This document shows, in pieces, positions 1 to 64,000 of a stretch of DNA of 64,000 nucleotides. Both the position numbers and the translations under genes were made by a program. Each line of letters begins with the position of its first letter. The stretch's first letter is position 1. The notes below the pieces were generated by a model. The model worked only from the letters and a program-made list of their open reading frames with translations. It made no database searches and was not told the DNA's origin. The stretch comes from Amantichitinum ursilacus (GTDB lineage: Bacteria > Pseudomonadota > Gammaproteobacteria > Burkholderiales > Chitinibacteraceae): NCBI RefSeq assembly GCF_001294205.1, contig NZ_LAQT01000038.1:1-64000 (forward strand), given 5' to 3'.

Positions 1-27
1 TTGAAAATATTTTTAGAAAATTTTCAA
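1..27. repeat. AT-rich inverted repeat at window edge
   Basis: The first 27 bases form an imperfect palindrome with 8-nt arms (TTGAAAAT / ATTTTCAA) around an 11-nt AT-rich loop. It lies just downstream of the ghrB stop codon. It could be a weak terminator or belong to an unseen gene to the left. The function is unknown. Confidence 0.3.
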
Positions 28-81
28 AGCAATTGAGTAGCGCCCAATATAACGGCACGCCACCCACAGCGGAAATCCTGA

Positions 82-1056
82 TTATTCGCGCTTCCAGGCC
101 TGCGGATTGACCATGAATTCGGGTAAACGCCCTTCCAACGCATCAATCAGGTTGCTCACCGCCGATGCGGCCATGTCATATCGGGTCTGATGCGTTGCCG
201 ATCCCACATGCGGTAACGCCACCACCTGCGGCAGCTTTAATAACGGCGACGCCACATCCAGCGGTTCATTCTCGAATACATCCAGCCCCGCCCCCGCAAT
301 CTGCCCGTTCTGCAGCGCCGCAATCAGCGCCGCTTCATCCACCACCCTTCCCCGTCCGGCATTAATAAAGAAAGCGTGCTTTTGCATCAGCGCAAATTCG
401 CGCATGCTGAAGCGCTTTTCGGTCTCGGCACTTAACGGCAACAACACGCAAACAAAATCGCATTCGCGAAGCAGATCATCCAGCGGCAGCCATTTAGCCT
501 GCAGCGCTTCTTCCGCTGCCGGATGCTGGCTGCGATTGTGATAGCGCACATTCATGCCAAAGCCGTGTTTCGCCCGGCGGCCAACAGCCAAACCAATTCG
601 CCCCATCCCGACGATGCCCAGGGTTTTGCCATGCACATCGCTGCTATAACAATCCGGCCCCACCGAGCCCTGCCACTGGCCCGCCTTGACATACTCCGCC
701 AGCTCAGCGCCGCGCCGTGCTGTCATCAGCATCAACATCAATACCGTATCGGCTACCGTCTCGGTCAGTGCCGCGGGCGTATTACTCAACAGGATGCCGC
801 GACGCGTCAGATCGGCCACATCAAACTGATCGAAACCTGCCGACACCGTTGCCACCGTGCGCAGCTTGCTGGCGCGGTCCAACACTGCGGAAGGCAAGCT
901 CAAGCCGCCGCCGATTACGCCATCGGCCTGCGCCATTGCCGCTGCAAACGGACCGTCACTATCCACCGAATCGACTTCGGTGATCTCAAAGCGCGCCTTC
1001 AACTGCGCCAGCAAGTCTTCGGGCAAATTCTTGTAAACCACTACACGCTGGGTCAC
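82..1056 (-). CDS. ghrB: Glyoxylate/hydroxypyruvate reductase B (2-ketoacid reductase)
   Basis: A cytosolic NAD(P)H-dependent D-2-hydroxyacid dehydrogenase that reduces glyoxylate, hydroxypyruvate and 2-ketogluconate. The Rossmann motif GIVGMGRIG is in mid-protein. The family's catalytic Arg is in NAGRG, the Glu in DVFENEP and the His in LPHVGSAT. The motif TETVADT before the nucleotide-binding domain is typical of GhrB. I chose the GTG at 1056 because an AGGA ribosome-binding site precedes it. It gives 324 residues, the same length as E. coli GhrB, and the protein then starts with the GhrB-like VVVYKNLPEDLL. A longer frame upstream (to 1203) has no family similarity. It is transcribed away from the diguanylate cyclase gene, and the shared 234-nt region must hold both promoters. 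Choice of GhrB over a generic 2-hydroxyacid dehydrogenase rests on recall of the family sequence. Confidence 0.88.
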   Translation of the reverse strand: MTQRVVVYKNLPEDLLAQLKARFEITEVDSVDSDGPFAAAMAQADGVIGGGLSLPSAVLDRASKLRTVATVSAGFDQFDVADLTRRGILLSNTPAALTETVADTVLMLMLMTARRGAELAEYVKAGQWQGSVGPDCYSSDVHGKTLGIVGMGRIGLAVGRRAKHGFGMNVRYHNRSQHPAAEEALQAKWLPLDDLLRECDFVCVLLPLSAETEKRFSMREFALMQKHAFFINAGRGRVVDEAALIAALQNGQIAGAGLDVFENEPLDVASPLLKLPQVVALPHVGSATHQTRYDMAASAVSNLIDALEGRLPEFMVNPQAWKRE

Positions 1057-1290
1057 GGCGACGTTCCTGTCGATAAACAATAAGAGATATGAGCTTAGCG
1101 CGCCGGTGCGGGTTTCCGCCAAGCAGAAATAAACCCGGCCTTGCTGAATATCGCAAACACCGTCGGCAGAAACCACACATCCCGTTTTATATAACGCGCG
1201 CACGCGCGAGAAATCGACTGTTTGATCAGCAGCGATGACATCAGCATTAGCCTTCTCTAGAATGCTTGATCCCGCCCGTGCCTCGACTCA

Positions 1291-2445
1291 ATGCTCAGTC
1301 CCGCTACCCTGCTCATCATTACCGCCCTGCTCTGCACCATGATGTTGCTGGTCATGCTTTCGCTGCGCCGTAGCCGGCTGCCCGGGATTCGGGAATGGAC
1401 GTGGGCAATCATTCTCGAAATCGTCGCGCTCGGTTGCTATCTGTGCCAAAACGCCGCGCCAATGGTCATCGGCTATGTGCTGGCCAATTCGCTGATCGCC
1501 CTGGCCATCTGCCTGTTCTATGCAGGCTGCCGCCGCTTCTTCCGGCTTGAGGTGCCGTGGACTGGCATGATTGCCACGGTCGCGCTGGTTGCAGTGGTCA
1601 TTCCGGTATTGCGCTACCCCGTTGATTACATGAATTTGCGGGTGGCTTTTATGTCGGTGGTGCATGGCATCATCAGCACAATGATCGCGTATACGATTAT
1701 CAAATATCGTCCCGCCTACCGCGCCACCCATGGCCATATGCTGACCGCGGTACTGGCTCTGGTATTTGCCATCGGCTATGCCATCCGCGGCGTGGTTTAC
1801 CTGCACCGTCCTGACAATACGCCGCTGCTGGTCGATGGCTCCATCATCAATCTGATCTTCCTGTCGCTGGGCGCGCTCATCATGCCGGGCCTGACGATGG
1901 GCGCGGTGGTGATGACGCATGACACCTTGTTAAGCCAGGCCGAAGCCATCGCCAACCGTGATTTTCTGACTGGCGTGTTATCGCGCAAGGCCTTTATCGA
2001 GCAAGCCCAGCGCGAGATGGCGCGCGCCAGTCGCTATGGCCGCGCATTGGCGCTGGTAATGGTGGACATCGATCATTTCAAAGCCATCAACGATCGTTAC
2101 GGCCACCCCACCGGCGACGCCATCCTGCGCGACTTTGCTTTATTGGCCGAGGCCAGCGTGCGTGACGGCGACTATATCGGGCGTCTCGGTGGCGAGGAAT
2201 TCGGCATTCTGCTGCCCGATAGCGCGGGCCCCGCCGCTGCAGTGATGGCGGAGCGCTTGCGCGAACAAGTGGCAGCACGCCGCTATCGCGCGGGTGAGCA
2301 GATTGTGCGCTACACGCTCAGCGCCGGCATGGCCGTGTGGCAACCGGGCGAGACGATCGAAGACTTTGTCGCGCGCTCCGATTACTGGTTGTACCAGGCC
2401 AAACAAAGTGGTCGCAATCGCGTGCAAGGCGACCCCGCCACTTAG
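1291..2445 (+). CDS. Membrane-anchored diguanylate cyclase (GGDEF)
   Basis: Makes the second messenger c-di-GMP from two GTP. The N-terminal half (about residues 1-205) is a series of hydrophobic helices with very short loops and no recognisable sensor domain. The C-terminal GGDEF domain (about 215-380) starts with DFLTGVLSR, carries DIDHFKAINDRYGH for Mg/GTP binding, and has an intact active site written GGEEF. An RxxD product-inhibition site (RDGD) lies exactly five residues before GGEEF, so feedback inhibition by c-di-GMP is expected. The ATG at 1291 opens directly into a membrane helix, which supports the start even though no strong ribosome-binding site is seen. The gene is monocistronic and converges on the amylase gene. 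The signal sensed is unknown. Confidence 0.88.
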   Translation: MLSPATLLIITALLCTMMLLVMLSLRRSRLPGIREWTWAIILEIVALGCYLCQNAAPMVIGYVLANSLIALAICLFYAGCRRFFRLEVPWTGMIATVALVAVVIPVLRYPVDYMNLRVAFMSVVHGIISTMIAYTIIKYRPAYRATHGHMLTAVLALVFAIGYAIRGVVYLHRPDNTPLLVDGSIINLIFLSLGALIMPGLTMGAVVMTHDTLLSQAEAIANRDFLTGVLSRKAFIEQAQREMARASRYGRALALVMVDIDHFKAINDRYGHPTGDAILRDFALLAEASVRDGDYIGRLGGEEFGILLPDSAGPAAAVMAERLREQVAARRYRAGEQIVRYTLSAGMAVWQPGETIEDFVARSDYWLYQAKQSGRNRVQGDPAT

Positions 2446-2454
2446 CGTACGGCG

Positions 2455-2486
2455 CAAAAAAGCCGGCCCTGATTACAAGGCCGGCT
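2455..2486 (-). terminator. Rho-independent terminator of the amylase gene
   Basis: A perfect 8-bp stem (AGCCGGCC / GGCCGGCT, 2461-2468 and 2479-2486) is followed on the minus strand by six Ts (As at 2455-2460 on the plus strand). This serves the minus-strand amylase. On the plus strand there is no T-run, so it may only weakly stop the cyclase transcript. Confidence 0.8.
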
Positions 2487-2508
2487 GTTCGATCACTGCG
2501 CACTGATC

Positions 2509-4422
2509 TCAAGACTTGAAGCTGCCATCCGCGCGCGTAGCACTGCCCGAGCTGCACGTGGTGTATTCACGATTGCCGCTGCTGGTGGATTGGCTGCTTT
2601 CCCACGTGGCAGTGGTGCCGTCCCATTTCACATATTTATATTGCACCGCCGTGCTGGCAGGCAGGCTCACACTACCCGACCAGGTGGCGTTGGCGCCGCT
2701 GCCCTGGATGGTTAGCGCATAGCCGCTCGCGGGCGTCCAGTTGCCCAATACCGTCTGGTTGCCGACCACATAAAGGTTCTGACCGAACGTGGTATTGGCG
2801 TTGGCGATGCTGAACGTCACCGTGCAAGTACCGCTACCGGTAGAGCCGCTGCTGCCCAGCTTCTGCCCCGTGTAGATGGCCACCGCGGGCACGGTGCTAC
2901 CGCCATTGGCCGGCAAGGTGATGGTGGCATTGCCGCTGCTATCCACCGTAACGCTATCGCTGGCGCAACTGCTGCCCGACACCACGCCGTGCACCACGTT
3001 GCAATAGGTACCTGCGGGCAAACCGGTCTGGAAGGTTTTGGTCCATGCGCTGGTGTCGTTGTTGATGGCCACAAAGCCCACCGCGCCGCGGCTAAAGGCA
3101 ATCTGATTGCCCGTACCCGTGGTCCAGTTGCTGACGCCCTGGCCGCTGGTCGCAGTGCGGAACGCCACCATATTGGCGATATCGCCCCAACGATGGATGA
3201 AGTCCCAGTTGACGTTGATCAATGCATTGCCGCTGCTGTCATACGGGCTGGTGGTCGGCGCATCCTGGTCGGACGTGCTAAAGCGATAGCCCGAATGCAC
3301 CATGGCCTCGCCATATGGCCATGCCAGCATGAACACGTTGGCCAGATCGTAACGCTTGGTGCCCGAAGCATCGTTGGTGGCGCCGGTATAGTTGCTGGCG
3401 TTCAACGAATCGGTGCCACTGCGTTCGGTATCCCAGTTATTAACAAACACGGTGGCGTATTGCGGCTGCACAAAATTCCACGTGCCGCCCCAGTTGCCGG
3501 GCGTGCCCATCACGGTGGGGATCGACGCCAGATTCAGGCCATTGTTATTGCGGAAGGCATCGCGCAGCGCATACGTGTACTGGAATTCGTTCAGCGTGCC
3601 GTTCTGGAAATAATCCGAGCGCACCACATTGCCATCCGGAATCACCTCTTGCGTCACCCAGATGCTCTCGCCCGCCAGCGTGGTCGGGTAAGCCGCCTTC
3701 ACGGTGTTGAGGATGGTGTTCAGCGAGCCCGGCTGTTGATGTTTGGCCGCGTCGATGCGGAAACCATCAATGCCCAGCGACAGCAGTTTTTTCATGTAGG
3801 TCGAAATCACGCCCTGCACATAGCTGCTTTCGGTGGCCAGATCGGGCATGCCGTTCAAGCGACACAACATCACATTATTGCGATTACCCGGACTGCCGTA
3901 ATCGCTGGACTGGATATCGCACGCGCTATGGAAATCATTGCTGCTGAATTGCGGATAAGTCAGCGTGTCCTTGTTCCAGGTCGAGCCATCGGTCGAGCTA
4001 TAGGTGTTGCTGGAATCCAGGCCCATCTGGTTGACCACCAGATCGGCGTACACACGCACGTGGGCCGCGTGGCAGCTGGCGATCATGGCGCTTAGTTGCG
4101 CCTCGTTGCCCATGCGGCTGGTCAGCGAACCAAAGTTGACCGGCTGATAGATGTCCCACCATGCCCCGGCAATCTTGGTGGCTTGCGGCGGCGAAATCTG
4201 CACCGCGCCATAGCCTTTAGGGCCGATAAAGTCGGTACATTCCTTGCCGATATCGGCCCAGCGCCAATGAAACAACTGAACCGAGGTGCCGGTGGCGTTA
4301 AACGACGACGAGGTCGATGCCGCCTGGCTGGTGGCGATGCTGGTCACGCCCCCATCGCCGCCACCGCATGCGGCCAAAGCCAGAGACAGAATCGAACTGA
4401 AGACTGTGAGTCTGAATCGCAT
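2509..4422 (-). CDS. Secreted alpha-amylase lipoprotein (GH13) with CBM20 domain
   Basis: Hydrolyses internal alpha-1,4 bonds of starch outside the cell. The N-terminus is a lipoprotein signal with lipobox LAAC followed by GGG, so the enzyme is probably tethered to the outer membrane. The GH13 barrel spans about residues 45-400: conserved region I is DLVVNQM, region II is DGFRIDAAKH with the nucleophile Asp, region III is GESIW with the acid/base Glu, and region IV is VFVNNWDTERS with the third Asp. Region IV normally reads N-H-D; here the His is Trp. An all-beta C-domain follows, then a glycine/serine linker and a C-terminal CBM20 starch-binding domain (about 535-637; LYVVGNQTVLGNW, YKYVKWDG). 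The family style resembles Streptomyces/Aeromonas-type bacterial amylases. The upstream region holds LacI-type palindromes, consistent with sugar control. Confidence 0.93.
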   Translation of the reverse strand: MRFRLTVFSSILSLALAACGGGDGGVTSIATSQAASTSSSFNATGTSVQLFHWRWADIGKECTDFIGPKGYGAVQISPPQATKIAGAWWDIYQPVNFGSLTSRMGNEAQLSAMIASCHAAHVRVYADLVVNQMGLDSSNTYSSTDGSTWNKDTLTYPQFSSNDFHSACDIQSSDYGSPGNRNNVMLCRLNGMPDLATESSYVQGVISTYMKKLLSLGIDGFRIDAAKHQQPGSLNTILNTVKAAYPTTLAGESIWVTQEVIPDGNVVRSDYFQNGTLNEFQYTYALRDAFRNNNGLNLASIPTVMGTPGNWGGTWNFVQPQYATVFVNNWDTERSGTDSLNASNYTGATNDASGTKRYDLANVFMLAWPYGEAMVHSGYRFSTSDQDAPTTSPYDSSGNALINVNWDFIHRWGDIANMVAFRTATSGQGVSNWTTGTGNQIAFSRGAVGFVAINNDTSAWTKTFQTGLPAGTYCNVVHGVVSGSSCASDSVTVDSSGNATITLPANGGSTVPAVAIYTGQKLGSSGSTGSGTCTVTFSIANANTTFGQNLYVVGNQTVLGNWTPASGYALTIQGSGANATWSGSVSLPASTAVQYKYVKWDGTTATWESSQSTSSGNREYTTCSSGSATRADGSFKS

Positions 4423-4524
4423 TTTTGCTCATTCCTTTTTGTTGCTGGCGTGTTCGCCCTTGCTGTTTGCTGGAATCAAGGCCTCTCCATAAAGCCCCGC
4501 AAAAATCCACCGCGTGGTCTGTCG

Positions 4525-4538
4525 CCAAACCGGTTTGG
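4525..4538. promoter_or_regulatory. Candidate LacI-family operator upstream of amylase
   Basis: A perfect 14-bp palindrome, CCAAACCGGTTTGG, lies about 100 nt before the amylase start. A second, similar site is at 4771-4780, and a degenerate one (AAATCGGTT) is near 4586. Palindromes with a central CG are typical of LacI/GalR-family regulators, which often control starch and maltose genes. The regulator is not in this window. Confidence 0.45.
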
Positions 4539-4770
4539 ATTCGCAGCGAAGCCTACGCCATGAAACAACGCGTATTCAACTACACAAATCGGTTGAAAAT
4601 CCCTACATCCCGCCACCCTCCAGGGCATGGCAGCCCGCGCCGTCATTGGCTCGCAACGCCCAAAAAACGCCATTAATGTGGCTTTCAACGATCTGACTTC
4701 AACACGTGTACAGCCGATAGGCGGCTGCACTATTCGTAATCGCAGAAATAAAACTACGCACACGTTCCTC

Positions 4771-4780
4771 AAACCGGTTT
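4771..4780. promoter_or_regulatory. Second AAACCGGTTT palindrome upstream of amylase
   Basis: A 10-bp perfect palindrome with the same core as the site at 4525-4538. It is about 350 nt upstream of the amylase and 63 nt before the SDR terminator region. It may be an auxiliary operator for looping. This is inference from sequence only. Confidence 0.35.
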
Positions 4781-4813
4781 ACCTGGCCCGGATCACCATT
4801 CACCACGTCGGAC

Positions 4814-4851
4814 AAAAAATCGCCCCGCCAGCAATGCCGGCAGGGCGATTT
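4814..4851 (-). terminator. Terminator downstream of the SDR gene
   Basis: Stem AAATCGCCC / GGGCGATTT (4817-4825 and 4843-4851) with further As at 4814-4819, which read as a T-run on the minus strand. It sits about 60 nt past the SDR stop codon and serves that minus-strand gene. Confidence 0.75.
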
Positions 4852-4913
4852 AGATGGTGCGTGGCGATAGCGGCGCAAACGGCTGTCGCGCCATCGCAAC
4901 CCGAATGCCGCAA

Positions 4914-5711
4914 TCAGATAATCGATTCCACCACGCCGCCATCCACGCGCAACGCCGCGCCGGTAGTGGCCGAAGCTTGCTGCGAGCATGCATACACCAC
5001 CATATTGGCCACCTCCTCCGTCGTGGCCGCGCGCTGGATAATCGAGCTGGGCCGTTGCGACTTCACAAAGTCTTTGGCCACGTCTTCCACGCTGCGACCG
5101 CTGCGCGACACTTCATCCTGCAGCATGGTGGTCACGCCTTCGGACAAGGTCGGGCCTGGCAGCACCGCGTTGACCGTCACACCGCTACCGCGTGCCAGTT
5201 TGGCCAAGCCGCGCGAGACGCCCAGCACCGCGGTTTTGGTAAAGCCGTAATGCAACATGTCGTCCGGGATATTGACGCCCGATTCTGACGACAAAAAGAT
5301 CACGCGGCCCCAGCCTTGTTGCAGCATTGCCTGCATGTAATGGCGCGACAAGCGCACGCCCGACATCACGTTGACGTCAAAAAAGCGCTGCCATTCCGCG
5401 TCCTCAATTTCAAAAAACGGCTTCAGCCCGAAGATGCCCACGTTGTTCACCAGGATGTCCACTTTGGGCACCGCAGCGATCAGGGTCTGGCAGCCTTCCG
5501 CCGTGCCCAGATCGGCCGCCACACCCGAAATCGACGCGCCCGCTGGCGCCAGCTCGCGTAGCTTCTGCCCGCTGGCCACCACCCGGCTTTCATCGCGCCC
5601 GGTGATGATGACCGCCGCGCCCGCTTGCGCCAGCCCCGCTGCAATCGCATAGCCTATGCCTGTGGTCGAACCCGTCACCAACGCGGTCTTGCCTGTCAGA
5701 TCAATCTGCAT
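4914..5711 (-). CDS. Short-chain dehydrogenase/reductase (SDR)
   Basis: A classical SDR oxidoreductase of 265 residues. The cofactor motif TGSTTGIG (TGxxxGxG) is near residue 13, the NNVG stabilising motif is in mid-protein, and the catalytic Ser is in FLSSES with Tyr-x-x-x-Lys as YGFTK. The C-terminus ends with a typical LRVDGG strand. Two candidate starts exist. I chose the ATG at 5711 because AGGAG lies seven bases upstream and the protein then begins MQIDLTGKTALVTG, as family members do; the extension to 5753 is not needed. The gene is divergent from the catalase-like gene, with a 171-nt shared promoter region. The substrate cannot be told from sequence; 3-oxoacyl-ACP-reductase-like annotations are common for such proteins but unproven. 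Confidence 0.88.
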   Translation of the reverse strand: MQIDLTGKTALVTGSTTGIGYAIAAGLAQAGAAVIITGRDESRVVASGQKLRELAPAGASISGVAADLGTAEGCQTLIAAVPKVDILVNNVGIFGLKPFFEIEDAEWQRFFDVNVMSGVRLSRHYMQAMLQQGWGRVIFLSSESGVNIPDDMLHYGFTKTAVLGVSRGLAKLARGSGVTVNAVLPGPTLSEGVTTMLQDEVSRSGRSVEDVAKDFVKSQRPSSIIQRAATTEEVANMVVYACSQQASATTGAALRVDGGVVESII

Positions 5712-5882
5712 CGTGTACTCCTGAAAAAAAGCGACATCGGAAGAGAAACGCAAACCCTGTGGGCCAGCCGCTGACAGCGCAAACCGGCCATCCTACTTGT
5801 GCTCGCGCGGCAGACTTATACGCAATGCCGGCCGCGCCTCGCACAATCAGCTTCAACTCATTATTGATAACTGGAATCGGCC

Positions 5883-6980
5883 ATGATGACCACCCGCTAT
5901 GTGTTGTTCGATGCCAGCGTCGAACAGATTGATCCGGACGAAGAACAAACGTTCCAGGCCATCGCCGCCAGCATGCATCACATCAGCGCCATCATGTTCG
6001 AGCGTTATCAGCACGCCGTACGCAGCGTGCACGCCAAAACGCATGGGGTCGTTAAAGGGGAAATGATCGTCCGTAACGATCTGCCGCGGCATCTGGCACA
6101 AGGCGTATTTGCTACGCCGGGTGTGTATTCGGTGCTGGGCCGCTACTCGACCACGCCGGGCGATATTCTGGCCGACAGCATTTCCACACCGCGCGGTTTT
6201 GCCATCAAGATTCTCGGCGTGTCCGGGGCCAAGCTTGACGGCCACGAGGGCGCGCTGACGCAGGATTTTGTGATGGTGAACGGCCTGGCGTTCTCGGTGG
6301 CGACGGCCGCCGATTTTCTCAAGCAGATGCAGTTACTGGAAAAGCACGCCAACGACCCCGAAACCCTCAAGCAAGCCATCTCGACCACCGCGCGCGGCAC
6401 CAACGCCTTGCTGCACGCCATTGGCCAGGACAGCAGCACGCTGGCGTCGCTCGGCCACCCCGAAACGCATATTCTGGGCGAAAGTTTTTCCACCATGGCC
6501 GCCATCCGCTACGGCGAATACGTGGCCAAATTGCGCCTGACGCCTGCCACGCCCGAGATGCAAGCGCTGCACGGCCAGGCGCTCAATATGCACGATCATC
6601 CTTCCGCACTGCGCGAAGCCGTCGCCGCATTCTGTAACGATCACGAACTGGTGTATGACGTGCAGATCCAGCTTTGCAGCGATCTGGCGGTAATGCCGGT
6701 GGAAGATGCGTCCGTGGTCTGGCCCGAGGATCAAAGCCCGTGGCACAGCGTGGCCGAATTGCGCTTTGCCCGGCAGAACAGCTTTAACCCGGCGCGCGTG
6801 GCGTGGACGCAAGACGTGATCAGCTTTAGTCCGTGGCATGGCCTGCAGGCGCATCGGCCGCTTGGCCAGATCATGCGTGCGCGCAAACGCGCTTATCAGA
6901 TGTCGGCGCAATACCGCCGCGAAATGAACGGCCGCGCGCCCACCGAACCACGCAGCATCGACGAAATCCCCGACCACTGA
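5883..6980 (+). CDS. Catalase-like heme protein (small catalase family)
   Basis: A 365-residue protein of the catalase-related heme peroxidase family, shorter than the roughly 480 or more residues of true catalases. The catalase core is recognisable: VHAKTHGVVKGE carries the distal His, RYSTTPGD and STPRGFAIKI match the catalase core, and QDFVMVNGLAF follows. The C-terminal segment is FSPWHGLQAHRPLGQIMRARK, the form seen in the family's small members, not the usual RxFxY proximal motif of classical catalases. It may therefore act as a peroxidase or organic peroxide enzyme. There is no signal peptide, so it is cytosolic. The ATG at 5883 is preceded by GGAA. It is divergent from the SDR. The exact activity is inferred from the family only. 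Confidence 0.8.
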   Translation: MMTTRYVLFDASVEQIDPDEEQTFQAIAASMHHISAIMFERYQHAVRSVHAKTHGVVKGEMIVRNDLPRHLAQGVFATPGVYSVLGRYSTTPGDILADSISTPRGFAIKILGVSGAKLDGHEGALTQDFVMVNGLAFSVATAADFLKQMQLLEKHANDPETLKQAISTTARGTNALLHAIGQDSSTLASLGHPETHILGESFSTMAAIRYGEYVAKLRLTPATPEMQALHGQALNMHDHPSALREAVAAFCNDHELVYDVQIQLCSDLAVMPVEDASVVWPEDQSPWHSVAELRFARQNSFNPARVAWTQDVISFSPWHGLQAHRPLGQIMRARKRAYQMSAQYRREMNGRAPTEPRSIDEIPDH

Positions 6981-7070
6981 TCCGACTGCCTGATTTCGCT
7001 CGCCCGCAGCAATACGCGACGGCAAAGAAATGCGTCAGCCCCATACGTGCGTCGGCCAATTTTGATAATA

Positions 7071-7082
7071 GAACGATCGTTC
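7071..7082. promoter_or_regulatory. Palindrome GAACGATCGTTC upstream of the repair unit
   Basis: A perfect 12-bp palindrome placed 42 nt before the radical SAM start, where an operator would overlap the promoter. Its GAAC-N4-GTTC form equals the Gram-positive type LexA box, but it also fits TetR-family operators. The common beta/gammaproteobacterial LexA box is CTGT-N8-ACAG. The cognate regulator is unknown. Confidence 0.45.
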
Positions 7083-7123
7083 ACTATCATGGTTTTCCTT
7101 TTGCACACGCTGCAGGCAGCAAC

Positions 7124-8356
7124 ATGGATTTCCAGATCAAATTGCAGGTACTGGCGGACGCCGCCAAATACGATGCGTCCTGTTCGTCCAGTGGCAGCGA
7201 CAAGCGCGATTCCAAAGACGGCCGCGGCGTGGGCTCCACGGAAGGCATGGGTATCTGCCATAGCTATGCGCCCGATGGCCGCTGCATTTCGCTACTCAAA
7301 ATCCTGCTGACCAATTACTGCATGTACGACTGCTTGTATTGCGTTAATCGCGTCTCCAGCAATGTGCAGCGCGCGCGTTTTAGCGTGGAAGAAGTCGTCA
7401 AGCTCACGCTCGATTTCTATAAGCGTAATTACATCGAAGGCTTGTTTCTGAGCTCGGGCATTATCCGCAGCGCCGATTACACGATGGAGCAAGTGGTGCG
7501 CGTAGCCAAAGTGCTGCGCGAAGAACATGATTTCCGCGGCTATATCCACCTTAAGACTATCCCCGACGCCAGCGAAGAATTGCTGGCCGAAGCGGGCCGC
7601 TATGCCGACCGGCTCAGCATCAATATCGAGCTGCCTACGGAACAAGGCCTGACCGATCTGGCGCCGGAAAAAGACGCGCGCGCCATCCGCCGGTCGATGG
7701 GCCGTTTGCGCTGGCGTATCGATGAAAGCCGCGAAAGCCGGGCCAACCCCACTACGCGCAAGCCGTTGCGCTTTGCGCCGGGCGGCCAGAGTACGCAAAT
7801 GATCGTTGGCGCCGACGCCACCAACGACCAGGCCATCCTGGCCACCAGCGCCAATCTGTACGGCAATTATCGTTTGCGTCGCGTGTATTACTCGGCGTTC
7901 AGCCCGATCCCCGACGCCAGCAAAGCGCTACCGCTCAAGCCGCCGCCGTTGGTGCGCGAACATCGCTTGTATCAGGCCGACTGGTTGATGCGGTTTTATG
8001 GTTTTAGCGCCGATGAAATCGTCGATCCGAAAGGCGGCATGCTGGATCTGGACATGGACCCCAAGCTGGCGTGGGCATTGCGCCATCGCGAGCGCTTTCC
8101 GGTGGATTTGAACAAAGCGCCGCGCGAGATGTTGTTGCGCGTGCCGGGCCTGGGCAGCAAGGCGGTCGATCGCATACTCAGCACGCGCCGTGTCCGCGCG
8201 TTACGCAGCGATGATCTGGCGCGGCTGCATGTGCCGCTTAAAAAAATCCTGCCGTTTATTACGCTACCGGGCCATAGCCCGGGCGCGACGCTGGATGCCG
8301 CCAGCCTGGCCGCGCAATTGCGCACGCCGCCCGTTCAACCTGATCTGTTTGGATAG
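7124..8356 (+). CDS. Radical SAM protein linked to UdgX (putative DNA repair/modification)
   Basis: A 410-residue radical S-adenosylmethionine enzyme. The 4Fe-4S motif is C-x3-C-x2-C (CMYDCLYC, Cys66/70/73), preceded by the characteristic GRCISLLKILLTNY. The C-terminus has a helix-hairpin-helix element (DLNKAPREMLLRVPGLGSK), a non-specific DNA-binding motif, and ends near QPDLFG. This matches the family called putative DNA modification/repair radical SAM protein, which is almost always encoded beside a DUF4130/uracil-glycosylase gene, as here with 5 nt between them. I chose the ATG at 7124 because the family homology begins at MDFQIKLQVLADAAKYD; the frame upstream to 6833 lies over the catalase gene. 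The substrate and reaction are unknown. A palindromic operator candidate lies upstream. Confidence 0.88.
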   Translation: MDFQIKLQVLADAAKYDASCSSSGSDKRDSKDGRGVGSTEGMGICHSYAPDGRCISLLKILLTNYCMYDCLYCVNRVSSNVQRARFSVEEVVKLTLDFYKRNYIEGLFLSSGIIRSADYTMEQVVRVAKVLREEHDFRGYIHLKTIPDASEELLAEAGRYADRLSINIELPTEQGLTDLAPEKDARAIRRSMGRLRWRIDESRESRANPTTRKPLRFAPGGQSTQMIVGADATNDQAILATSANLYGNYRLRRVYYSAFSPIPDASKALPLKPPPLVREHRLYQADWLMRFYGFSADEIVDPKGGMLDLDMDPKLAWALRHRERFPVDLNKAPREMLLRVPGLGSKAVDRILSTRRVRALRSDDLARLHVPLKKILPFITLPGHSPGATLDAASLAAQLRTPPVQPDLFG

Positions 8357-8361
8357 GCGCC

Positions 8362-9789
8362 ATGCGTATCGTCACCCTTGCGCATGAAACCGACTTTGCC
8401 GGCTGGCGCGCTGCGGCCCGGCAGATGGCCATCGATGGCGTCGCCCCCGAACATGTGGCGTGGTGCATCGGCAGCAATGGCGGCCTGTTTGCCGATGACC
8501 CGATGCAGCACGAAATCATCGATCCGCCGCAGTTTTCGGTATCGAAACGGTTTATGCAGCTGTGCCAACGCGCGGCCTTGCATACTGATCCGGATCGTTT
8601 TGCCTTTTTGTATCGCCTGTTATGGCGCTTGCGCCAGCAACCGCAGCTGCTGGATATCGCGGTCGACCCCGACGTGGTGCGCGCCACCGGCATGGCCAAA
8701 GCCGTGCAACGCGATATGCACAAGATGACGGCGTTTGTCCGTTTTCGCGAAATTGATATCGAAGGCGGCGAGCGCTTTATGGCGTGGTTCGAACCCACCC
8801 ACCATATCGTAATGGCCACCGCGCCGTTTTTTACGCGCCGCTTTGCCAATATGGTGTGGAGCATTCTCACGCCCGAAACCAGCGTGCATTGGGATGGCCA
8901 GAAACTGCATGAACTCCCTGGCGCGCAAAAAAGCGATGTGCCCGCCGAAGACGCCAATGAAGACTTATGGCGCACCTATTACGCCAGCATATTTAATCCG
9001 GCGCGTTTGAAAGTAGCGATGATGCAATCCGAGATGCCGCGCAAATACTGGCGCAATCTGCCCGAAGCCACGCTGATCCAGCCGCTGATCAACAGCGCCG
9101 CCGCAAGGACGCAAAACATGGTCGACACCGCCGCCACCGACCCACGCAAACATCGCAAAATGGCGCCGGCCGCAGGCCCCGCCGCCGCGCCCGCGGGTTC
9201 GCTGCGTCAGTTGCAACAGGCGGCAGCGCAGTGCAAAGAATGTCCGCTGTGGCAACCGGCCACGCAGACGGTATTTGGCGAAGGCAATGCCAAAGCGCGT
9301 CTGATGCTGGTGGGCGAACAACCGGGCGATCAGGAAGATCTGGCGGGCCATCCGTTTGTGGGGCCGGCCGGGCAATTGCTCGATCGCGCGCTGGAAGAAG
9401 CCGGGCTGGACCGCGCCAGCTTGTATGTGACCAATGCGGTTAAACATTTCAAATTTGAATTGCGCGGCAAACGTCGCATCCATAGCAAACCGGGATTACG
9501 CGAAATGGCCGCCTGCCAGCACTGGCTGGATAGCGAGATTGCGGCGGTCAAGCCTGATCTGATTGTGGCGCTGGGCGCGACGGCGGCGCAGTCCTTGCTG
9601 GGGCATGGCGCAACGCTCAAGCACTATCGCGGGCAATGGACCGCGCTGGAAGACGGCCGCAAGGTGTGGGTGACGGTGCATCCGTCGTATTTATTGCGTC
9701 TGCCCGACCCGGCCGCCAAGGCCGCGGAATACGCGCAGTTTGTGGAAGACCTACGCCAGGCGGCGGCCGCGCTCAAATCCATCAGTTGA
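8362..9789 (+). CDS. udgX: DUF4130-UdgX fusion (covalent uracil-DNA binding protein)
   Basis: A two-domain protein. Residues 1 to about 250 form the DUF4130 (probable DNA metabolism) domain, which is the usual partner of the preceding radical SAM protein. Residues about 275-475 are a family-4-like uracil-DNA glycosylase with Fe-S cysteines (CKECPLW, ACQHW), the active-site loop GEQPGDQED, and VHPSYLLR at the end. The loop KRRIH (His374) is the hallmark of UdgX. In Mycobacterium smegmatis UdgX this His attacks the sugar after uracil removal and leaves the enzyme covalently bound to DNA. The start ATG at 8362 follows the radical SAM stop by 5 nt, so translation is coupled. I infer that the pair handles uracil or another base lesion together. 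Confidence in the UdgX call is high because the KRRIH loop and its surroundings are diagnostic. Confidence 0.92.
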   Translation: MRIVTLAHETDFAGWRAAARQMAIDGVAPEHVAWCIGSNGGLFADDPMQHEIIDPPQFSVSKRFMQLCQRAALHTDPDRFAFLYRLLWRLRQQPQLLDIAVDPDVVRATGMAKAVQRDMHKMTAFVRFREIDIEGGERFMAWFEPTHHIVMATAPFFTRRFANMVWSILTPETSVHWDGQKLHELPGAQKSDVPAEDANEDLWRTYYASIFNPARLKVAMMQSEMPRKYWRNLPEATLIQPLINSAAARTQNMVDTAATDPRKHRKMAPAAGPAAAPAGSLRQLQQAAAQCKECPLWQPATQTVFGEGNAKARLMLVGEQPGDQEDLAGHPFVGPAGQLLDRALEEAGLDRASLYVTNAVKHFKFELRGKRRIHSKPGLREMAACQHWLDSEIAAVKPDLIVALGATAAQSLLGHGATLKHYRGQWTALEDGRKVWVTVHPSYLLRLPDPAAKAAEYAQFVEDLRQAAAALKSIS

Positions 9790-9834
9790 GTAACGCGCGG
9801 GCCGCCCGTGGCAAGGTCAGACAAGGCCTTGCGC

Positions 9835-10326
9835 TCACAGCTTGCCCGGCCCCACCCGCTCATGAAACTCGGCAATCGATTCGGTGGAATAGCGCAAAAA
9901 TTTCTGATCACGCGGCATAAAATCCACCTCCACCCAGTCCGGCTTGAACTCCAGCATCATATGCACATGCTCGGGCGGCTTGGGCAAAGGCGTGTCGATA
10001 GCGGAAGCAAACGGGTGCACCAGGTCGGGCCATTCGGCGTCGTACACCCACAGCGCGGTGCCGCACTCGCCGCAAAAATGGCGTTCGCCGCTGCTGATAT
10101 GCGCTTGCTGGTCCTCGGGGTTCTGCACGCGCGCGTGGTACATCTTGATATGCGCCTTGCCTTCAATCTCCAGTGTTTTATACAGCGCGCCCAGATTGAT
10201 GGCATAGCCGCCACCGCCCTGGGTTTTGCGACAGATGCTGCAATAGCAACGCTGATACGGGTACGGATGCGGTGATTCCACCTTGAAAGACACGGCGCCA
10301 CATTGGCAGGAACCTTCCAGCAGCAT
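9835..10326 (-). CDS. GFA-family zinc-binding protein (CENP-V/GFA domain)
   Basis: A 163-residue single-domain protein of the glutathione-dependent formaldehyde-activating (GFA) / CENP-V family. Zinc-binding cysteines are visible as CQC near residue 7, CYCSIC near residue 27 and CGEC in mid-protein. Members have a beta-sandwich fold, and most have unknown substrates; only Gfa itself is linked to formaldehyde-glutathione condensation, and that role is disputed. The start was moved from 10383 to the ATG at 10326 because AAGGAG lies just upstream and the domain begins at MLLEGSCQCGAV. It converges on the UdgX gene with 45 nt between them and diverges from lpxO. No transfer signs. Confidence 0.85.
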   Translation of the reverse strand: MLLEGSCQCGAVSFKVESPHPYPYQRCYCSICRKTQGGGGYAINLGALYKTLEIEGKAHIKMYHARVQNPEDQQAHISSGERHFCGECGTALWVYDAEWPDLVHPFASAIDTPLPKPPEHVHMMLEFKPDWVEVDFMPRDQKFLRYSTESIAEFHERVGPGKL

Positions 10327-10606
10327 ATAAGCACTCCTTCGGTTGATGGGCAGAATGGGGGCGGTTGGCGACGGCAACCGCAAGCTTCAGTACGAAACGC
10401 CCGGCCGCCAAAGGTTTCCGTCCTTCGGCGTACTGGCTATTGCCACTAGTGGTTGTGGCCTGCCTGGCTTAAAATCACACCGTTTCGCCCGGTACAATCA
10501 AATAAGCAATCATTAATCTTGATGCGCTTTGCAATTGCCACCGGCGGTTTCTCTTTCTGTTTTATAGCTAGAACCGTCGCACCCGGTGCGCGGTACGGGG
10601 TCCGCA

Positions 10607-11521
10607 ATGGGTTCATGGTTGATCAAGGCACTGATACTGGCGCCGGTTTTGATGTCTGTGCTGTATGTGCATTTTCGTGGCCGCGAGCGTCACAAGTTCT
10701 TCAAGCAATTGTTTGATCACTCGGCCTTTGTCGCACCGATCAATGTGCTGATGTATCTGTTCTCGCGCGTGCCCACCACGCCCTATATTCCGGTCAGCTA
10801 CTTTAAGGACCTTGAGATCATCCAGGCCAACTGGGAGATGATCCGCGCCGAGGCCGAAGCGCTGCATAACGCGCAGCAAATCCGCGCCGCGCAACATAAC
10901 GATGACGCCGGTTTCAATTCGTTTTTCAAATTCGGCTGGAAACGTTTTTATCTGAAATGGTATGGCGACAGCCATCCCAGCGCCGAACAGCTTTGCCCTA
11001 AAACCGTGGCATTGGTGCGCGATCTGCCTTCGATCAAAGCGGCCATGTTTGCCTATTTGCCGGTGGATGGAAAATTGAATGCGCACCGTGATCCGTTTGC
11101 CGGTTCTTTGCGCTATCACCTGGGCTTGATTACGCCTAATGACGACCGTTGTTTTATCTCGGTGGATGGAGAGCGATATAGCTGGCGCGATGGCGAAGGC
11201 GTGGTGTTTGATGAAACCTATATTCATTGGGTGGAAAACAAGAGCGGTAAAGACCGTCTGATTTTCTTTGCGGATCTTGAGCGCCCAATGAATAACCGCA
11301 TCATGCAGGCGTTTAATGGCTGGATTGGGCGCAATCTGGTTGCGCAAGCGGCTTCGCCCAATCAGGACGGCGACAAGGTCGGTGCAATCAGCAAATTATT
11401 CCGCTATGCCGATTTGATGGGGCAACAACGTCGGCGTTTTAAACGCTGGAATCCGCGCGTATATAAATTCACGCGTATTGCGCTGATTGTAGCGGTGATC
11501 GCTTTGATTTACTGGCTTTAA
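10607..11521 (+). CDS. lpxO: LpxO-type lipid A hydroxylase (Asp/Asn beta-hydroxylase family)
   Basis: An inner-membrane Fe(II)/2-oxoglutarate dioxygenase of 304 residues, close to the roughly 302 of Salmonella LpxO, which adds a 2-hydroxyl to a secondary acyl chain of lipid A. An N-terminal membrane helix (WLIKALILAPVLMSVLYVHF) is followed by the hydroxylase domain. The iron ligands are HRD (H-x-D) and the His in ETYIHWVEN. The 2-oxoglutarate-binding Arg is likely in KDRLIFF. A second hydrophobic helix is at the C-terminus (ALIVAVIALIYWL), as in LpxO. The ATG at 10607 places the helix at the very N-terminus. It has its own terminator. A close relative of Asp/Asn hydroxylase family with another substrate cannot be excluded. 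Confidence 0.82.
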   Translation: MGSWLIKALILAPVLMSVLYVHFRGRERHKFFKQLFDHSAFVAPINVLMYLFSRVPTTPYIPVSYFKDLEIIQANWEMIRAEAEALHNAQQIRAAQHNDDAGFNSFFKFGWKRFYLKWYGDSHPSAEQLCPKTVALVRDLPSIKAAMFAYLPVDGKLNAHRDPFAGSLRYHLGLITPNDDRCFISVDGERYSWRDGEGVVFDETYIHWVENKSGKDRLIFFADLERPMNNRIMQAFNGWIGRNLVAQAASPNQDGDKVGAISKLFRYADLMGQQRRRFKRWNPRVYKFTRIALIVAVIALIYWL

Positions 11522-11549
11522 TCGGCGCGCACAAATATTCATTAGTCAT

Positions 11550-11579
11550 AAAGCGTAGGTTGCGGCCTACGCTTTTTTT
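11550..11579 (+). terminator. Terminator of lpxO
   Basis: A 10-bp stem (AAAGCGTAGG at 11550-11559, CCTACGCTTT at 11566-11575) with a 6-nt loop, followed by a run of Ts. It lies 28 nt after the lpxO stop codon and is a clean intrinsic terminator. Confidence 0.88.
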
Positions 11580-11703
11580 ATGTCTGGTCTTGCCCCGCAT
11601 TAGTGCAGAGGACGACTTAGTTAACCGGATGGCCTACGTATAGTTCATCTCACGGACTGGCCAATGCCAGCCACTCTTTTCAATAAAAAAGAAGGTGAAC
11701 AAT

Positions 11704-12246
11704 ATGCGTAAATACGCCATCCAATCGCTGATTGCTGCCGCACTGATCGCTGCTCCGGCTGTGAGCTTTGCCAAGCTGACTCACGAAGAGTACAAGACGC
11801 GCAAAGATTCGATCGACCAACGTTATGACGCCGCCAAAGACCAGTGCAAGTCGCTGTCCGGCAACGGCAAAGACGTGTGCCAGGAACAAGCCAAGGCTGA
11901 TCGCGATATCGCCGTTGCTGACCTCGACGCACAAGACAAGAACACCGACAAGGCGCGCAGCGATGCCGCCAAGCAACGCGCTAAATCGACCTACGCCGTA
12001 GCCGACGAAAAGTGTGGCGGCCTGGCGGGCAACAACAAGGACGTCTGCAAGCAAACCGCCAAGGCTGATCGCGATAAGTCGCTGGCCGATATCGATGCCA
12101 ACAAGGATCGCTACAAGGCAACCGCCAAGGCTGATCAGGAAAAGAACGACGCTGACTACAAAGTGGCCAAGGAAAAATGCGATGCATTTGCTGGCGACAA
12201 GAAAGACAGCTGCGTAAAAGAAGCCAAGGCTCAATACAACCAGTAA
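11704..12246 (+). CDS. Periplasmic Cys-containing repeat protein, unknown function
   Basis: A 180-residue exported protein. The signal peptide (residues 1 to about 22) ends in VSFA. The mature part is highly charged and built from three imperfect units, each with a cysteine pair spaced by about 10-11 residues (CKSLSGNGKDVC, CGGLAGNNKDVC, CDAFAGDKKDSC) and a helical AKADRD segment. The regular paired cysteines suggest intramolecular disulfides holding helical hairpins in the periplasm. Similar proteins in betaproteobacteria are often mislabelled TolA-like. The ATG at 11704 is preferred because GAAGG sits eight bases upstream; an in-frame GTG at 11695 overlaps that ribosome-binding site. It is flanked by terminators on both sides, so it is monocistronic. 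The function is unknown. Confidence 0.82.
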   Translation: MRKYAIQSLIAAALIAAPAVSFAKLTHEEYKTRKDSIDQRYDAAKDQCKSLSGNGKDVCQEQAKADRDIAVADLDAQDKNTDKARSDAAKQRAKSTYAVADEKCGGLAGNNKDVCKQTAKADRDKSLADIDANKDRYKATAKADQEKNDADYKVAKEKCDAFAGDKKDSCVKEAKAQYNQ

Positions 12247-12289
12247 TGGGGTGCGGGCTGCCATAGCGCGGCCATCCACCTGACCCTAC

Positions 12290-12341
12290 AACAGCCCCGA
12301 AATGGCAGTGGTTAAAACCCGCTGTTTTTCGGGGCTGTTTT
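12290..12341 (+). terminator. Terminator after the repeat protein gene
   Basis: Perfect 13-bp arms AACAGCCCCGAAA (12290-12302) and TTTCGGGGCTGTT (12327-12339), followed by Ts. The 24-nt interior can form a second small hairpin (GGTT / AACC). A closely similar hairpin occurs at 32589-32640. Confidence 0.8.
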
Positions 12342-12360
12342 GTTTGCCAGGCTCCGCTGC

Positions 12361-12548
12361 CATAGGGTGGGACTCGGCGTCCCCGTCTGGACCCACCATT
12401 CAAAGCCACGTCCCACGTCGTTGTTCCTGGCATACCACTTTGCGTGGTGGCTCTTGACCCACTATTCAAAGACACGTCCCACGTTGCTGCTCCTGGCGTA
12501 CCACTTTGCGGGGTGGGTCCAGACGGGGACGCCGAGTCCCACCCTATG
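12361..12548. repeat. Long perfect inverted repeat enclosing a tandem duplication
   Basis: The arms 12361-12397 and 12512-12548 are perfect 37-nt reverse complements. Inside are two direct copies of a roughly 65-nt unit that begins ACCCAC(C/T)ATTCAAAG and ends before GGTGG. The outer ends CATAGGGTGGG link it to the dispersed repeat family at 31.7-32.4 and 55.9-57.2 kb. It fills the gap between the repeat-protein terminator and the hybrid kinase stop. No reading frame here is convincing. Confidence 0.9.
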
Positions 12549-12552
12549 CGGT

Positions 12553-15500
12553 TCATCTGCTGGCCAGGCGGGCGCGGTGATGGCCCAACAGGCGGCTGAT
12601 GCGGGCGGCCAGGTCTTGCGGCTGGAACGGCTTCTGGATGATCTGGTCGGCGCTGAAGTCGGCCAGCAGCACCTGGTCGGCGTAGCCGGTCACAAACAGC
12701 ACCGGCAGATCGGGTTGCAGAATGCGCGCCCGGCGCGCCAGTTCGGCGCCGTTCATCACCGGCATGGCAAAGTCGGCCACCAGCACGTCGATATCGTCAT
12801 TGGTGGCAATCAGCTCCAGCGCCACCGTGCAATCGCCGGTCTGCACCACCGTGTAACCCTGATCCTGCAACACCGCCACGGTGGATTCGCGCACGTCTTC
12901 ATCATCGTCCACCACCAGCACGCGCTGTTGTCCGGTCAGATTAGCGCCGCTGCCTGGCAAGACATTAATGGCGCGGTCGCCGCTTTCTGCCTGCAGCGTG
13001 GCTGGCAAAAACACCGAAACCGTGGTGCCGCGCCCCGGAGAGGTATCGATGGTGACAGTGCCACCCGATTGCCGCGCAAAGCCATACACCTGCGCCAGCC
13101 CAAGGCCCGAGCCCTTGCCCACTTCCTTGGTGGTAAAGAACGGCTCGAAGGCGCGCGCCACTACTTCAGGCGGCATGCCGGTGCCGGTATCGCTGACGGC
13201 CAGCCGCACATATTCGCCCACCGCCAGCGCCATTTGCGCGCTGAAATCGGTATTGATCGAAACATTGTTGGTGCTGATGCGCAGCGCGCCGCCATTGGGC
13301 ATGGCATCACGCGCGTTGATGGCCAGGTTCAGCACCACCAGCTCCAGCTGGGTGATATCCACCAAGGCCGGGGCCAGATCGTCGCTAAAGGCCAGCTCCA
13401 GCTGGTTCATGCCGCCCAACGTGCTTTGCAGCAAATCGGCCATGCCCGCCAGCGTTTCATTCAGATTGACCACATGCGGTTCCAGCTTTTGCCGGCGCGC
13501 AAACGCCAGCAATTGCGCCACCAGCCGGGCGCCGCGTTCGGCGGCGGTGCGGATCATTTCCACCCGGCGTTTGCCTGGATCTTCAGTAATCACGCGGTCC
13601 AGCAGCCGCGCATTGGCCAGCACCACGGTCAGCAAATTGTTGAAGTCGTGCGCAAAGCCCGCCGTCAGTTGGCCCACCGCTTCCAGCCGCTGCATCTGGC
13701 GCAGCGTGGTTTCGACGCGTTCGCGTTCCTGGATTTGCGTCAACAGCGACCGATACGACGCCGCCAGTTCTTCGGTACGCGCCTGCACGCGCACCTCCAG
13801 CGTTTCGTTCAGGCGGCGTTGTGCTTCTTCCGACATGCGCGTGCGCGTCACATCCACGCACGAGCCAATAAAGCCCACAAAGCGATCATCGCCGGTGATA
13901 TGCGGCACGCCATGATCTTCGATCACGCGATATTCACCGTCCGCGCGCTTCAGGCGGTAATCCATGCGAAACGGCTCGCGCTGTTTGATAGCGCGTGCAT
14001 ACACGGCCAGGCAGCGCGAGACATCGTCCGGATGCACGCCCTCGGCCCAACCGTGGCCCACTTCCTGGATCAGCGTGCGGCCGGTAAACGCCAGCCACGG
14101 CCGGTTGCACCATGTACGCAGACCGGCCTCGTCCGACACCCAGATCATCACCGGCGCGGCATCGGCCACTTCGCGAAAGCGCTGTTCGCTCTGGCGCAGC
14201 GCTTCGGCCGCGCCATGGCGTGCGTACGCCTGCAGCAGCTTGCCGCGCACCCGGATCAGCAGTTGCTGCGCGCTGAAGGGCTTGACCAGATAATCGTCCG
14301 CCCCCTTCAGCAAACCATCGGCGCGCGCTTCTTCGCCGGCCTGTGCCGACAACAACAAAAACGGGGCCAGCGCCAACGCGGGCTCGGCGCGCATGGCGGC
14401 CATCAGCGCAAAGCCATCCATATCCGGCATCATCACGTCGCTGAGCACCAGCCGTGGCGGCGTGGCGCGCGCAATGCGCAGGGCTTCCGCGCCATTGCTG
14501 GCGGCCATCACGGTATAGCCCGAGCTGGCCAGCAAACGCACCAGCCAGCGACGGAAATCCAGATTGTCGTCCACCACCAGGATCAGATCGGCCCCGGCCG
14601 CACCGGTCAGCGTCGGCTCGGGTTCGGCCTCCAGCATGCCCTGGTCCAGCCATTGCGCGGCTTCATCCACATAGGCGCGGCGCGCCTGCACATTGGCCAC
14701 CTCGGTGCGCGGCGGCGGCGCTTCGCTGGCGGCGCCCCACGGCATATGCACGTTAAAGGTGGTACCCACGCCAGGCTGGCTGACAACGTCGATCTGGCCC
14801 TCCAGCAATTGCACCAGTTCGTGCACCATCGACAAACCGATGCCACTGCCTTCAAAACTGCGGCCACCGCGGCCTTCCAGACGCTGGAAACGCTGGAACA
14901 ACAAGGTCTGCTGGTCTAGCGCAATGCCTACGCCGGTGTCGGCCACCTGCAATTTGATGCCTGCGCCATCAACGTGCAGCCGCACGCTCACCGTGCCCGC
15001 CAAGGTAAATTTGAAGGCGTTCGAAAGCAGATTCAGCACGATGGTTTCCCACAGCCCGCGGTCTATCCACACGGGCTGGTCCAACGGCGGGCAATCCACC
15101 AGCAGGATCAAACCGCCCTGCTCCATCAGGCTGCGAAAACTCTCGGCCAGTTCGGCAGTAAAGCGGGCCAGATCGACCGCTTCGCGCTGCACATTCAGAT
15201 GGCCGCCTTCGATGCGCGAAAAATCGAGCAGGTTGTTCACCAGCTTCAGCAACCGCTGCTGATTGCGCACCAGCATGTCCAGCGGCTCGGTCGCCTGTTC
15301 GGCTTGCGGCAGCGCGGCCAGCTCGTTCACGGCGGCCTGGATCAGCGTGAGCGGCGTGCGGAATTCGTGGCTGATATTCGAGAAAAACACGGTCTTGGCA
15401 TGATCCAGCTCGGCCAGGCGGTCAGCGCGTTGTTGCGCTTGTTCGTGGCTTAGCGCGTGGTTCAGCGCGTTGCCAAACTGGCCCGCGATCAGATCAAACC

Positions 15501-16449
15501 AGGTGCGGTAATCGGCATCCAGCGCGCGACGCGGGCTGACACCGCACACCAGCACGCCCTGCCAGCCTTCCAGCCGCAGCGGCAACACCATCGTTTGTTC
15601 AATCGGTGCAAACCAGGGCGCGAGCGCATGTTCACCAAAACGCGCAATCACCTGCTTGAAAGCCAGGCCCGTCACCAGCTGCAGCGCTTCGGCCGCAGGC
15701 CACGGCGCGTTGGCGTCCAGCCGAAAGCGCGGCGGCGCCAGCGGGCTATCGGAGTCCAGCCCCGCCAGGCCGACGCGGGTGGCCACCTGATGCTCATCGA
15801 TCTGGTAGCACGCGGCAAACGGCACATCCAGCGGATGCGCCGCCAGCACTTTCATCGCGACGTCGATTACCGAGGCCGAATCGCGGATATCGGGCAGCGC
15901 GCCCAGGTCGCGCAGCGCGCGAAGGCGGCGTTCGGCCAGCACCTTGAAGGTGGTTTCGATGACGGGCACGATAATGCCGGCGATCGCACCGCTGTCATCG
16001 CGCACCGGGCTATAAGAAAACGAGAAAAACGTTTCTTCGGCGTAACCAAAGCGCGTCATCACCAATTGCAGATCGCGCCCCTGCACCGCATCGCCGCCCG
16101 CCAGCACGTGTTGCGCCATCGGGCCCGTCACCGGCCAGACATCCGACCACACCTGCTCCACAGGGCTACCCAGTGCCCAGGGATGCTTGTCACCCAGAAT
16201 CTGGGTGAATTCGTCGTTGTACAACATCGTGAGCTGCGGGCCCCACCACAACTGCATGGGAAAACCACACGGCACCAGTATGCCGACCGCCGTCTTCAGA
16301 CTTTGCGGCCATTGCGCGGCAGGGCCCAATGGCGTGGCCGACCAGTCCAGCGCCCGCATTTGCGCCCCCACCGCCCCGCCCCCTTGCATGAATGCCAGCG
16401 GGTGGATGGGAGGCAGGGCGGCGAGATCGCCAGCGCTCAGAGTCGTCAT
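12553..16449 (-). CDS. Hybrid histidine kinase: PAS-GAF-HK-REC-PAS-HK-REC
   Basis: A soluble sensor kinase of about 1298 residues with two complete kinase modules. The order is: PAS-like sensor (about 30-160; ATPLGPAAQWP and LYNDEFTQILG), GAF (about 180-340), HisKA 1 with ISHEFRTPL (His361) and HATPase, receiver 1 (about 618-735; VVDDN, phospho-Asp in LSDVMMPDMDG), PAS (about 760-880), kinase 2 of the AHDFNN type (about 920-1160), and receiver 2 (about 1178-1298; LVADFAMPVMNG). No membrane segment is seen. The ATG at 16449 was chosen because a further 17 residues to 16500 have no conserved content and would overlap the heme oxygenase stop. It lies 43 nt after the heme oxygenase gene on the same strand. 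The C-terminal half closely resembles that of the kinase at 17619-20018, suggesting duplication. The signal is unknown; the context suggests a light or redox pathway. Confidence 0.9.
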   Translation of the reverse strand: MTTLSAGDLAALPPIHPLAFMQGGGAVGAQMRALDWSATPLGPAAQWPQSLKTAVGILVPCGFPMQLWWGPQLTMLYNDEFTQILGDKHPWALGSPVEQVWSDVWPVTGPMAQHVLAGGDAVQGRDLQLVMTRFGYAEETFFSFSYSPVRDDSGAIAGIIVPVIETTFKVLAERRLRALRDLGALPDIRDSASVIDVAMKVLAAHPLDVPFAACYQIDEHQVATRVGLAGLDSDSPLAPPRFRLDANAPWPAAEALQLVTGLAFKQVIARFGEHALAPWFAPIEQTMVLPLRLEGWQGVLVCGVSPRRALDADYRTWFDLIAGQFGNALNHALSHEQAQQRADRLAELDHAKTVFFSNISHEFRTPLTLIQAAVNELAALPQAEQATEPLDMLVRNQQRLLKLVNNLLDFSRIEGGHLNVQREAVDLARFTAELAESFRSLMEQGGLILLVDCPPLDQPVWIDRGLWETIVLNLLSNAFKFTLAGTVSVRLHVDGAGIKLQVADTGVGIALDQQTLLFQRFQRLEGRGGRSFEGSGIGLSMVHELVQLLEGQIDVVSQPGVGTTFNVHMPWGAASEAPPPRTEVANVQARRAYVDEAAQWLDQGMLEAEPEPTLTGAAGADLILVVDDNLDFRRWLVRLLASSGYTVMAASNGAEALRIARATPPRLVLSDVMMPDMDGFALMAAMRAEPALALAPFLLLSAQAGEEARADGLLKGADDYLVKPFSAQQLLIRVRGKLLQAYARHGAAEALRQSEQRFREVADAAPVMIWVSDEAGLRTWCNRPWLAFTGRTLIQEVGHGWAEGVHPDDVSRCLAVYARAIKQREPFRMDYRLKRADGEYRVIEDHGVPHITGDDRFVGFIGSCVDVTRTRMSEEAQRRLNETLEVRVQARTEELAASYRSLLTQIQERERVETTLRQMQRLEAVGQLTAGFAHDFNNLLTVVLANARLLDRVITEDPGKRRVEMIRTAAERGARLVAQLLAFARRQKLEPHVVNLNETLAGMADLLQSTLGGMNQLELAFSDDLAPALVDITQLELVVLNLAINARDAMPNGGALRISTNNVSINTDFSAQMALAVGEYVRLAVSDTGTGMPPEVVARAFEPFFTTKEVGKGSGLGLAQVYGFARQSGGTVTIDTSPGRGTTVSVFLPATLQAESGDRAINVLPGSGANLTGQQRVLVVDDDEDVRESTVAVLQDQGYTVVQTGDCTVALELIATNDDIDVLVADFAMPVMNGAELARRARILQPDLPVLFVTGYADQVLLADFSADQIIQKPFQPQDLAARISRLLGHHRARLASR

Positions 16450-16492
16450 TTGATTACCAGTTACTGATACAACTTTCGGAGTGACTACACGT

Positions 16493-17059
16493 TCAGGCAA
16501 GTGTCGGTTCGATCACGGCGGGACGATAGCGTTGGGCGGCGTCGGCAAATACGTCGAATACCTGCAAAGCGGCAGTACGCAAATCAGGCACGCTGTCCGG
16601 CGGCAACTGGTCCAGCTTGTCCACAAAGCGCGGCCACAGCGGCAGCTCGGCGTGGTGGGTTAGATATTGGGTGGCGGCATGCAGGCTGCGGTCTTCGGCG
16701 GCCAGCACGTGGCGCGCCAGAAACTTTGCGCCCAGGCGCGAGCCTTCCAGCACATAGGCAGCGCCTGCCAGGCCTTTGATGTCGATGGCAGGTACGGCCA
16801 ACGGCGCCGGGCGGCTCAAGCCCAGTTGCGCCAGATCAGCGGCCAGCGCGTCGCGGCGGCGGCGCTCGGGCCAGTCGGTCAGCCAGTTGGCGATGCCCAA
16901 GGCTTCGAGGCGCTCTTCCAACGGAAACAATGCTGCAGCGTGCGCCAGCAAAAATGCTTCGTAACCGCTGCGGGTGGCCAGCGCAAAGCCAGAGAACGCG
17001 CGGTCCACCGCCTCGTGCCGGTCTTCCGTCGCCAGTTTCAGATCCATTCTGATTGACAT
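16493..17059 (-). CDS. bphO: Heme oxygenase supplying biliverdin to bacteriophytochrome
   Basis: A 188-residue BphO-type heme oxygenase. It opens heme to biliverdin IX-alpha, CO and iron, and biliverdin is the chromophore of bacteriophytochromes such as the one at 20545-22818. The family pattern is visible: an N-terminal LKLATEDRHEAVDRAFSG with the proximal His, and the distal helix GAAYVLEGSRLGAKFL with the conserved Gly-rich kink. The ATG at 17059 is preceded by AAGGAG at five bases, which is better than the upstream candidate at 17077. It is followed 43 nt later by the large hybrid kinase, and the two probably share a transcript. Its location about 3.5 kb from bphP with only two-component genes between supports the chromophore role. 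Confidence 0.88.
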   Translation of the reverse strand: MSIRMDLKLATEDRHEAVDRAFSGFALATRSGYEAFLLAHAAALFPLEERLEALGIANWLTDWPERRRRDALAADLAQLGLSRPAPLAVPAIDIKGLAGAAYVLEGSRLGAKFLARHVLAAEDRSLHAATQYLTHHAELPLWPRFVDKLDQLPPDSVPDLRTAALQVFDVFADAAQRYRPAVIEPTLA

Positions 17060-17169
17060 GATTCTCCTTAAGGGCATTATCTGTTACGAGAAAAATGCGC
17101 TAGCCTGAAAGCTAACCGTCATCTGGTTCTACACATCCTTTATTAAACCACCTACCTGTTTACACCACC

Positions 17170-17541
17170 ATGAGCACCGAATTAAGTATTTTGTACGTTG
17201 AAGACAACGCCATGTTGCGCGCAACGCTACTCGAGTACCTGGAAGAGACAGGTCATCAGGTTGTTGCCGTCGCCACCGCCGAAGACGCGCTGGTCGAACT
17301 GGACCGGCAGCGCTTTCATATTTTGCTGACCGATGTCAGCTTGCCGGGCAAGTCGGGCATCGAACTGGGCCGCGAAACCTACGCCCGTTTTCCCGAAACC
17401 CGCATCATTCTGGCCACCGGTTTTGACTTGGCCAATGACCAGAGCAAGATCAATATTCCGGGGGCCACCTTGTTGCCCAAGCCATTTGATCTGGACCGCG
17501 TCGATGACGCCTTGGCCGAGATCGCGGCGTCGTTGTCGTAA
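17170..17541 (+). CDS. Single-domain response regulator (CheY-like)
   Basis: A 123-residue receiver with nothing attached. The acidic pocket is YVEDN, the phospho-acceptor Asp is in LLTDVSLPG, the conserved Thr is in LATGFD and the Lys is in LPKPFD. It has no DNA-binding or enzymatic output, so it must act by protein contact or as a phosphate sink. It is the only plus-strand gene inside the minus-strand photosensory island, lying divergent from the heme oxygenase and converging on a hybrid kinase. It is a plausible partner for one of the two neighbouring kinases. Partner assignment is inference. Confidence 0.9.
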   Translation: MSTELSILYVEDNAMLRATLLEYLEETGHQVVAVATAEDALVELDRQRFHILLTDVSLPGKSGIELGRETYARFPETRIILATGFDLANDQSKINIPGATLLPKPFDLDRVDDALAEIAASLS

Positions 17542-17569
17542 TTACGGACTAGCATTCTGATCGCATCGT

Positions 17570-17591
17570 GCGGCCGCTGGATAGCGGCCGC
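17570..17591. terminator. Hairpin between convergent receiver and kinase genes
   Basis: A 9-bp GC-rich stem (GCGGCCGCT / AGCGGCCGC) with a 4-nt loop sits midway between the convergent stop codons. There is no T-run on either strand, so it is at best a weak bidirectional terminator or an mRNA 3' end stabiliser. Confidence 0.4.
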
Positions 17592-17618
17592 GTCGATATG
17601 CGGCGTGCGCCGTAGCGG

Positions 17619-20018
17619 TCAGGCCGCGCCGCGCAACGCCAGCCGTACTTTTTCCGCCAGCAATTCCTGGCCATACGGCTTCTGGATAATGGCCGCGTCG
17701 ATCGAACCCAGCGCCGCCAGATCGGCATAACCCGTCACAAACACAATGGGCAATTGCGGCCGCCGCTGACGCACGATCTTGGCCAGCTCGGCGCCATTCA
17801 TGCCCGGCATGGCGAAATCGGCCACCAGCAAGGCAATGTCGGCGTTCTGGTCCAGTTGTTCCAGCGCCGCGCCACCACTGGCCGCTTCGATCACGCGATA
17901 GCCCAGGTCTTCCAGCATCAGCGTGGTCACTTCGCGCACGGCCGGATCATCATCCACCACCAGCAAGGTCCGCGCCGTCACCAGCGGCGGCAGATCGCCC
18001 GCGACGGCGGGGCTATCCACCACTTCGCTCGGACTGGGCGCGGCGTGCGGCAAATACACCTTCACCGTGGTGCCGGTGCCCGGCGCAGTCTGGATGGCCA
18101 CGCCACCGCCGGATTGTTTGGCAAAGCCATACACCTGCGCCAGGCCCAAGCCCGAGCCTTTGCCGACTTCCTTGGTGGTAAAAAACGGCTCGAACGCGCG
18201 TGCCAGTACTTCTTCGTCCATGCCCGAGCCGTTGTCGGTGACCGACAACACCACATAATCGCCGGGCTCAGGGCCTTCGGGGCGCGGCAGGCGTGCCAGC
18301 ACCGATTCGTTATGCGTGGACACCGCCAGGCTGCCGCCCACTTCCATCGCATCGCGCGCATTGATGGCCAGGTTAAGGATGATCAGCTCGATTTGCGTGG
18401 GGTCGACCAGCGCCGACCACAAGTCGGGCTGCAGGCGATATTCAATGCCGACGCTGCCGCCCATGGTGGATTGCAGCAAATCCTGCATGCCCGCCACGGT
18501 TTCGTTCAGATTGGTGGGCTTGGCTTCCAGCCGTTGCCGCCGCGAAAACGCCAGCAACTGGACGGTCAGCCGCGCGCCGCGTTCACCCGCTTCGCGGATA
18601 TTGGCAATGCGTTTCAGCACGCGCTCAGGCGGCGATTCGCGCACAATGTCGCGCGCCAGAAAACTGGCGTTGGACAACACCACCGTCAGCAGATTGTTAA
18701 AGTCGTGCGCCACGCCCGCGGTGAGCTGGCCCACGGCTTCCAGTCGCTGCATTTGCTGCAGCGTGGCTTCCACCTGTTCGCGCTCATGAATCTGTCGCAG
18801 CAACTGGCGGTTGGCGGCGGCCAGTTCATCCACCGCCATGCGTTCTTGCGTAATGTCGCGCGCCACGGCGTACATCAGGCCGTCATCGGGCACGGCGGTC
18901 CAGGACAGCCAGCGATACGAGCCGTCGGCATGGCGGATGCGGTTTACAAAACGATTGGTGATGCGGCCCGCGCTGATGGCGGCCGCTTCAATTTCGGTGG
19001 CGGCGCGGTCGTCCGGGTGCGTCAGATCCCAGATGCGCGTGCCGATCAGGCTGCCTTCGCTCCAGCCCAGCACTTCATGCCATGCCGGGTTGAGCGCGAT
19101 GGCGGTGGTGTCGTAGCGCGCCACGGTAAACAGGTCGCGGGACAATTTCCACGTGCGGTCACGTTCGCGTGTGCGCGCTTCCACCCGTTCTTCCAGCACG
19201 CTGTTCAGGCGCTGCATGGCGTCTTCAGCGCGCTTTTGCTCGGTGACGTCGCTCAGCACGCCGGTAAAGCGGGTACAGACGCCATGTTCAAAAAACGCCG
19301 TGCCGCGTGTGGCCACCCAGCGCACCTGGCCATCGGGGGCGACGGTGCGGTATTCGGCGGCGTAATCGCGTGAGCTTTGCGCGCTGATGGCTTCGCGCAC
19401 CATCTCGTTCATGCGTTCGCGATCCGCCGGATGCACGCCTTTATCAAAGGTCTCCAGCGTGACTTCGGCGTCGGGCCCCAGGCCGAACATCTCGCGGCAG
19501 CGCTCATCCCACGTCAGGCGCCCGGTTAAGGGCTCGAAGTTCCAGGTGCCCATGCGCGCGGCTTTCAGCGCCAGCCGCATATGGGTATTGGTTTCGTGCA
19601 GCGCGGTTTCAGCGCGTTGGCGCTCGCGCCGTTCGCGCACTTCGGCCAGCGCCCGATGCAATGCCTTGGGCAGCAAACTGAGATTGTGTTTAAGGATGTA
19701 GTCGGTGGCGCCCTGGCGCATCACGTTAACCGCATGCGTTTCGCCCAACACGCCCGACACAAAGATAAACGGCATTTGCGGCAGTTTTTCGCGCACCATG
19801 CGCAGCGCGTCTTCGCCGGTAAACAAGGGCAGCAGAAAATCAGCCAGCACCACATCAAACTCAGGCGGGCGGCTTAATACGTCCTGCAAAATCTGCGGCG
19901 TGTCGACCACGTTCAGTTGGGCGTCAAATCCGGTGCGCTCCAGTTCAAACGACAACAACTCGACGTCGCGAGCGTTATCTTCGATCAGCAGAATGCGTAC
20001 CTGGGTCAGTACCGACAT
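17619..20018 (-). CDS. Hybrid histidine kinase: REC-PAS-PAS-HK-REC
   Basis: A soluble kinase of 799 residues. An N-terminal receiver (about 5-125; LIEDNARDVELL, Asp in VLADFLLPLFTG) can accept phosphate from another kinase. Two PAS domains follow (about 150-285 and 300-440; the second has DLTHPDD), then an AHDFNN-type kinase core (about 465-680) and a C-terminal receiver (about 690-799; VVDDDPAVRE, VADFAMPGMNG). The ATG at 20018 has AAGG just upstream; the longer frame to 20081 adds nothing conserved. It lies 78 nt after the Rcp1-like regulator gene and is probably in the bphP transcript. The receiver-first architecture suggests a relay: phytochrome to regulator or receiver, then to this kinase. 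The C-terminal half is paralogous to that of the kinase at 12553-16449. Confidence 0.9.
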   Translation of the reverse strand: MSVLTQVRILLIEDNARDVELLSFELERTGFDAQLNVVDTPQILQDVLSRPPEFDVVLADFLLPLFTGEDALRMVREKLPQMPFIFVSGVLGETHAVNVMRQGATDYILKHNLSLLPKALHRALAEVRERRERQRAETALHETNTHMRLALKAARMGTWNFEPLTGRLTWDERCREMFGLGPDAEVTLETFDKGVHPADRERMNEMVREAISAQSSRDYAAEYRTVAPDGQVRWVATRGTAFFEHGVCTRFTGVLSDVTEQKRAEDAMQRLNSVLEERVEARTRERDRTWKLSRDLFTVARYDTTAIALNPAWHEVLGWSEGSLIGTRIWDLTHPDDRAATEIEAAAISAGRITNRFVNRIRHADGSYRWLSWTAVPDDGLMYAVARDITQERMAVDELAAANRQLLRQIHEREQVEATLQQMQRLEAVGQLTAGVAHDFNNLLTVVLSNASFLARDIVRESPPERVLKRIANIREAGERGARLTVQLLAFSRRQRLEAKPTNLNETVAGMQDLLQSTMGGSVGIEYRLQPDLWSALVDPTQIELIILNLAINARDAMEVGGSLAVSTHNESVLARLPRPEGPEPGDYVVLSVTDNGSGMDEEVLARAFEPFFTTKEVGKGSGLGLAQVYGFAKQSGGGVAIQTAPGTGTTVKVYLPHAAPSPSEVVDSPAVAGDLPPLVTARTLLVVDDDPAVREVTTLMLEDLGYRVIEAASGGAALEQLDQNADIALLVADFAMPGMNGAELAKIVRQRRPQLPIVFVTGYADLAALGSIDAAIIQKPYGQELLAEKVRLALRGAA

Positions 20019-20096
20019 GGAAACCTTATAAGGTGAACAAAACGCGCCGTCGGGCAGAACCCGGGACGGCGCGGACAACAAATGACACGCAGACGC

Positions 20097-20576
20097 TCAA
20101 GACCGGGGCGAGCGCTGATGATGCAGGCGATAACGCGCCGAGCCCGGTGGCGGCTCGTTCAGCACGGCCCAGAACACACCCAGGTCGGCGATCGCAGCCA
20201 CAAAATCACGGAACTCCACCGGCTTGACCACATAGGCGTTCACGCCCAGTTCATAGGCGCGCGCCAGATCGGGCTCTTCGCGCGACGAGGTCAGCATCAC
20301 CACTGGCACGGCGCGCAAATCGGGCGTCTCGCGCACAATCTTCAGCACTTCCAGCCCGTCCACACGCGGCAGTTTCAGGTCCAGCAAAATCACCGCCGGA
20401 TTACCTTCGGCGCGGTCTGCGTGTTCGCTTCTTCTAAACAGGTAGTCCAGCGCTTCCGCGCCATCACGGACCACCACTACGTCGTTGGCGAGCTGACTGC
20501 GCTCAAGGGCAACCAACGTCAGTTCAAGATCTTTAGGGTTGTCTTCAACCAATAAGATCGGTTTTAGCATGGGCAT
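20097..20576 (-). CDS. Rcp1-like phytochrome response regulator
   Basis: A 159-residue single receiver of the Rcp1/BphR subfamily, the usual phosphate acceptor of phytochrome kinases. Diagnostic features are LLVEDNPKDLELTLVALE near the N-terminus, the long segment around DGAEALDYLFRR, and the phospho-Asp in ILLDLKLPRVDGLEVL. It also has TSSREEPDL and Lys in VVKPVEF. Its start overlaps the last 32 nt of the phytochrome gene, so the two are translationally coupled. Start may be at 20576 or at a second Met at 20570. The C-terminus carries a short basic tail without a known domain. Pairing with the phytochrome is strongly supported by gene order and family. Confidence 0.9.
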   Translation of the reverse strand: MPMLKPILLVEDNPKDLELTLVALERSQLANDVVVVRDGAEALDYLFRRSEHADRAEGNPAVILLDLKLPRVDGLEVLKIVRETPDLRAVPVVMLTSSREEPDLARAYELGVNAYVVKPVEFRDFVAAIADLGVFWAVLNEPPPGSARYRLHHQRSPRS

Positions 20577-22818
20577 CTCTACGTTTTACGGTTTGGGGGC
20601 CAGACCGGGGCAAGGAGAACCAGAAGGTAGCGCCTTTATCCAGCTCACCTTCGGCCCAGGTCCGACCATCGTGGCGCTCGATAATGCGTCGCACATTGGC
20701 CAGACCGATCCCGGTTCCTTCAAATTCTTCCATGCGGTGCAGGCGCTGGAACACACCAAACAGCTTGTTGGCGTAATCCATGTGGAAACCCACACCGTTG
20801 TCCTTGATGTAAATCACGTGGTCAGGGCCACGTATTTCGGCGCCGATCTCGATCACGGCGGGGTCGCGGCCACGCGTGTATTTCACCGCGTTGCTCAGCA
20901 GATTGCGTAGTGCAAGGTGCAAGAATGCGGCGTCGGCAATCACGCGCGGCATCGGGTGCACCTTCCATTCAATATTGCGGTCTTGCAGATCGGGCGTCAT
21001 TTCCAGCCGCACGGATTCAATCAGCGCGTAGACGTCGACTTCAGTCGGGCGCAAAGCGGAGCGGCCCATCTGCGAAAAGGTCAGCAGGTTATCGACCAGC
21101 GTGCCAGCAAAACGTGCCGAATCGCCGATATGGTCCAGAAAACGCGTGCCGCGATCCGACAAACGCGTGCCTTCAAAGTCGCCCAGCAGCTCGGCATACC
21201 CCACGATATGGCGCAGCGGCGCGCGCAAGTCGTGCGACACGCTGTACGAGAAGGCTTCCAGCTCTTTGTTGGATTTGCGCAGTTCTTCGGCCAGCGCTGC
21301 CATTTCTTCTGCTTTGCGCAGCACGATGCCCAGCGTGGCATTGCGTAGTTCCACCGCGCCTTCGGTTTCGGCGCGATCCCACGGCAACGCCATATCGCGC
21401 ACGGTTTGTTCCCACGCGGCAAAGCTGGCGCGCGGATTGAGCTTGCCGTTGACTTCGGCCTTGCCCGGTTTGCCCGCCCACGTGACGGTCTGCACGGTTT
21501 CGGGACGGAACCACACCAGGTAATGCGAATGCAGCTCGGAAATCGAAACGGCCATGATGCCGGCGCAATACTCAGCCAGCTCGGGCACCGCCGGAATATC
21601 GCGGCGCACGCTGTCGCTGGCGTAAACCTCGCGCTCGCTGCCCTCGCCCAGCCAACCCACCAGATTGTGTATCACGTTATTGGGCGGGGTCTGGCCAAAG
21701 GTGATGCAACGGTCACCCGCCACCACGGCAGCGCCCGCGGCTGCGCCAAAACTCATAAACACATCCGGCACCGCTTGCAGCCCTTCGGCCACGCCATCGC
21801 GGTCGGCCATCAGCGCCAGCATCTGCACGATCATGTGGCGCAATTGCAGGCGGCGATCGGCTTGCGCATGCGCTTCGCGGGCTTCCAGCTGTAACGACAG
21901 AATACGGCCCAGCAATTCGCAGGCGCTGCGGGTCTGGAACGACACCGGCAACGGGGCGGTGTTATGGCACGAAATCAAACCCCACAAGCGGCCATCCACC
22001 ACCAGCGAGATCGACATGCTGGCCAACGTGCCCATATTGCGCATGTATTGCAGATGCACCGGCGACACGCTGCGCAGCAAGGCCAGGCTCATATCCAGCG
22101 GCTGCTGCGTGGTCGGGTTCAGCGGCGGCACCAGCGCGGACGGCTGGTAATTGGCATCCGAAATAACGCGCAAACGGTTAAGCCGATACAGCTCGCGCGC
22201 TTGCGCCGGGATATCAGAGGCGGGGAAATGCAGATCCAGATAACTGTCGTAGCCGGGGTCAAGCGCTTCGGCCAGCACCTGGCCGTGATAATCGGCATCA
22301 AAGCGGTACACCATGACGCGGCCAAAGCCGGTCAGCTTTCTGGCTTGTTGCGCCGCCAGTTCGCACAGCGCGGGCACCGATCCGGCCTCTTGCAACTGGC
22401 CGACAAAATGGCGCACCAGCGGGTATAGCGTGGTAAACGAATCGTGTGCGCTGGCCTGCGGTTCGAATTCGGCGATCAGCACGCCATCGTGCCGATGCAC
22501 CATCATCTCGAACCGGGCTTGCGCGTTGCAGACAAACCCCACCTCGCCAAAGTGCGACGGGTTACTGTCTTGTTCCAGCAGCGCATCGATGCGGCCGGTC
22601 AGATCGGTCTGGTCGCGCAGCAAACTGGCCAGCGGCTGGCCCAGCAACTGCTCGGGCGGCGCGCCCAGCAACTGGGCGCAATTGGCGCTGGCCTGCAACA
22701 CCGTCAACGAGCCCTCGGCCAGCACCAGCATAAAGCCGTGTGGCTGAATACTGCCGGGAATATGAATCGGCTCTGACGCGCAATCGTCCAGGCTTTGATC
22801 CGGCAAATTATTGCTCAA
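20545..22818 (-). CDS. bphP: Bacteriophytochrome histidine kinase
   Basis: A red/far-red light photoreceptor of 757 residues. The N-terminal PAS domain begins with the bacteriophytochrome signature around Cys13 (DDCASEPIHIPGSIQPHG), the Cys that binds biliverdin covalently. The GAF domain has PASDIPAQAR and the conserved His in SPVHLQYMRNMG. The PHY domain carries the tongue element NPRASFAAW. A HisKA with SYSVSHDLRAPLRH and an HATPase (about 520-750) complete it. The start is a TTG at 22818 with AAGGAG six bases upstream; no ATG gives the N-terminal Cys region. It heads the minus-strand set with its Rcp1-like regulator (overlapping) and a hybrid kinase. Biliverdin is probably supplied by the heme oxygenase at 16493-17059. 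Confidence 0.96.
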   Translation of the reverse strand: MSNNLPDQSLDDCASEPIHIPGSIQPHGFMLVLAEGSLTVLQASANCAQLLGAPPEQLLGQPLASLLRDQTDLTGRIDALLEQDSNPSHFGEVGFVCNAQARFEMMVHRHDGVLIAEFEPQASAHDSFTTLYPLVRHFVGQLQEAGSVPALCELAAQQARKLTGFGRVMVYRFDADYHGQVLAEALDPGYDSYLDLHFPASDIPAQARELYRLNRLRVISDANYQPSALVPPLNPTTQQPLDMSLALLRSVSPVHLQYMRNMGTLASMSISLVVDGRLWGLISCHNTAPLPVSFQTRSACELLGRILSLQLEAREAHAQADRRLQLRHMIVQMLALMADRDGVAEGLQAVPDVFMSFGAAAGAAVVAGDRCITFGQTPPNNVIHNLVGWLGEGSEREVYASDSVRRDIPAVPELAEYCAGIMAVSISELHSHYLVWFRPETVQTVTWAGKPGKAEVNGKLNPRASFAAWEQTVRDMALPWDRAETEGAVELRNATLGIVLRKAEEMAALAEELRKSNKELEAFSYSVSHDLRAPLRHIVGYAELLGDFEGTRLSDRGTRFLDHIGDSARFAGTLVDNLLTFSQMGRSALRPTEVDVYALIESVRLEMTPDLQDRNIEWKVHPMPRVIADAAFLHLALRNLLSNAVKYTRGRDPAVIEIGAEIRGPDHVIYIKDNGVGFHMDYANKLFGVFQRLHRMEEFEGTGIGLANVRRIIERHDGRTWAEGELDKGATFWFSLPRSGPQTVKRRDAHAKTDLIG

Positions 22819-23103
22819 TTGCTGCTCCTTGCAGGACGTTCATCCTGCTTGTGGCGCCCAGCGGCGGCACCCGAATTGCCAGGCCCGATCATGGCCCGGT
22901 TGGATAAGATGGTTCAGTGGCCGATTCCGTCGCAATACCTGCGGATTTAGCAAAACCGCGCAATCGTTGCATGATCCGGAAGTCCTACAGCCATTACCGC
23001 GCAACACCGATCAGGAACCGTCGGCGATTTTGCCATACTTGGTTCAAGTCTGGGCAATGCGCAATTGCGCGACGACCCCAACATATTAATTGAGGAGAAG
23101 ACA

Positions 23104-23484
23104 ATGGCTACTTCCACACCCAACAACAATACCGATTTTTCTCTGGACCGCGATACTCAGCGCGATCTGTCCACCCGCAATAGCGGCTTGGGCGATTGGG
23201 CTTCCGAAGAAAACGGCGATACCGCCGAAATCACCGAACGCACTTCGCTGGATGATGCACTCAACCAGCTGGATGTTGAGGCGCTGCCTGACGAAGACGA
23301 CACCTTGCAGGTAGACGACGCGCCGTTGGGCGACGATCCGGTCAGCCCCGCCATTCGCCGCATGGAAGAAAACAGCGGCGCGGATGAATCGGAAGAAGCC
23401 CGCAGCGAGCGCGAAGAATACGAAGTCGAATTTGCCACCGGCGTGCAAAACCCGGATGACGCGACCGATACCAAACTGGCCTGA
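23104..23484 (+). CDS. Acidic hypothetical protein beside bacteriophytochrome
   Basis: A 126-residue, very acidic soluble protein rich in Asp, Glu and Asn, with almost no hydrophobic core and so probably disordered. No signal peptide, membrane segment or known motif is seen. The ATG at 23104 has GAGGAG about six bases upstream, a strong ribosome-binding site, and codon use matches neighbours, so the gene is likely real. It is divergent from bphP with 285 nt between the starts. The motif-like pairs DDALNQLD and DDTLQVDD may be short linear elements. I do not recognise a family. A role in the light response is only a guess from location. Confidence 0.75.
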   Translation: MATSTPNNNTDFSLDRDTQRDLSTRNSGLGDWASEENGDTAEITERTSLDDALNQLDVEALPDEDDTLQVDDAPLGDDPVSPAIRRMEENSGADESEEARSEREEYEVEFATGVQNPDDATDTKLA

Positions 23485-24025
23485 GCGCCAATTCCGATTT
23501 CAATTGCGCGCGTTTGCCGCTTTGCGTACTACCCAGACCGGCTGCAATAGCCGGTTTGGTAGTCTCGCAGCATAAAGAGATGTCGCATTTCTAAAAATCA
23601 TGCCAGCACTTACATTGATGTAGGATAAATGCCTACATCGATCTGGATTGCTGCATGACAGAATCCCCAGCGATTTACCGTAATGGAATTACCGATTAAC
23701 TGGAATAGCATTTGCGAATTGCAAATATTGCAAGACTCGCAATCGCAATCACCAGCCAACGCGTAATTCTGAGGCACCGCGGACAGGCGTATTACCCCAA
23801 CTCCGAAGTGTCGCTTTGCGGTATCAAAAAACACCAAACACTTATAAAGGCCGCCTGTATGCGGCCGCTTTGCCATGCCCGTACGGGCCGGGTGCAGCGG
23901 CGCAATACCGGTGGCGATAACCCTTGGTTGCCGCCTGTTGGCGTGGCCTGCCTGATCGCCCTCGCGTTATTTGCGCGCGGGCGATCAGTGCATCTGGCCG
24001 CAGGTTGCCACCCGATGAAGAAGCC
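23485..24025. other. 541-nt non-coding region with an inverted repeat
   Basis: It lies between the acidic protein and the CHASE3 kinase. It contains an 8-bp inverted repeat (GATGTAGG at 23617-23624, CCTACATC at 23632-23639, 7-nt loop) and a relatively AT-rich segment to about 23760, likely holding the promoter of the kinase operon. No gene is convincing. The in-frame extension of the kinase to 23924 lacks homology and a ribosome-binding site. Confidence 0.5.
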
Positions 24026-27000
24026 ATGAACCGAAGCGCTCCCGCCGCCATCCCGGAACAAACATTCCGTGCCATCCTGGTACGCAACGTCAGCCTGCCG
24101 CTGCTGGTGGCGGGCGTCATGTCGGCCATTTTCATTTCGTTGGTGTTCTATTTGATGAACGTGAACCGCTGGGTGGACCATGCGGATCAGGTCATCGGCA
24201 AAACCAACCAGGCCGTCAAACAGTTGATCGATGCCGAGACTGGCCTGCGCGGCTATCTGCTCACCGGACGCGAAGTCTTCCTCGACCCGTATAACAGCGC
24301 CGCCACCAACCTGCCCACCAGCATCAGCGAACTGCGTGATTTGCTGGCCGAGTACCCCAACCAGGTGGCATGGCTGGGTCGCGGTGAAACCGGCTACAAA
24401 GACTGGCGCAATTACGCCGCACGCATGATTACGCTCAAAGGCTCCGCCGACCCAGAGGCACAAAAGCAGGTGCTGGGCGCGGATGCCGAAGAAGGCAAAC
24501 GCCGCATGGACGATATGCGCGGCTTCTTTACCCAGATTATTCAGGCGCAAGAAGCGCTGCGCGCGCAACGTAACCGCGAAGCCAGCGACACCATTACCTG
24601 GCTGGTGATTGCCACCATCCTGGTGGGTGTCGTGGCAGGCGCGTTGATGGCGTTTAACGGCCGCCGCCAGCTCAAGACCCTGAGCGCGGTGTATGCCACC
24701 ACGCTGGGTCAGCAGCAACTGCACACCGAACAACTGGAACGCCAGGCCTGGCTGAAAACCGGCCAGGGCGAGCTGGGTCAGCGCATGCTGGGCGAACAGG
24801 CGCTGGGCACGCTGTCGGACAATATTCTTAATTTTCTGGTTAATTTTCTCGGCGCCTCGGTGGGTGCAATTTATGTCACCCGCGACAACCGGCATTTTCA
24901 GCGTATGGCGCACTACGCCTGGTCGGAAGACGCCGCCCATGCGCGCAACCAGTTTGAGCTGGCGCAGGGCTTGTCCGGCCAGGCCGCGGCTGAAAACCGC
25001 ATCATGCTGCTGACCGATCTGCCGGAAACCTATATCCGCGTGGCCTCCGCGCTGGGCCAGACCGCGCCGCGCGCCGTGCTGATCATGCCGGCGCAGGGCG
25101 AGCGCAAGGTCAACACCGTCATCGAACTGGGCTTTGCCAGCGAAGTGCCGCCGATGCTGGAAGAGTTTGCGCGCCTGGCGTCGTACAACATCGGCACCGC
25201 CATCGAATCGGCGATGTACCGCGAGCGGCTGCAAGATGTGCTGGCCGAAACTCAACAGCTGAACGAAGAACTGCAAGCGCAGCAAGAAGAACTGAAAGTC
25301 GCCAACGAAGAGCTGGAAGAACAGTCGCGCACGCTCAAAGAATCGCAAGTCCGCCTGGAAAGCCAGCAAGCCGAGCTGGAACAGAACAACGAACAACTGG
25401 GCGAACAGACCGAAGCGCTGTTGCAGCAGAAAGCCATGGTGGAAGAGCGCAACAAGGCGCTGCGTGAAGCGCATCTGCAGCTGGAAGCGCGCGCCGAAGA
25501 GCTGGGTCGCACCAGCCGCTACAAGAGCGAATTCCTGGCCAATATGTCGCACGAGCTGCGCACGCCGCTTAACAGCGCGCTGATCCTGGCCAAGCTGCTG
25601 TCAGACAACCCCAACGGCAATCTGGACGCTGAACAGGTCAAGTTTGCCCAGTCGATCTACTCGGCGGGCAATGATCTGCTGACGCTGATCAACGACATTC
25701 TGGATCTGTCCAAGGTTGAGGCCGGCAAGCTGGAATTGTGGCCGCAAAGTATTACGCCGCGTGGCGCGCTGGAGCCGCTGGAACAGCTGTTCCGCCCGCT
25801 GGCCGCTTCGCGCAATATCGATTTCGAGATTGTGCTGGAGCCCTCGCTGCCGCCGCAGATGTATACCGACCCGTCGCGACTGCAACAGATTCTGAAAAAC
25901 CTGCTGTCCAACGCGCTCAAATTTACCGACAAAGGTCGCGTCACGCTGACCGCGCGCGCTGCGCCGGATGGCCATGTGGCGTTTGACGTACGCGACACCG
26001 GTATCGGCATTGCCGAGGAATATCTCGAACATATCTTTGGCGCATTCAGCCAGGCCGATGGCGCCACCAACCGCAAATACGGCGGCACGGGCCTGGGCCT
26101 GAGCATCTCGCGCGATCTGGCGCACTTGCTGGGCGGCGATATCACCGTGCACAGCAAAGTGGGCGAAGGCAGCGTGTTTACGCTCACCGTGGCGCGTGAG
26201 ATTTCGGTGGATGACGACGGTCTGGTGCAAACGCAGATTCCGGCGCGCCTGCCCGCGCTGTCGGTGCCCGCCCCTGCTCCGATCGAAACCTACACCCCGG
26301 CAGCCGCCGAGGAGCCGGAAAGCCCGGCGGTGCAGGACGACCGCGACGTGCTGCGCCCCGATCGCCGCACCGTGCTGATTATCGAAGATGAGCCCGAGTT
26401 TTCGCAGGTGCTGGCCGCATTGGGCCACGAGAAAGGCTTTAACTGCATCGTCGCGCACAGTGCGGGCGAGGGCCTGAAGCTGGCGCAGCGTTACGTGCCC
26501 GATGCCGTCTTGCTGGATATGAAACTGCCCGACCATTCCGGCCTGACCGTATTGGAGCGGCTGAAAGAAGAAACCTCCACCCGGCATATTCCGGTGCATA
26601 TGGTATCGGGCGTGGATAGCTCGCAGGCGGCTCTGCAATTGGGTGCGATCGGTTACGCGCTCAAGCCGGCTGACCGCGAAGCCTTGCTGGATGTATTCCG
26701 CAAGATCGAGACCAAGCTGTCGCAAAAGATCAAACACGTGCTGGTGGTGGAAGACGACGCCCGCCAGCGCGAAAGCATGACGCAACTGATCGCCGACGAA
26801 GACGTGCGCATCACCGCCGTCGCGCTGGCCGAAGAAGCATTGGCGCAACTGAAAGAGACCGTATTCGATTGCATGGTGGTGGACTTGACGCTGCCGGACA
26901 TGGCGGGCCACGAGTTGCTGCAACGCATGGCCAGCGATGATCTGTGTTCCTTCCCGCCGGTCATCGTCTACACCGGGCGCGAATTGTCGCGCGCGGAAGA

Positions 27001-27547
27001 AAACGAACTACGCCGCTATTCGCGCTCCATCATTATCAAAGGCGCGCGCTCGCCCGAGCGCTTGCTGGACGAAGTGACGCTGTTCCTGCATCGCGTGGAA
27101 AACACGCTTGCGCCCGAACGCCAGCAAATGCTGAAGGTGGCGCGTAATCGTGAGAAGGCGTTTGAAGGCCGCAAGATCCTGCTGGTGGACGACGATGTGC
27201 GCAATATCTTTGCGCTGACCAGCGCGCTGGAACAAAAAGGCGCCAAGGTCGAAATTGGCCGCAACGGCATCGAAGCGCTGGAAAAACTGGACGCCGATCC
27301 GGATATCGACCTGGTGCTGATGGACATCATGATGCCGCAGATGGATGGTTTTGAAGCCATGCGCCGCATCCGCGAGCAGGCGCGCTTTAGCCGTCTGCCG
27401 ATTATTGCCGTCACGGCCAAGGCAATGCGCGATGATCAAGAGAAGTGTCTGCAGGCAGGCGCCAACGATTATCTGGCCAAGCCCATCGATCTGGACAAGC
27501 TGGTCAGCCTGATCCGGGTGTGGATGCCCAAGATCGGGAGCCTGTGA
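24026..27547 (+). CDS. CHASE3 hybrid histidine kinase with three receivers
   Basis: A membrane kinase of 1173 residues. Two helices (about 20-42 and 189-210) flank a periplasmic CHASE3 sensor (IDAETGLRGYLLTG). Next come a GAF domain (about 250-400), a long Gln/Glu-rich coiled coil (about 400-505), HisKA with NMSHELRTPLN (His near 509), HATPase (to about 735), and three receivers (about 783-895, 905-1030, 1050-1170), with phospho-Asp in LLDMKLP, VVDLTLP and LMDIMMP. The ATG at 24026 is followed at once by the first helix. The stop codon overlaps the CheR start by 1 nt (TGATG). It is the first gene of a kinase-CheR-CheB-kinase unit without chemoreceptors. CHASE3 ligands are generally unknown. 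Confidence 0.93.
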   Translation: MNRSAPAAIPEQTFRAILVRNVSLPLLVAGVMSAIFISLVFYLMNVNRWVDHADQVIGKTNQAVKQLIDAETGLRGYLLTGREVFLDPYNSAATNLPTSISELRDLLAEYPNQVAWLGRGETGYKDWRNYAARMITLKGSADPEAQKQVLGADAEEGKRRMDDMRGFFTQIIQAQEALRAQRNREASDTITWLVIATILVGVVAGALMAFNGRRQLKTLSAVYATTLGQQQLHTEQLERQAWLKTGQGELGQRMLGEQALGTLSDNILNFLVNFLGASVGAIYVTRDNRHFQRMAHYAWSEDAAHARNQFELAQGLSGQAAAENRIMLLTDLPETYIRVASALGQTAPRAVLIMPAQGERKVNTVIELGFASEVPPMLEEFARLASYNIGTAIESAMYRERLQDVLAETQQLNEELQAQQEELKVANEELEEQSRTLKESQVRLESQQAELEQNNEQLGEQTEALLQQKAMVEERNKALREAHLQLEARAEELGRTSRYKSEFLANMSHELRTPLNSALILAKLLSDNPNGNLDAEQVKFAQSIYSAGNDLLTLINDILDLSKVEAGKLELWPQSITPRGALEPLEQLFRPLAASRNIDFEIVLEPSLPPQMYTDPSRLQQILKNLLSNALKFTDKGRVTLTARAAPDGHVAFDVRDTGIGIAEEYLEHIFGAFSQADGATNRKYGGTGLGLSISRDLAHLLGGDITVHSKVGEGSVFTLTVAREISVDDDGLVQTQIPARLPALSVPAPAPIETYTPAAAEEPESPAVQDDRDVLRPDRRTVLIIEDEPEFSQVLAALGHEKGFNCIVAHSAGEGLKLAQRYVPDAVLLDMKLPDHSGLTVLERLKEETSTRHIPVHMVSGVDSSQAALQLGAIGYALKPADREALLDVFRKIETKLSQKIKHVLVVEDDARQRESMTQLIADEDVRITAVALAEEALAQLKETVFDCMVVDLTLPDMAGHELLQRMASDDLCSFPPVIVYTGRELSRAEENELRRYSRSIIIKGARSPERLLDEVTLFLHRVENTLAPERQQMLKVARNREKAFEGRKILLVDDDVRNIFALTSALEQKGAKVEIGRNGIEALEKLDADPDIDLVLMDIMMPQMDGFEAMRRIREQARFSRLPIIAVTAKAMRDDQEKCLQAGANDYLAKPIDLDKLVSLIRVWMPKIGSL

Positions 27548-28368
27548 TGTATCCGGCCGCTGAACTGGATATCGAGCTGAAACTGTTGGTAGACGCCATC
27601 TACCTCAAATACAACTACGACTTCCGCAACTATTCGCCCGCCTCGATGAAGCGGCGCGTGTTGCACGCGCTGACGCAACTGGAAGTGGCGACGGTCTCGC
27701 AGCTGCAAGACCAGATTCTGCACAAGCCCGACCGTTTTCTGGATTTGCTGCAGTACCTGACGATTCCGGTATCCGAGATGTTTCGCGACCCGTCTTACTT
27801 TCGGGCGATCCGCGAGCAGGTGGTGCCGATCTTGCGCACGTGGCCGTCGTTCAAGATCTGGATTGCCGGCTGCAGCACCGGCGAAGAAGTGTATTCGATG
27901 GCGATTTTGCTCAAGGAAGAAAACCTGCTTGAGCGCGCCATCATTTACGCGACGGATATCAATCCGCACAGCCTGGAACGGGCCGAAGCCGGCATCTTTG
28001 CGCTGGACAGCATGAAATTGTTTACCAGCAATTATCAGAAGGCAGGCGGCAAGTCGTCGTTCTCGGATTACTACACCGCCGGTTACGGCTCGGCGCTGTT
28101 CGATAAATCGCTGAAACGCAATATCACGTTTGCCGACCACAGCCTGGCCACCGACAGCGTGTTTTCCGAGATGCACTTTATCTCGTGCCGCAATGTGCTG
28201 ATCTATTTCAACCGGCCGTTGCAGAACCGCGCCTTTGGCCTGTTTCACAACTCGCTGGTGCATCGCGGTTTTATGGGGCTCGGCTCGAAAGAGACCGTGC
28301 AGTTTTCCGATTACGCGCAAAACTTCGAGCCGTTTGAAGCGCGCGAACGTATCTATCGCAAGGTCTGA
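27547..28368 (+). CDS. cheR: CheR-type protein glutamate methyltransferase
   Basis: A 273-residue SAM-dependent methyltransferase. The N-terminal helical part (YSPASMKRRVLH) is followed by the SAM-binding fold with VSEMFRD, IAGCSTGEEVYS and ATDINPHSLERA, then FISCRNVLIYF, all typical of CheR. The start ATG overlaps the upstream kinase stop, so the genes are coupled. There are no chemoreceptor, CheA or CheW genes nearby, so its target is probably not a classical MCP. In such clusters the CHASE3/GAF kinase coiled coil is a possible substrate, but this is inference. It has no TPR extension. Confidence 0.92.
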   Translation: MYPAAELDIELKLLVDAIYLKYNYDFRNYSPASMKRRVLHALTQLEVATVSQLQDQILHKPDRFLDLLQYLTIPVSEMFRDPSYFRAIREQVVPILRTWPSFKIWIAGCSTGEEVYSMAILLKEENLLERAIIYATDINPHSLERAEAGIFALDSMKLFTSNYQKAGGKSSFSDYYTAGYGSALFDKSLKRNITFADHSLATDSVFSEMHFISCRNVLIYFNRPLQNRAFGLFHNSLVHRGFMGLGSKETVQFSDYAQNFEPFEARERIYRKV

Positions 28369-28370
28369 CC

Positions 28371-28991
28371 ATGGCTACGATCCGTTCCGCCCAACCGCAA
28401 ACGCATGCGCTGCCGTTAACGGTGCTGATCGGCGCATCTGCGGGCGGCGTGGAAGCGCTCAACCGCATCCTGCCGCAATTGCCTGCCGACTATCCGGCCG
28501 CGGTGGTGGTGGTTTTGCACCAGCCGTCTGAAGGACCTAGCTTGCTGGTCGAGGTGTTCAGCCCGCGCGTGCGCCTGCTGACCAAAGAAGCCGACGAAAA
28601 AGAACCGTTGGTGGCTGGCGTGATCTACTTTGCCCCGCCCGGCTATCACTTGTTGATCGAAACCGATGGCACGCTGGCGTTGTCTGTGGATGATCCGGTG
28701 CTGTTTTGCCGCCCCGCCATCGATGTGCTGTTTGATTCGGCCGCGCAAGCGCTGGGCAGCAAAGCCATCGGCGTGGTGCTGACCGGCGCCAATGAAGACG
28801 GCGCGGCCGGACTGGCGCGCGTGCAGCAAGCCGGCGGTAGCGCCGTGGTGCAAGACCCGGCCGACGCGCTGGTGGCCACCATGCCCGAAGCGGCCCTGGC
28901 CGCAGTCCCCACCGCTCAAATCTTGACCGCCACCGCCATCGGGCAGTGGCTGGCGACGTTGCAACCAGGAGGCCGTCATGGCGCCCAATGA
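28371..28991 (+). CDS. cheB: CheB-type methylesterase, catalytic domain only
   Basis: A 206-residue methylesterase that would reverse CheR methylation or deamidate Gln. The Ser-His-Asp triad is visible in IGASAGGVEAL, VLHQPSEG and TGANEDGAAG. The usual N-terminal receiver domain is missing, so it is not controlled by its own phosphorylation. Regulation may come through the separate receivers encoded on both sides. It starts 2 nt after cheR and overlaps the next kinase gene by 14 nt, which makes a tightly coupled unit. It ends without the CheB C-terminal tail that binds receptors. Confidence 0.92.
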   Translation: MATIRSAQPQTHALPLTVLIGASAGGVEALNRILPQLPADYPAAVVVVLHQPSEGPSLLVEVFSPRVRLLTKEADEKEPLVAGVIYFAPPGYHLLIETDGTLALSVDDPVLFCRPAIDVLFDSAAQALGSKAIGVVLTGANEDGAAGLARVQQAGGSAVVQDPADALVATMPEAALAAVPTAQILTATAIGQWLATLQPGGRHGAQ

Positions 28992-30210
28992 GCAACCCGC
29001 GTTGCTGGATATTCAGGAACGCACCAATCTGCTGATCGTCGACGATCTGCAAGAGAATCTGATGGCGCTGGAAGCGCTGATCCGGCGCGACGATGTACAG
29101 ATCTTCAGCGCGCGCTCGGGCGAGCAGGCCCTCGAACTGGTGCTGCAGCACGACTTCGCGCTGGCGCTGATTGATGTGCAAATGCCCGGCATGAACGGCT
29201 TTGAACTGGCCGAACTGATGCGCGGCACCGAAAAATCCAAGCACATCCCGATTGTGTTTGTGACCGCCAACGACAAAGGCATGAACTACGCGTTTAAAGG
29301 TTATGAAACCGGCGCGGTCGATTTTCTGCACAAGCCGCTGGATATTCATGCGGTCAAATCCAAGATCAACGTGTTTATCGAATTGCACCAGCAGCGGCTG
29401 GCCATGCGCCGCCAGCTGGAAGCCTTGCAGGCCAGCCGCGCGCAGCAGGAAAAACTGCTGTGCCAGCTGCAAGCGGCCCAGGGCGAACTGCAACAAGCGG
29501 TACGCATCCGCGATGACTTCATGTCGATTGCCTCGCATGAACTGAAAACGCCGCTGACCTCGCTCAAGTTGCAAAACCAGCTGCGCGCACGCCATCTGCG
29601 TCAGGGCAATACCGCCGCGTTTGCCCAAGCCAAGATCGAAAAAATGGTCGAGACCGATGGTCGCATCGTCGAAGGCGTGTTGCGGCTGATTGACGACATG
29701 CTGGATATCTCGCGCATACGCGGCGGCAAGTTGTCGTTCAAGCCCGAGAAGTTTGATCTGGCCGAACACGTGCGCGAAATCGTCGACCGCTTTGACGAAC
29801 AACTGACGCTGGTAAACAAAGGCTACACGCTGGATGCGCCCGAACCGGTGATCGGCGAATGGGACCGCTACCGGCTGGATCAGGTGGTGACCAATCTGAT
29901 TACCAACGCCATCCGTTACGGCGCCAACCGCCCGATTGCCATTACCGTGCGCGCCGACAATGGCAAAGCCTGGTTCAGCGTTAAAGATCACGGCATTGGT
30001 ATTGCCGAAGAAAACCAGCAGCGAATTTTCCAGTTGTTTGAACGCGCGGTGGAATTCAACGAAATGGGCGGTCTGGGGCTTGGCCTGTTTATTGTCGGCC
30101 AGATTGTGGAAGCCCAAGGCGGCCGCATTACCTTGCAAAGCCGCCTGGGCGAAGGCTCCACCTTTACTGTTGAGCTGCCGTTGCGACCCGGTGATCCCGG
30201 CCAGTGTTAA
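28978..30210 (+). CDS. Response regulator-histidine kinase (REC-HK)
   Basis: A soluble 410-residue protein with an N-terminal receiver (about 15-135; LIVDDLQEN, phospho-Asp in LIDVQMPGMNG, Lys in LHKPLD), a coiled coil (about 135-175) and a kinase core: HisKA SIASHELKTPLTSL and HATPase with NLITNAIRYG and GLGLGLF. It is the last gene of the kinase-CheR-CheB-kinase unit and overlaps cheB. Receiver-first kinases typically receive phosphate from a partner and alter their own kinase activity, which suggests a relay from the CHASE3 hybrid kinase. A strong terminator follows at once. No DNA-binding output exists in the whole cluster, so the final target lies elsewhere. Confidence 0.92.
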   Translation: MAPNEQPALLDIQERTNLLIVDDLQENLMALEALIRRDDVQIFSARSGEQALELVLQHDFALALIDVQMPGMNGFELAELMRGTEKSKHIPIVFVTANDKGMNYAFKGYETGAVDFLHKPLDIHAVKSKINVFIELHQQRLAMRRQLEALQASRAQQEKLLCQLQAAQGELQQAVRIRDDFMSIASHELKTPLTSLKLQNQLRARHLRQGNTAAFAQAKIEKMVETDGRIVEGVLRLIDDMLDISRIRGGKLSFKPEKFDLAEHVREIVDRFDEQLTLVNKGYTLDAPEPVIGEWDRYRLDQVVTNLITNAIRYGANRPIAITVRADNGKAWFSVKDHGIGIAEENQQRIFQLFERAVEFNEMGGLGLGLFIVGQIVEAQGGRITLQSRLGEGSTFTVELPLRPGDPGQC

Positions 30211-30212
30211 GC

Positions 30213-30246
30213 AAGCGCCCGCCTGAGATCCATGCGGGCGCTTTTA
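30213..30246 (+). terminator. Terminator of the kinase-CheR-CheB-kinase unit
   Basis: Stem AGCGCCCGC (30214-30222) / GCGGGCGCT (30234-30242) with an 11-nt loop and a following T-run. It starts 3 nt after the stop codon of the last kinase gene. Confidence 0.88.
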
Positions 30247-30280
30247 CAGAATCATCATAAAAACCACGGAACTACCAGCC

Positions 30281-31615
30281 ATGCCGACGTCGACCTTGCA
30301 CCACCCGCTTAAACGACCATTTAACTTGCGTGCGCTGGCGTGCGCACTGGCCTTGATCAGCCTGCCCGCGCTGGCCGAAGTCAACGTATTGCATCCGGCC
30401 AGCAGCGTGCAGCCGGGCGCGCCGCTGACCCTGACCTTGCTGATTGATAACCCGACGCAAGCCAATCTTGCCGTTGCCATCCCGCCGCAAATCCAGGCCA
30501 CCGTCAGCAACGCCGATTTTCCCAATCTGGCGCCGTTTACGCTGACGCGCGTGGGTAACAGCGGCGACAACGTGTCGCTGAAGCCGGGCGAATTCCGCCG
30601 CGTGGCGTATTCCACCGCGCTGCCGACCACCTTGCGCGGCGCGGTGCGCGTGCAGGTGATTGGCTTTGATACCGCGCCGGTGCTGATCGCCATTGACCAG
30701 GGCGACAAGGCCACGCTGAAAGCCAAGGTGGAGGCCGAGAAAGCCGCGCAAGCGGACGCCGCCAATACCAAGGCCACCGACAACCTGGTGCAATACGGCG
30801 CTGCCGCACCCACCACGGCCACGGCCGCCGTCGCCGCCGCGCAAGTGGCCACGCCCGGCGGTCTGGATACCGATACCGCGGCGTTGCTGCGCAGCACCGA
30901 AAGCCGGCTGACCGGCTATGAGCCGATGTACTTTGCGGTGGGCAAAAATGGCGACTGGAATGCCAAGTTCCAGATCAGCTTTAAATACCGGCTGATGCTG
31001 CCGGCCGACCCGGCGTCGCGTTCGTTCCTCGATAACATTTACTTTGCCTATAGCCAGCGCTCGTTCTGGAACCTGTCGGAAAAATCGCATCCGTTTGATG
31101 ACAGCAGCTATATGCCCAGCCTGTTCTACTACGTGCCGGACACCGGCATTCAGTCCAGCTGGTATCGCCGCCTGGGTCTGGAAGCAGGCTTGCGCCACGA
31201 ATCCAACGGCAAGGGTGATCCGGGTTCGCGCAGCTTTAACAGCGTGTACGTGGAGCCCATCCTGCACTTTGGCGATCCGACCAAAAACGAATGGGTGGTG
31301 GCGCCCAAGTTGTACTGGTATCCGATCGATAGCGACAACCCGGATATGCGCAATTACCGCGGGTATGTGGATCTGAACGTGAGCTATGGCAATGCCAACG
31401 GCTGGCAGTTTGCGACTACGCTGCGTAAGGGCACCAAGTCGGATTACGGCAGCGCGGAATTCCAGGCGACTTACCCGGTGGCGCGGATCTGGCGCGGGTT
31501 GGGGGGGTATTTGTTTGCGGATTACTTTACGGGCTATGGCGAGGATCTGGAGGGGTATAACGCGCATACCAATCAGGTTCGGGTTGGGTACAGTATTACG
31601 CGGTGGGCTTGGTAA
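30281..31615 (+). CDS. pldA: Outer membrane phospholipase A with extra N-terminal domain
   Basis: A calcium-dependent phospholipase A1/A2 of the OMPLA family, made as a 444-residue precursor. A signal peptide (to about ALA at residue 33) is followed by an extra domain of about 120 residues (beta-rich, with VQPGAPLTLTLLIDN) and a low-complexity Ala linker. The C-terminal 230 residues are the beta-barrel, with NIYFAYSQRSFWNL and the catalytic His-Ser pair in RHESNG and downstream Asn in FNSVYVEP. The protein ends in Trp, as many outer membrane proteins end in an aromatic residue. E. coli PldA is only about 290 residues, so the N-terminal module is an addition, and similar extended forms are common in betaproteobacteria. 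It is monocistronic. Confidence 0.9.
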   Translation: MPTSTLHHPLKRPFNLRALACALALISLPALAEVNVLHPASSVQPGAPLTLTLLIDNPTQANLAVAIPPQIQATVSNADFPNLAPFTLTRVGNSGDNVSLKPGEFRRVAYSTALPTTLRGAVRVQVIGFDTAPVLIAIDQGDKATLKAKVEAEKAAQADAANTKATDNLVQYGAAAPTTATAAVAAAQVATPGGLDTDTAALLRSTESRLTGYEPMYFAVGKNGDWNAKFQISFKYRLMLPADPASRSFLDNIYFAYSQRSFWNLSEKSHPFDDSSYMPSLFYYVPDTGIQSSWYRRLGLEAGLRHESNGKGDPGSRSFNSVYVEPILHFGDPTKNEWVVAPKLYWYPIDSDNPDMRNYRGYVDLNVSYGNANGWQFATTLRKGTKSDYGSAEFQATYPVARIWRGLGGYLFADYFTGYGEDLEGYNAHTNQVRVGYSITRWAW

Positions 31616-31659
31616 GTAGCCTGCGGCGCGTTTTTGGGGGGTCCTGCTTGGGCGGGGCT

Positions 31660-32396
31660 CACCTTTAACCGCTTGAGCCTGCGGCGCATGTTTTGATGTT
31701 CGGCTGGTGCCGAATAAACCGTTAACCGCTTGTGCCTGCGGCGCATGTTTTGATACCCGGGGGTGCCCGGGAGCACGTTGGTTTTCAGTGAAGACTTATC
31801 GTGCAACTTTGCTTCGCCAAAGAAGAAGTAACCAAAAGAAAGGCGACCCCACTCGCGAATCCTTCGCTCGCCAGGGGCCCCGCAGGTCAAAAGCCGAAAC
31901 GGACCGTCTGTTACTTCCACGCCTCCAGCTGCCGCTCCGCGGACGCGACGCTCAGTCGGAGCCCATAAAGCCGGTCTCCTACCTTCGCGCGCTCAGGAAA
32001 TGGCGTGGCATAGCCACCATCGCTGGCCTCGTTGCTGCGCAACATCGGGTGGGCGTGGATGCGACGGGTGACGGTGAACGTCCGCACCGCTTGCTTAACG
32101 CGCTAATTTCGCATGGCCACGGCTGTCTCGATTTTCAATTGCATTCGCCACTTCCCATAGGGTGGGTCTAGACCCACCACCCAAAGCCGCTGAGAAGAAC
32201 CACCACCATTCGCGGGCTTGCCAAGCTTGCTGCCTCGTTGCTGCGCAACATCGGGTGGGCGTGGATGCGACGGGTGACGGTGAACATCTGCACCGCCTGC
32301 TTAACGCGTTAATTTCGCATGGCCGCCGCTGTCTCGATTTTCAATTTCACTCGCCGCCTCCCATAGGGTGGGTCAAGACCCACCATTCAAAGCCAT
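31660..32396. repeat. Composite dispersed repeat, copy A
   Basis: A non-coding composite of short conserved blocks. These are a CCGCTTGAGCCTGCGGCGCATG-like minisatellite (31668-31750), a block from TTTGCTTCGCCAAAG to CGGACCGTCTG (31808-31910), a block around GCCGCTCCGCGG, and a 163-nt block present twice in tandem (32026-32188 and 32232-32394). The last block ends in the palindrome GGGTGGGTC(A/T)AGACCCACC. The same order recurs at 55921-56448 and, inverted, at 56711-57190. Small reading frames in it (for example one with GDPTRESFARQG) recur only because the DNA recurs. No transposase is present. Confidence 0.88.
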
Positions 32397-32588
32397 CGGG
32401 CAGAACTTCTGCCATTTGCGGGGTTTCCCGCCTGGCTTGGTGTGCGAGCGTTTCGCAAACTTCAAAGTCCCCGCCGCCCTGCCCTGCTCTGCCTACCGGT
32501 CTTAGGCGCATTGATCGCGGCGCACATTTATAACCGGATCGAATGCCCCATGCCGTGGCGACCGGCGTGGCACCCCGCCCCAAACGAC

Positions 32589-32640
32589 AACAGCCCCGAA
32601 ACCGCAGCATTTAATCGCCGCAATTCCGGGGCTGTTTTTT
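32589..32640 (+). terminator. Terminator-like hairpin shared with 12290
   Basis: Stem AACAGCCCCG (32589-32598) / CGGGGCTGTT (32627-32636), then a run of Ts on the plus strand. It lies just past the metQ stop, which is on the minus strand. On that strand the hairpin has only a short T tract, so it may work in both directions but favours plus-strand transcripts. Confidence 0.65.
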
Positions 32641-32674
32641 AGCCAGTGCAGCCGTCAAGCAACGGCATCACGAC

Positions 32675-33448
32675 TTAGAACGCGGGTACAACCGCGCCCT
32701 GGTATTTCTGTTCGATAAACTTCTTCACTTCCGGGGTGGTCAGTGCGGCGGCCAGTTTTTTGATGGCGTCGCTGTCTTTGTTATCCGGGCGTGCCACCAG
32801 GTAGTTCACGTACGGCGATTGCGCGCCTTCGATCACCAGGGCGTCTTTGGTCGGGTTCAGTTTGGCGGCCAGCGCGTAGTTGGTGTTGATCAGCGCCAGA
32901 TCCACTTCGTTCAGCACGCGCGGCAGCGTGGCGGCTTCCAGCGGTTTGAACTGCAGGTGTTTCGGGTTGCCTTCCACGTCTTTCGGGGTGGCCAGGATGT
33001 TGTTGGCGTCTTTCAGCTTGATGATGCCTGCCTTGTCCAGCAGCAGCAGCGCGCGGCCGCCGTTGGTGGCGTCGTTGGGGATGGCGACGGTGGCGCCATC
33101 TTTCAGATCAGCCAGCTTTTTGACTTTGGTGGAATACGCGCCAAACGGCTCCACGTGCACGCCGACCACGGGAACCAGATTGGTGCCCTTGCCTTTGTTG
33201 AACTCAGCCAGGTAAGGCTTGTGCTGGAAGAAGTTGGCGTCGATGCGCTTTTCCGCCACCTGGATGTTGGGTTGCACGTAGTCGCTGAACACTTTTACTT
33301 CGAGGTCCACGCCTTGCTTGGCCAGGGCCGGCTTCACAAATTCGAGGATTTCGGCGTGCGGCACGGCGGTGGCGGCAACGGTCAGTTTTTCGGCAGCGTG
33401 GGCGTTGAGCGCCAACGCGGCGACCAGCAGGGTCAGCACTTTTTTCAT
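32675..33448 (-). CDS. metQ: Methionine ABC transporter, substrate-binding protein
   Basis: The periplasmic binding protein of the MetNIQ importer for L- and D-methionine, 257 residues. The signal peptide is residues 1 to about 18, ending NAHA-A. Family motifs include VAATAVPHAEIL, DYVQPNIQVAEKRIDANFFQH, IPNDATNGGRALLLL and the C-terminal FIEQKYQGAVVPAF. E. coli MetQ is a lipoprotein, but here no lipobox Cys follows the signal, so this form is free in the periplasm. It is the last gene of metN-metI-metQ, 152 nt after metI. Related YaeC-family proteins may bind other amino acids, but the methionine assignment is standard for this gene order. Confidence 0.92.
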   Translation of the reverse strand: MKKVLTLLVAALALNAHAAEKLTVAATAVPHAEILEFVKPALAKQGVDLEVKVFSDYVQPNIQVAEKRIDANFFQHKPYLAEFNKGKGTNLVPVVGVHVEPFGAYSTKVKKLADLKDGATVAIPNDATNGGRALLLLDKAGIIKLKDANNILATPKDVEGNPKHLQFKPLEAATLPRVLNEVDLALINTNYALAAKLNPTKDALVIEGAQSPYVNYLVARPDNKDSDAIKKLAAALTTPEVKKFIEQKYQGAVVPAF

Positions 33449-33600
33449 GATTTACGGTTTCCTTTTTCAGGGTTGGAGCGCACCACTCGGCGAGATTGCC
33501 GGCGGTGCAGTTTTAAACAGGGTGGAGGGCGTCATTCCCGGTTCAACAGTTGAACCAGAGTCGGCGGATACAGGCGCGTGGGCTCATCGTGATTGCGGTC

Positions 33601-34266
33601 TCAGCGGCGCGAAAAATGGCGGACCAGCTTGTCGCCAATCATCTGCAGCAACTGCACCAGCACAATCAGCACCAGCACGGTCACCACCATCACATCGGTC
33701 TGAAAGCGTTGATAGCCGTAGCGGATGGCCAGATCGCCCAAGCCGCCGCCGCCGATCAAGCCCGACATCGCGGTATAAGACACCAGCGTAATGGCGGTGA
33801 TGGTGGCGCCAGCCAGAATGCCGGGGCGCGCCTCGGGTAACAGGGCACCAAATACAATCTGGCGCGTGCTGGCGCCCATGGCCTGGGTGGCTTCGATAAT
33901 GCCGCGGTCCACTTCGCGCAAGGCGGTTTCCACCAGCCGGGCAAAGAACGGCGCAGCGCCGATTACCAGCGGCGGAATCGCGCCCAGCACGCCCAGCGAC
34001 GTGCCCACCAGCCAGGTGGTAAACGGGATCAGCACGATCAGCAAAATCACAAACGGAATCGAACGCAGCACATTGACGATCAACGCGATGACGCGATACG
34101 CCGCCGGTTGGTCCAGCAACTGGCGTGGTCCGGTTAAAAACAGCAGCACGCCCAGCGGCAAGCCCAGGATCAGCGTAAACAGCAGCGAGCCGCCCAGCAT
34201 CAGCAAGGTGTCTTGCGTGGCTTGCCAGATGTCGCTCCAGTCGACGTTAACAAACAGTTCGTTCAT
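33601..34266 (-). CDS. metI: Methionine ABC transporter, permease
   Basis: The inner-membrane permease of MetNIQ, 221 residues with about five to six hydrophobic helices. The ABC-transporter permease EAA loop is visible around [22 protein letters not shown], where it contacts MetN. The first helix follows [21 protein letters not shown]. Its start overlaps the metN stop by 4 nt (ATGA), so translation is coupled. The length matches E. coli MetI (217). The C-terminus ends with charged residues ([10 protein letters not shown]) in the cytoplasm. Confidence 0.95.
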
Positions 34267-35270
34267 GCGCGCAATACCTCAACGGTCAGGCCCGCGGCGG
34301 CAAAGCGTTGCAATGCGGCGTCGGGCTGGCCGTCAGTCAGCGACAGGGTCAGCTGGCCGTACGGCGTGTCTTTGATGCGGTCGATGCGACCGGACAGGAT
34401 GGAGAAATCAACGCCGGTTTCACGCGCCACCTGGCCCAGCACCGGTTGGTAGGTGCTTTCGCCGCGGAAAGTCAGCCGGATAATGCGGCCGGGCACATGT
34501 TCAAACGCGGCGTGTTCTTCTTGCTCGTCCACGTTTTCGGCTTCGCGCACAAAGCGTTGCGTGGTCTGGTGTTGGGGGTGCAAAAAAACGTCCGCCACCG
34601 GGCCGGTTTCCACCACGCGGCCCGCATCCAGCACCGCCACGCGGTCGCCGATGCGGCGGATCACGTCCATCTCGTGCGTAATCACCACGATGGTCAGATT
34701 GAATTCGCGGTTGATCTCGGCCAGCAATTGCAGCACCGATTGCGTGGTTTGTGGGTCGAGCGCGCTGGTCGCCTCGTCGCACAACAAGATGCGCGGGCCG
34801 GTGGCCAGGGCGCGCGCAATGCCGACGCGTTGCTTTTGCCCGCCCGACAATTGCGCCGGATATTTGCGCGCGTGTTCTTCCAGGCCCACGCGGGCAATCA
34901 GTTCGTTTACGCGCTGATGGATTTTTGCGGTGGGCGTGCCCGCCAGGCGCAGCGGAAACGCAATGTTCTCGGCCACGGTCTTGCTCGACAGCAAATTAAA
35001 GTGCTGGAAAATCATGCCGATGCCACGGCGCATTTCGCGCAGGCCGGCGGCATCACGCGCGGTGATGTCTTCGCCGCCGATCAGGATGCGGCCGCGGGTG
35101 GGCTTTTCCAGCAGGTTGATATGGCGCACCAGCGTGGATTTGCCCGCGCCGGAATGGCCGATAATGCCAAAGATCTGGCCGGCCTCGATCTTGAGGTCTA
35201 TGCCGTTAAGGGCGGGAATATCGCGCCCGTCCACCTTGAACGACTTGTGGACATCAATAAATTCAATCAC
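34263..35270 (-). CDS. metN: Methionine ABC transporter, ATP-binding protein
   Basis: The ATPase of the methionine importer, 335 residues (E. coli MetN is 343). Walker A is GHSGAGKST, the signature LSGGQKQR, Walker [14 protein letters not shown], and the switch His is in VITHEMD. The C-terminal NIL domain (about 245-335) binds methionine and inhibits transport when the cell is replete. The start is a GTG at 35270 with AAGG seven bases upstream, which places [12 protein letters not shown] at the N-terminus as in homologues; the longer frame to 35330 enters the leader. It is the first gene of metNIQ. A long, structured untranslated leader precedes it. Confidence 0.95.
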
Positions 35271-35302
35271 TCGGTAACCTTGTGGGTCTGCTGCAGAGAC
35301 CG

Positions 35303-35465
35303 CCACGCACAACGCGGCGGGCCTTGTCACTGTAGTGGAAAAGGCCCGCGTGCGCGGTTGGGGGCATCAGCAACTGCTAGCCAGTTTTTATGCGGACACG
35401 ACGCGACGGCTGGCCGTTCGGTCAGCACCCGGCATTGTTACCGAGGGGGCTTAGACCCGGCAAAT
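35303..35465 (-). promoter_or_regulatory. Long structured leader upstream of metN
   Basis: About 200 nt of non-coding sequence precedes metN on the minus strand. It can form a long imperfect hairpin: outer stem 35303-35310 with 35350-35357 (8 bp, one GU pair), inner stem 35317-35325 with 35341-35349 (9 bp perfect). The upstream part (about 35400-35460) is rich in short complementary GGCCAGC / CTGGCT and TGCTGA elements. No T-run follows the hairpin, so it is not a simple attenuator. It does not match the SAM riboswitch classes whose consensus I can recall. A methionine- or SAM-responsive RNA is possible. Confidence 0.4.
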
Positions 35466-35530
35466 CTTTCTTTTCATAAAATTATGTGAATTGGTTATGT
35501 AGCGCGGGCCATAAGGCCTGGCGCGCTGTT

Positions 35531-36715
35531 TCACGTCCCCATGGCAAAGCGGCGGCAATGTTCCAGATAGCCTTGTTCGTGGCTGCCCACCAGTTGCACC
35601 ACGCTGGTCCATAACCAGGACGGCGCTTCAAAACTTTTGCTGCGATCTTTCTGCAGCTCGGCGCGCCAGCGCAAACGGGTGGCGGCGTCCATCTGCCGCG
35701 CGTGCGCCTGGCCCACCACTTGCGCCAGGTAACCGGCGGCACGCATCGCTTCGCCTTCGTTAAGCTGATCCAGCTCCAGCTTTAAATCTTGCGGCAGCAG
35801 TTCGCGCACAAACACGCCCTGATCCAGAAAGCGGGTGGCAAACATGCGGTTGCCCAGCGCGGGCGACAGATTGCGCGCGCCTTCCACTACGCGGCGCGCG
35901 TTGTCGCGCGGCATATGCACGCGCGATGCGCGCGGGGCGGCAGCGGCGATGGCTTGTTTGATATCGACCAGGCAAAAGTCCTTGTCCTTGTCGCCGCCCA
36001 CCGCCAGCAATACGGCGTAGCGCAACAGGCCCAGCGAACTGCAGCCTTTAACCCAATACGCGGCATCCAGCACTTCCACTGAGGCATGATTGGGGCGCGA
36101 TTTGAGCGCCGTAACCAGTTCATGCAGTTCCGGCGTTTCGCACAGCTTGCGAATGGCGGCTTTTTCGTCGCGCGCCAGCGGCCAGAAGTGACGGCCCAGC
36201 GGAATAGTGGGACGGGCATCTTCGATACGTTCTTGCGCCAGATTTTTCCACGTGCGTTGCACCGCATCGCGCAGCCCGGCTTTCACCTGGCGCGGGCGTT
36301 CGGGCGTGTCTTCGGCTTCATCGCTAAATGCGTATTCATAGCCGCGCATCATTTCTTCGAGCATGCGCGCGGTGGTGACGCCCGGCAGATCGGAGCTGCG
36401 CGCGGCCATCGCCAGAGACAGCGCTAGCCGCACCAGATCGTGCACCGGGTTGCCGATCACGGTTTGATCCAGATCGCGGATATGCATGGCGATGCGGCCA
36501 TGCTTGTCGCCGGTGGGGCCCAGATTGCCCACGTGGCAGTCGCCGCAAATCCACACGGGCGGGCCCTTGGGCAAGCGGCGGCCGCGTTGGCTGTGCAGCC
36601 ATTCGTAAAACTGCACGGTATTGCCGCGCACATAGGCGTGGGCGGAGCGCGCCATCTTTTCATTGCGGCGCTGGATCAGCAGCGCGTGGCGTTCGGCGGG
36701 GCGAGGGAGTTTCAT
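35531..36715 (-). CDS. DUF2252 family protein (kinase-like fold)
   Basis: A 394-residue cytosolic protein of the DUF2252 family. The characteristic pattern is clear: FYEWLH after an RGNTVQF segment, ICGDCHVGNLGPTGDKHGRIAMHIRDLDQT in the middle, and HDLVRLALSLAMAAR next. The paired GD-H-x-x-N and D-x-D elements resemble the catalytic loop and metal-binding Asp of aminoglycoside phosphotransferase-type kinases, so an ATP-dependent phosphotransferase is a fair hypothesis, but no substrate is known. It lies alone upstream of the metN leader and downstream of the small conserved gene at 36850. The C-terminal third includes AHARQMDA and ends SHEQGYLEHCRRFA, as family members do. Confidence 0.88.
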   Translation of the reverse strand: MKLPRPAERHALLIQRRNEKMARSAHAYVRGNTVQFYEWLHSQRGRRLPKGPPVWICGDCHVGNLGPTGDKHGRIAMHIRDLDQTVIGNPVHDLVRLALSLAMAARSSDLPGVTTARMLEEMMRGYEYAFSDEAEDTPERPRQVKAGLRDAVQRTWKNLAQERIEDARPTIPLGRHFWPLARDEKAAIRKLCETPELHELVTALKSRPNHASVEVLDAAYWVKGCSSLGLLRYAVLLAVGGDKDKDFCLVDIKQAIAAAAPRASRVHMPRDNARRVVEGARNLSPALGNRMFATRFLDQGVFVRELLPQDLKLELDQLNEGEAMRAAGYLAQVVGQAHARQMDAATRLRWRAELQKDRSKSFEAPSWLWTSVVQLVGSHEQGYLEHCRRFAMGT

Positions 36716-36849
36716 GACGGCTGTGTGACATCCTGGATTGAATGTCTGCAGCTTACTGCCCTACCCGGCCCGCCACCGCCCGCGCCGTAGCGCGATCTGC
36801 CGTAGGTGGTCGATTACGTGTGCAACGATGCGCGGATCTCCCCGGCGCA

Positions 36850-37098
36850 TTACGCGAACGGATTGGGCCCGGTTTCGATATCGGCAACCGCCACTTGCTC
36901 GGGCAACGCGTTGTCCGCTTGCAAGGCGGCGACCACGTCATTAAGCAGCGCCTGCAAGTGCAGCGCATGCTGCAACCCCACTTTGTCGCGGGTGAGATCC
37001 AGCGAACCAAACAAGGACACCCGGTCCAGCCGGTTTTCGATATTGAATTCGGCCAGTTGCAGCGCATCGGCCTCATTGGCATAGGGGACAAATGCCAT
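36850..37098 (-). CDS. Small conserved protein, unknown function
   Basis: An 82-residue soluble protein beginning MAFVPYANEADALQLAEFN, with a regular pattern IENRLDRVSLFGSLDLTRDKVGL and a C-terminal helix. I have seen this pattern as a conserved hypothetical in proteobacteria, but I know no function. The ATG at 37098 is preceded by AGGAG; the frame upstream to 37275 lies over the nuclease gene and is not conserved. It starts 21 nt after the nuclease stop on the same strand, so it is probably co-transcribed with it. No Cys, no signal peptide, no membrane segment. Confidence 0.8.
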   Translation of the reverse strand: MAFVPYANEADALQLAEFNIENRLDRVSLFGSLDLTRDKVGLQHALHLQALLNDVVAALQADNALPEQVAVADIETGPNPFA

Positions 37099-37118
37099 GG
37101 TTGTGCTCCTGTCGCGCA

Positions 37119-38024
37119 TTACAGCGCTTTGTTGATCTGCTTGAGCATGCGCATCAGCTCGTACTGAAACCAGTCGGTCAGGCTTTGATCGGTGGATTGA
37201 TCGGGCTGAACCTTGTTGGTTTTGGCGTTCGACACGCTGACATGGTGCGATTCGGTCGGTGCGGGCAAGGCCCATGCTTTGGCTTTGATGGCGGCGCCAA
37301 GCGTGGGAAACGGATCAATATGCGCGCGCTGTGACAGCTGCGCGAGCGTGACCACCTTGTAATCCGAGCCCGGTGCGTTGGGCACGATCCATGCGCCCGC
37401 CAGTTGGCGCTGCGGCGAATAGATGGCCTTGAACAAAAACGTCGGCACCAGCACGTGGCCTTTCAGCTTTTGCAGCGAACTGCCTTCAAAGATGGGGCCG
37501 GTAACTACATAAGCCTCGCCATCCTTGCTGGCAATATCACGCGCGGCGGCTTCGATGCCGGCCCACACGCCCCGATTATTGGGCGGCGATTGCGCCACCA
37601 TATTGGCCAGCGAAAAACTCTGGAACTGCGCGGTGGTATCGGGCATGTCGCCGTTAGGGCTCATATGGCCGCGATCAAAACCGCTGCGGCTAAAGTCAGC
37701 CAGCGTGGCGTGCGGCATGTCTTTCAGCAGTGGCTCTTCATGAAAATGATCAACCCGCGTCAGCGCATGCGCTTTAACCAGATTGGCGCGGGTTAGATGT
37801 TCGGCGCTCCACAGCGGCGCCAGCGCGATGCCGGAATACAGCACCGAATAGGACTCAAAGCACAGCGGACGGGTTTTCTGCGCGATATTGGCTTGCAGCA
37901 CATCAGGCGCAGCGCCTTGTGCAAACATCGCCGGGCATTGCGTGGCGGCCGCCCAGGTCTGCGGTGCGCTCAGGCAGAGTGCGGCCAACAGCGGCGCGGC
38001 GATGCGATGGAAAAGTGTTCTCAT
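37119..38024 (-). CDS. Secreted DNA/RNA non-specific endonuclease
   Basis: A 301-residue exported nuclease of the beta-beta-alpha-metal (NucA/EndA/Serratia) type that degrades DNA and RNA with Mg. A signal peptide is at residues 1-25 (ending WAA). The catalytic motif DRGHMSPNGD holds the general-base His, and the metal-binding Asn lies in the downstream helix with SPPNNRGVWAGIE. Two Cys near residues 30 and 55 may form a disulfide. A roughly 40-residue tail after the core has no known domain. It is the first gene of a minus-strand pair with the 82-residue protein. No immunity protein is recognised next to it, so it is more likely a nutritional nuclease than a toxin. Confidence 0.92.
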   Translation of the reverse strand: MRTLFHRIAAPLLAALCLSAPQTWAAATQCPAMFAQGAAPDVLQANIAQKTRPLCFESYSVLYSGIALAPLWSAEHLTRANLVKAHALTRVDHFHEEPLLKDMPHATLADFSRSGFDRGHMSPNGDMPDTTAQFQSFSLANMVAQSPPNNRGVWAGIEAAARDIASKDGEAYVVTGPIFEGSSLQKLKGHVLVPTFLFKAIYSPQRQLAGAWIVPNAPGSDYKVVTLAQLSQRAHIDPFPTLGAAIKAKAWALPAPTESHHVSVSNAKTNKVQPDQSTDQSLTDWFQYELMRMLKQINKAL

Positions 38025-38444
38025 GGGTCTGGACGATCTTGTGCAGGGTTCTTCAGATGGGTGGGCTTGCGCGCAGCAAGGTTACAAAGTGACATCGCTG
38101 CTGTCTATGAAGTTGAGGGGCGTGCCTAGCGATCTGCGTGATCAATTCATTTGCGAATTAGCGCAGGATTACGATGAGCGTTGCAACAAAATCGCAATGT
38201 TTACAAATCCGTTTTGTAAAAAACAGCGCGGTTTTATTCAATTGGCATATACCGGCGCACGTCCGCATTTATTGTGAGACACAAAGCGCCGTTTTAAACG
38301 GCGAATTCCCACAATCGTGTAGGGACTTTCTTGCGCAGGACTCCGTAACGCACTGGTAGGCCCATATACATTTTGAAATCAATATGGCGACCACTAGCGC
38401 AACCGCGCTTTCAGATAAATACCTTGCGTGCACGGAGAATCAAC
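38025..38444. other. 420-nt divergent intergenic region
   Basis: It separates the divergent nuclease and DUF4397 lipoprotein genes and must hold both promoters. It is relatively AT-rich around 38190-38290. I see no RNA gene, strong palindrome or conserved reading frame in it. Confidence 0.5.
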
Positions 38445-39272
38445 ATGGCAAACACTTCCAATCAAAACATTTTTGCGGCCGGTCGTCGCTGGATCAAACC
38501 GCTGGTGCTGGCGGCCACGCTGGGTTCGGCACTCGCGCTGAGTGCATGCGGTGGCGATGATGGCGTCGATGACCGCCTGGGCCTCAGCAAGCCGTCGTTG
38601 CGCGTCGTTAATGCGTTTCCGAATAGCGCCAAGATCGATACCTTTAAAAACAATGCAATTTTCGCCAGCAATATGGATTACCTGTATGCCGGCGCTTATA
38701 TCGATATCGATGATTCCGATACCACCGTCACGGCAGCATTGAGCGGCACCAATGCCACCATCGCCAGCAGCTCCACCTTTAAAGCCGCCACCGGCCACAA
38801 ATATACCTGGGCGTATATTGCGGGCACGGGCGCGACCAATGACGGCGTATTGATTGATGATCCGTATGAGAAAGGCTTGTTCTCGGATAAATCGCGCGTG
38901 CGTTCGCTGAATGCTGCGTTTAACGCACCCAATGTTGATGTCTATGTGTTGCAGGCTGGCCAGCAACTGAGCACCTCCACGCCCACCTTCAGCGCCGTGC
39001 AGTTCAAATCGGCGGTACCGGCTTCGGGCCAGGATTCGATTGATATCGATGGCGGCCAGGTGACGGTGGTGGTCACGGACGCAGGTTCGAAGACGCCGCT
39101 GTTTACCTCCACCCAGACCAGCCTGAGCCACAATGCTGACTGGCTGATTACGGTGCTGCCGCAACAAGGCATTGCCGCCGTGGTGCCGGACCAGGTGAAG
39201 GTGCTGGTGGTACAAGCCAACAACGCCAACAACGCCGGGATGGAACTGACTGCAGCGACTTCCGCGCAGTAA
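38445..39272 (+). CDS. DUF4397-type surface lipoprotein
   Basis: A 275-residue lipoprotein. After a twin-Arg-containing N-terminus (AAGRRWIKPLV) the signal ends in the lipobox LSAC, followed by GGDDG. The mature part is two repeats of a beta-rich module, the first beginning SLRVVNAFPNSAKIDTF and the second RVRSLNAAFNAPNVDVYVLQ, matching the DUF4397 pattern of surface proteins. A likely role is in the cell envelope, but no ligand is known. The ATG at 38445 has GGAG at about eight bases upstream; the frame to 38373 is not needed. It is monocistronic and ends at a clear terminator. The RR in the signal is probably the ordinary n-region and not a Tat motif. Confidence 0.83.
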   Translation: MANTSNQNIFAAGRRWIKPLVLAATLGSALALSACGGDDGVDDRLGLSKPSLRVVNAFPNSAKIDTFKNNAIFASNMDYLYAGAYIDIDDSDTTVTAALSGTNATIASSSTFKAATGHKYTWAYIAGTGATNDGVLIDDPYEKGLFSDKSRVRSLNAAFNAPNVDVYVLQAGQQLSTSTPTFSAVQFKSAVPASGQDSIDIDGGQVTVVVTDAGSKTPLFTSTQTSLSHNADWLITVLPQQGIAAVVPDQVKVLVVQANNANNAGMELTAATSAQ

Positions 39273-39294
39273 ATCAGCCCACATGCCGTTACCC

Positions 39295-39318
39295 AAACCG
39301 CGCTTCGGCGCGGTTTTT
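39295..39318 (+). terminator. Terminator of the DUF4397 lipoprotein
   Basis: A perfect 9-bp stem AAACCGCGC / GCGCGGTTT closed by a TTCG tetraloop, followed by Ts. It lies 22 nt after the stop codon. Confidence 0.92.
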
Positions 39319-39541
39319 ATTTCCGGCGGCCAAATCGATACGCGGCTTACAGGCCTATCAGACGCCGCCGACAGTCGGTTTGTTGGATTCACGGCAAAGT
39401 AGAGCCCTGAATCATTCCAGATTTTCATCAAGCAGCGCTGGGATGTCGCCCCGCTGGCCCGGCTGAATCCGGACCCCGATGCGGCGATAGACCAGCGTTG
39501 TTTTGTGAGTCGCTTCACCGGCGTGCAGGGGCGCTGCCATC

Positions 39542-40021
39542 ATGATCAGTACACAAGCTTTACAGACCCGGAGCGAATACCGCGTGCAACCGCAAGTGGA
39601 TTACGCGCCGCCATCCGTTGCGGTGGCACAGCCAGTATCGATATTGCTGGTGGAAGACTCGCCGGCTTTACAGCAATCCGTACAGGAAAGCTGCGAAGAG
39701 CTGGGCGATCGCGTGCTGGTGGCCGTGGTGGCCTCAGCCGAAGAGGCCATCAACGCGCTGGAAGGCGTGCATTTTGACCTCGCCATTATCGATATTGAAT
39801 TGCGCGAAGGCACCGGCTTTGACGTGCTGGATTATCTGCGCACGCGTAATTCGTCGCTGGCGCCGCCGGTGCGTATCATGCTCACCAACCATGGCGAGGC
39901 CGCATATCGCAAAAAAGCGGCGCGTCTGGGCGCAGACTACTATTTTGATAAATCGCTGCAGTTTGAACCGGCGATCGACACCATCACCGAACAGATCCGC
40001 CGCCACGCCAACCCCGCCTGA
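39542..40021 (+). CDS. Single-domain response regulator with N-terminal extension
   Basis: A 159-residue receiver with about 30 unstructured residues in front. The acidic pocket is LLVEDSPALQQ, the phospho-Asp lies in AIIDIELREGTGFDVL, the Thr/Ser switch in MLTNHGE, and the Lys in YFDKSLQF. No output domain is attached. The upstream start is uncertain, since the conserved receiver begins around residue 32 and internal starts are possible. No kinase gene is adjacent, so it is an orphan. The lipocalin gene starts 18 nt downstream and may share its transcript, although a functional link is not obvious. Confidence 0.87.
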   Translation: MISTQALQTRSEYRVQPQVDYAPPSVAVAQPVSILLVEDSPALQQSVQESCEELGDRVLVAVVASAEEAINALEGVHFDLAIIDIELREGTGFDVLDYLRTRNSSLAPPVRIMLTNHGEAAYRKKAARLGADYYFDKSLQFEPAIDTITEQIRRHANPA

Positions 40022-40039
40022 CCCCGGAGCTTTTGCCCG

Positions 40040-40564
40040 ATGCGCAAACTGATTGCCCTGCTGCTGGCCACCTTCGCCACACAAGTGACCCCCGCCTGGG
40101 CGGAAGACGTGCACAGCGTGCCGCAAGTGGATATCAAACGTTATCTGGGCAAGTGGTACGAAATCGCGCATTACCCGATGTACTGGCAACGCAAATGCGT
40201 GGCCGACACCACGGCCACTTATGGCGTGGGCGAAGACGGCAAGATCACGGTCGACAACAAATGTCGTAAAGAAGACGGCAATTTTGATGAATCAAAAGGT
40301 ACCGCCGTCAGCGTGCCCAATAGCGGCAATGCGCAGCTTAAAGTCACCTTCTTCTGGCCGTTTTCGGGTGATTACTGGGTGATCGGCCTGGAACCGGAAT
40401 ATCGCTGGGCCGTGGTCGGCACGCCCAATCACGAATATCTGTGGATATTGGCGCGTGCACCCAAGCTCAGCGCTGAAGAGCTGAAGGCGGCGCAGGATGC
40501 AGCCGTCGCCCAGGGCTTTGCGCTGGACAAGCTGGTCTACACCCCGCAATCGGCCCCGCAGTAA
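40040..40564 (+). CDS. Periplasmic lipocalin (Blc-like)
   Basis: A 174-residue precursor with a cleavable signal (ending AWA). The lipocalin first motif (G-x-W) is present as YLGKWYEIAHYP, and the rest forms the eight-stranded barrel with ATYGVGEDGKITVDNKC and the C-terminal LWILARAPKL. E. coli Blc is an outer-membrane lipoprotein; this one has no lipobox Cys and is therefore free in the periplasm. Two Cys (RKCVAD and NKCRK) probably pair. Lipocalins of this type bind lysophospholipids or fatty acids and serve envelope maintenance. GGAG lies 12 bases before the ATG. It follows the orphan response regulator by 18 nt and converges on the dioxygenase. Confidence 0.9.
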   Translation: MRKLIALLLATFATQVTPAWAEDVHSVPQVDIKRYLGKWYEIAHYPMYWQRKCVADTTATYGVGEDGKITVDNKCRKEDGNFDESKGTAVSVPNSGNAQLKVTFFWPFSGDYWVIGLEPEYRWAVVGTPNHEYLWILARAPKLSAEELKAAQDAAVAQGFALDKLVYTPQSAPQ

Positions 40565-40589
40565 GCCACTGCGGCACGGCCGGGCTGGA

Positions 40590-41387
40590 TTACGCGGCGG
40601 CCAATTGTCCAAACGCGTAAATATCCATACCCAGACAGCCTTCAGTAATCGCGGTATACACGCGCTCGGCTTGATCCCCCTCACCCGCCCCCATCGCCAC
40701 ATACAACGGTAGCAAATGGTCTTCCGACGGATGCGCGCGCGCCGCGCCCGGTGCTTGCGCGCGATAGTCGATCAGCGCTGGCACGTCGTTGGCGATGACG
40801 TGCTGATGCATCCAGTCCATAAACGCCGGCACATAGTCTGGAATACGCGGGCCGCTGCTGACACCCGGCACAATGTCGCGCAGATTATGCGTAATGCTGC
40901 CCGAGCCAATAATCAGCACGCCGGCATCGCGTAATTGCGACAACGCCTGGCCCAGCTGGAAATGCCACTCGGTGCTGCGGCGCAAATCCAGCGCCATCTG
41001 GATCACCGGAATATCGCCTTGCGGGTACATCGATTTGAGAGGCACCCATGCGCCATGATCCGCACCACGGCGCGGGTCCAGTGTCACCGGCAAGCCAGCG
41101 CCAGCAAAGCCGTCGGCGATCGCGCGCGCCAGTTGTGGCGCGCCCGGCACCGGATATTTGACGTCATACAACGGCGCCGGAAAGCCGTAAAAATCATGAA
41201 TGGTTTCGAGTTCAGCCGCGCCGGTGACGCCGCTATCGGCTTCGTGCCAATGCGCCGATACCATCACGATGGCGCTCGGGCGTGGAATGCGCGCGGCCAG
41301 TTGTTGCCAGGCCTCGCCCGTTGCGCCAGCGCCCAGCGCCAGCATCGGCGAACCATGCGAAACAAAAACGGTGGGCATGCGGGACAT
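40590..41387 (-). CDS. DODA-type extradiol dioxygenase (YgiD-like)
   Basis: A 265-residue zinc/iron dioxygenase of the class III extradiol family, related to E. coli YgiD and plant DOPA 4,5-dioxygenase. Metal-binding His residues are visible in VSHGSP near the N-terminus and SAHWHE. Other conserved elements are DHGAWVPL and GSGSITHNL. The family cleaves catechol rings, with L-DOPA accepted by some members. The ATG at 41387 is preceded by GGAG; a second Met three codons on is possible. It converges on the lipocalin and diverges from the PilZ gene. The natural substrate is unknown. Confidence 0.9.
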   Translation of the reverse strand: MSRMPTVFVSHGSPMLALGAGATGEAWQQLAARIPRPSAIVMVSAHWHEADSGVTGAAELETIHDFYGFPAPLYDVKYPVPGAPQLARAIADGFAGAGLPVTLDPRRGADHGAWVPLKSMYPQGDIPVIQMALDLRRSTEWHFQLGQALSQLRDAGVLIIGSGSITHNLRDIVPGVSSGPRIPDYVPAFMDWMHQHVIANDVPALIDYRAQAPGAARAHPSEDHLLPLYVAMGAGEGDQAERVYTAITEGCLGMDIYAFGQLAAA

Positions 41388-41596
41388 GAGCGGGCTCCGA
41401 TCAACATTGGGGTGAGAATGCTTGCCAGTTTGCCGCGTGCAATCCGCACAATAAAGCGCGATATCGGATATGGTTTATTGCTGATTACGCATCAATTCGC
41501 CCTTCGTCGTAGCCAGCCTGCTACAACACAACGCCACGCCGCGCGCCCAGCCTCTCTATAATCGCAAAATCTGCAAGTTGCCTTACGAGCCGCCCT

Positions 41597-42034
41597 ATGT
41601 CCGAACCCGATGCCAATTACGACAGCTATTTTCAAGGTTCTTATCTTGATTCGGCCTGGTCGAACAAACGCAATGAGGCGCGCTATCTGGTCAACTGGCG
41701 CGTGGCCATCGTGTATCAAGACAAAGACAGCCACCTTTCTTTTCGCGGTCGTGCGTTTGATATCGGCATGGGTGGCTTTAGCCTGCACAGCGATTACAGC
41801 CTGCCAGTGTCGGACCGTGTGACCGTGCTGATTAGCGTGCCCGCACCCGCAGCGGGCATGCGCCCGCGCATCGTCGAAGTGAAAAGCCGCGTGGTGTACA
41901 CCGTGTTATCGAGCGAATTTGATGGCTTTAGAACCGGCGTGTTCTTTACCGAATTCAAAGGTGACGGCGAGGCGTTGCTAAAGAACACGCTGGCGGGCCG
42001 CGTGGCCGCGCCGGTGGCAGTGCGGCCGGACTAG
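41597..42034 (+). CDS. PilZ-domain protein (c-di-GMP receptor candidate)
   Basis: A 145-residue protein with one PilZ domain. The c-di-GMP-binding elements are present: an Arg-containing stretch (KRNEARY) before the barrel, and DIGMGGF matching the D/N-x-S-x-x-G motif, though with Gly at the Ser position. This makes binding likely but perhaps weaker. The N-terminus is about 25 acidic/aromatic residues. It lies upstream of tmk with a separate 79-nt gap, while a different PilZ protein lies after holB. It could respond to c-di-GMP made by cyclases such as that at 1291. Confidence 0.85.
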
Positions 42035-42113
42035 CGCGGGCAAGACATCTGGGCGCTTTCAGCCCATCGGTGGCCGTGCGACAATCGCGGGCAAATTTTC
42101 TGGAAGATATTTC

Positions 42114-42773
42114 ATGCAGGTAGCCAAGCGCGCCCGCGGCCGGTTTGTGACCGTAGAAGGGGTCGACGGCGCGGGTAAAAGCACGCAATTGCAGTGGATT
42201 GCCGGTTGGTTGCGCCAACACGGCGTCGACTTTGTGCAAACGCGCGAACCCGGTGGCACGCCCTTGGGCGAACAACTGCGCGCGCTGGTGCTCAGCCATC
42301 CGATGGATATCGAGACCGAAGCGCTGCTGATGTTTGCCGGTCGGCGCGAACATATCGTGCAAGTGATCGAGCCCGCGTTGGCGCGTGGCCTATGGGTGCT
42401 GTGCGATCGCTTTACCGACGCCAGCTACGCCTATCAAGGCGGTGGCCGCGGTTTACCGGTGCAACGTCTGGCCACGCTGGAACACTGGGTGCAGGGTGAG
42501 CCGGGCCATATGCTGCAGCCCGATTTAACGCTGCTGTTTGACGTGCCGCTGGGCATCAGCCAGGCACGTATGGCCGCCAGCCGCGAACAACTCGATCGCT
42601 TTGAGCGCGAAGCCGAATCATTTCATGCCCGGGTGCGCGATGCCTATCTGGCGCGCGCCGCAGCCGATCCGGCACGGATTCAGGTCATCGACGCCGCGCG
42701 GCCCATCGAAGCCATCCAGCAAGAACTCGACACGCGCCTGGGCGTGTGGCTGCGAGATCACGCCGCATGCTGA
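42114..42773 (+). CDS. tmk: Thymidylate kinase
   Basis: Phosphorylates dTMP to dTDP in the dTTP pathway; essential. It is 219 residues long. The P-loop is [11 protein letters not shown], the dTMP-binding DR-Y signature is [18 protein letters not shown], and [11 protein letters not shown] matches bacterial enzymes. The ATG at 42114 follows GGAAG. The stop codon overlaps the holB start region by 7 nt (ATGCTGA), so the two are coupled. The tmk-holB-pilZ-tatD order is the standard arrangement in many beta- and gammaproteobacteria. Confidence 0.97.
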
Positions 42774-43783
42774 ATTACGATCTGTACCCGTGGCAGCACA
42801 ACGACTGGGCGCAATTGATGCGCGACCCGGCACGACTGCCCCATGCCTTGTTGCTGACCGGCGAACCCGGCATCGGCAAACGCCGCTTTGCCGAACGGCT
42901 GGCGGCTTGGTATCTGTGCGAAGACCCGGCCAAAACCGATGCGCCGTGCGGCGTATGCGAAGGCTGTCGCTGGCTGGCGCAGGGCAACCATCCTGATTAC
43001 CGCGTGCTGGCGCCGGGCGATGAACCGGAAGAAGACGCTGAGGACAGCAAAGCCAAAAAGAAGTCTGCGATTATTGGTGTGGATGACGTGCGTGATCTTG
43101 CCGATTTCGTCAATTTGTCGGCGCATCGGCAAGGCGCGCGCGTGACGGTGGTGTACCCGGCCGAGGCGATGAATGTGGCGTCGGCCAATGCGTTTTTGAA
43201 GACGCTGGAAGAACCGCCTGCGGGCGCGCAGTTTATTCTGGTGGCGCATGCGGCGCGGCGTTTGCTGCCCACCATCCGCAGCCGCTGCCGCGTATTGCCG
43301 TTGGCGACGCCCGATCTGGCCAGCGCCAGCGCGTGGCTGGCGCAACATGGCGTGGTGCAGCCCGAGTTGCATCTGGCCCACACGGGCGGCGCGCCGCTGG
43401 CGGCGCTGGACGACGCCAGTGCAGAATGGCTGCCGCTGCGTAACAGTGTGCTGGAACAGATCAGCATGCCGGGCTCGCTCAACCCACTGGCGCTGGCGGC
43501 CGAAATTGAAAAAAGCAAGGTCGAACCCGCCCGCGTGATCGACTGGCTGCAAAAATGGACCCATGATCTGGTGGGCCTCGGCTTGACCGGGCGGATTAGA
43601 TATTATCCCGACCGTAAAGAAATGCTGGCCAAACTGGCAAACCGCGCGCCGCGTATGCTCAAATACGTCGAGCGTCTGCAGCAAGCGCAGCGTCTGGCCC
43701 AGCATCCGCTGAATGTGCGGTTGGTTTTTGAAGCATTGCTGTTTGATTACCTTGCGGCCCTGCGCGGCAAGTTGACAGGATAA
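42767..43783 (+). CDS. holB: DNA polymerase III delta-prime subunit
   Basis: A subunit of the clamp loader that opens and loads the beta clamp, 338 residues. It has a degenerate P-loop [10 protein letters not shown], a zinc-binding set of Cys (CEDP...CGVCEGC), and the conserved [11 protein letters not shown] (SRC-adjacent) with LPTIRSRC. Residues 90-105 contain an Asp/Lys-rich insert ([12 protein letters not shown]). The start at the ATG 42767, inside the end of tmk, matches homologues that begin with LYPW. It is the second gene of the tmk operon and is followed 9 nt later by a PilZ gene. Confidence 0.95.
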
Positions 43784-43792
43784 AACGCTGAC

Positions 43793-44161
43793 ATGGCAGA
43801 ACAACCCGCCCGTACCGGCACCACGCGCCCCGGCGTGCTGTCGCTCAATATCAAAGAGAAAGCGGCGCTGTATGCGTCGTATATGCCCTTTGTAAAAGGC
43901 GGCGGGATCTTCATCCCCACCAATAAACCGTACCGGCTGGGCGATGAAGTGTTCATGCTGCTATCGCTGCTGGATGATCCGGCCAAGATTGCCGTGTCGG
44001 GCCACGTGATCTGGCTGACCCCGCAGGGCGCGCATAACAATCACCAGCAAGGCATCGGCGTGCAGTTTTCCAGCAACGAAGCCGGCAGCCAGGCGCGCAG
44101 CAAGATCGAAGCGCTGTTGGGCGGCTATCTGCAATCGGCGCGCACCACCCACACGATGTAA
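43793..44161 (+). CDS. pilZ: PilZ type IV pilus protein
   Basis: A 122-residue PilZ protein of the original PilZ type, encoded between holB and tatD as in Pseudomonas and Neisseria. The motifs RPGVLSLNIKEKAALYASYMPFVKGGG and FIPTNKPYRLGDEVFMLL are diagnostic. This type lacks the RxxxR c-di-GMP motif and does not bind the dinucleotide; it is needed for type IV pilus assembly through contacts with the PilB ATPase and FimX-like proteins. Its presence implies that the strain makes type IV pili, whose other genes lie outside the window. A terminator follows. Confidence 0.92.
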   Translation: MAEQPARTGTTRPGVLSLNIKEKAALYASYMPFVKGGGIFIPTNKPYRLGDEVFMLLSLLDDPAKIAVSGHVIWLTPQGAHNNHQQGIGVQFSSNEAGSQARSKIEALLGGYLQSARTTHTM

Positions 44162-44213
44162 GACGGCGCAGGCGCATTGCCTGCATCGAACCGCCATCTG
44201 TTTGAATTACAAT

Positions 44214-44246
44214 GACAAGGCCGCTGCATGCGGCCTTTGTCTTTTT
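44214..44246 (+). terminator. Terminator of the tmk-holB-pilZ unit
   Basis: Stem GACAAGGCCGC / GCGGCCTTTGTC with one bulged base and a 5-nt loop, followed by five Ts. It sits 53 nt after the pilZ stop and 24 nt before the tatD ATG, so tatD has its own promoter or is reached by read-through. Confidence 0.8.
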
Positions 44247-44269
44247 ACTGACCGGACCCGCCTGCCGCC

Positions 44270-45046
44270 ATGTTTGTAGATTCCCACTGCCATCTCAATT
44301 TTCCGGAGCTGGTCGAAAACCTGCCGCAACATCTGGCCGCGATGGCCGACAACAAGGTCAGCCATGCGCTCTGCGTGGCGGTTAACCTGCCCGAGCTGCC
44401 CAGCGTGCTGGCGTTGGCGCAAAGCCAGCCGCATCTGTTTGCCTCGGTCGGCGTGCATCCCGATTACGAAGACACCGAAGAGCCGACGGTGGAACAGCTG
44501 GTGCAACTGGCGGCGCAACCCAAAGTGGTGGCGATAGGCGAAACCGGGCTCGACTATTACCGCCTGACTGGCGATCTGGAATGGCAACGCCAGCGCTTTC
44601 GCAACCATATCCGCGCCGCACGGCAAACCGGCCTGCCGTTGATTGTGCATACGCGCTCGGCCGCCGAAGACACCATACGCATCATGAAAGAAGAAGGCGC
44701 CGATGAATTTGGTGGCGTGCTGCATTGCTTTACCGAAAGCTGGGACGTCGCGCAGGCGGCGATGGAGCTCAATTTTTATATCTCGTTCAGCGGCATCGTT
44801 ACGTTCAAAAAGGCGGTGGAGCTGAAAGACGTGGCGCAACGCGTGCCGCTGGATCGCATGCTGATCGAAACCGATTCGCCGTATCTGGCACCGATGCCGT
44901 ATCGCGGCAAAATGAACCAGCCCGCCTGGGTGCGCCATGTGGCCGAACATATCGCCGACTTGCGCAACGAGCCGGTAGAGAAAATCGCCGCCGCCACCAC
45001 CGCCAATTTCTTCAAACTGTTTAACAAAGCCGGAGCCATGCAGTGA
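44270..45046 (+). CDS. TatD-family metal-dependent deoxyribonuclease
   Basis: A 258-residue TIM-barrel hydrolase of the TatD family (E. coli YcfH/TatD type), which removes nucleotides from DNA 3' ends or acts on D-aminoacyl substrates in some members. The metal ligands are visible: DSHCHLN at the N-terminus, GETGLDYYR, HTRSA, HCFTES and ETDSPYLAP. Gene position downstream of holB and pilZ matches YcfH. Its end overlaps the next gene by 4 nt (GTGA), suggesting co-translation with the metallo-beta-lactamase protein. Cytosolic. Confidence 0.93.
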   Translation: MFVDSHCHLNFPELVENLPQHLAAMADNKVSHALCVAVNLPELPSVLALAQSQPHLFASVGVHPDYEDTEEPTVEQLVQLAAQPKVVAIGETGLDYYRLTGDLEWQRQRFRNHIRAARQTGLPLIVHTRSAAEDTIRIMKEEGADEFGGVLHCFTESWDVAQAAMELNFYISFSGIVTFKKAVELKDVAQRVPLDRMLIETDSPYLAPMPYRGKMNQPAWVRHVAEHIADLRNEPVEKIAAATTANFFKLFNKAGAMQ

Positions 45047-45822
45047 GTGCGGGCGCGACGATCACGCTGTTGGGCGTGGGCAGCAGCGGCGGTTCGCCCG
45101 CGCTGGGTTGCCAGTGCCCCACCTGCACCTCGGACGATCCGCGCAACCGACGCACCCGCGCCAGCGCCGTCATCAAGGTCAATGGCTTGACGCTGCTGAT
45201 CGACACCGGCCCCGATCTGCGCCAGCAAGTATTGCGTGAGCAACTGCTGCATATCGACGCCGTGCTGTACACGCATCCGCACGCCGACCATCTGCATGGC
45301 ATCGATGACCTGCGCGCGTTTTGCTGGCTGAACAAACAAGCGATTCCGGTCTACGGCAATACGCTGATGGCCGAACATATCAAAAGCCGCTTTAGCTATA
45401 CGCTGCTGCCGCCGGGCCAGTACTGGGACAAACCGGTACTGACGCTGCATGAGATTGATGACCAGCCGTTTTGCATCGGCGACACCGAGATCATTCCGCT
45501 GCCGATCATGCATGGCAAATGGCCCATCCTGGGTTTTCGCATTGGCAATGTCGCCTATGTGACCGACGTATCGCATATTCCGGACGAGACTTACGCGCGC
45601 CTGCACGGGCTGGACGTGTTGTTTCTGGATTGCTTGCGGCCGGTGCCGCACCCCACGCATTTTGGCGTCGATCAGGCGCTGGACGCGGCAGCGCGCATCG
45701 GCGCACGTCGTACCATTTTTATTCACATGACCCACGAGCTGGAATATCACGCCTTGTCGGCCCGCATGCCCGCCGGCATCGAGGTTGGCTATGACGGGAT
45801 GCAGGTCGTGGCGGAGCATTGA
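45043..45822 (+). CDS. PhnP-like metallo-beta-lactamase hydrolase
   Basis: A 259-residue metallo-beta-lactamase-fold hydrolase. The motif HPHADHLHG binds the two metals, with further ligands in MHGK and the C-terminal HMTHE. An N-terminal CQCPTC with GSSGGSPALG resembles the zinc-binding loop of PhnP, a 5-phosphoribosyl 1,2-cyclic phosphodiesterase. No other phn genes are nearby, so the substrate may be another cyclic phosphodiester. The start is a GTG at 45043 that overlaps the tatD stop. The next gene starts 2 nt downstream, so the three form one unit. Confidence 0.88.
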   Translation: MSAGATITLLGVGSSGGSPALGCQCPTCTSDDPRNRRTRASAVIKVNGLTLLIDTGPDLRQQVLREQLLHIDAVLYTHPHADHLHGIDDLRAFCWLNKQAIPVYGNTLMAEHIKSRFSYTLLPPGQYWDKPVLTLHEIDDQPFCIGDTEIIPLPIMHGKWPILGFRIGNVAYVTDVSHIPDETYARLHGLDVLFLDCLRPVPHPTHFGVDQALDAAARIGARRTIFIHMTHELEYHALSARMPAGIEVGYDGMQVVAEH

Positions 45823-45824
45823 CC

Positions 45825-46205
45825 ATGCCACATCCCACCGACCTTAACGTGCTGGGGCAACCGCTAATTGCCTGCAGCATGGACCCGCTGACCGGCTTTA
45901 TGCGCGACGGCTGCTGCAGCCAGCATCCCGAAGACCAGGGCCAGCACACGGTGTGCGCCGAGATGACGGCCGATTTCCTCAAGTTTTCCAGGCAACGCGG
46001 CAATGACTTGTCCACGCCACGGCCGGAATGGGGCTTTGCCGGCCTCAAGCCCGGTGACCGCTGGTGCTTGTGTGCGCCGCGCTGGGTGGAAGCGCTGGTG
46101 GCGGGCGCTGCGCCCGGCATTGTGCTGGCGTCGACCAATGAATCGATTCTGGACGATGTGTCTCTGGAAACGCTGGTGGCCCACGCGGTCGACAGACCGC
46201 GGTAA
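45825..46205 (+). CDS. DUF2237 family protein
   Basis: A 126-residue protein of the DUF2237 family. The pattern NVLGQPLIACSMDPLTGFMRDGCC, VCAEMTADFLKFS, GNDLSTP and GDRWCLCAPRW matches closely. Several conserved Cys suggest a metal site or redox role, but no function is established. The ATG at 45825 starts 2 nt after the upstream hydrolase stop, so it is the third gene of the tatD unit. Its last codons and stop are encoded by the first copy of a 30-nt tandem repeat (46187 onward), so the C-terminus (AVDRPR) has been altered by that repeat. Confidence 0.87.
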   Translation: MPHPTDLNVLGQPLIACSMDPLTGFMRDGCCSQHPEDQGQHTVCAEMTADFLKFSRQRGNDLSTPRPEWGFAGLKPGDRWCLCAPRWVEALVAGAAPGIVLASTNESILDDVSLETLVAHAVDRPR

Positions 46206-46291
46206 TCAATCAGGCCGGTCGACAGACCGCGATGATCAATCGGGCCGGTCGGCAGGCTGCGGTAATCGATCAGGCCAGTCAGCCGACTGCG
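46187..46291 (+). repeat. Three-and-a-half tandem copies of a 30-nt repeat
   Basis: Units at 46187-46216, 46217-46246, 46247-46276 and a partial one from 46277. The consensus starts GGTCGACAGACCGCGGTAAT. Each unit can fold a 4-bp hairpin (GGTC / GACC), and the last copy keeps the pairing with changed bases (AGTC / GACT). It begins inside the DUF2237 gene end and lies before hisC. There are no spacers, so it is not CRISPR. Confidence 0.9.
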
Positions 46292-46382
46292 CTGCGCCAA
46301 AACAGCCCAGGCTGCAGCGGTCGCCGCACTGCGGCATCGTGTTAGCATAACCGTCCGCCAACACTGTCAGATCGACCCCATC

Positions 46383-47450
46383 ATGAGCAAATTCTGGAGC
46401 CCCATCGTTAGCGAACTCACCCCGTATGTGCCAGGTGAGCAACCTAAAATCACTAATCTGATCAAGCTGAACACCAACGAAAATCCGTTCGGCCCGTCGC
46501 CGAAAGCGTTGGCCGCCATGCAGGCGGAGATTAACGACAATCTGCGTTTGTACCCGGACCCGTCCGGCGACAAGCTCAAGCACGCCGTAGCCACGCGCTA
46601 TGGCCTGACCCCGGCGCAAGTGTTTGTCGGCAATGGCTCGGACGAAGTGTTGGCGCACGCGTTCCATGCCTTGCTCAAGCACGAACAACCGCTGCTGGTG
46701 GCCGACATCACCTACAGTTTTTATCCCACTTATTGCAGCCTGTATCAGGTGCCGCACACGCTGATTCCGCTGGACGCCAATATGGGCATCAATATCGATG
46801 ACTATGACCAGCCCGGCGGCGCCATTATCATCGCCAACCCCAACGCGCCCACCGGCACGCCGCTGCCGCTCAGCCAGATTGAAACGCTGCTGCAACGCCA
46901 TCCCGAGCAAGTGGTGCTGGTGGATGAAGCCTATATCGATTTCGGCGGCGAATCGGCCGTCACGCTGATCGACCGCTACCCCAACCTGCTGGTGGTGCAC
47001 ACGCTGTCCAAATCGCGCTCGCTGGCCGGTTTGCGCATTGGTTATGCCATGGGCCATGTCGATCTGATCGAAGGGCTGGAGCGGGTGAAGAACAGTTTTA
47101 ATTCCTACCCGCTCGACCGCATTGCGCTGGCTGGCGCGGTGGCGGCCATTGAAGATGAAGCGTGGTTCCAGCACACCTGCCAGAGCGTAATCGCCAACCG
47201 CGAAACGCTGGTGGCCTCAATGACGGCGCTGGGCTTTGCCGTGTTGCCGTCGGCCGCCAACTTTATCTTTGCGCGCCACCCTGAGCACGATGCGGCCACG
47301 CTGGCCCAAGCATTACGAGAACGCGCGATTCTGGTCCGGCATTTTAAAAAGCCACGCATCGACCAGTATTTGCGTATCAGCATCGGCACGGCCGAGGAAT
47401 GCGCGGCACTGGTCTGCGCCTTGCAAGAACTGGTGCCGCAAGCCGCTTGA
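46383..47450 (+). CDS. hisC: Histidinol-phosphate aminotransferase
   Basis: A PLP-dependent class I/II aminotransferase of 355 residues that makes L-histidinol phosphate from imidazole acetol phosphate in histidine synthesis. The N-terminus ([21 protein letters not shown]) is diagnostic of HisC. PLP contacts include [18 protein letters not shown] and the Schiff-base Lys in [15 protein letters not shown]. It is not in a his operon; the preceding DNA is a tandem repeat and the following gene is lemA. In many betaproteobacteria a second HisC-type enzyme also exists, so this could serve another substrate such as aromatic amino acids. Confidence 0.93.
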
Positions 47451-47496
47451 GCCGCGCGGTCTGATCATCGGTGGGCGCCCGGCCGCGCCCCACGCC

Positions 47497-47531
47497 ACAA
47501 CGCCCCCTGTCAGCTTGACGCGGGGCGTTGT
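47497..47531 (+). terminator. Terminator-like hairpin after hisC
   Basis: A perfect 10-bp stem ACAACGCCCC / GGGGCGTTGT with a 15-nt loop, 46 nt after the hisC stop. A weak T-rich stretch (CATTTCTTG) follows. It probably ends the hisC transcript. Confidence 0.65.
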
Positions 47532-47623
47532 CATTTCTTGCCACACTTTTGAGTGCCCGCCTTGCAGCGCAGCCCGTGCAGGACTAATGTCTGCGTCCGG
47601 ACTTGTCCTAGGGGAAATCATTT

Positions 47624-48193
47624 ATGCCATTTATCATTTTTCTGGCGCTGATCGCGCTGGCGGTGATCTGGTTCGTGATGATGTACAACGGCTTGGTGCA
47701 GCTAAAACACAATGTCGCGCGCGCGTGGTCCAACATCGATGTGCTGCTGAAGCAACGCCACGACGAGCTACCCAAGCTGGTGGACACCTGCAAACAACAT
47801 ATGCAGTTTGAGAGCGATACGCTGGAGCGCGTAATGCTGGCGCGCAGCGGCGTGGCGCAAGCGCGCGAGGCGCGCAATCTGCCCGCACTGGGCCGCGCCG
47901 AGCAAGAACTGCGCAAGCAGATGGCGCATCTGTACGCCACGGTGGAGGCGTACCCGGAACTGCGCGCCAGCATGCAGTTTCAGCATCTGCTGGGCCGCAT
48001 TACGCAACTGGAAAACGATATCTCCGACCGGCGCGAGTATTACAACGATTCGGTCAATCTGAATAACGTGCGCGTCGAGCAATTTCCCACCGTCATCCTG
48101 GCCAATATGTTTCATTTCGGCCAGGCGCCGTTGCTGGAATTTGATGCGCAGCAAAAACAGGATGTCAGCATCGCTGGCCTGTTTGCGCACTGA
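47624..48193 (+). CDS. lemA: LemA-family membrane protein
   Basis: A 189-residue LemA protein with one N-terminal membrane helix (IIFLALIALAVIWFVMMY) and a long cytosolic helical bundle. The signature is YNGLVQLKHNVARAWSNIDVLLKQRHDELPKLV. The segment NDSVNLNNVRVEQFPT matches the LemA C-terminal conserved region. Its function is not established; LemA proteins are linked to membrane stress and often pair with another membrane protein, here the GIDE-domain gene 36 nt downstream. AGGGGA lies about eight bases before the ATG. Conserved across bacteria. Confidence 0.93.
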   Translation: MPFIIFLALIALAVIWFVMMYNGLVQLKHNVARAWSNIDVLLKQRHDELPKLVDTCKQHMQFESDTLERVMLARSGVAQAREARNLPALGRAEQELRKQMAHLYATVEAYPELRASMQFQHLLGRITQLENDISDRREYYNDSVNLNNVRVEQFPTVILANMFHFGQAPLLEFDAQQKQDVSIAGLFAH

Positions 48194-48229
48194 ACGCCGC
48201 ACTCTCTAAAACAAAACCATCGCCCGCTC

Positions 48230-49252
48230 ATGAACTGGCTTGACGACCTGCTTGACGTTGATCTGACCACGCCCGGCCAATGGCGCAAATGGTTTGAAGG
48301 CCTGCACTTGCTGGTGGTGCAACTGGGCTTGTTGGTGTTCGGGTTGCAAGGCATGAACGTCAAGCGCTTGCAGGGCGTGCTGATGCTGATGGCGGCGCTG
48401 GCCGTGCTGGCATGGATCAGCAACCGACGCCGCTATCAGGCGATGGGCAACACGCCGGTGGGCCGCATCGCCTCGGCCGCGCAAGGCCAGATGGCCCTGA
48501 CCGGCACTGCCCGTGCCGTCGAAAACGGCATGCTGATCTGCCCCGGGCTGGAAATGCGCTGCCTGTGGTATCGCGTGATTGTGGAAGAGCGCAATCGCTA
48601 CGCCAATGCGGAACAGCAATACCGGCAGACCACCACGCTGCAAAGCGATGGCGGCTTTCTGATCGACGATGGCACCGGCGAGTGCTTTATCGACCCCGAC
48701 GATGCGGATATCCATGTCGCCGAGAAAGAAGTCGGCGAAGACCAATACCACCGCTACACCGCCTGGATGATTTACGAGGGCGATCCCTTGTATGTGGTGG
48801 GCGAATTTGTGTCGGTGCGAGATGCGCATATCGATATCAAAACCGCGCTTGCGCAAAAGCTGAACGAAATGAAACGCGACCAGATCACGCTGCTGGCGCG
48901 CTTCGACCGCAATGGCGACGGCCGCATCGACGCCAGCGAATGGGAACACGCGCGTGCTTCTGCCGAACAAGAAGTACTGGCCGAACTGAGCGAAGCCAAC
49001 GCCGCACTGCCCGCGCACGTAATGCGCAAACCGCGCGATGGCCGCCCGTTTATGGTGGCCATCGGCGCGGCGGACGAAAACACGCGGCGTTATCGCTGGC
49101 AGGCGTGGGTGCATCTGGCCGTGGCGGCGTTGTGTCTGCACGGCTTGCTGTTTGTTACGCGCCATCCCGAACGCCTGCCCGCCGGCTGGCACCACCCGGC
49201 CGCGCAATACGGCCAGATTGATGCGGCGCGGACCGCCACGCAAATCAGCTAA
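48230..49252 (+). CDS. GIDE-domain membrane protein with EF-hand
   Basis: A 340-residue membrane protein. Two N-terminal helices (about 22-65) are followed by a cytosolic domain resembling the GIDE (growth inhibition and differentiation-related E3 ligase) fold (about 80-205; ARAVENGMLICPGLEMRCLWYR and DDGTGECFIDPDDADIH). An EF-hand-like calcium loop, DRNGDGRIDASEW, lies near residue 225. A C-terminal hydrophobic helix (about 290-310) ends the protein. Bacterial GIDE-domain proteins are usually encoded next to LemA, as here. The RING finger of eukaryotic members is absent, so ubiquitin ligase activity is not implied. The EF-hand suggests regulation by calcium, though this is a prediction from one loop. 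Confidence 0.8.
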   Translation: MNWLDDLLDVDLTTPGQWRKWFEGLHLLVVQLGLLVFGLQGMNVKRLQGVLMLMAALAVLAWISNRRRYQAMGNTPVGRIASAAQGQMALTGTARAVENGMLICPGLEMRCLWYRVIVEERNRYANAEQQYRQTTTLQSDGGFLIDDGTGECFIDPDDADIHVAEKEVGEDQYHRYTAWMIYEGDPLYVVGEFVSVRDAHIDIKTALAQKLNEMKRDQITLLARFDRNGDGRIDASEWEHARASAEQEVLAELSEANAALPAHVMRKPRDGRPFMVAIGAADENTRRYRWQAWVHLAVAALCLHGLLFVTRHPERLPAGWHHPAAQYGQIDAARTATQIS

Positions 49253-49312
49253 ACGCAGGCGCGCGCGCGTACAATGTCGGCCTCCGTTTAACCCAGACCG
49301 CCGGTAGACTTT

Positions 49313-50656
49313 ATGCGTATTGCGCTTGCTCAGTTACAACCCGTGGTGGGTGATATCAGCGGCAATCTGCAGCAGATTCTGGATGCCGCCACCCAGGCGC
49401 GCGTTGCCGGCGCCGATGTGCTGGTTACGCCAGAACTAGCGCTCAGCGGCCAGGCGCAAGACCTGCTGCTGCGGCCCGATTTTCTCAGCGCGTGCGGCAA
49501 AGCCATCGGCCGTCTGATCGACGAAGTGGACGACATCACGCTGGTCGTGGGCCATCCCCGCAAAGTGGGCGATGAGGTGTTCAACTGCGCCAGCATTATC
49601 CGCGACGGCAATGTGCTGGGGCGTTATGAAAAGCTGGTGCTGGCCGGCGGCGGCCCGGTGGACGAACTGCGCTATTTCAGCCCCGGCATGCAGCCGCTGG
49701 TATTCGAGCAAAACGGCGTGCAGCTGGGCCTGGCCATCAGCCATGATCTGGACGAAACCGACCCGGTGGCCGCAGCCTGCGACGAAGGCGCGCAACTGTT
49801 GCTGGTACTCAGCGCCACGCCCTTCCATAGTGGCGCGGCCGCGCAACGGCAGAAATTGCTGTGCCAACGCCTGGAAGAAAACGATCTCGCCGCTGTTTAC
49901 GTTAACGCCGTCGGCAGCGCCGACGCGCTGTTATTCGAAGGCCAATCGGGCGCGCTCAGCCCGCAAGGCGAAACGCTGTTGCAACTGCCCGCCTTTAAAC
50001 CCGCGCTGGCGTATATCGACTGGGTTGATGGCCATTTGCAGCCGGTGCATTGCTCGCCGCCGCTGGAAACGGCCGCCCTGCTGTGGCAGGCGCTGATGCT
50101 GGCATTGCGCGACGCTGCGGGCACGCGTGGCGTGGTGGTGCCCTCGTGTGACGGGCTCAACGATGTGCTGTTGCTGGCACTGGCCGCCGATGCGCTGGGC
50201 GAGCATCGCGTGTATGTGGCTGACAGCGCCGCGGCGCAAGATCAACTGTGGTTGTGCGATCTGGATAAAAGCGCGTTGGCGCGGCCCTTGTCGCCCGATC
50301 GGCGCGGCGGCGACTTTGCGCCGTGGCGCGATGTGACCGCCAGCCATTTGCAGCAACTGGCGCAATGGCGCGCGGTGCAAGGCGGCGATCTGGGGGCGAT
50401 GCTGGTCGATGTGCTGGCGACGACGCCCTCCACCGCCGCGGACGACCAACTGCTGGAACGCTATCTGCGCGACCGGCTTGGCCACGCCGAACTGATCGCC
50501 GCGGGCCATTCCCCCGCCGATATCGAGCGCGTGTTAAGCAACTATCAACGCAGCGCGCGGGATCGCCGCGTTAGCGCGCCAGGCCCGCGCGTCAGCGATA
50601 GCGCCGAAGGCATCGATGTGCGCTGGCCATTGGCGCAACGCTTTATCCACGGCTGA
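49313..50656 (+). CDS. Degenerate glutamine-dependent NAD synthetase homologue
   Basis: A 447-residue homologue of NadE, whose normal glutamine-dependent form is about 540. The nitrilase-type glutaminase domain (about 1-250) aligns clearly (LAQLQPVVGDISGN, TPELALSG, RYFSPG), and the synthetase domain's C-terminus (ELIAAGHSPADIERVL) also matches. The catalytic Cys (normally in ICED) is replaced in the aligned AISHDLDE by Ser, and the neighbouring Glu by His. The PP-loop SGGIDS reads CDGLND. About 90 residues of the synthetase core are missing. I infer that both NAD synthesis and glutaminase activity are lost. The frame is intact, so it is expressed protein and not an obvious pseudogene. A true NadE must exist elsewhere if NAD is made this way. 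Confidence 0.8.
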   Translation: MRIALAQLQPVVGDISGNLQQILDAATQARVAGADVLVTPELALSGQAQDLLLRPDFLSACGKAIGRLIDEVDDITLVVGHPRKVGDEVFNCASIIRDGNVLGRYEKLVLAGGGPVDELRYFSPGMQPLVFEQNGVQLGLAISHDLDETDPVAAACDEGAQLLLVLSATPFHSGAAAQRQKLLCQRLEENDLAAVYVNAVGSADALLFEGQSGALSPQGETLLQLPAFKPALAYIDWVDGHLQPVHCSPPLETAALLWQALMLALRDAAGTRGVVVPSCDGLNDVLLLALAADALGEHRVYVADSAAAQDQLWLCDLDKSALARPLSPDRRGGDFAPWRDVTASHLQQLAQWRAVQGGDLGAMLVDVLATTPSTAADDQLLERYLRDRLGHAELIAAGHSPADIERVLSNYQRSARDRRVSAPGPRVSDSAEGIDVRWPLAQRFIHG

Positions 50657-50668
50657 GGGCGGCGCGGC

Positions 50669-52207
50669 TTAGCGCAAACGCCGCTGCACAAAGATCACCA
50701 CCGCGCTAAACAAGGCCAGTACGGTGAGCGTGCGATACAGATCATTGCAGGCCACCAGCAACACCTGCCGATCCAGCAGCCCGGACACCTGGGCCAGCGC
50801 CGCGCGGCTGGCGCTGTCGGCAGCCATGCCGCCCTGCTGAAACGCGCCCTGCAGGGCGTTAACGGTTTCGGTAAAGCGCGCGTTGAACGGGTTGAGCTGG
50901 CCGATATAACTGTCGTACACGCTGGCCTGGCGGTTCTGCATCATGATCGCCGCCACCGCTTGCGCCAGCGAGCCCGCCCATTGCCGCAGCAGATTCTTGT
51001 TGCGGTAGCCGTGCGCAAAATGCTCGGTCTTCAGTTCGCGAAACGTCAGCCCCGCCACCGGAATCACCAGCAGCACCCCGAACACCCCCTTGGCCACCAA
51101 CGGCAACACATACGCGGGCAGCGGAATATCGGCCGGCATCAGCGAAAACGCGCTGCAACTGATGGCCAAGGCCAACACGCCCAGCAACATAAACCATTTT
51201 TTCTGGGTGACGTATTTGCCCCACGCCAGATAGGCGCCGATCACCAGCAAGCTGATCACCGAGGCAAACGAGCTGAGCATGCCGGTAGTGGCCAGCGGCA
51301 CGCCGTGTGCGCGCTCGGCGTAAATCGGAAACAAATAATTGCTGAAGTTGGACAGAAAATAATGCAGGAAATAAAGGCACAAGCCGGTGAGATAAACCGG
51401 GTTAGCCAGGCCGCGCAACACCAGTACGGGAGACGGATGGCGGTATTGGTGCCAGACAAAATAGCCCAGCAAACCCAACCCCAGCGCCAGCCACGCCACG
51501 ATATGTGCGCGATAAGCAAAGAAATCGAAACGCGCCTCGGACAAGGCCAGTTGCAAACAAATCACGCCAATGCCAAACAACACCAGCGGAATGGGTGTGA
51601 GCGCGCCGCCATGCTGTTGTCGCTGCACGACCGCTGGCAGCCAGAGCCAGCACCCCAGCGCGGCCAAAGTGGCGGGCGGCACCACGCACCAGAACACCCA
51701 CTGCCAGCCCATGCTTTCGATCATATGGCCCGCCAGCGCGGGCGCAATCGCCGATGCGCCGAAGATGCCGATCATAAAAAAACGGATCGCCTGGGCGCGG
51801 TCTTTAACGCCAAACATCAGGTTGATCAGAATGCGCGCGCTGGTAAACAACGCGCCGCCGCCCATGCCTTGCATCGCGCGGCAGACAATCAGCTGTTGCG
51901 GCGTCTGGCAAAAGCCGCAGGCCAATGCACCCAGCGCAAACAAGCCCAACGCCAGGCCCAGAAAGTTGCGATAGCCCAGGCGGTGCGCCAGCCAGGCTTG
52001 TTTCATGATCACCAGCATGCTGGCGCAGGCGTAGGCGGCAACTGCCAGAACAAATTCTTGCGGCCCGGCATCCACCCCGCCCTGGATGTGGCTGCTGCTG
52101 AATACAAACATGCTGTTTTCAAAGAACTCGACGCCGGTGGTCAGCGCCAGCAGGGCCATCAGCCAGCGTCGGTCTTTAACGGCGTAATACGGGGCAAGAC
52201 GTTTCAC
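50669..52207 (-). CDS. MFS transporter, DHA2 (EmrB-like) family
   Basis: A 512-residue inner-membrane exporter with about 14 hydrophobic helices, the DHA2 drug:H+ antiporter layout. The family motif C appears around ALACGFCQTPQQL and FCRAMQGMGGG-type sequence (VCRAMQGMGGGALF). The long periplasmic loop seen in EmrB-type proteins is in the C-terminal part (about 430-485). The MarR regulator gene overlaps its start by 4 nt, forming one transcript. No EmrA-type membrane fusion gene is beside it, so it may work alone or with a partner from elsewhere. The substrate is probably a toxic aromatic compound, as for many MarR-linked pumps. Confidence 0.9.
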   Translation of the reverse strand: MKRLAPYYAVKDRRWLMALLALTTGVEFFENSMFVFSSSHIQGGVDAGPQEFVLAVAAYACASMLVIMKQAWLAHRLGYRNFLGLALGLFALGALACGFCQTPQQLIVCRAMQGMGGGALFTSARILINLMFGVKDRAQAIRFFMIGIFGASAIAPALAGHMIESMGWQWVFWCVVPPATLAALGCWLWLPAVVQRQQHGGALTPIPLVLFGIGVICLQLALSEARFDFFAYRAHIVAWLALGLGLLGYFVWHQYRHPSPVLVLRGLANPVYLTGLCLYFLHYFLSNFSNYLFPIYAERAHGVPLATTGMLSSFASVISLLVIGAYLAWGKYVTQKKWFMLLGVLALAISCSAFSLMPADIPLPAYVLPLVAKGVFGVLLVIPVAGLTFRELKTEHFAHGYRNKNLLRQWAGSLAQAVAAIMMQNRQASVYDSYIGQLNPFNARFTETVNALQGAFQQGGMAADSASRAALAQVSGLLDRQVLLVACNDLYRTLTVLALFSAVVIFVQRRLR

Positions 52208-52716
52208 TCAGCCACAGCCCTACTTGCCTTGGGCGGTTGCAGGCCTTCGTAAAACTGGCCCAGATGCGCAGCGATCTGATGCTGATCGTCGCCTTCAAAC
52301 GGCTGCCAGGCCTGGCGATACATTTCATGGACCAACGGCGCGGCGCGTTTAAGCTGGGCGCGGCCGGTTTCGGTGAGGGCCAGTTTCATGCGCCGACGGT
52401 CATCGTGGTCCATTTCGCGGCTGATCCAGCCCTGCTGTTCCAGACCGTCCATCAGCCGGGTGACCTGAGTACGGGTCATATCCAGCAACAAACTCACGTC
52501 GGAAGGGTTGCTGGGGGCGCCATCGTCGACCAGAAGCATGGTCATCGCCAGATATTGCGCCAGATTCATATCGCAGGGAGCCAGCGCTTCGTTGATGCGC
52601 TGTTGCAATAAAGACGCAGCGCGAAACAGCGTGCGCGACAACAGGATTTCAGTCTGCGGGGCGTGCGGATTCAGCGCGCAAAAGCGCCGGATGCGCTCTT
52701 GGTAATCGATAACCAT
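52204..52716 (-). CDS. MarR-family transcriptional regulator
   Basis: A 170-residue winged-helix repressor of the MarR family. The DNA-binding part (about 50-125) has the pattern PSDVSLLLDMTRTQVTRLMDGLEQQGWISRE and the wing DHDDRRRMKLALTETG. It is the first gene of the unit with the MFS pump, whose start overlaps its stop by 4 nt. Overlapping GTAAC/GTTAC palindromes lie 26-46 nt before its start, suggesting autorepression relieved by a small aromatic effector. GGAG precedes the ATG at about eight bases. Confidence 0.93.
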   Translation of the reverse strand: MVIDYQERIRRFCALNPHAPQTEILLSRTLFRAASLLQQRINEALAPCDMNLAQYLAMTMLLVDDGAPSNPSDVSLLLDMTRTQVTRLMDGLEQQGWISREMDHDDRRRMKLALTETGRAQLKRAAPLVHEMYRQAWQPFEGDDQHQIAAHLGQFYEGLQPPKASRAVAE

Positions 52717-52741
52717 GAATAGAGCTCCGTTAATTTCAATG

Positions 52742-52762
52742 GTAACTGTTACAAATGTAACA
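52742..52762. promoter_or_regulatory. Candidate MarR operator (overlapping palindromes)
   Basis: Two palindromes share a half-site: GTAAC-T-GTTAC (52742-52752) and TGTTAC-AAAT-GTAACA (52747-52762). They lie 26-46 nt upstream of the marR start, in position to block RNA polymerase. Autoregulation is typical of MarR proteins. Confidence 0.6.
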
Positions 52763-53446
52763 TATTTGTTTTGCCGGGCGATATAACGCCGGTCTGATTG
52801 CTTGCTGCTACACGCGCCTTACAGCCCGTGGGGCCGCGTGGTCACGATCATGCCCACGCGCGCGCGTTGACTTACAGCACCCGATTTCCTGTTGCCGACC
52901 ACTCTACCCAAGCCGCTGATTTGTGAGCAATTTGCGCACTATGCCGCGTTTGTTGCCGCAACTGATTACAACCGGTGCTGTTTCAAGCTATCGCGTAGAT
53001 CATCCTTCGGGGGATTTTGTTCGATACGGGGCAGATACACGGCTGTTTTTTTCTGTGACTGAGGCCTTGGCAACGCGTCGGTAACGTTTCCAGGCGGTGG
53101 CAAAGCCACTCAGTGCAGCGGCGAAAGCGGCCAGACCACCTAAAGCGGTGCGGCGTATTTCCTACAAATCTTTACAGCGTTGTCAGGTGTAAATTTCTTC
53201 CACGCCGTTTAACCGGCTTTTAGCAACGCTAGTCTTTACGCGGCTTTGCCGCTTGTCTGGCGTACCAGGAGTGGTCCTGGTTGTACTGACTATTTGGGTG
53301 GTCAGTGTTGGTAAAATGTCAAAAACCTGACCAATCATTACACAACCTACATACGCTATTGCGACGCAAAAGTAAGATCGAATCCATGTGGTCACGGTCA
53401 TGCGGACGATTCCGTCGCAACCTGCTCGACCTGGAGTGCTTTCGAA
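52763..53446. other. 684-nt non-coding region before the PEP-CTERM gene
   Basis: No conserved reading frame is visible. It contains a 7-bp hairpin with a 4-nt loop (ACCAGGA / TCCTGGT at 53264-53281), and low-complexity palindromic bits around 53210-53300. The promoters of the MarR unit and the PEP-CTERM gene lie here. A small RNA cannot be excluded. Confidence 0.45.
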
Positions 53447-54031
53447 ATGAATACCTCATTGCGTACCTTGACGATGGGCCTGTCCCTGTTGTGTGCCAGC
53501 GCATTCAGCCATGCCAACCTGGTCCATAACGGCAATTTTGATCATTACAATCCGGACACCAACAGCTACGGCGAAGGCTGGAATCTGATCCCCAGCCATG
53601 ATGGCTCGGTGTTCAGCTTTGAGCGCGAGCACGCCACCTTTGGCGCGCTGCATAACGTGGACGACACCATTCAGCAATGGATCAACACGGTGCCGGGCTC
53701 GTTGTATTCGATCAGCTTCGGGCTGGAAGCCACCAATGGCTTTGGCGCAGGCACGCAAAACCACTTTATCGCGCTGTTTGGCGATGCGCCGCTGTATGCC
53801 GAAACCAACGTGGTGCATGGCCTGAAGATGTTCAGCTTTGTGGCGCAAGCCACCAGCGACCGCACGCTGCTGACGTTCTCGGGCGGCAATGCGCCGGGCT
53901 ACGATCAGCTGTCGCTGGTCAACGTCAACCCGGTGCCGGAACCCGAGACCTGGGCGCTGCTGGGCATGGGCATGATCGGGCTGATTGCGCGCGGCAAATA
54001 CAAAAACAGACAGCCGCGGCTGTCTGTTTGA
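53447..54031 (+). CDS. PEP-CTERM sorting-domain protein
   Basis: A 194-residue exported protein. A signal peptide (residues 1 to about 23, ending SHA) precedes a beta-sandwich body that begins NLVHNGNFDHYNP, typical of DUF642-like or carbohydrate-binding modules. The C-terminus is a PEP-CTERM signal: VPEPETWALLGMGMIGLIARGKYKNRQ, i.e. the PEP motif, a hydrophobic helix and a basic tail. Such proteins are recognised by an exosortase and delivered to the cell surface or exopolysaccharide matrix. No exosortase is in the window, but the strain must have one for sorting. GGAG lies about ten bases before the ATG. The last codons double as part of the terminator stem. Confidence 0.92.
   Translation: MNTSLRTLTMGLSLLCASAFSHANLVHNGNFDHYNPDTNSYGEGWNLIPSHDGSVFSFEREHATFGALHNVDDTIQQWINTVPGSLYSISFGLEATNGFGAGTQNHFIALFGDAPLYAETNVVHGLKMFSFVAQATSDRTLLTFSGGNAPGYDQLSLVNVNPVPEPETWALLGMGMIGLIARGKYKNRQPRLSV
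54004..54029 (+). terminator. Terminator overlapping the PEP-CTERM stop codon
   Basis: A perfect 12-bp stem (AAACAGACAGCC / GGCTGTCTGTTT) with a 2-nt spacer ends at the first base of the stop codon. The stem is part of the coding sequence for the basic tail (about KNRQPRLSV). Only three Ts follow, so strength is uncertain. Confidence 0.65.
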
Positions 54032-54059
54032 AGGGATAGCTGACTGGTCTGGCGCGGGT

Positions 54060-55172
54060 TTAGGGCGTGGGCGGGATCTTGTTCAGATCCCAGCCCAGGC
54101 CAAGTTCCTGATTGGCTTGTTCCAGCAGCGGAAACAGGCTGGACATCAGCGCGGGCAAATGTGGCCGCAGCTCGTCCAGCATGCCGCGATGCAACATCAC
54201 CAGCGCTTCGGCCACCAACGGCGTCGGGGCGCGCGTGCCGCTGGCTTCGGGCACCAGTAAACGGTTTTCACCCGGCTCGGCATACAAGCGACGGTTGGCC
54301 GCGCCAAACAAGGCATCGGCATCCGCAGCTTCGTCATGCCAGGAATTGGCAACGGCGATGCTGGCCGTTACGGCAATCTGCTCGCCGCGGAAATTAACGC
54401 GGGCATTGGCGATGGCCTGGCGCAGACGGTCGCCCAGAATGCGTGCTTCGGTCAGCGAAGTCGCGGCGGATACCACCGCAAATTGCGGACCGGTTACATG
54501 TGCCAGCGTGTCTTCGCGACGCAACTTGGCCGACAACTGCTTGCCCAGCAATTGCAGCATCTGCTCGGCCAGGCGCGGGCCCAGCTTGTCTTGCAGATTC
54601 TGGTAATGATCGATTTCGAGCAGCAGAAGCGTCACTTCGCTGCGATGCCGTTGTGCAAACGCCAACGATTGCTCGGCCTGCAGCTTGAGCAGATGCGAGG
54701 TGCCCACGCCTTCGGTGACATGCGTGGCCGTGCGCGCTTGCTCTTGCCGCGCGCTGGCCAGTTCTTGCTGGGTACGGCCCAGTTCGATATTGGCGGCAAC
54801 GCGCGCCAGCATTTCAGCGCGATCGGTGGATTTGGTAACGAAGTCGGTGGCGCCGCTTTCCACGCATCGTTGGCGCGTGGCTTCGTCTTCTTCGCCCGAA
54901 ATGATAATCACCGGAATATTGCGCACGTGAGCGTCATCGGCGCTGCGCACACGCTTGAGCAGACCCATGCCATCCAGCTCGGGCATGGTCAGATCAGAGA
55001 TCAGCAAACTGATGTCAGCATCGGCGATCAGACGACGCCAGCCTGCCTCGCCATCGGCTTCTTCGATGACATCGTAGTCACCGGACAAATGCTTTTTGAC
55101 GGTGGCGCGCACGATGCGTGAGTCATCGACCACCAGAACACGGGGTAATGGAGAAAGTTCGTTCGCTTGCAT
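54060..55172 (-). CDS. Response regulator with degenerate GGDEF domain
   Basis: A 370-residue protein with an N-terminal receiver (about 10-130; VVDDSRIVRA, phospho-Asp in LISDLTMPELDG, Lys in VTKSTD) and a GGDEF-fold domain (about 155-305). The active site GGDEF reads TGPQF and the nucleotide-binding NDxxGH reads QDKLGP, so cyclase activity is very unlikely. An RxxD I-site, RRED, is kept five residues before TGPQF, just as in active cyclases. A likely role is therefore a c-di-GMP receptor controlled by phosphorylation, as in the known degenerate GGDEF receptors PelD and PopA. The extra 60-residue C-terminal tail has no known domain. It is monocistronic, divergent from the 128-residue hypothetical. 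Confidence 0.9.
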   Translation of the reverse strand: MQANELSPLPRVLVVDDSRIVRATVKKHLSGDYDVIEEADGEAGWRRLIADADISLLISDLTMPELDGMGLLKRVRSADDAHVRNIPVIIISGEEDEATRQRCVESGATDFVTKSTDRAEMLARVAANIELGRTQQELASARQEQARTATHVTEGVGTSHLLKLQAEQSLAFAQRHRSEVTLLLLEIDHYQNLQDKLGPRLAEQMLQLLGKQLSAKLRREDTLAHVTGPQFAVVSAATSLTEARILGDRLRQAIANARVNFRGEQIAVTASIAVANSWHDEAADADALFGAANRRLYAEPGENRLLVPEASGTRAPTPLVAEALVMLHRGMLDELRPHLPALMSSLFPLLEQANQELGLGWDLNKIPPTP

Positions 55173-55334
55173 ATCCAGACAGTCTGCGGGTTTTGGCGTG
55201 GAGCTAATCTAGCACAATTGGACAGCCTTGCCTTTGCCCGCCCGCGCCGCGCCGCAATCGGCGCGCCCCGCGTGGCGCTTGGGCCGACAAGCGCGTGACG
55301 ACGGGTCGAAAGTGTTTGGTGTAGGCTAGCCGTC

Positions 55335-55721
55335 ATGACCCCGATCCAACTGCATATCAGCCTGGCCCCTGTGGCCGAAACCGAACTGGCGCGCTGCCAG
55401 CATGCGGTGCTGGCCACCGCGCGCCTGGTGCAGGTGGAGCGTCGCGCCCTGGCCGCGGGTGGCTTGTATTTGCTGGGGCTGGATCTGGAAGTGGATAGCG
55501 ATGGCGAGCAGGCCGCGTGGCATGTCGAGCGCCTGGCGGCGGATCTGTGGCGCGCTTTGGGGCGATATACCCGATTGTCGGTGTGGGTGACGAACGATGG
55601 GGCCGCGGGTGGCGATTCGGCAGTCGATGTCGAGCCGGAGTGGTTGTTGCTGGATGAGGTGCGCTATCGCGAGGTGATGCAGGCGTTCCGGTTTGCGTGG
55701 CCGGCTTCGCCGCGGGAGTGA
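55335..55721 (+). CDS. Hypothetical protein
   Basis: A 128-residue protein with no signal peptide, no membrane helix and no motif that I recognise. It is rich in Leu, Ala, Arg and Glu and looks like an alpha/beta soluble protein. Ribosome-binding sequence before the ATG is weak, but codon use is like that of neighbours, and no overlapping frame is better. It diverges from the response regulator at 54060 and faces the start of the repeat region. The function is unknown, and it could be lineage-specific. Confidence 0.55.
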   Translation: MTPIQLHISLAPVAETELARCQHAVLATARLVQVERRALAAGGLYLLGLDLEVDSDGEQAAWHVERLAADLWRALGRYTRLSVWVTNDGAAGGDSAVDVEPEWLLLDEVRYREVMQAFRFAWPASPRE

Positions 55722-55920
55722 GGGTCGGTGGGGTGAGGGTTTGGAGCACGCACAATGCAGTTTGAGCCGCCCCCTCGCCGCCAATCCGTCGCGTTGTTTA
55801 GCCGGGGTGATTGCTCACCATTGTTTCGTGAACGCCACGCGTTATTTCTGTCGGCTTATTAGCGCTTTGCTTAAGCTGTGGCATTTGGATGGATGTTTGG
55901 CTTGGGTTGGAGAGGCTTTA

Positions 55921-56448
55921 ACTGCTTGTGCCTGCGGCGCCTGGTTTGATGTTCGGCTGGTGCCGGGCAAACATTAACCGCTTGAGCCTGTGGCGCATTT
56001 TGGATACCCGGGGGTGCCCGGGAGCACGTTGGTTTTCAGTGAAGACTTATCGTGCAACTTTGCTTCGCCAAAGAAAAGATAACCAAAAGAAAGGCGACCC
56101 CACTCGCGAATCCTTCGCTCGCCAGGGGGCCCGGTAGGTCAAAAGCCGAAACGGACCGTCTTGCACTCACATGGCTCAGCTGCCGCTCCGCGGAACTTCG
56201 GTCGGACGGAGCCCCAAAAACGGGTCTCCTTCCCCTCCCTCGACAGGAAATGATCGTTGTTGGGACACCGTGCTGCCTCGTTGCTGCGCAACATCGGGTG
56301 GGCGTGGATGCGACGGGTAACAATGAACATCCGCACCGCCCGCTTAACGCATCCACCCCGCACGGCCACCGCCGTCTGATTTGTCACCGTCACCTCAACA
56401 AGCCACCAACGTCTCATAGGGTGGGTCAAGACCCACCACCCAAAGCCG
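55921..56448 (+). repeat. Composite dispersed repeat, copy B1 (forward)
   Basis: The same ordered blocks as copy A (31660-32396): the GCGGCGC/TTGAGCCTG minisatellite, the TTTGCTTCGCCAAAG block to GGACCGTCTTG, the GCCGCTCCGCGG block, the GCTGCGCAACATCGGGTGGGC block, and the closing GGGTGGGTCAAGACCCACC palindrome. It is in the same orientation as copy A and faces the inverted copy at 56711-57190. Confidence 0.88.
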
Positions 56449-56503
56449 CCCGCAAGAACGCTCGACTCACCGCATCAGCCAAATCCAATCCCGCTCGCAA
56501 GCG

Positions 56504-56651
56504 CGTAGGGTGCGTTACCCGAAGGGCAACGCACATTTCCCCGATTACGCCATGCCCGTCATTCCTTGCCGCCATCCCGATTTCGCGTCTTTTACAACTT
56601 GGGTGGCATAACCAAAATGTGCGTTGCCCCGATGGGGTAACGCACCCTACG
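56504..56651. repeat. Central palindromic element of the large inverted repeat
   Basis: Arms 56504-56534 and 56619-56651 are near-perfect reverse complements starting CGTAGGGTGCGTTACCC. The interior (56535-56618) is unique. Such GTAGGGTGCGTTAC elements occur in many proteobacteria as dispersed palindromic sequences. It lies exactly between copies B1 and B2 and so makes a nested palindrome. Confidence 0.85.
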
Positions 56652-56710
56652 TTTCGTGCACGCCTCCGTGGGAAGGCAAGCGTGCGGGCGATTTGGCCCG
56701 GTTGTTCTTG

Positions 56711-57190
56711 CTTGCCACTTTGGGTGGTGGGTCTTGACCCACCCTATGGGACCGCAGCGTAGCAAGCCAAAAGCGTTAAGCAGGCGCACCACTCGTTCAC
56801 CGTCACGGCTCAGTGACCACGCCCACCCGATGTTGCGCAGCAACGAGGCAGCAAGCCTGGCAAACCAGCGCCATCTCCTGAGCGCGCGAAGGTAGGAGAC
56901 CAGGTTTATCGGGCTCCGACTGAGCGTCGCGTCCGCGGAGCGGCCGCTGAGGCGCGGAAGTAACAGACGGTCTGTTTCGGCTTTTGACCTACCGGGCCCC
57001 CTGGCGAGCGAAGGATTCGCGAGTGGGGTCGCCTTTCTTTTGCTTACTTTTCTTTGGCGAAGCAAAGAAAAGTGAGGCGCAACGGGGCGCCCCCCGGTTT
57101 CAAAACATGCGCCGCAGGCTCAAGCGGTTAAAGGTTTATTCGACACCAGCCGACCATCGAAACAAGTCCTGCCGGCTAAGCGGTTAAGGT
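56711..57190 (-). repeat. Composite dispersed repeat, copy B2 (inverted)
   Basis: The reverse complement of the block order in copies A and B1: GGGTGGTGGGTCTTGACCC first, then the GCGCAGCAACGAGGCAGCAAG block, the CCGCGGAGCGGC block, the CTTTGGCGAAGCAAAG block and finally the CGCCGCAGGCTCAAGCGG minisatellite with further degenerate copies to about 57190. It agrees more closely with copy A than with B1 at several points, which suggests separate insertions of a family, not a simple local duplication. Confidence 0.86.
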
Positions 57191-57328
57191 TCGTTCGGCG
57201 CAGACCGAGCCTCAATAAATGTCCCGCAAGCCCATCGGTTGAGCATTAGTCCCCTAAAGCAGAACGTCCCGACACAAGCCCCCGCAGGCTAAGCGTTCTA
57301 AACCAGCCAAGCAAAAAACCACCACCCC

Positions 57329-58576
57329 CTACAAAACCTCATATCCCGCCAACCGCTTCTCCACGGTCGAAAAATGCCACCGCGGATAATCCGGCAAACC
57401 ATGCTCAAACGGCGGTGGCATTTCGCCCAGAATCAGCGGCGCAAAATACGCGCGCCCGGTGGTCGACAGATGCATCCCGTCGTCGCTTAAATACGTCGCG
57501 GGCACCGCGCGTTCCTTGTTGGCGACGCGCTTGAGCGGCACCGCGTCCACGTGCCAGCGATAGGGCTGGTCCGCCTCGCGCACGATGGCGGGCATGATGC
57601 TGCGCTGCCCCGCGATGGCGAAGTCGACCGCCGCTTCGCCCACCGCAATCGCCTGCTCCAGATCATTGCCCGACACCAGATGCCGCGCCGAGCGCTGCAT
57701 ATAGTCCGCCACCGCCCAATGGCACTTATGCCCCAGCTCCGACTTGACCAGATTGGCCAGCAGCGGCGCTACCCCGCCCAGTTGCATATGCCCGAACGGA
57801 TCGGTGCCGCCGGTTTGCGCCAATAACACGCCCGAGGTATCGCGGATGCCTTCCGCCGCCACCACCACGCACGAGCCGTACTGCGCAATCGCTTCGCGCA
57901 CCGCGCGCAAAAAGCCGCCCGGTTCAAACGGTACTTCGGGCAGCAGGATGACGTGCGGCGCTTCGCCCGGCACGCGCGCGGCCAGGCCAGTGGCGGCCGC
58001 CAGCCAGCCGGTGTGGCGGCCCATCACTTCCAGCACAAATACCTTAGTAGATGAGGACGACATCGACGCCAGATCCAGCCCGCATTCGCGCACCGTGGTG
58101 GCCAGATATTTGGCGGCCGAGCCAAATCCGGGTGCGCAATCCGTTTGCGGCAGATCGTTATCGATGGTTTTGGGGATGTGCACGGCCACCAGATCAATGC
58201 CCTGGTATTGCGCAAATTCGGCCACCTTCAGGCAGGTATCGGCCGAATCGCCACCGCCGTTGTAAAAGAAATAGCCGATGTCCCACGCTGCAAACAGTTC
58301 GAACAAACGTTTGAGTTCGCTGCCGTGCTTGAGCTTGTGGCGGCAAGAGCCAAATGCGCCGCCCGGCGTATGCCGCAGCGCCACCAGCTGGCTGTCCGGC
58401 ACGCTGGCCAGATCGATCAGCTCTTCGCGCAACGCCCCCAGGATGCCGTCTTTGGCCACGTATAGTTTGCCGATCTGCTGCGGATGGCGGCGCGCGGCGG
58501 AGATCAGCCCCCATGCGGACGCATTGATCACCGGCGTTACCCCACCCGATTGGGCATACAACGCATTTCTGGGCAC
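57329..58576 (-). CDS. pfp: PPi-dependent 6-phosphofructokinase
   Basis: Converts fructose 6-phosphate to fructose 1,6-bisphosphate with pyrophosphate as phosphoryl donor, and works reversibly. It is 415 residues long. The catalytic segment is GGGDSADTCLK near residue 108, and the next motif PKTIDNDLPQTDCAPGFGSAAK matches PPi-PFKs. The sugar-binding part includes EVMGRHTGWLAAATGLA. The C-terminus ends KRLAGYEVL. The start is a GTG at 58576 with GCAGGAG seven bases upstream. The repeat region separates it from the rest of the minus-strand genes. It is divergent from the Anbu cluster, with 326 nt in between. The organism probably lacks or supplements an ATP-dependent PFK; this is common in betaproteobacteria. 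Confidence 0.93.
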   Translation of the reverse strand: MPRNALYAQSGGVTPVINASAWGLISAARRHPQQIGKLYVAKDGILGALREELIDLASVPDSQLVALRHTPGGAFGSCRHKLKHGSELKRLFELFAAWDIGYFFYNGGGDSADTCLKVAEFAQYQGIDLVAVHIPKTIDNDLPQTDCAPGFGSAAKYLATTVRECGLDLASMSSSSTKVFVLEVMGRHTGWLAAATGLAARVPGEAPHVILLPEVPFEPGGFLRAVREAIAQYGSCVVVAAEGIRDTSGVLLAQTGGTDPFGHMQLGGVAPLLANLVKSELGHKCHWAVADYMQRSARHLVSGNDLEQAIAVGEAAVDFAIAGQRSIMPAIVREADQPYRWHVDAVPLKRVANKERAVPATYLSDDGMHLSTTGRAYFAPLILGEMPPPFEHGLPDYPRWHFSTVEKRLAGYEVL

Positions 58577-58902
58577 GATAAAGCTCCTGCGGCACTGACT
58601 GGACGATCAGCCATTCTTGCGCGCCGCAGCATAGGCCTGCATCGGGAGTTTCCGCACGGCGGATGTCCCTGATGGCGGCGTTTGGGCGTTATGCCCTGGC
58701 GCGCGCCAAGGCAGCGCAGACGCACCAGGGCAATGTCCAGGGTGGTGCACAGATGCTTCGGCGCGCGCCGTGCAAAGCCGCTATAACAAGGGCTATCGCT
58801 GCGGCCAGCACGCTGGCATGAGGATTGCAGGACTACACGGGTCACTAAAACCGGCCGCCGTCTGGGCCCATGATCAATCGCTGCATGACCGAGGCACTGC
58901 CC
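58577..58902. other. 326-nt divergent region between pfp and the Anbu cluster
   Basis: It holds the promoters of pfp (minus) and of the ATP-grasp gene (plus). I see no RNA gene or strong palindrome. In-frame extension of the ATP-grasp gene to 58870 is possible but lacks a ribosome-binding site. Confidence 0.5.
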
Positions 58903-60330
58903 ATGCATCAGATCGACCTTCCGCTATCCGCCGGCTACGACGAAATGCTCGATGCCGCCCAATCGGTACGCCCGCATTACCGCGAATTTTTTGACTGGCT
59001 GAACGCCCAGACGCCCGCCATGCTGGCGCAGCGGCGTCGCGAAGCCGAATTATTGTTTCACCGCGTCGGCATTACGTTTTCGGTGCACGGCGATGAAAGC
59101 GGCAACGAACGGCTGATTCCGTTCGACACCATCCCGCGCATTATCCCCGCGCAAGAGTGGGCGCATCTGGAAGCCGGTCTGCGCCAGCGCACGCAAGCGC
59201 TGAACATGTTTCTGCACGATATCTATCACGACCAGAACATCCTCAAGGCCAAAAAGATTCCGGCCGAGCAGGTGTTGGTTAACGCGCAATTCCAGGCCGC
59301 CATGTGCGGTATCAATTTGCCGCATCAGATTTACGCGCATATCGCCGGCATCGACGTCATCCGCCATTCCGATGGCGAGTATTACGTGCTGGAAGACAAT
59401 CTGCGCGTGCCGTCCGGCGTGTCGTACATGCTGGAAAATCGCAAGATGATGATGCGCTTGTTCCCCGAACTGTTTGGTCGCCATGCCGTGGCGCCGGTGG
59501 AGCATTACCCGTCCGCGCTGTTATCCACGCTGCGGCAATCGTCGCTGGAGGACAATCCCACCGTGGTGGTCATGACGCCGGGGCACTTTAACAGCGCCTA
59601 CTTTGAGCACGCGTTTCTGGCGCAGCAAATGGGCGTGGAACTGGTGGAAGGCCGCGATCTGTTCGTCAAGGATTTGCGCGTGTATATGCGCACCACGGCG
59701 GGCCCCAAGCAGGTGGATGTGATCTATCGGCGGCTGGACGATGTGTTTCTGGACCCGCTGGTGTTGCGCGCCGATTCAATGCTCGGCGTGCCCGGGCTGC
59801 TGGCGGCGTACCGCGCGGGGGGCGTGGTGCTGGCCAATGCCATCGGCACCGGCGTGGCGGACGACAAATCGATCTACCCGTATGTGCCGGACATGATCCG
59901 GTTTTATCTGGACGAAGAACCGCTGCTGCGCAATGTGCCCACGTGGCAATGCCGGCATCAGGATGAGCTGGGCCATGTGCTGACGCATCTGGATGAACTG
60001 GTGGTGAAGGAAGTGCACGGCGCGGGTGGCTACGGCATGTTGATTGGCCCCAAAGCCAGTCGCGCCGAGATCGAGGAATTCCGCGAGCGGCTTAAAGCTA
60101 ATCCCGCCAATTACATTGCGCAACCGACGCTGTCGCTGTCCACCTGCCCCACCTTTGTGGACGAAGGCATCGCGCCACGCCATCTGGATTTGCGCCCGTT
60201 TGTGCTCAGCGGCAATACCGTGCGCATCGTCCCTGGCGGGCTGGCGCGCGTGGCCTTGCAAAAGGGTTCGCTGGTGGTCAATTCGTCGCAGGGCGGCGGC
60301 ACCAAGGACGCCTGGATCCTGGAAGCCTGA
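58903..60330 (+). CDS. Circularly permuted ATP-grasp protein of Anbu cluster
   Basis: A 475-residue enzyme of the circularly permuted ATP-grasp family, thought to form amide bonds with ATP. Key patterns are RIIPAQEWAHLEAGLRQRTQALNMFLHDIYHDQNIL, VLEDNLRVPSGVSYMLENR and KEVHGAGGYGMLIGPKAS. The start ATG at 58903 is preferred because GAGG lies eight bases upstream; Mets at 58870 and 58885 lack one. It is the first gene of four in the order ATP-grasp, alpha-E, transglutaminase-like, Anbu, which is the conserved cluster around bacterial Anbu. The substrate is not known; a peptide ligase or tagging reaction is the published hypothesis from gene context. Confidence 0.92.
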   Translation: MHQIDLPLSAGYDEMLDAAQSVRPHYREFFDWLNAQTPAMLAQRRREAELLFHRVGITFSVHGDESGNERLIPFDTIPRIIPAQEWAHLEAGLRQRTQALNMFLHDIYHDQNILKAKKIPAEQVLVNAQFQAAMCGINLPHQIYAHIAGIDVIRHSDGEYYVLEDNLRVPSGVSYMLENRKMMMRLFPELFGRHAVAPVEHYPSALLSTLRQSSLEDNPTVVVMTPGHFNSAYFEHAFLAQQMGVELVEGRDLFVKDLRVYMRTTAGPKQVDVIYRRLDDVFLDPLVLRADSMLGVPGLLAAYRAGGVVLANAIGTGVADDKSIYPYVPDMIRFYLDEEPLLRNVPTWQCRHQDELGHVLTHLDELVVKEVHGAGGYGMLIGPKASRAEIEEFRERLKANPANYIAQPTLSLSTCPTFVDEGIAPRHLDLRPFVLSGNTVRIVPGGLARVALQKGSLVVNSSQGGGTKDAWILEA

Positions 60331-60345
60331 ACGGAGATCACTGCC

Positions 60346-61278
60346 ATGATGTTAAGCCGTACCGCCGATCACCTGTTCTGGATGTCGCGCTATCTGGAAC
60401 GTGCCGAAAACCTGGCGCGCCTGCTGGACGTGAGTCTGTCGCTGGCGCTGTTGCCCCAAGCCAAAGGCGCGCGCGCCGAGATGCGAGCGCCGCTGGTGAT
60501 TACCGAAACGCTGGAGCGCTTTAATCAGCGCTATCCGGCCATCACGCCGGAAGCCTTGCTGCAGTTTATGGCGCTGGACCGCGAAAACCCGGCCAGTATT
60601 ATCTGCTGCCTGCGCCACGCCCGCGAAAACGCCCACGCCGTGCGCGGCAAGATCACCGCCGAGATGTGGGAGAACATCAATGCCACGTGGCTGGAAGCGC
60701 GCCAACTGGAGGCCAATGGCATCGGCAACGTCGCCGACTTTTTTGATTGGGTTAAAGCGCGCTCGCACGTGTTTCGCGGCATTGCCTACGGCACGATTTT
60801 GCGTGGCGATGCCTACAGCTTTATCCGGCTGGGCACCTTTATCGAACGCGCCGACAACACCGCGCGTTTGCTGGATGTAAAAGCCAGTTTGCTGACCGAC
60901 GCCACCATCGAAGACAAAGCGCAGGATTATTACGCCTGGGCCGCGTTGCTGCGCGCGTTATCGGCGTATGAAGCCTACCTGGAGGTGTATCGCGAAGGCC
61001 CGGCGATTGAATCGGTAGCCGAATTGCTGATTTTGTCGCCGCGTTTGCCACGTTCGTTGTGCGCATGCCTCGACGCCATCTGCAAGATTCTCGATCAGAT
61101 TGAAGGCGACAACGGCCGGCTGGCGCAACGCGATGCGCACAAATTGCTGAACACGCTTAAGTACACGCGGGCCGAAGAAATCATCGCCAGCGGGCTGCAC
61201 GAATATCTGAGCCAGTGTCTGGCGCAGATCAACGCGTTGGGCGGCACCATCGACCACGCTTACCTAAGGGTGGCCTGA
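60346..61278 (+). CDS. Alpha-E domain protein of Anbu cluster
   Basis: A 310-residue all-helical protein of the Alpha-E (DUF403) family. It begins MMLSRTADHLFWMSRYLERAENLARLLD, which is diagnostic. Other matches are RENPASIICCLRHARENAHAVRGKI and RLGTFIERADNTARLLDVK. No enzymatic motif is known, and it is expected to work with the preceding ATP-grasp protein, 15 nt upstream, with which it is sometimes fused. GGAG precedes the start. It is the second gene of the cluster, and the next gene begins 2 nt after its stop. Confidence 0.93.
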   Translation: MMLSRTADHLFWMSRYLERAENLARLLDVSLSLALLPQAKGARAEMRAPLVITETLERFNQRYPAITPEALLQFMALDRENPASIICCLRHARENAHAVRGKITAEMWENINATWLEARQLEANGIGNVADFFDWVKARSHVFRGIAYGTILRGDAYSFIRLGTFIERADNTARLLDVKASLLTDATIEDKAQDYYAWAALLRALSAYEAYLEVYREGPAIESVAELLILSPRLPRSLCACLDAICKILDQIEGDNGRLAQRDAHKLLNTLKYTRAEEIIASGLHEYLSQCLAQINALGGTIDHAYLRVA

Positions 61279-61280
61279 GC

Positions 61281-62099
61281 ATGCATCTCGAAATCAAGCA
61301 CGAAACGGTGTACCGCTACGACACGCCGCCTGCCTACAGCGTGCAATTGTTGCGGCTGACCCCGCGCGCCGACCCCGGCCAGGCCGTGGTGCACTGGCAT
61401 CTGGATGTGCCCGGCCCCACCCAGTCCACCATCGACACCTTTGGCAACCGAGAACACGTGCTGACGCTGGAAGAAGCCACCACCGAAATCCGTATCGTGG
61501 CGCACGGCATTATCGAAACGCGGCCGGCCAATCCGCCGCATAACGCGCTGCCGCCGATGGTGTTTCGCAAGGTCACGCCCCTGACCGAGCCCGACGAGGC
61601 GATCAAGGCCTTTGCCGGCAAATATCGCAAGCTGGTGGCGCGCCACGGTCGGCACGGGTTGATGGATATGATGGCCGACCTGCTCGACCATATGCCGTAT
61701 ACGCCGGGCGAAACCGATGTCACCACTTCGGCGCGCGATGCCTTCCGGCTAAGCCGCGGCGTGTGTCAGGACCATAGCCATGTATTTTTGGCGCTGTGCC
61801 GGTTTCTGGAAATTCCTGCGCGGTATGTCAGCGGCTATCTGTACACCGAAAACGACCATCACGTGGCCAGCCATGCCTGGGTGGATGCGTTTACCGATGA
61901 GCTGTGGCACGGCTTTGATACCAGCAACGGCTGCACGCCGGACGAGCGATATGTGCGCCTGGCCATCGGTCTGGATTATCTGGATGCCTGCCCGATCCGC
62001 GGTTTGCGCCGGGGCGGGGGTGACGAAATCATGGAAAGCCACACGCGCGTGCGCCACGCCATCGAACGCGATTCGGCGCAACAACAAAACCAGCAATGA
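61281..62099 (+). CDS. Transglutaminase-like peptidase of Anbu cluster
   Basis: A 272-residue cysteine-peptidase-fold protein. An N-terminal beta-strand domain (MHLEIKHETVYRYDTPPAYS) precedes a transglutaminase-like core whose triad is Cys in LSRGVCQDHSH, His in ASHAWVDAF and Asp in GFDTSNG. Members probably cleave or transfer peptide or isopeptide bonds, and here would act on the product of the ATP-grasp protein. The ATG at 61281 was chosen because AAGGG lies about ten bases upstream and the conserved domain starts there; the frame to 61215 overlaps the previous gene. It is the third gene of the cluster. No signal peptide, so cytosolic. Confidence 0.93.
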   Translation: MHLEIKHETVYRYDTPPAYSVQLLRLTPRADPGQAVVHWHLDVPGPTQSTIDTFGNREHVLTLEEATTEIRIVAHGIIETRPANPPHNALPPMVFRKVTPLTEPDEAIKAFAGKYRKLVARHGRHGLMDMMADLLDHMPYTPGETDVTTSARDAFRLSRGVCQDHSHVFLALCRFLEIPARYVSGYLYTENDHHVASHAWVDAFTDELWHGFDTSNGCTPDERYVRLAIGLDYLDACPIRGLRRGGGDEIMESHTRVRHAIERDSAQQQNQQ

Positions 62100-62185
62100 C
62101 ACACTGATGACAGCGCTGCAGGCAGGCGTGTCATTCGTTGGTTACAATTCAGGGCATCCAGACCAGTCAGCGGGTGTACCGATCA

Positions 62186-62923
62186 ATGACGTATTGCGTG
62201 GCCATGGCCCTGAAAGACGGGCTGATTTTTGCCTCAGACTCGCGCACCAACGCGGGCGTGGACCATATCGCCACGTTTCGCAAAATGCATATTTTCGAGA
62301 TGCCGGGCGAACGCCTGATCGTGCTGCTGACCGCGGGCAACCTGGCGACCACGCAAAGCGTGATCAGCCTGCTGGAACAACGCGCGCGCACCGAACTGCA
62401 TAATCTGCTGAACGTGCAAACGATGTATGACGCCGCCTTGTTGGTGAGCGACACGATCCACGAAGTCATTACGCGCGACAGCCGCAACGAAGCCATCACC
62501 CAGGGCATTGATCTGACCGGCTCATTTATCATGGGCGGACAAATCCGCGGCGAAAAACCGCGGCTGTTCAATATCTATCCGCAGGCCAACTTTATTGAAT
62601 CAACGCTGGATACGCCGTATTTCCAGATTGGCGAATCCAAATACGGCAAGCCCATCATCGACCGCGTGGTGCACTTTGAAACGCCGCTGGCCGAAGCGCT
62701 TAAATGCACGCTGATTTCGTTTGATTCGACCATCCGCAGTAATTTGTCGGTGGGCTTGCCGATCGACATCCTGCGCTATCAGGCCGACAGTTTTGCGCCA
62801 GTGCGGCCGTACCGTATCGAAGAAACCAACGTGTACTTCAACCGCATCCGCGAATCCTGGGGCCAGGGTTTGCGCAATGTGTTCAGCCAGATTGCCAACG
62901 CCGATTGGTTCGATAAATTATGA
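62186..62923 (+). CDS. anbu: Anbu-type proteasome-like protease subunit
   Basis: A 245-residue Ntn-hydrolase of the Anbu (ancestral beta subunit) family, which forms proteasome/HslV-like rings. The N-terminus MTYCVAMALKDGLIFASDSRTNAGVDHIATFRK is diagnostic. After Met removal Thr1 would be the nucleophile, with Asp17 and Lys32 in the active-site positions. Further family motifs are TAGNLATTQSVI and GQIRGEKPRLFNIYPQANFI. The ATG at 62186 gives Met-Thr; a longer frame to 62138 would bury the Thr. It is the last gene of the ATP-grasp/alpha-E/transglutaminase cluster, 86 nt after the previous gene. Its substrate is unknown, and no ATPase unfoldase gene is nearby. Confidence 0.93.
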   Translation: MTYCVAMALKDGLIFASDSRTNAGVDHIATFRKMHIFEMPGERLIVLLTAGNLATTQSVISLLEQRARTELHNLLNVQTMYDAALLVSDTIHEVITRDSRNEAITQGIDLTGSFIMGGQIRGEKPRLFNIYPQANFIESTLDTPYFQIGESKYGKPIIDRVVHFETPLAEALKCTLISFDSTIRSNLSVGLPIDILRYQADSFAPVRPYRIEETNVYFNRIRESWGQGLRNVFSQIANADWFDKL

Positions 62924-63019
62924 GTTTCTGAGAAACGAAAATTCAGATTCGTCCTGGATGCGGGGCGATGTGCGCGCGGCAGAATCGCGGTCATTGCTCA
63001 CCCATCAAGGACGCTTGCC

Positions 63020-63364
63020 GTGAACCGCTACCACAACGAAAAGCTGCGCCGCGCCACCACCCGGCGCCCGCCCTATCACTCCGACCCCGACCGCCAGTAC
63101 GGCCGTGAAGTGGTCGAACTGCGGCTGGGGCAGCTCGAAAACTCAGTCATCGACATCCGCGCCGATATCTCGTCGATGACGCACGACATCTCTGCGCTGA
63201 GGCAGGACGTCTCGGTCCTGCGCACCGAGGTCAGCTTTATCCGCACCGACTACGCCAGCAAGGCCGACCTGCTGGCCGCCACCCACAAAATCCTGATGTG
63301 GGTGATCAGCTCGGTGATCCTGGCGCAACTGCTGCCCGCGGCGATTCAGCGACTGGCTGGTTAG
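63020..63364 (+). CDS. Coiled-coil tail-anchored membrane protein, copy 1
   Basis: A 114-residue protein: a basic N-terminus (KLRRATTRRPPYHSD), a coiled coil of heptads (about 35-80; ISSMTHDISALRQDVSVLRTEV), the motif YASKADLLA, then one membrane helix (HKILMWVISSVILAQLLPAAI) close to the C-terminus. It is a tail-anchored type with the coiled coil in the cytosol or periplasm; which is not clear. The start is a GTG at 63020 with AAGGA nine bases upstream. It is a tandem paralogue of the gene at 63462. Function unknown; similar architectures occur in phage-derived or DUF1640-like proteins. Confidence 0.78.
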   Translation: MNRYHNEKLRRATTRRPPYHSDPDRQYGREVVELRLGQLENSVIDIRADISSMTHDISALRQDVSVLRTEVSFIRTDYASKADLLAATHKILMWVISSVILAQLLPAAIQRLAG

Positions 63365-63461
63365 TGGCTGGTTAGCCCATCAAACACTGCATCAGCCCCC
63401 GCGAAGACCGTCGCGTTAACGCTAGCCAACGGCCGCCACTTACCCACCCAGGATTTCCGCA

Positions 63462-63812
63462 ATGCCGCGCTCATTTTCCGAACAGCACAGACGCAGCGCC
63501 ACAAGACGCGCACCCCGTAACCCGCACCTCGATTCGCGCATGGATATCGCCGAGTTGCGCCTCGATCATCTGGACTGCAATGTTGACGAACTGAAAGCCA
63601 GTGTCGCCGTTCTGCGCAACGATGTCTCCGAGTTAAAAACCGATATGTCGATCCTCAAAGCAGACGTGTCTGGCATACGTGCCGAGATGAAGCAGAACTA
63701 CGCCACCAAAGCCGATCTGTTATCGCTGAAACACAGCCTGGTGATCTGGCTGGTAAGCACCATGCTGGCGGGGCAAGCCATCCAGCCGGTGATTAAACAG
63801 CTGGCCGGATGA
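63462..63812 (+). CDS. Coiled-coil tail-anchored membrane protein, copy 2
   Basis: A 116-residue paralogue of the preceding gene, with the same order: basic start (SATRRAPRNPHLDS), a coiled coil (about 30-80; LKASVAVLRNDVSELKTDMSILKADVSGIRAEM), the motif YATKADLLS and a C-terminal membrane helix. Conserved pairs such as KADLL and QRLAG/KQLAG at the end mark recent duplication of a fold that then diverged in sequence. AGGA precedes the ATG. A terminator follows. The function is unknown; hetero-oligomerisation of the two through the coiled coils is plausible. Confidence 0.78.
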   Translation: MPRSFSEQHRRSATRRAPRNPHLDSRMDIAELRLDHLDCNVDELKASVAVLRNDVSELKTDMSILKADVSGIRAEMKQNYATKADLLSLKHSLVIWLVSTMLAGQAIQPVIKQLAG

Positions 63813-63834
63813 CTCAAGCCATGCCGCCAACAAA

Positions 63835-63866
63835 AAAGGGAAAGCCAGTCCGGCCTTCCCTTTCGT
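63835..63866 (+). terminator. Terminator after the tandem coiled-coil genes
   Basis: Stem AAAGGGAAAGCC / GGCCTTCCCTTT (63835-63846 and 63852-63863, one mismatch) with a 5-nt loop, followed by CGTTTTA. It is placed between the two convergent genes and probably also stops the minus-strand acyl-CoA-binding protein gene, since As lie on the other side. Confidence 0.75.
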
Positions 63867-63898
63867 TTTATCCATTTGGCAGCGGGTGCCGTCGTGGA

Positions 63899-64000
63899 TT
63901 ACTGATCGTTCTTTTTCAGCTCTTCCACCAGCGCCACATATTGCGTCATGGCGTCGTCGTTGCTGGTGCCTTTCAGCTTGGCCCATGCATCGTATTTGGC
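63899..64000 (-). CDS. Acyl-CoA-binding protein, C-terminal part only
   Basis: A reading frame entering from the right edge gives 33 C-terminal residues, including [17 protein letters not shown] and ending [13 protein letters not shown]. This is the C-terminal helix of the ACBP family (usual length about 85-90), where the conserved KYDAW contacts the CoA and acyl chain. It binds medium- and long-chain acyl-CoA in the cytosol. The start lies outside the window. The stop codon at 63899-63901 lies 33 nt from the shared terminator hairpin. Confidence 0.85.

Follow-up and report, generated by a model that had tools for sequence, protein, structure and literature searches.

A NadE2-type NAD synthetase ortholog without catalytic residues in Amantichitinum ursilacus, a putative pseudoenzyme in a genome with a foreign NadE1

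Introduction

Is a NAD synthetase gene that has lost both of its active sites kept for another use, or is it a gene in decay? This question is raised by a gene found in the window (the whole stretch of DNA analyzed here, 64,000 nucleotides of contig NZ_LAQT01000038.1 from Amantichitinum ursilacus). A preliminary description of this DNA had reported an intact NadE-like frame without catalytic residues and interpreted it as a pseudoenzyme.

Two forms of the enzyme are relevant to this question. NadE2Gln is dimeric and glutamine-dependent (A. brasilense, H. seropedicae; B. thailandensis, 4F4H, and A. baumannii, 5KHA) and occupies the same locus in the relatives of the window genome. NadE1Gln, the octameric M. 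tuberculosis type, is present as an intact copy on contig C2 of the same genome. As reported in PMC7196632, NadE2Gln is regulated by PII in three bacteria, in which it is inhibited by NAD+ (allosterically for one of them, according to the kinetics) and this inhibition is relieved by PII. Lineage-specific loss and horizontal transfer of the NAD synthetase forms have also been described already (PMC3376133).

No paper joining NAD synthetase or the nitrilase superfamily with the term pseudoenzyme was found in open-licence PMC, and none of the titles among the matches listed there for NadE and pseudoenzyme concerned NAD synthetase. To our knowledge, no earlier NAD synthetase pseudoenzyme has been reported. 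If the reading favored below is true, the window gene would be the first, an essential enzyme replaced by a transferred one and kept for another job.

Results and Discussion

The window gene is the ancestral nadE

The features discussed are collected in Table 1. Upstream of nadE, the LemA-family and GIDE-like genes were seen in the four genomes of the nearest genus (4/4) and, family-wide, in 7 of 35 loci; the window gene is placed next to that genus in the tree (support 0.911). Since the window has this synteny in common with these relatives, its nadE-like gene is the ancestral nadE and no paralogue; both synteny and tree position identified it as the positional nadE ortholog of the family. 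Hence, it is the ancestral NadE2Gln at its ancestral place. All 42 other family genomes had a NadE2 frame (49–54% identity) that was 534 codons long or longer, and the catalytic motifs were intact in each of the 35 relatives whose loci were fetched. The identity of the glutaminase domain to four relatives measured was 57–60%.

Table 1. Positions of the features in the window and of the related frames in two other genomes.
Feature	Position	Strand	Remark
LemA-family gene	47624..48193	+	synteny marker (LemA-GIDE-nadE)
GIDE-like gene with EF-hand motif	48230..49252	+	directly upstream of nadE; synteny marker
TACAAT, -10-like hexamer	49270..49275	+	43 bases 5' of start codon; putative function
Dead NadE2Gln (nadE ortholog)	49313..50656	+	447 aa, frame intact
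Glutaminase (nitrilase-fold) half, residues 1-235	49313..50017	+	catalytic Cys is Ser143
Shrunken synthetase half, residues 236-447	50018..50653	+	PP-loop destroyed
Dead NadE2-derived ORF, genome G098	L163:1744-3147		468 aa, directly upstream of PII gene
Dead NadE2-derived ORF, genome G430	L204:2730-3998		423 aa, directly upstream of PII gene

Both Pfam matches of the GIDE-like gene were under the curated cut-offs. Its EF-hand motif reads DRNGDGRIDASEWE, and relatives of the encoded protein adjoin LemA in seven family genomes. In the nearest genus, the TACAAT hexamer occurs in all four loci, at -41, -38, -37 and -37. It was also seen at -35 in another relative and was missing from 9 of the 14 relatives inspected. 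No PII gene was found within the window or in the 35 fetched family loci, which take in roughly 1.5 kb upstream and 0.8 kb downstream of nadE.

Both active sites are lost in an open frame

The window protein resembles NadE2Gln in its N-terminal glutaminase domain and in a recognizable C-terminal tail; unlike NadE2Gln, it has neither the catalytic Cys nor the PP-loop, lacks 90 residues and falls under the cut-off of the family model. The reading frame runs from the ATG at 49313 to the TGA at 50656 with zero internal stops, as the preliminary description had it, and alignment to the relatives also bore out the motif changes that it had listed. The glutaminase column that holds Cys in 35/35 aligned relatives is occupied by Ser (ICEDxW to ISHDLD), the PP-loop SGGIDS (SGGxDS) of the synthetase is replaced by CDGLND, LPNDxVFDE reads LAGGGPVDE, and GYPPEDLL reads G-QAQDLL. 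The gap of about 90 residues noted earlier was traced to seven deletions, all in frame; an apparent insertion of 4 aa falls at a site where length also varies among the relatives. This homologue of an enzyme has lost catalytic residues, a trait of pseudoenzymes.

The two halves of the protein have diverged to different degrees. Columns invariant in the 35 of 42 relatives with fetched loci were considered, two out-of-family sequences being excluded. The glutaminase half (reference residues 1-237) kept 78 of 100 such positions and the synthetase half 44 of 178, with 77 substituted and 57 deleted. The Pfam domain CN_hydrolase was matched at residues 2-234 (5.5e-18), and NAD_synthase (PF02540) had no Pfam match in the window protein at E <= 0.001. 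The NCBIfam NadE model PRK13981 was matched with 4e-78, but the 263 bits obtained are below its curated threshold of 479. The NadE2 structures 5kha and 4f4h align to residues 2-302 and then to about 373-446. A structure model from a 4-sequence alignment reached a pLDDT of 50.5 (53.4 for an intact NadE control with 3 sequences), and the folds returned by a search with this low-pLDDT model, those of NadE and of nitrilases, had low TM-scores. As in pseudoenzymes generally, the fold appears from the sequence to have been kept and catalysis to have been lost, and the gene has been retained.

That the form arose from an intact nadE by faulty assembly or sequencing is almost out of the question: it was found in a single genome, but it differs from a nearest-genus ortholog at 234 of the 442 residues aligned, with no frameshift, its coding composition is normal, and a complete NadE is encoded elsewhere in the genome.

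A foreign NadE1Gln is present in the same genome

The preliminary description had proposed a search for a second, intact nadE. Such a gene is present, but it belongs to the other subfamily and is foreign to the family. It encodes a NadE1Gln of 682 aa with intact ICEDLW and SGGLDS motifs, which matched the M. tuberculosis NadE with 2e-289 and the NadE1 model with 1075 bits. The window protein, of a separate subfamily, shares about 30% identity with NadE1Gln, over residues 2-185 only. Besides NadE1Gln and the dead NadE2Gln, no further NAD synthetase was found among the NAD_synthase matches examined in the genome; two such matches (L004 and L005) were rejected since they resemble other enzymes, which we take to be GuaA and MnmA.

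NadE1Gln was found in 1 of 43 family genomes, that of the window. A weak NadE1 match in a further one (G026) fell on its own NadE2. When 26 NadE1 proteins from the order, taken as stop-to-stop frames, were placed in a tree, the NadE1 of the window genome was sister to that of genus g64, which belongs to another family (support 0.946). An intact NadE1Gln confined to one family genome, with its nearest relatives in another family, points to displacement by a transferred enzyme. Judged from these sequences, NadE1Gln was most likely gained by transfer and then took over NAD+ synthesis.

The flank of NadE1, searched as DNA in six relatives, gave no match, which is no proof of an empty site. A tRNA-Met gene (L164:5554-5630) adjoins the foreign NadE1 gene and is a possible insertion point. 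Of the NadE1Gln loci fetched from the order, eleven contained a PII gene (L123-L129, L132, L134, L136 and L137; a partial match in L129), and none was found in the 14-kb locus of the window genome (L164) or the 11-kb locus of the g64 genome G098 (L165) around NadE1.

Constraint differs between the two halves of the window gene

The findings described so far may be explained by a displaced NadE2Gln that lost both active sites and was kept as a non-catalytic protein, which is the rather probable course in our view. A possible, if unlikely, alternative is that of a slowly decaying pseudogene, which became neutral after the gain of NadE1 and has not yet acquired a stop or frameshift, with the death of the synthetase half coming before that of the glutaminase half.

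The branch of the window protein measures 0.90 substitutions per site, all other branches being at most 0.15. A joint codon model with shared branch lengths (8 of the 42 relatives used) was fitted; on the window branch, residues 1-235 had an omega of 0.219 (background 0.089) and residues 236-447 one of 0.724 (background 0.075). The likelihood-ratio statistics were 64.5 against equal omegas, 66.6 against one shared neutral phase and 89.4 against an omega of 1. The low branch omega of the glutaminase half favors the retention suggested in the preliminary description, which had asked for a comparison of dN/dS among relatives, but no congener was found for that comparison. The scan of contigs with the window protein yielded none among 46 pattern matches, and the GIDE alignment scan none in the best 80 of 243 loci; either scan may omit very near records. 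With no further genome from the genus found, the branch omega mixes time before and after the loss, and the same contrast would result from two steps, an early death of the synthetase half and a recent one of the glutaminase half.

The upstream GIDE-like gene, used as a control on the same branch, had an omega of 0.306, raised over its background of 0.134. With 0.219 on that branch, the glutaminase half therefore changes no faster than the neighbor gene. Residues 236-371 and 372-447, fitted separately, were indistinguishable from an omega of 1 (LRT 1.8 and 2.5); the near-neutral look of the synthetase half agrees with slow decay. Two separate fits gave slightly negative LRTs (-0.7 and -1.7), a sign of incomplete convergence, and the joint fit was relied on. 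Among the columns conserved in all eight relatives, the glutaminase half kept 107 of 139 and the remainder of the protein 52 of 134 (p 1.3e-10). Uniform neutral decay of the window gene fits these data poorly, and slow decay through one shared neutral phase is rejected by the joint model.

The state of the frame bears on decay in both directions. When all excess divergence was simulated as neutral, down to the observed identity, 11, 23 and 112 of 2000 runs remained stop-free at GC 0.6, 0.7 and 0.8 (0.6 to 5.6%), against slow decay; milder neutral phases left 13 to 452 of 1000 runs stop-free, so the stop-free frame is unremarkable should neutrality account for no more than a share of the divergence. 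At least four deletions or deletion blocks are separately anchored and the frame is kept in all of them, for which a one-in-three rule would give a chance of about 0.012. The GC content by codon position (0.752/0.452/0.752; neighbor genes 0.61-0.68/0.32-0.44/0.71-0.78) and the -10-like hexamer, both still there, also speak against a pseudogene. Clustering of the lost invariant positions around the triad was only weak (uncorrected p of 0.008 to 0.35 at five window sizes), and an adjacency shuffle of the lost positions gave 2718/20000; this counts against the pseudoenzyme reading.

A dead NadE2 arose independently in genus g64

Two species of g64, represented by genomes G098 and G430 (the latter rated 7% contaminated), both carry NadE1 and a dead NadE2. 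As in the window genome, this gene is derived from NadE2, has an open frame and lacks the catalytic Cys and a regular PP-loop; it differs from the window gene in being more diverged, in lying beside PII at a different locus and in stemming from an independent loss. In both species the Lys segment is also gone, and the altered PP-loop is common to the two. These common changes indicate that the loss most likely predates the split of the two species.

The comparison of the two g64 genes therefore gives what the window branch does not, a dN/dS measurable after the loss. Omega was 0.268 (F3x4, LRT 58.2) or 0.364 (F1x4, LRT 37.6) and was below 1 in each half, and the differences at the three codon positions (125, 127 and 167) showed a modest third-position excess. 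Control genes of the same genomes gave 0.016 for PII (F3x4) and 0.113 (F3x4) or 0.229 (F1x4) for NadE1. An omega well under 1 after the loss suggests that the dead NadE2 has been retained under selection in g64, and this pair is the strongest evidence in the present data for a NadE2 pseudoenzyme. We read the window gene as one of the same kind, at an earlier stage of divergence.

NadE1 was found in 54 of 399 genomes drawn evenly from the order, including partial matches in G071, G305 and G324. Three genomes from the g64 family brought the NadE1-bearing genomes to 57, four of them less than 90% complete, and a NadE2 profile was run against this set. A dead full-length NadE2 frame was present in three (the window genome, G098 and G430), an intact NadE2 with its motifs seen in two (G086 and G121) and a fragment in one (G250), and no NadE2 was found in the other 51. 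Glutaminase-only frames of about 290-325 codons, and one of 765 (G177), were read as stand-alone nitrilase-family proteins and not counted. Given the 51 genomes without NadE2 and the one fragment, retention of NadE2 is not required. The fragment, at L162:1909-2211 of this NadE1-bearing genome, retains about 75 C-terminal residues; it is an example of plain decay, which thus does occur and lends the slow-decay explanation some support.

Remaining alternative and proposed role

A very unlikely alternative is that of a changed enzyme, whose glutaminase fold would convert a different substrate, using Ser as the nucleophile or none at all. Glu41, Lys107 and Glu118, presumably catalytic residues of the glutaminase, are kept in the alignment, and this half is constrained. 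However, the change of Cys to Ser is accompanied by that of the following Glu to His, and the conserved loop positions Y47-E50, P112, N113, N168, S170, Q204 and E206 (reference numbering) are lost. Nitrilase-fold forms with Cys-to-Ser or Cys-to-Ala changes are titled engineered mutants in the PDB; such mutants are not known to be active.

The window genome has a foreign intact NadE1 and a dead NadE2 ortholog, whose catalytic residues are lost, whose frame is intact and whose constraint is uneven. For this ortholog the pseudoenzyme reading is favored, though not proven. The claim of the preliminary description that the gene is a pseudoenzyme and not in decay gained from the codon-model, frame and domain-contrast tests and from the independent case in g64, but the near-neutral synthetase half counts against it. 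The order of events, and the production and action of the window protein, are what we infer: the foreign NadE1Gln would have taken over NAD+ synthesis and freed the old NadE2Gln from catalysis; the freed protein would then have lost part of its synthetase domain along with the two active sites; and the cell would retain it, chiefly as a glutaminase (nitrilase) fold, in a non-catalytic job. This job would most likely be regulatory. The preliminary description had suggested binding of NadE or a metabolite. Known NadE2 enzymes bind PII, a nitrogen sensor, and carry an allosteric site for NAD+; if a surface of this sort survives in the dead form, it could bind PII, NAD+ or a partner protein, and a NadE2 that no longer makes NAD+ may serve as a sensor or adaptor.

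A specific role of the dead NadE2 with PII or NAD+ is a speculative proposal, drawn by analogy and in itself improbable. The link to PII is suggested in g64 by the gene order there and is weaker in the family of the window, since no PII gene was found in its 35 loci. Equally conjectural is a more general reading, namely that takeover by NadE1Gln can leave a dead NadE2Gln as a detached NAD+/PII sensor; this would have arisen at least twice, in families with sister NadE1 enzymes, hinting at a service to this type of NadE1. The g64 genes, dead beside PII and with measurable selection after the loss, make this idea testable.

A caution also follows for annotation, as only one working NAD synthetase may be encoded where two nadE genes are annotated. 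Across the class, the NadE2 profile was matched in 308 of 370 genomes, some with low scores. Among the matches listed, those in G495, G648, G765 and G840 had unusually low scores and may be fragments, other subtypes or additional dead forms.
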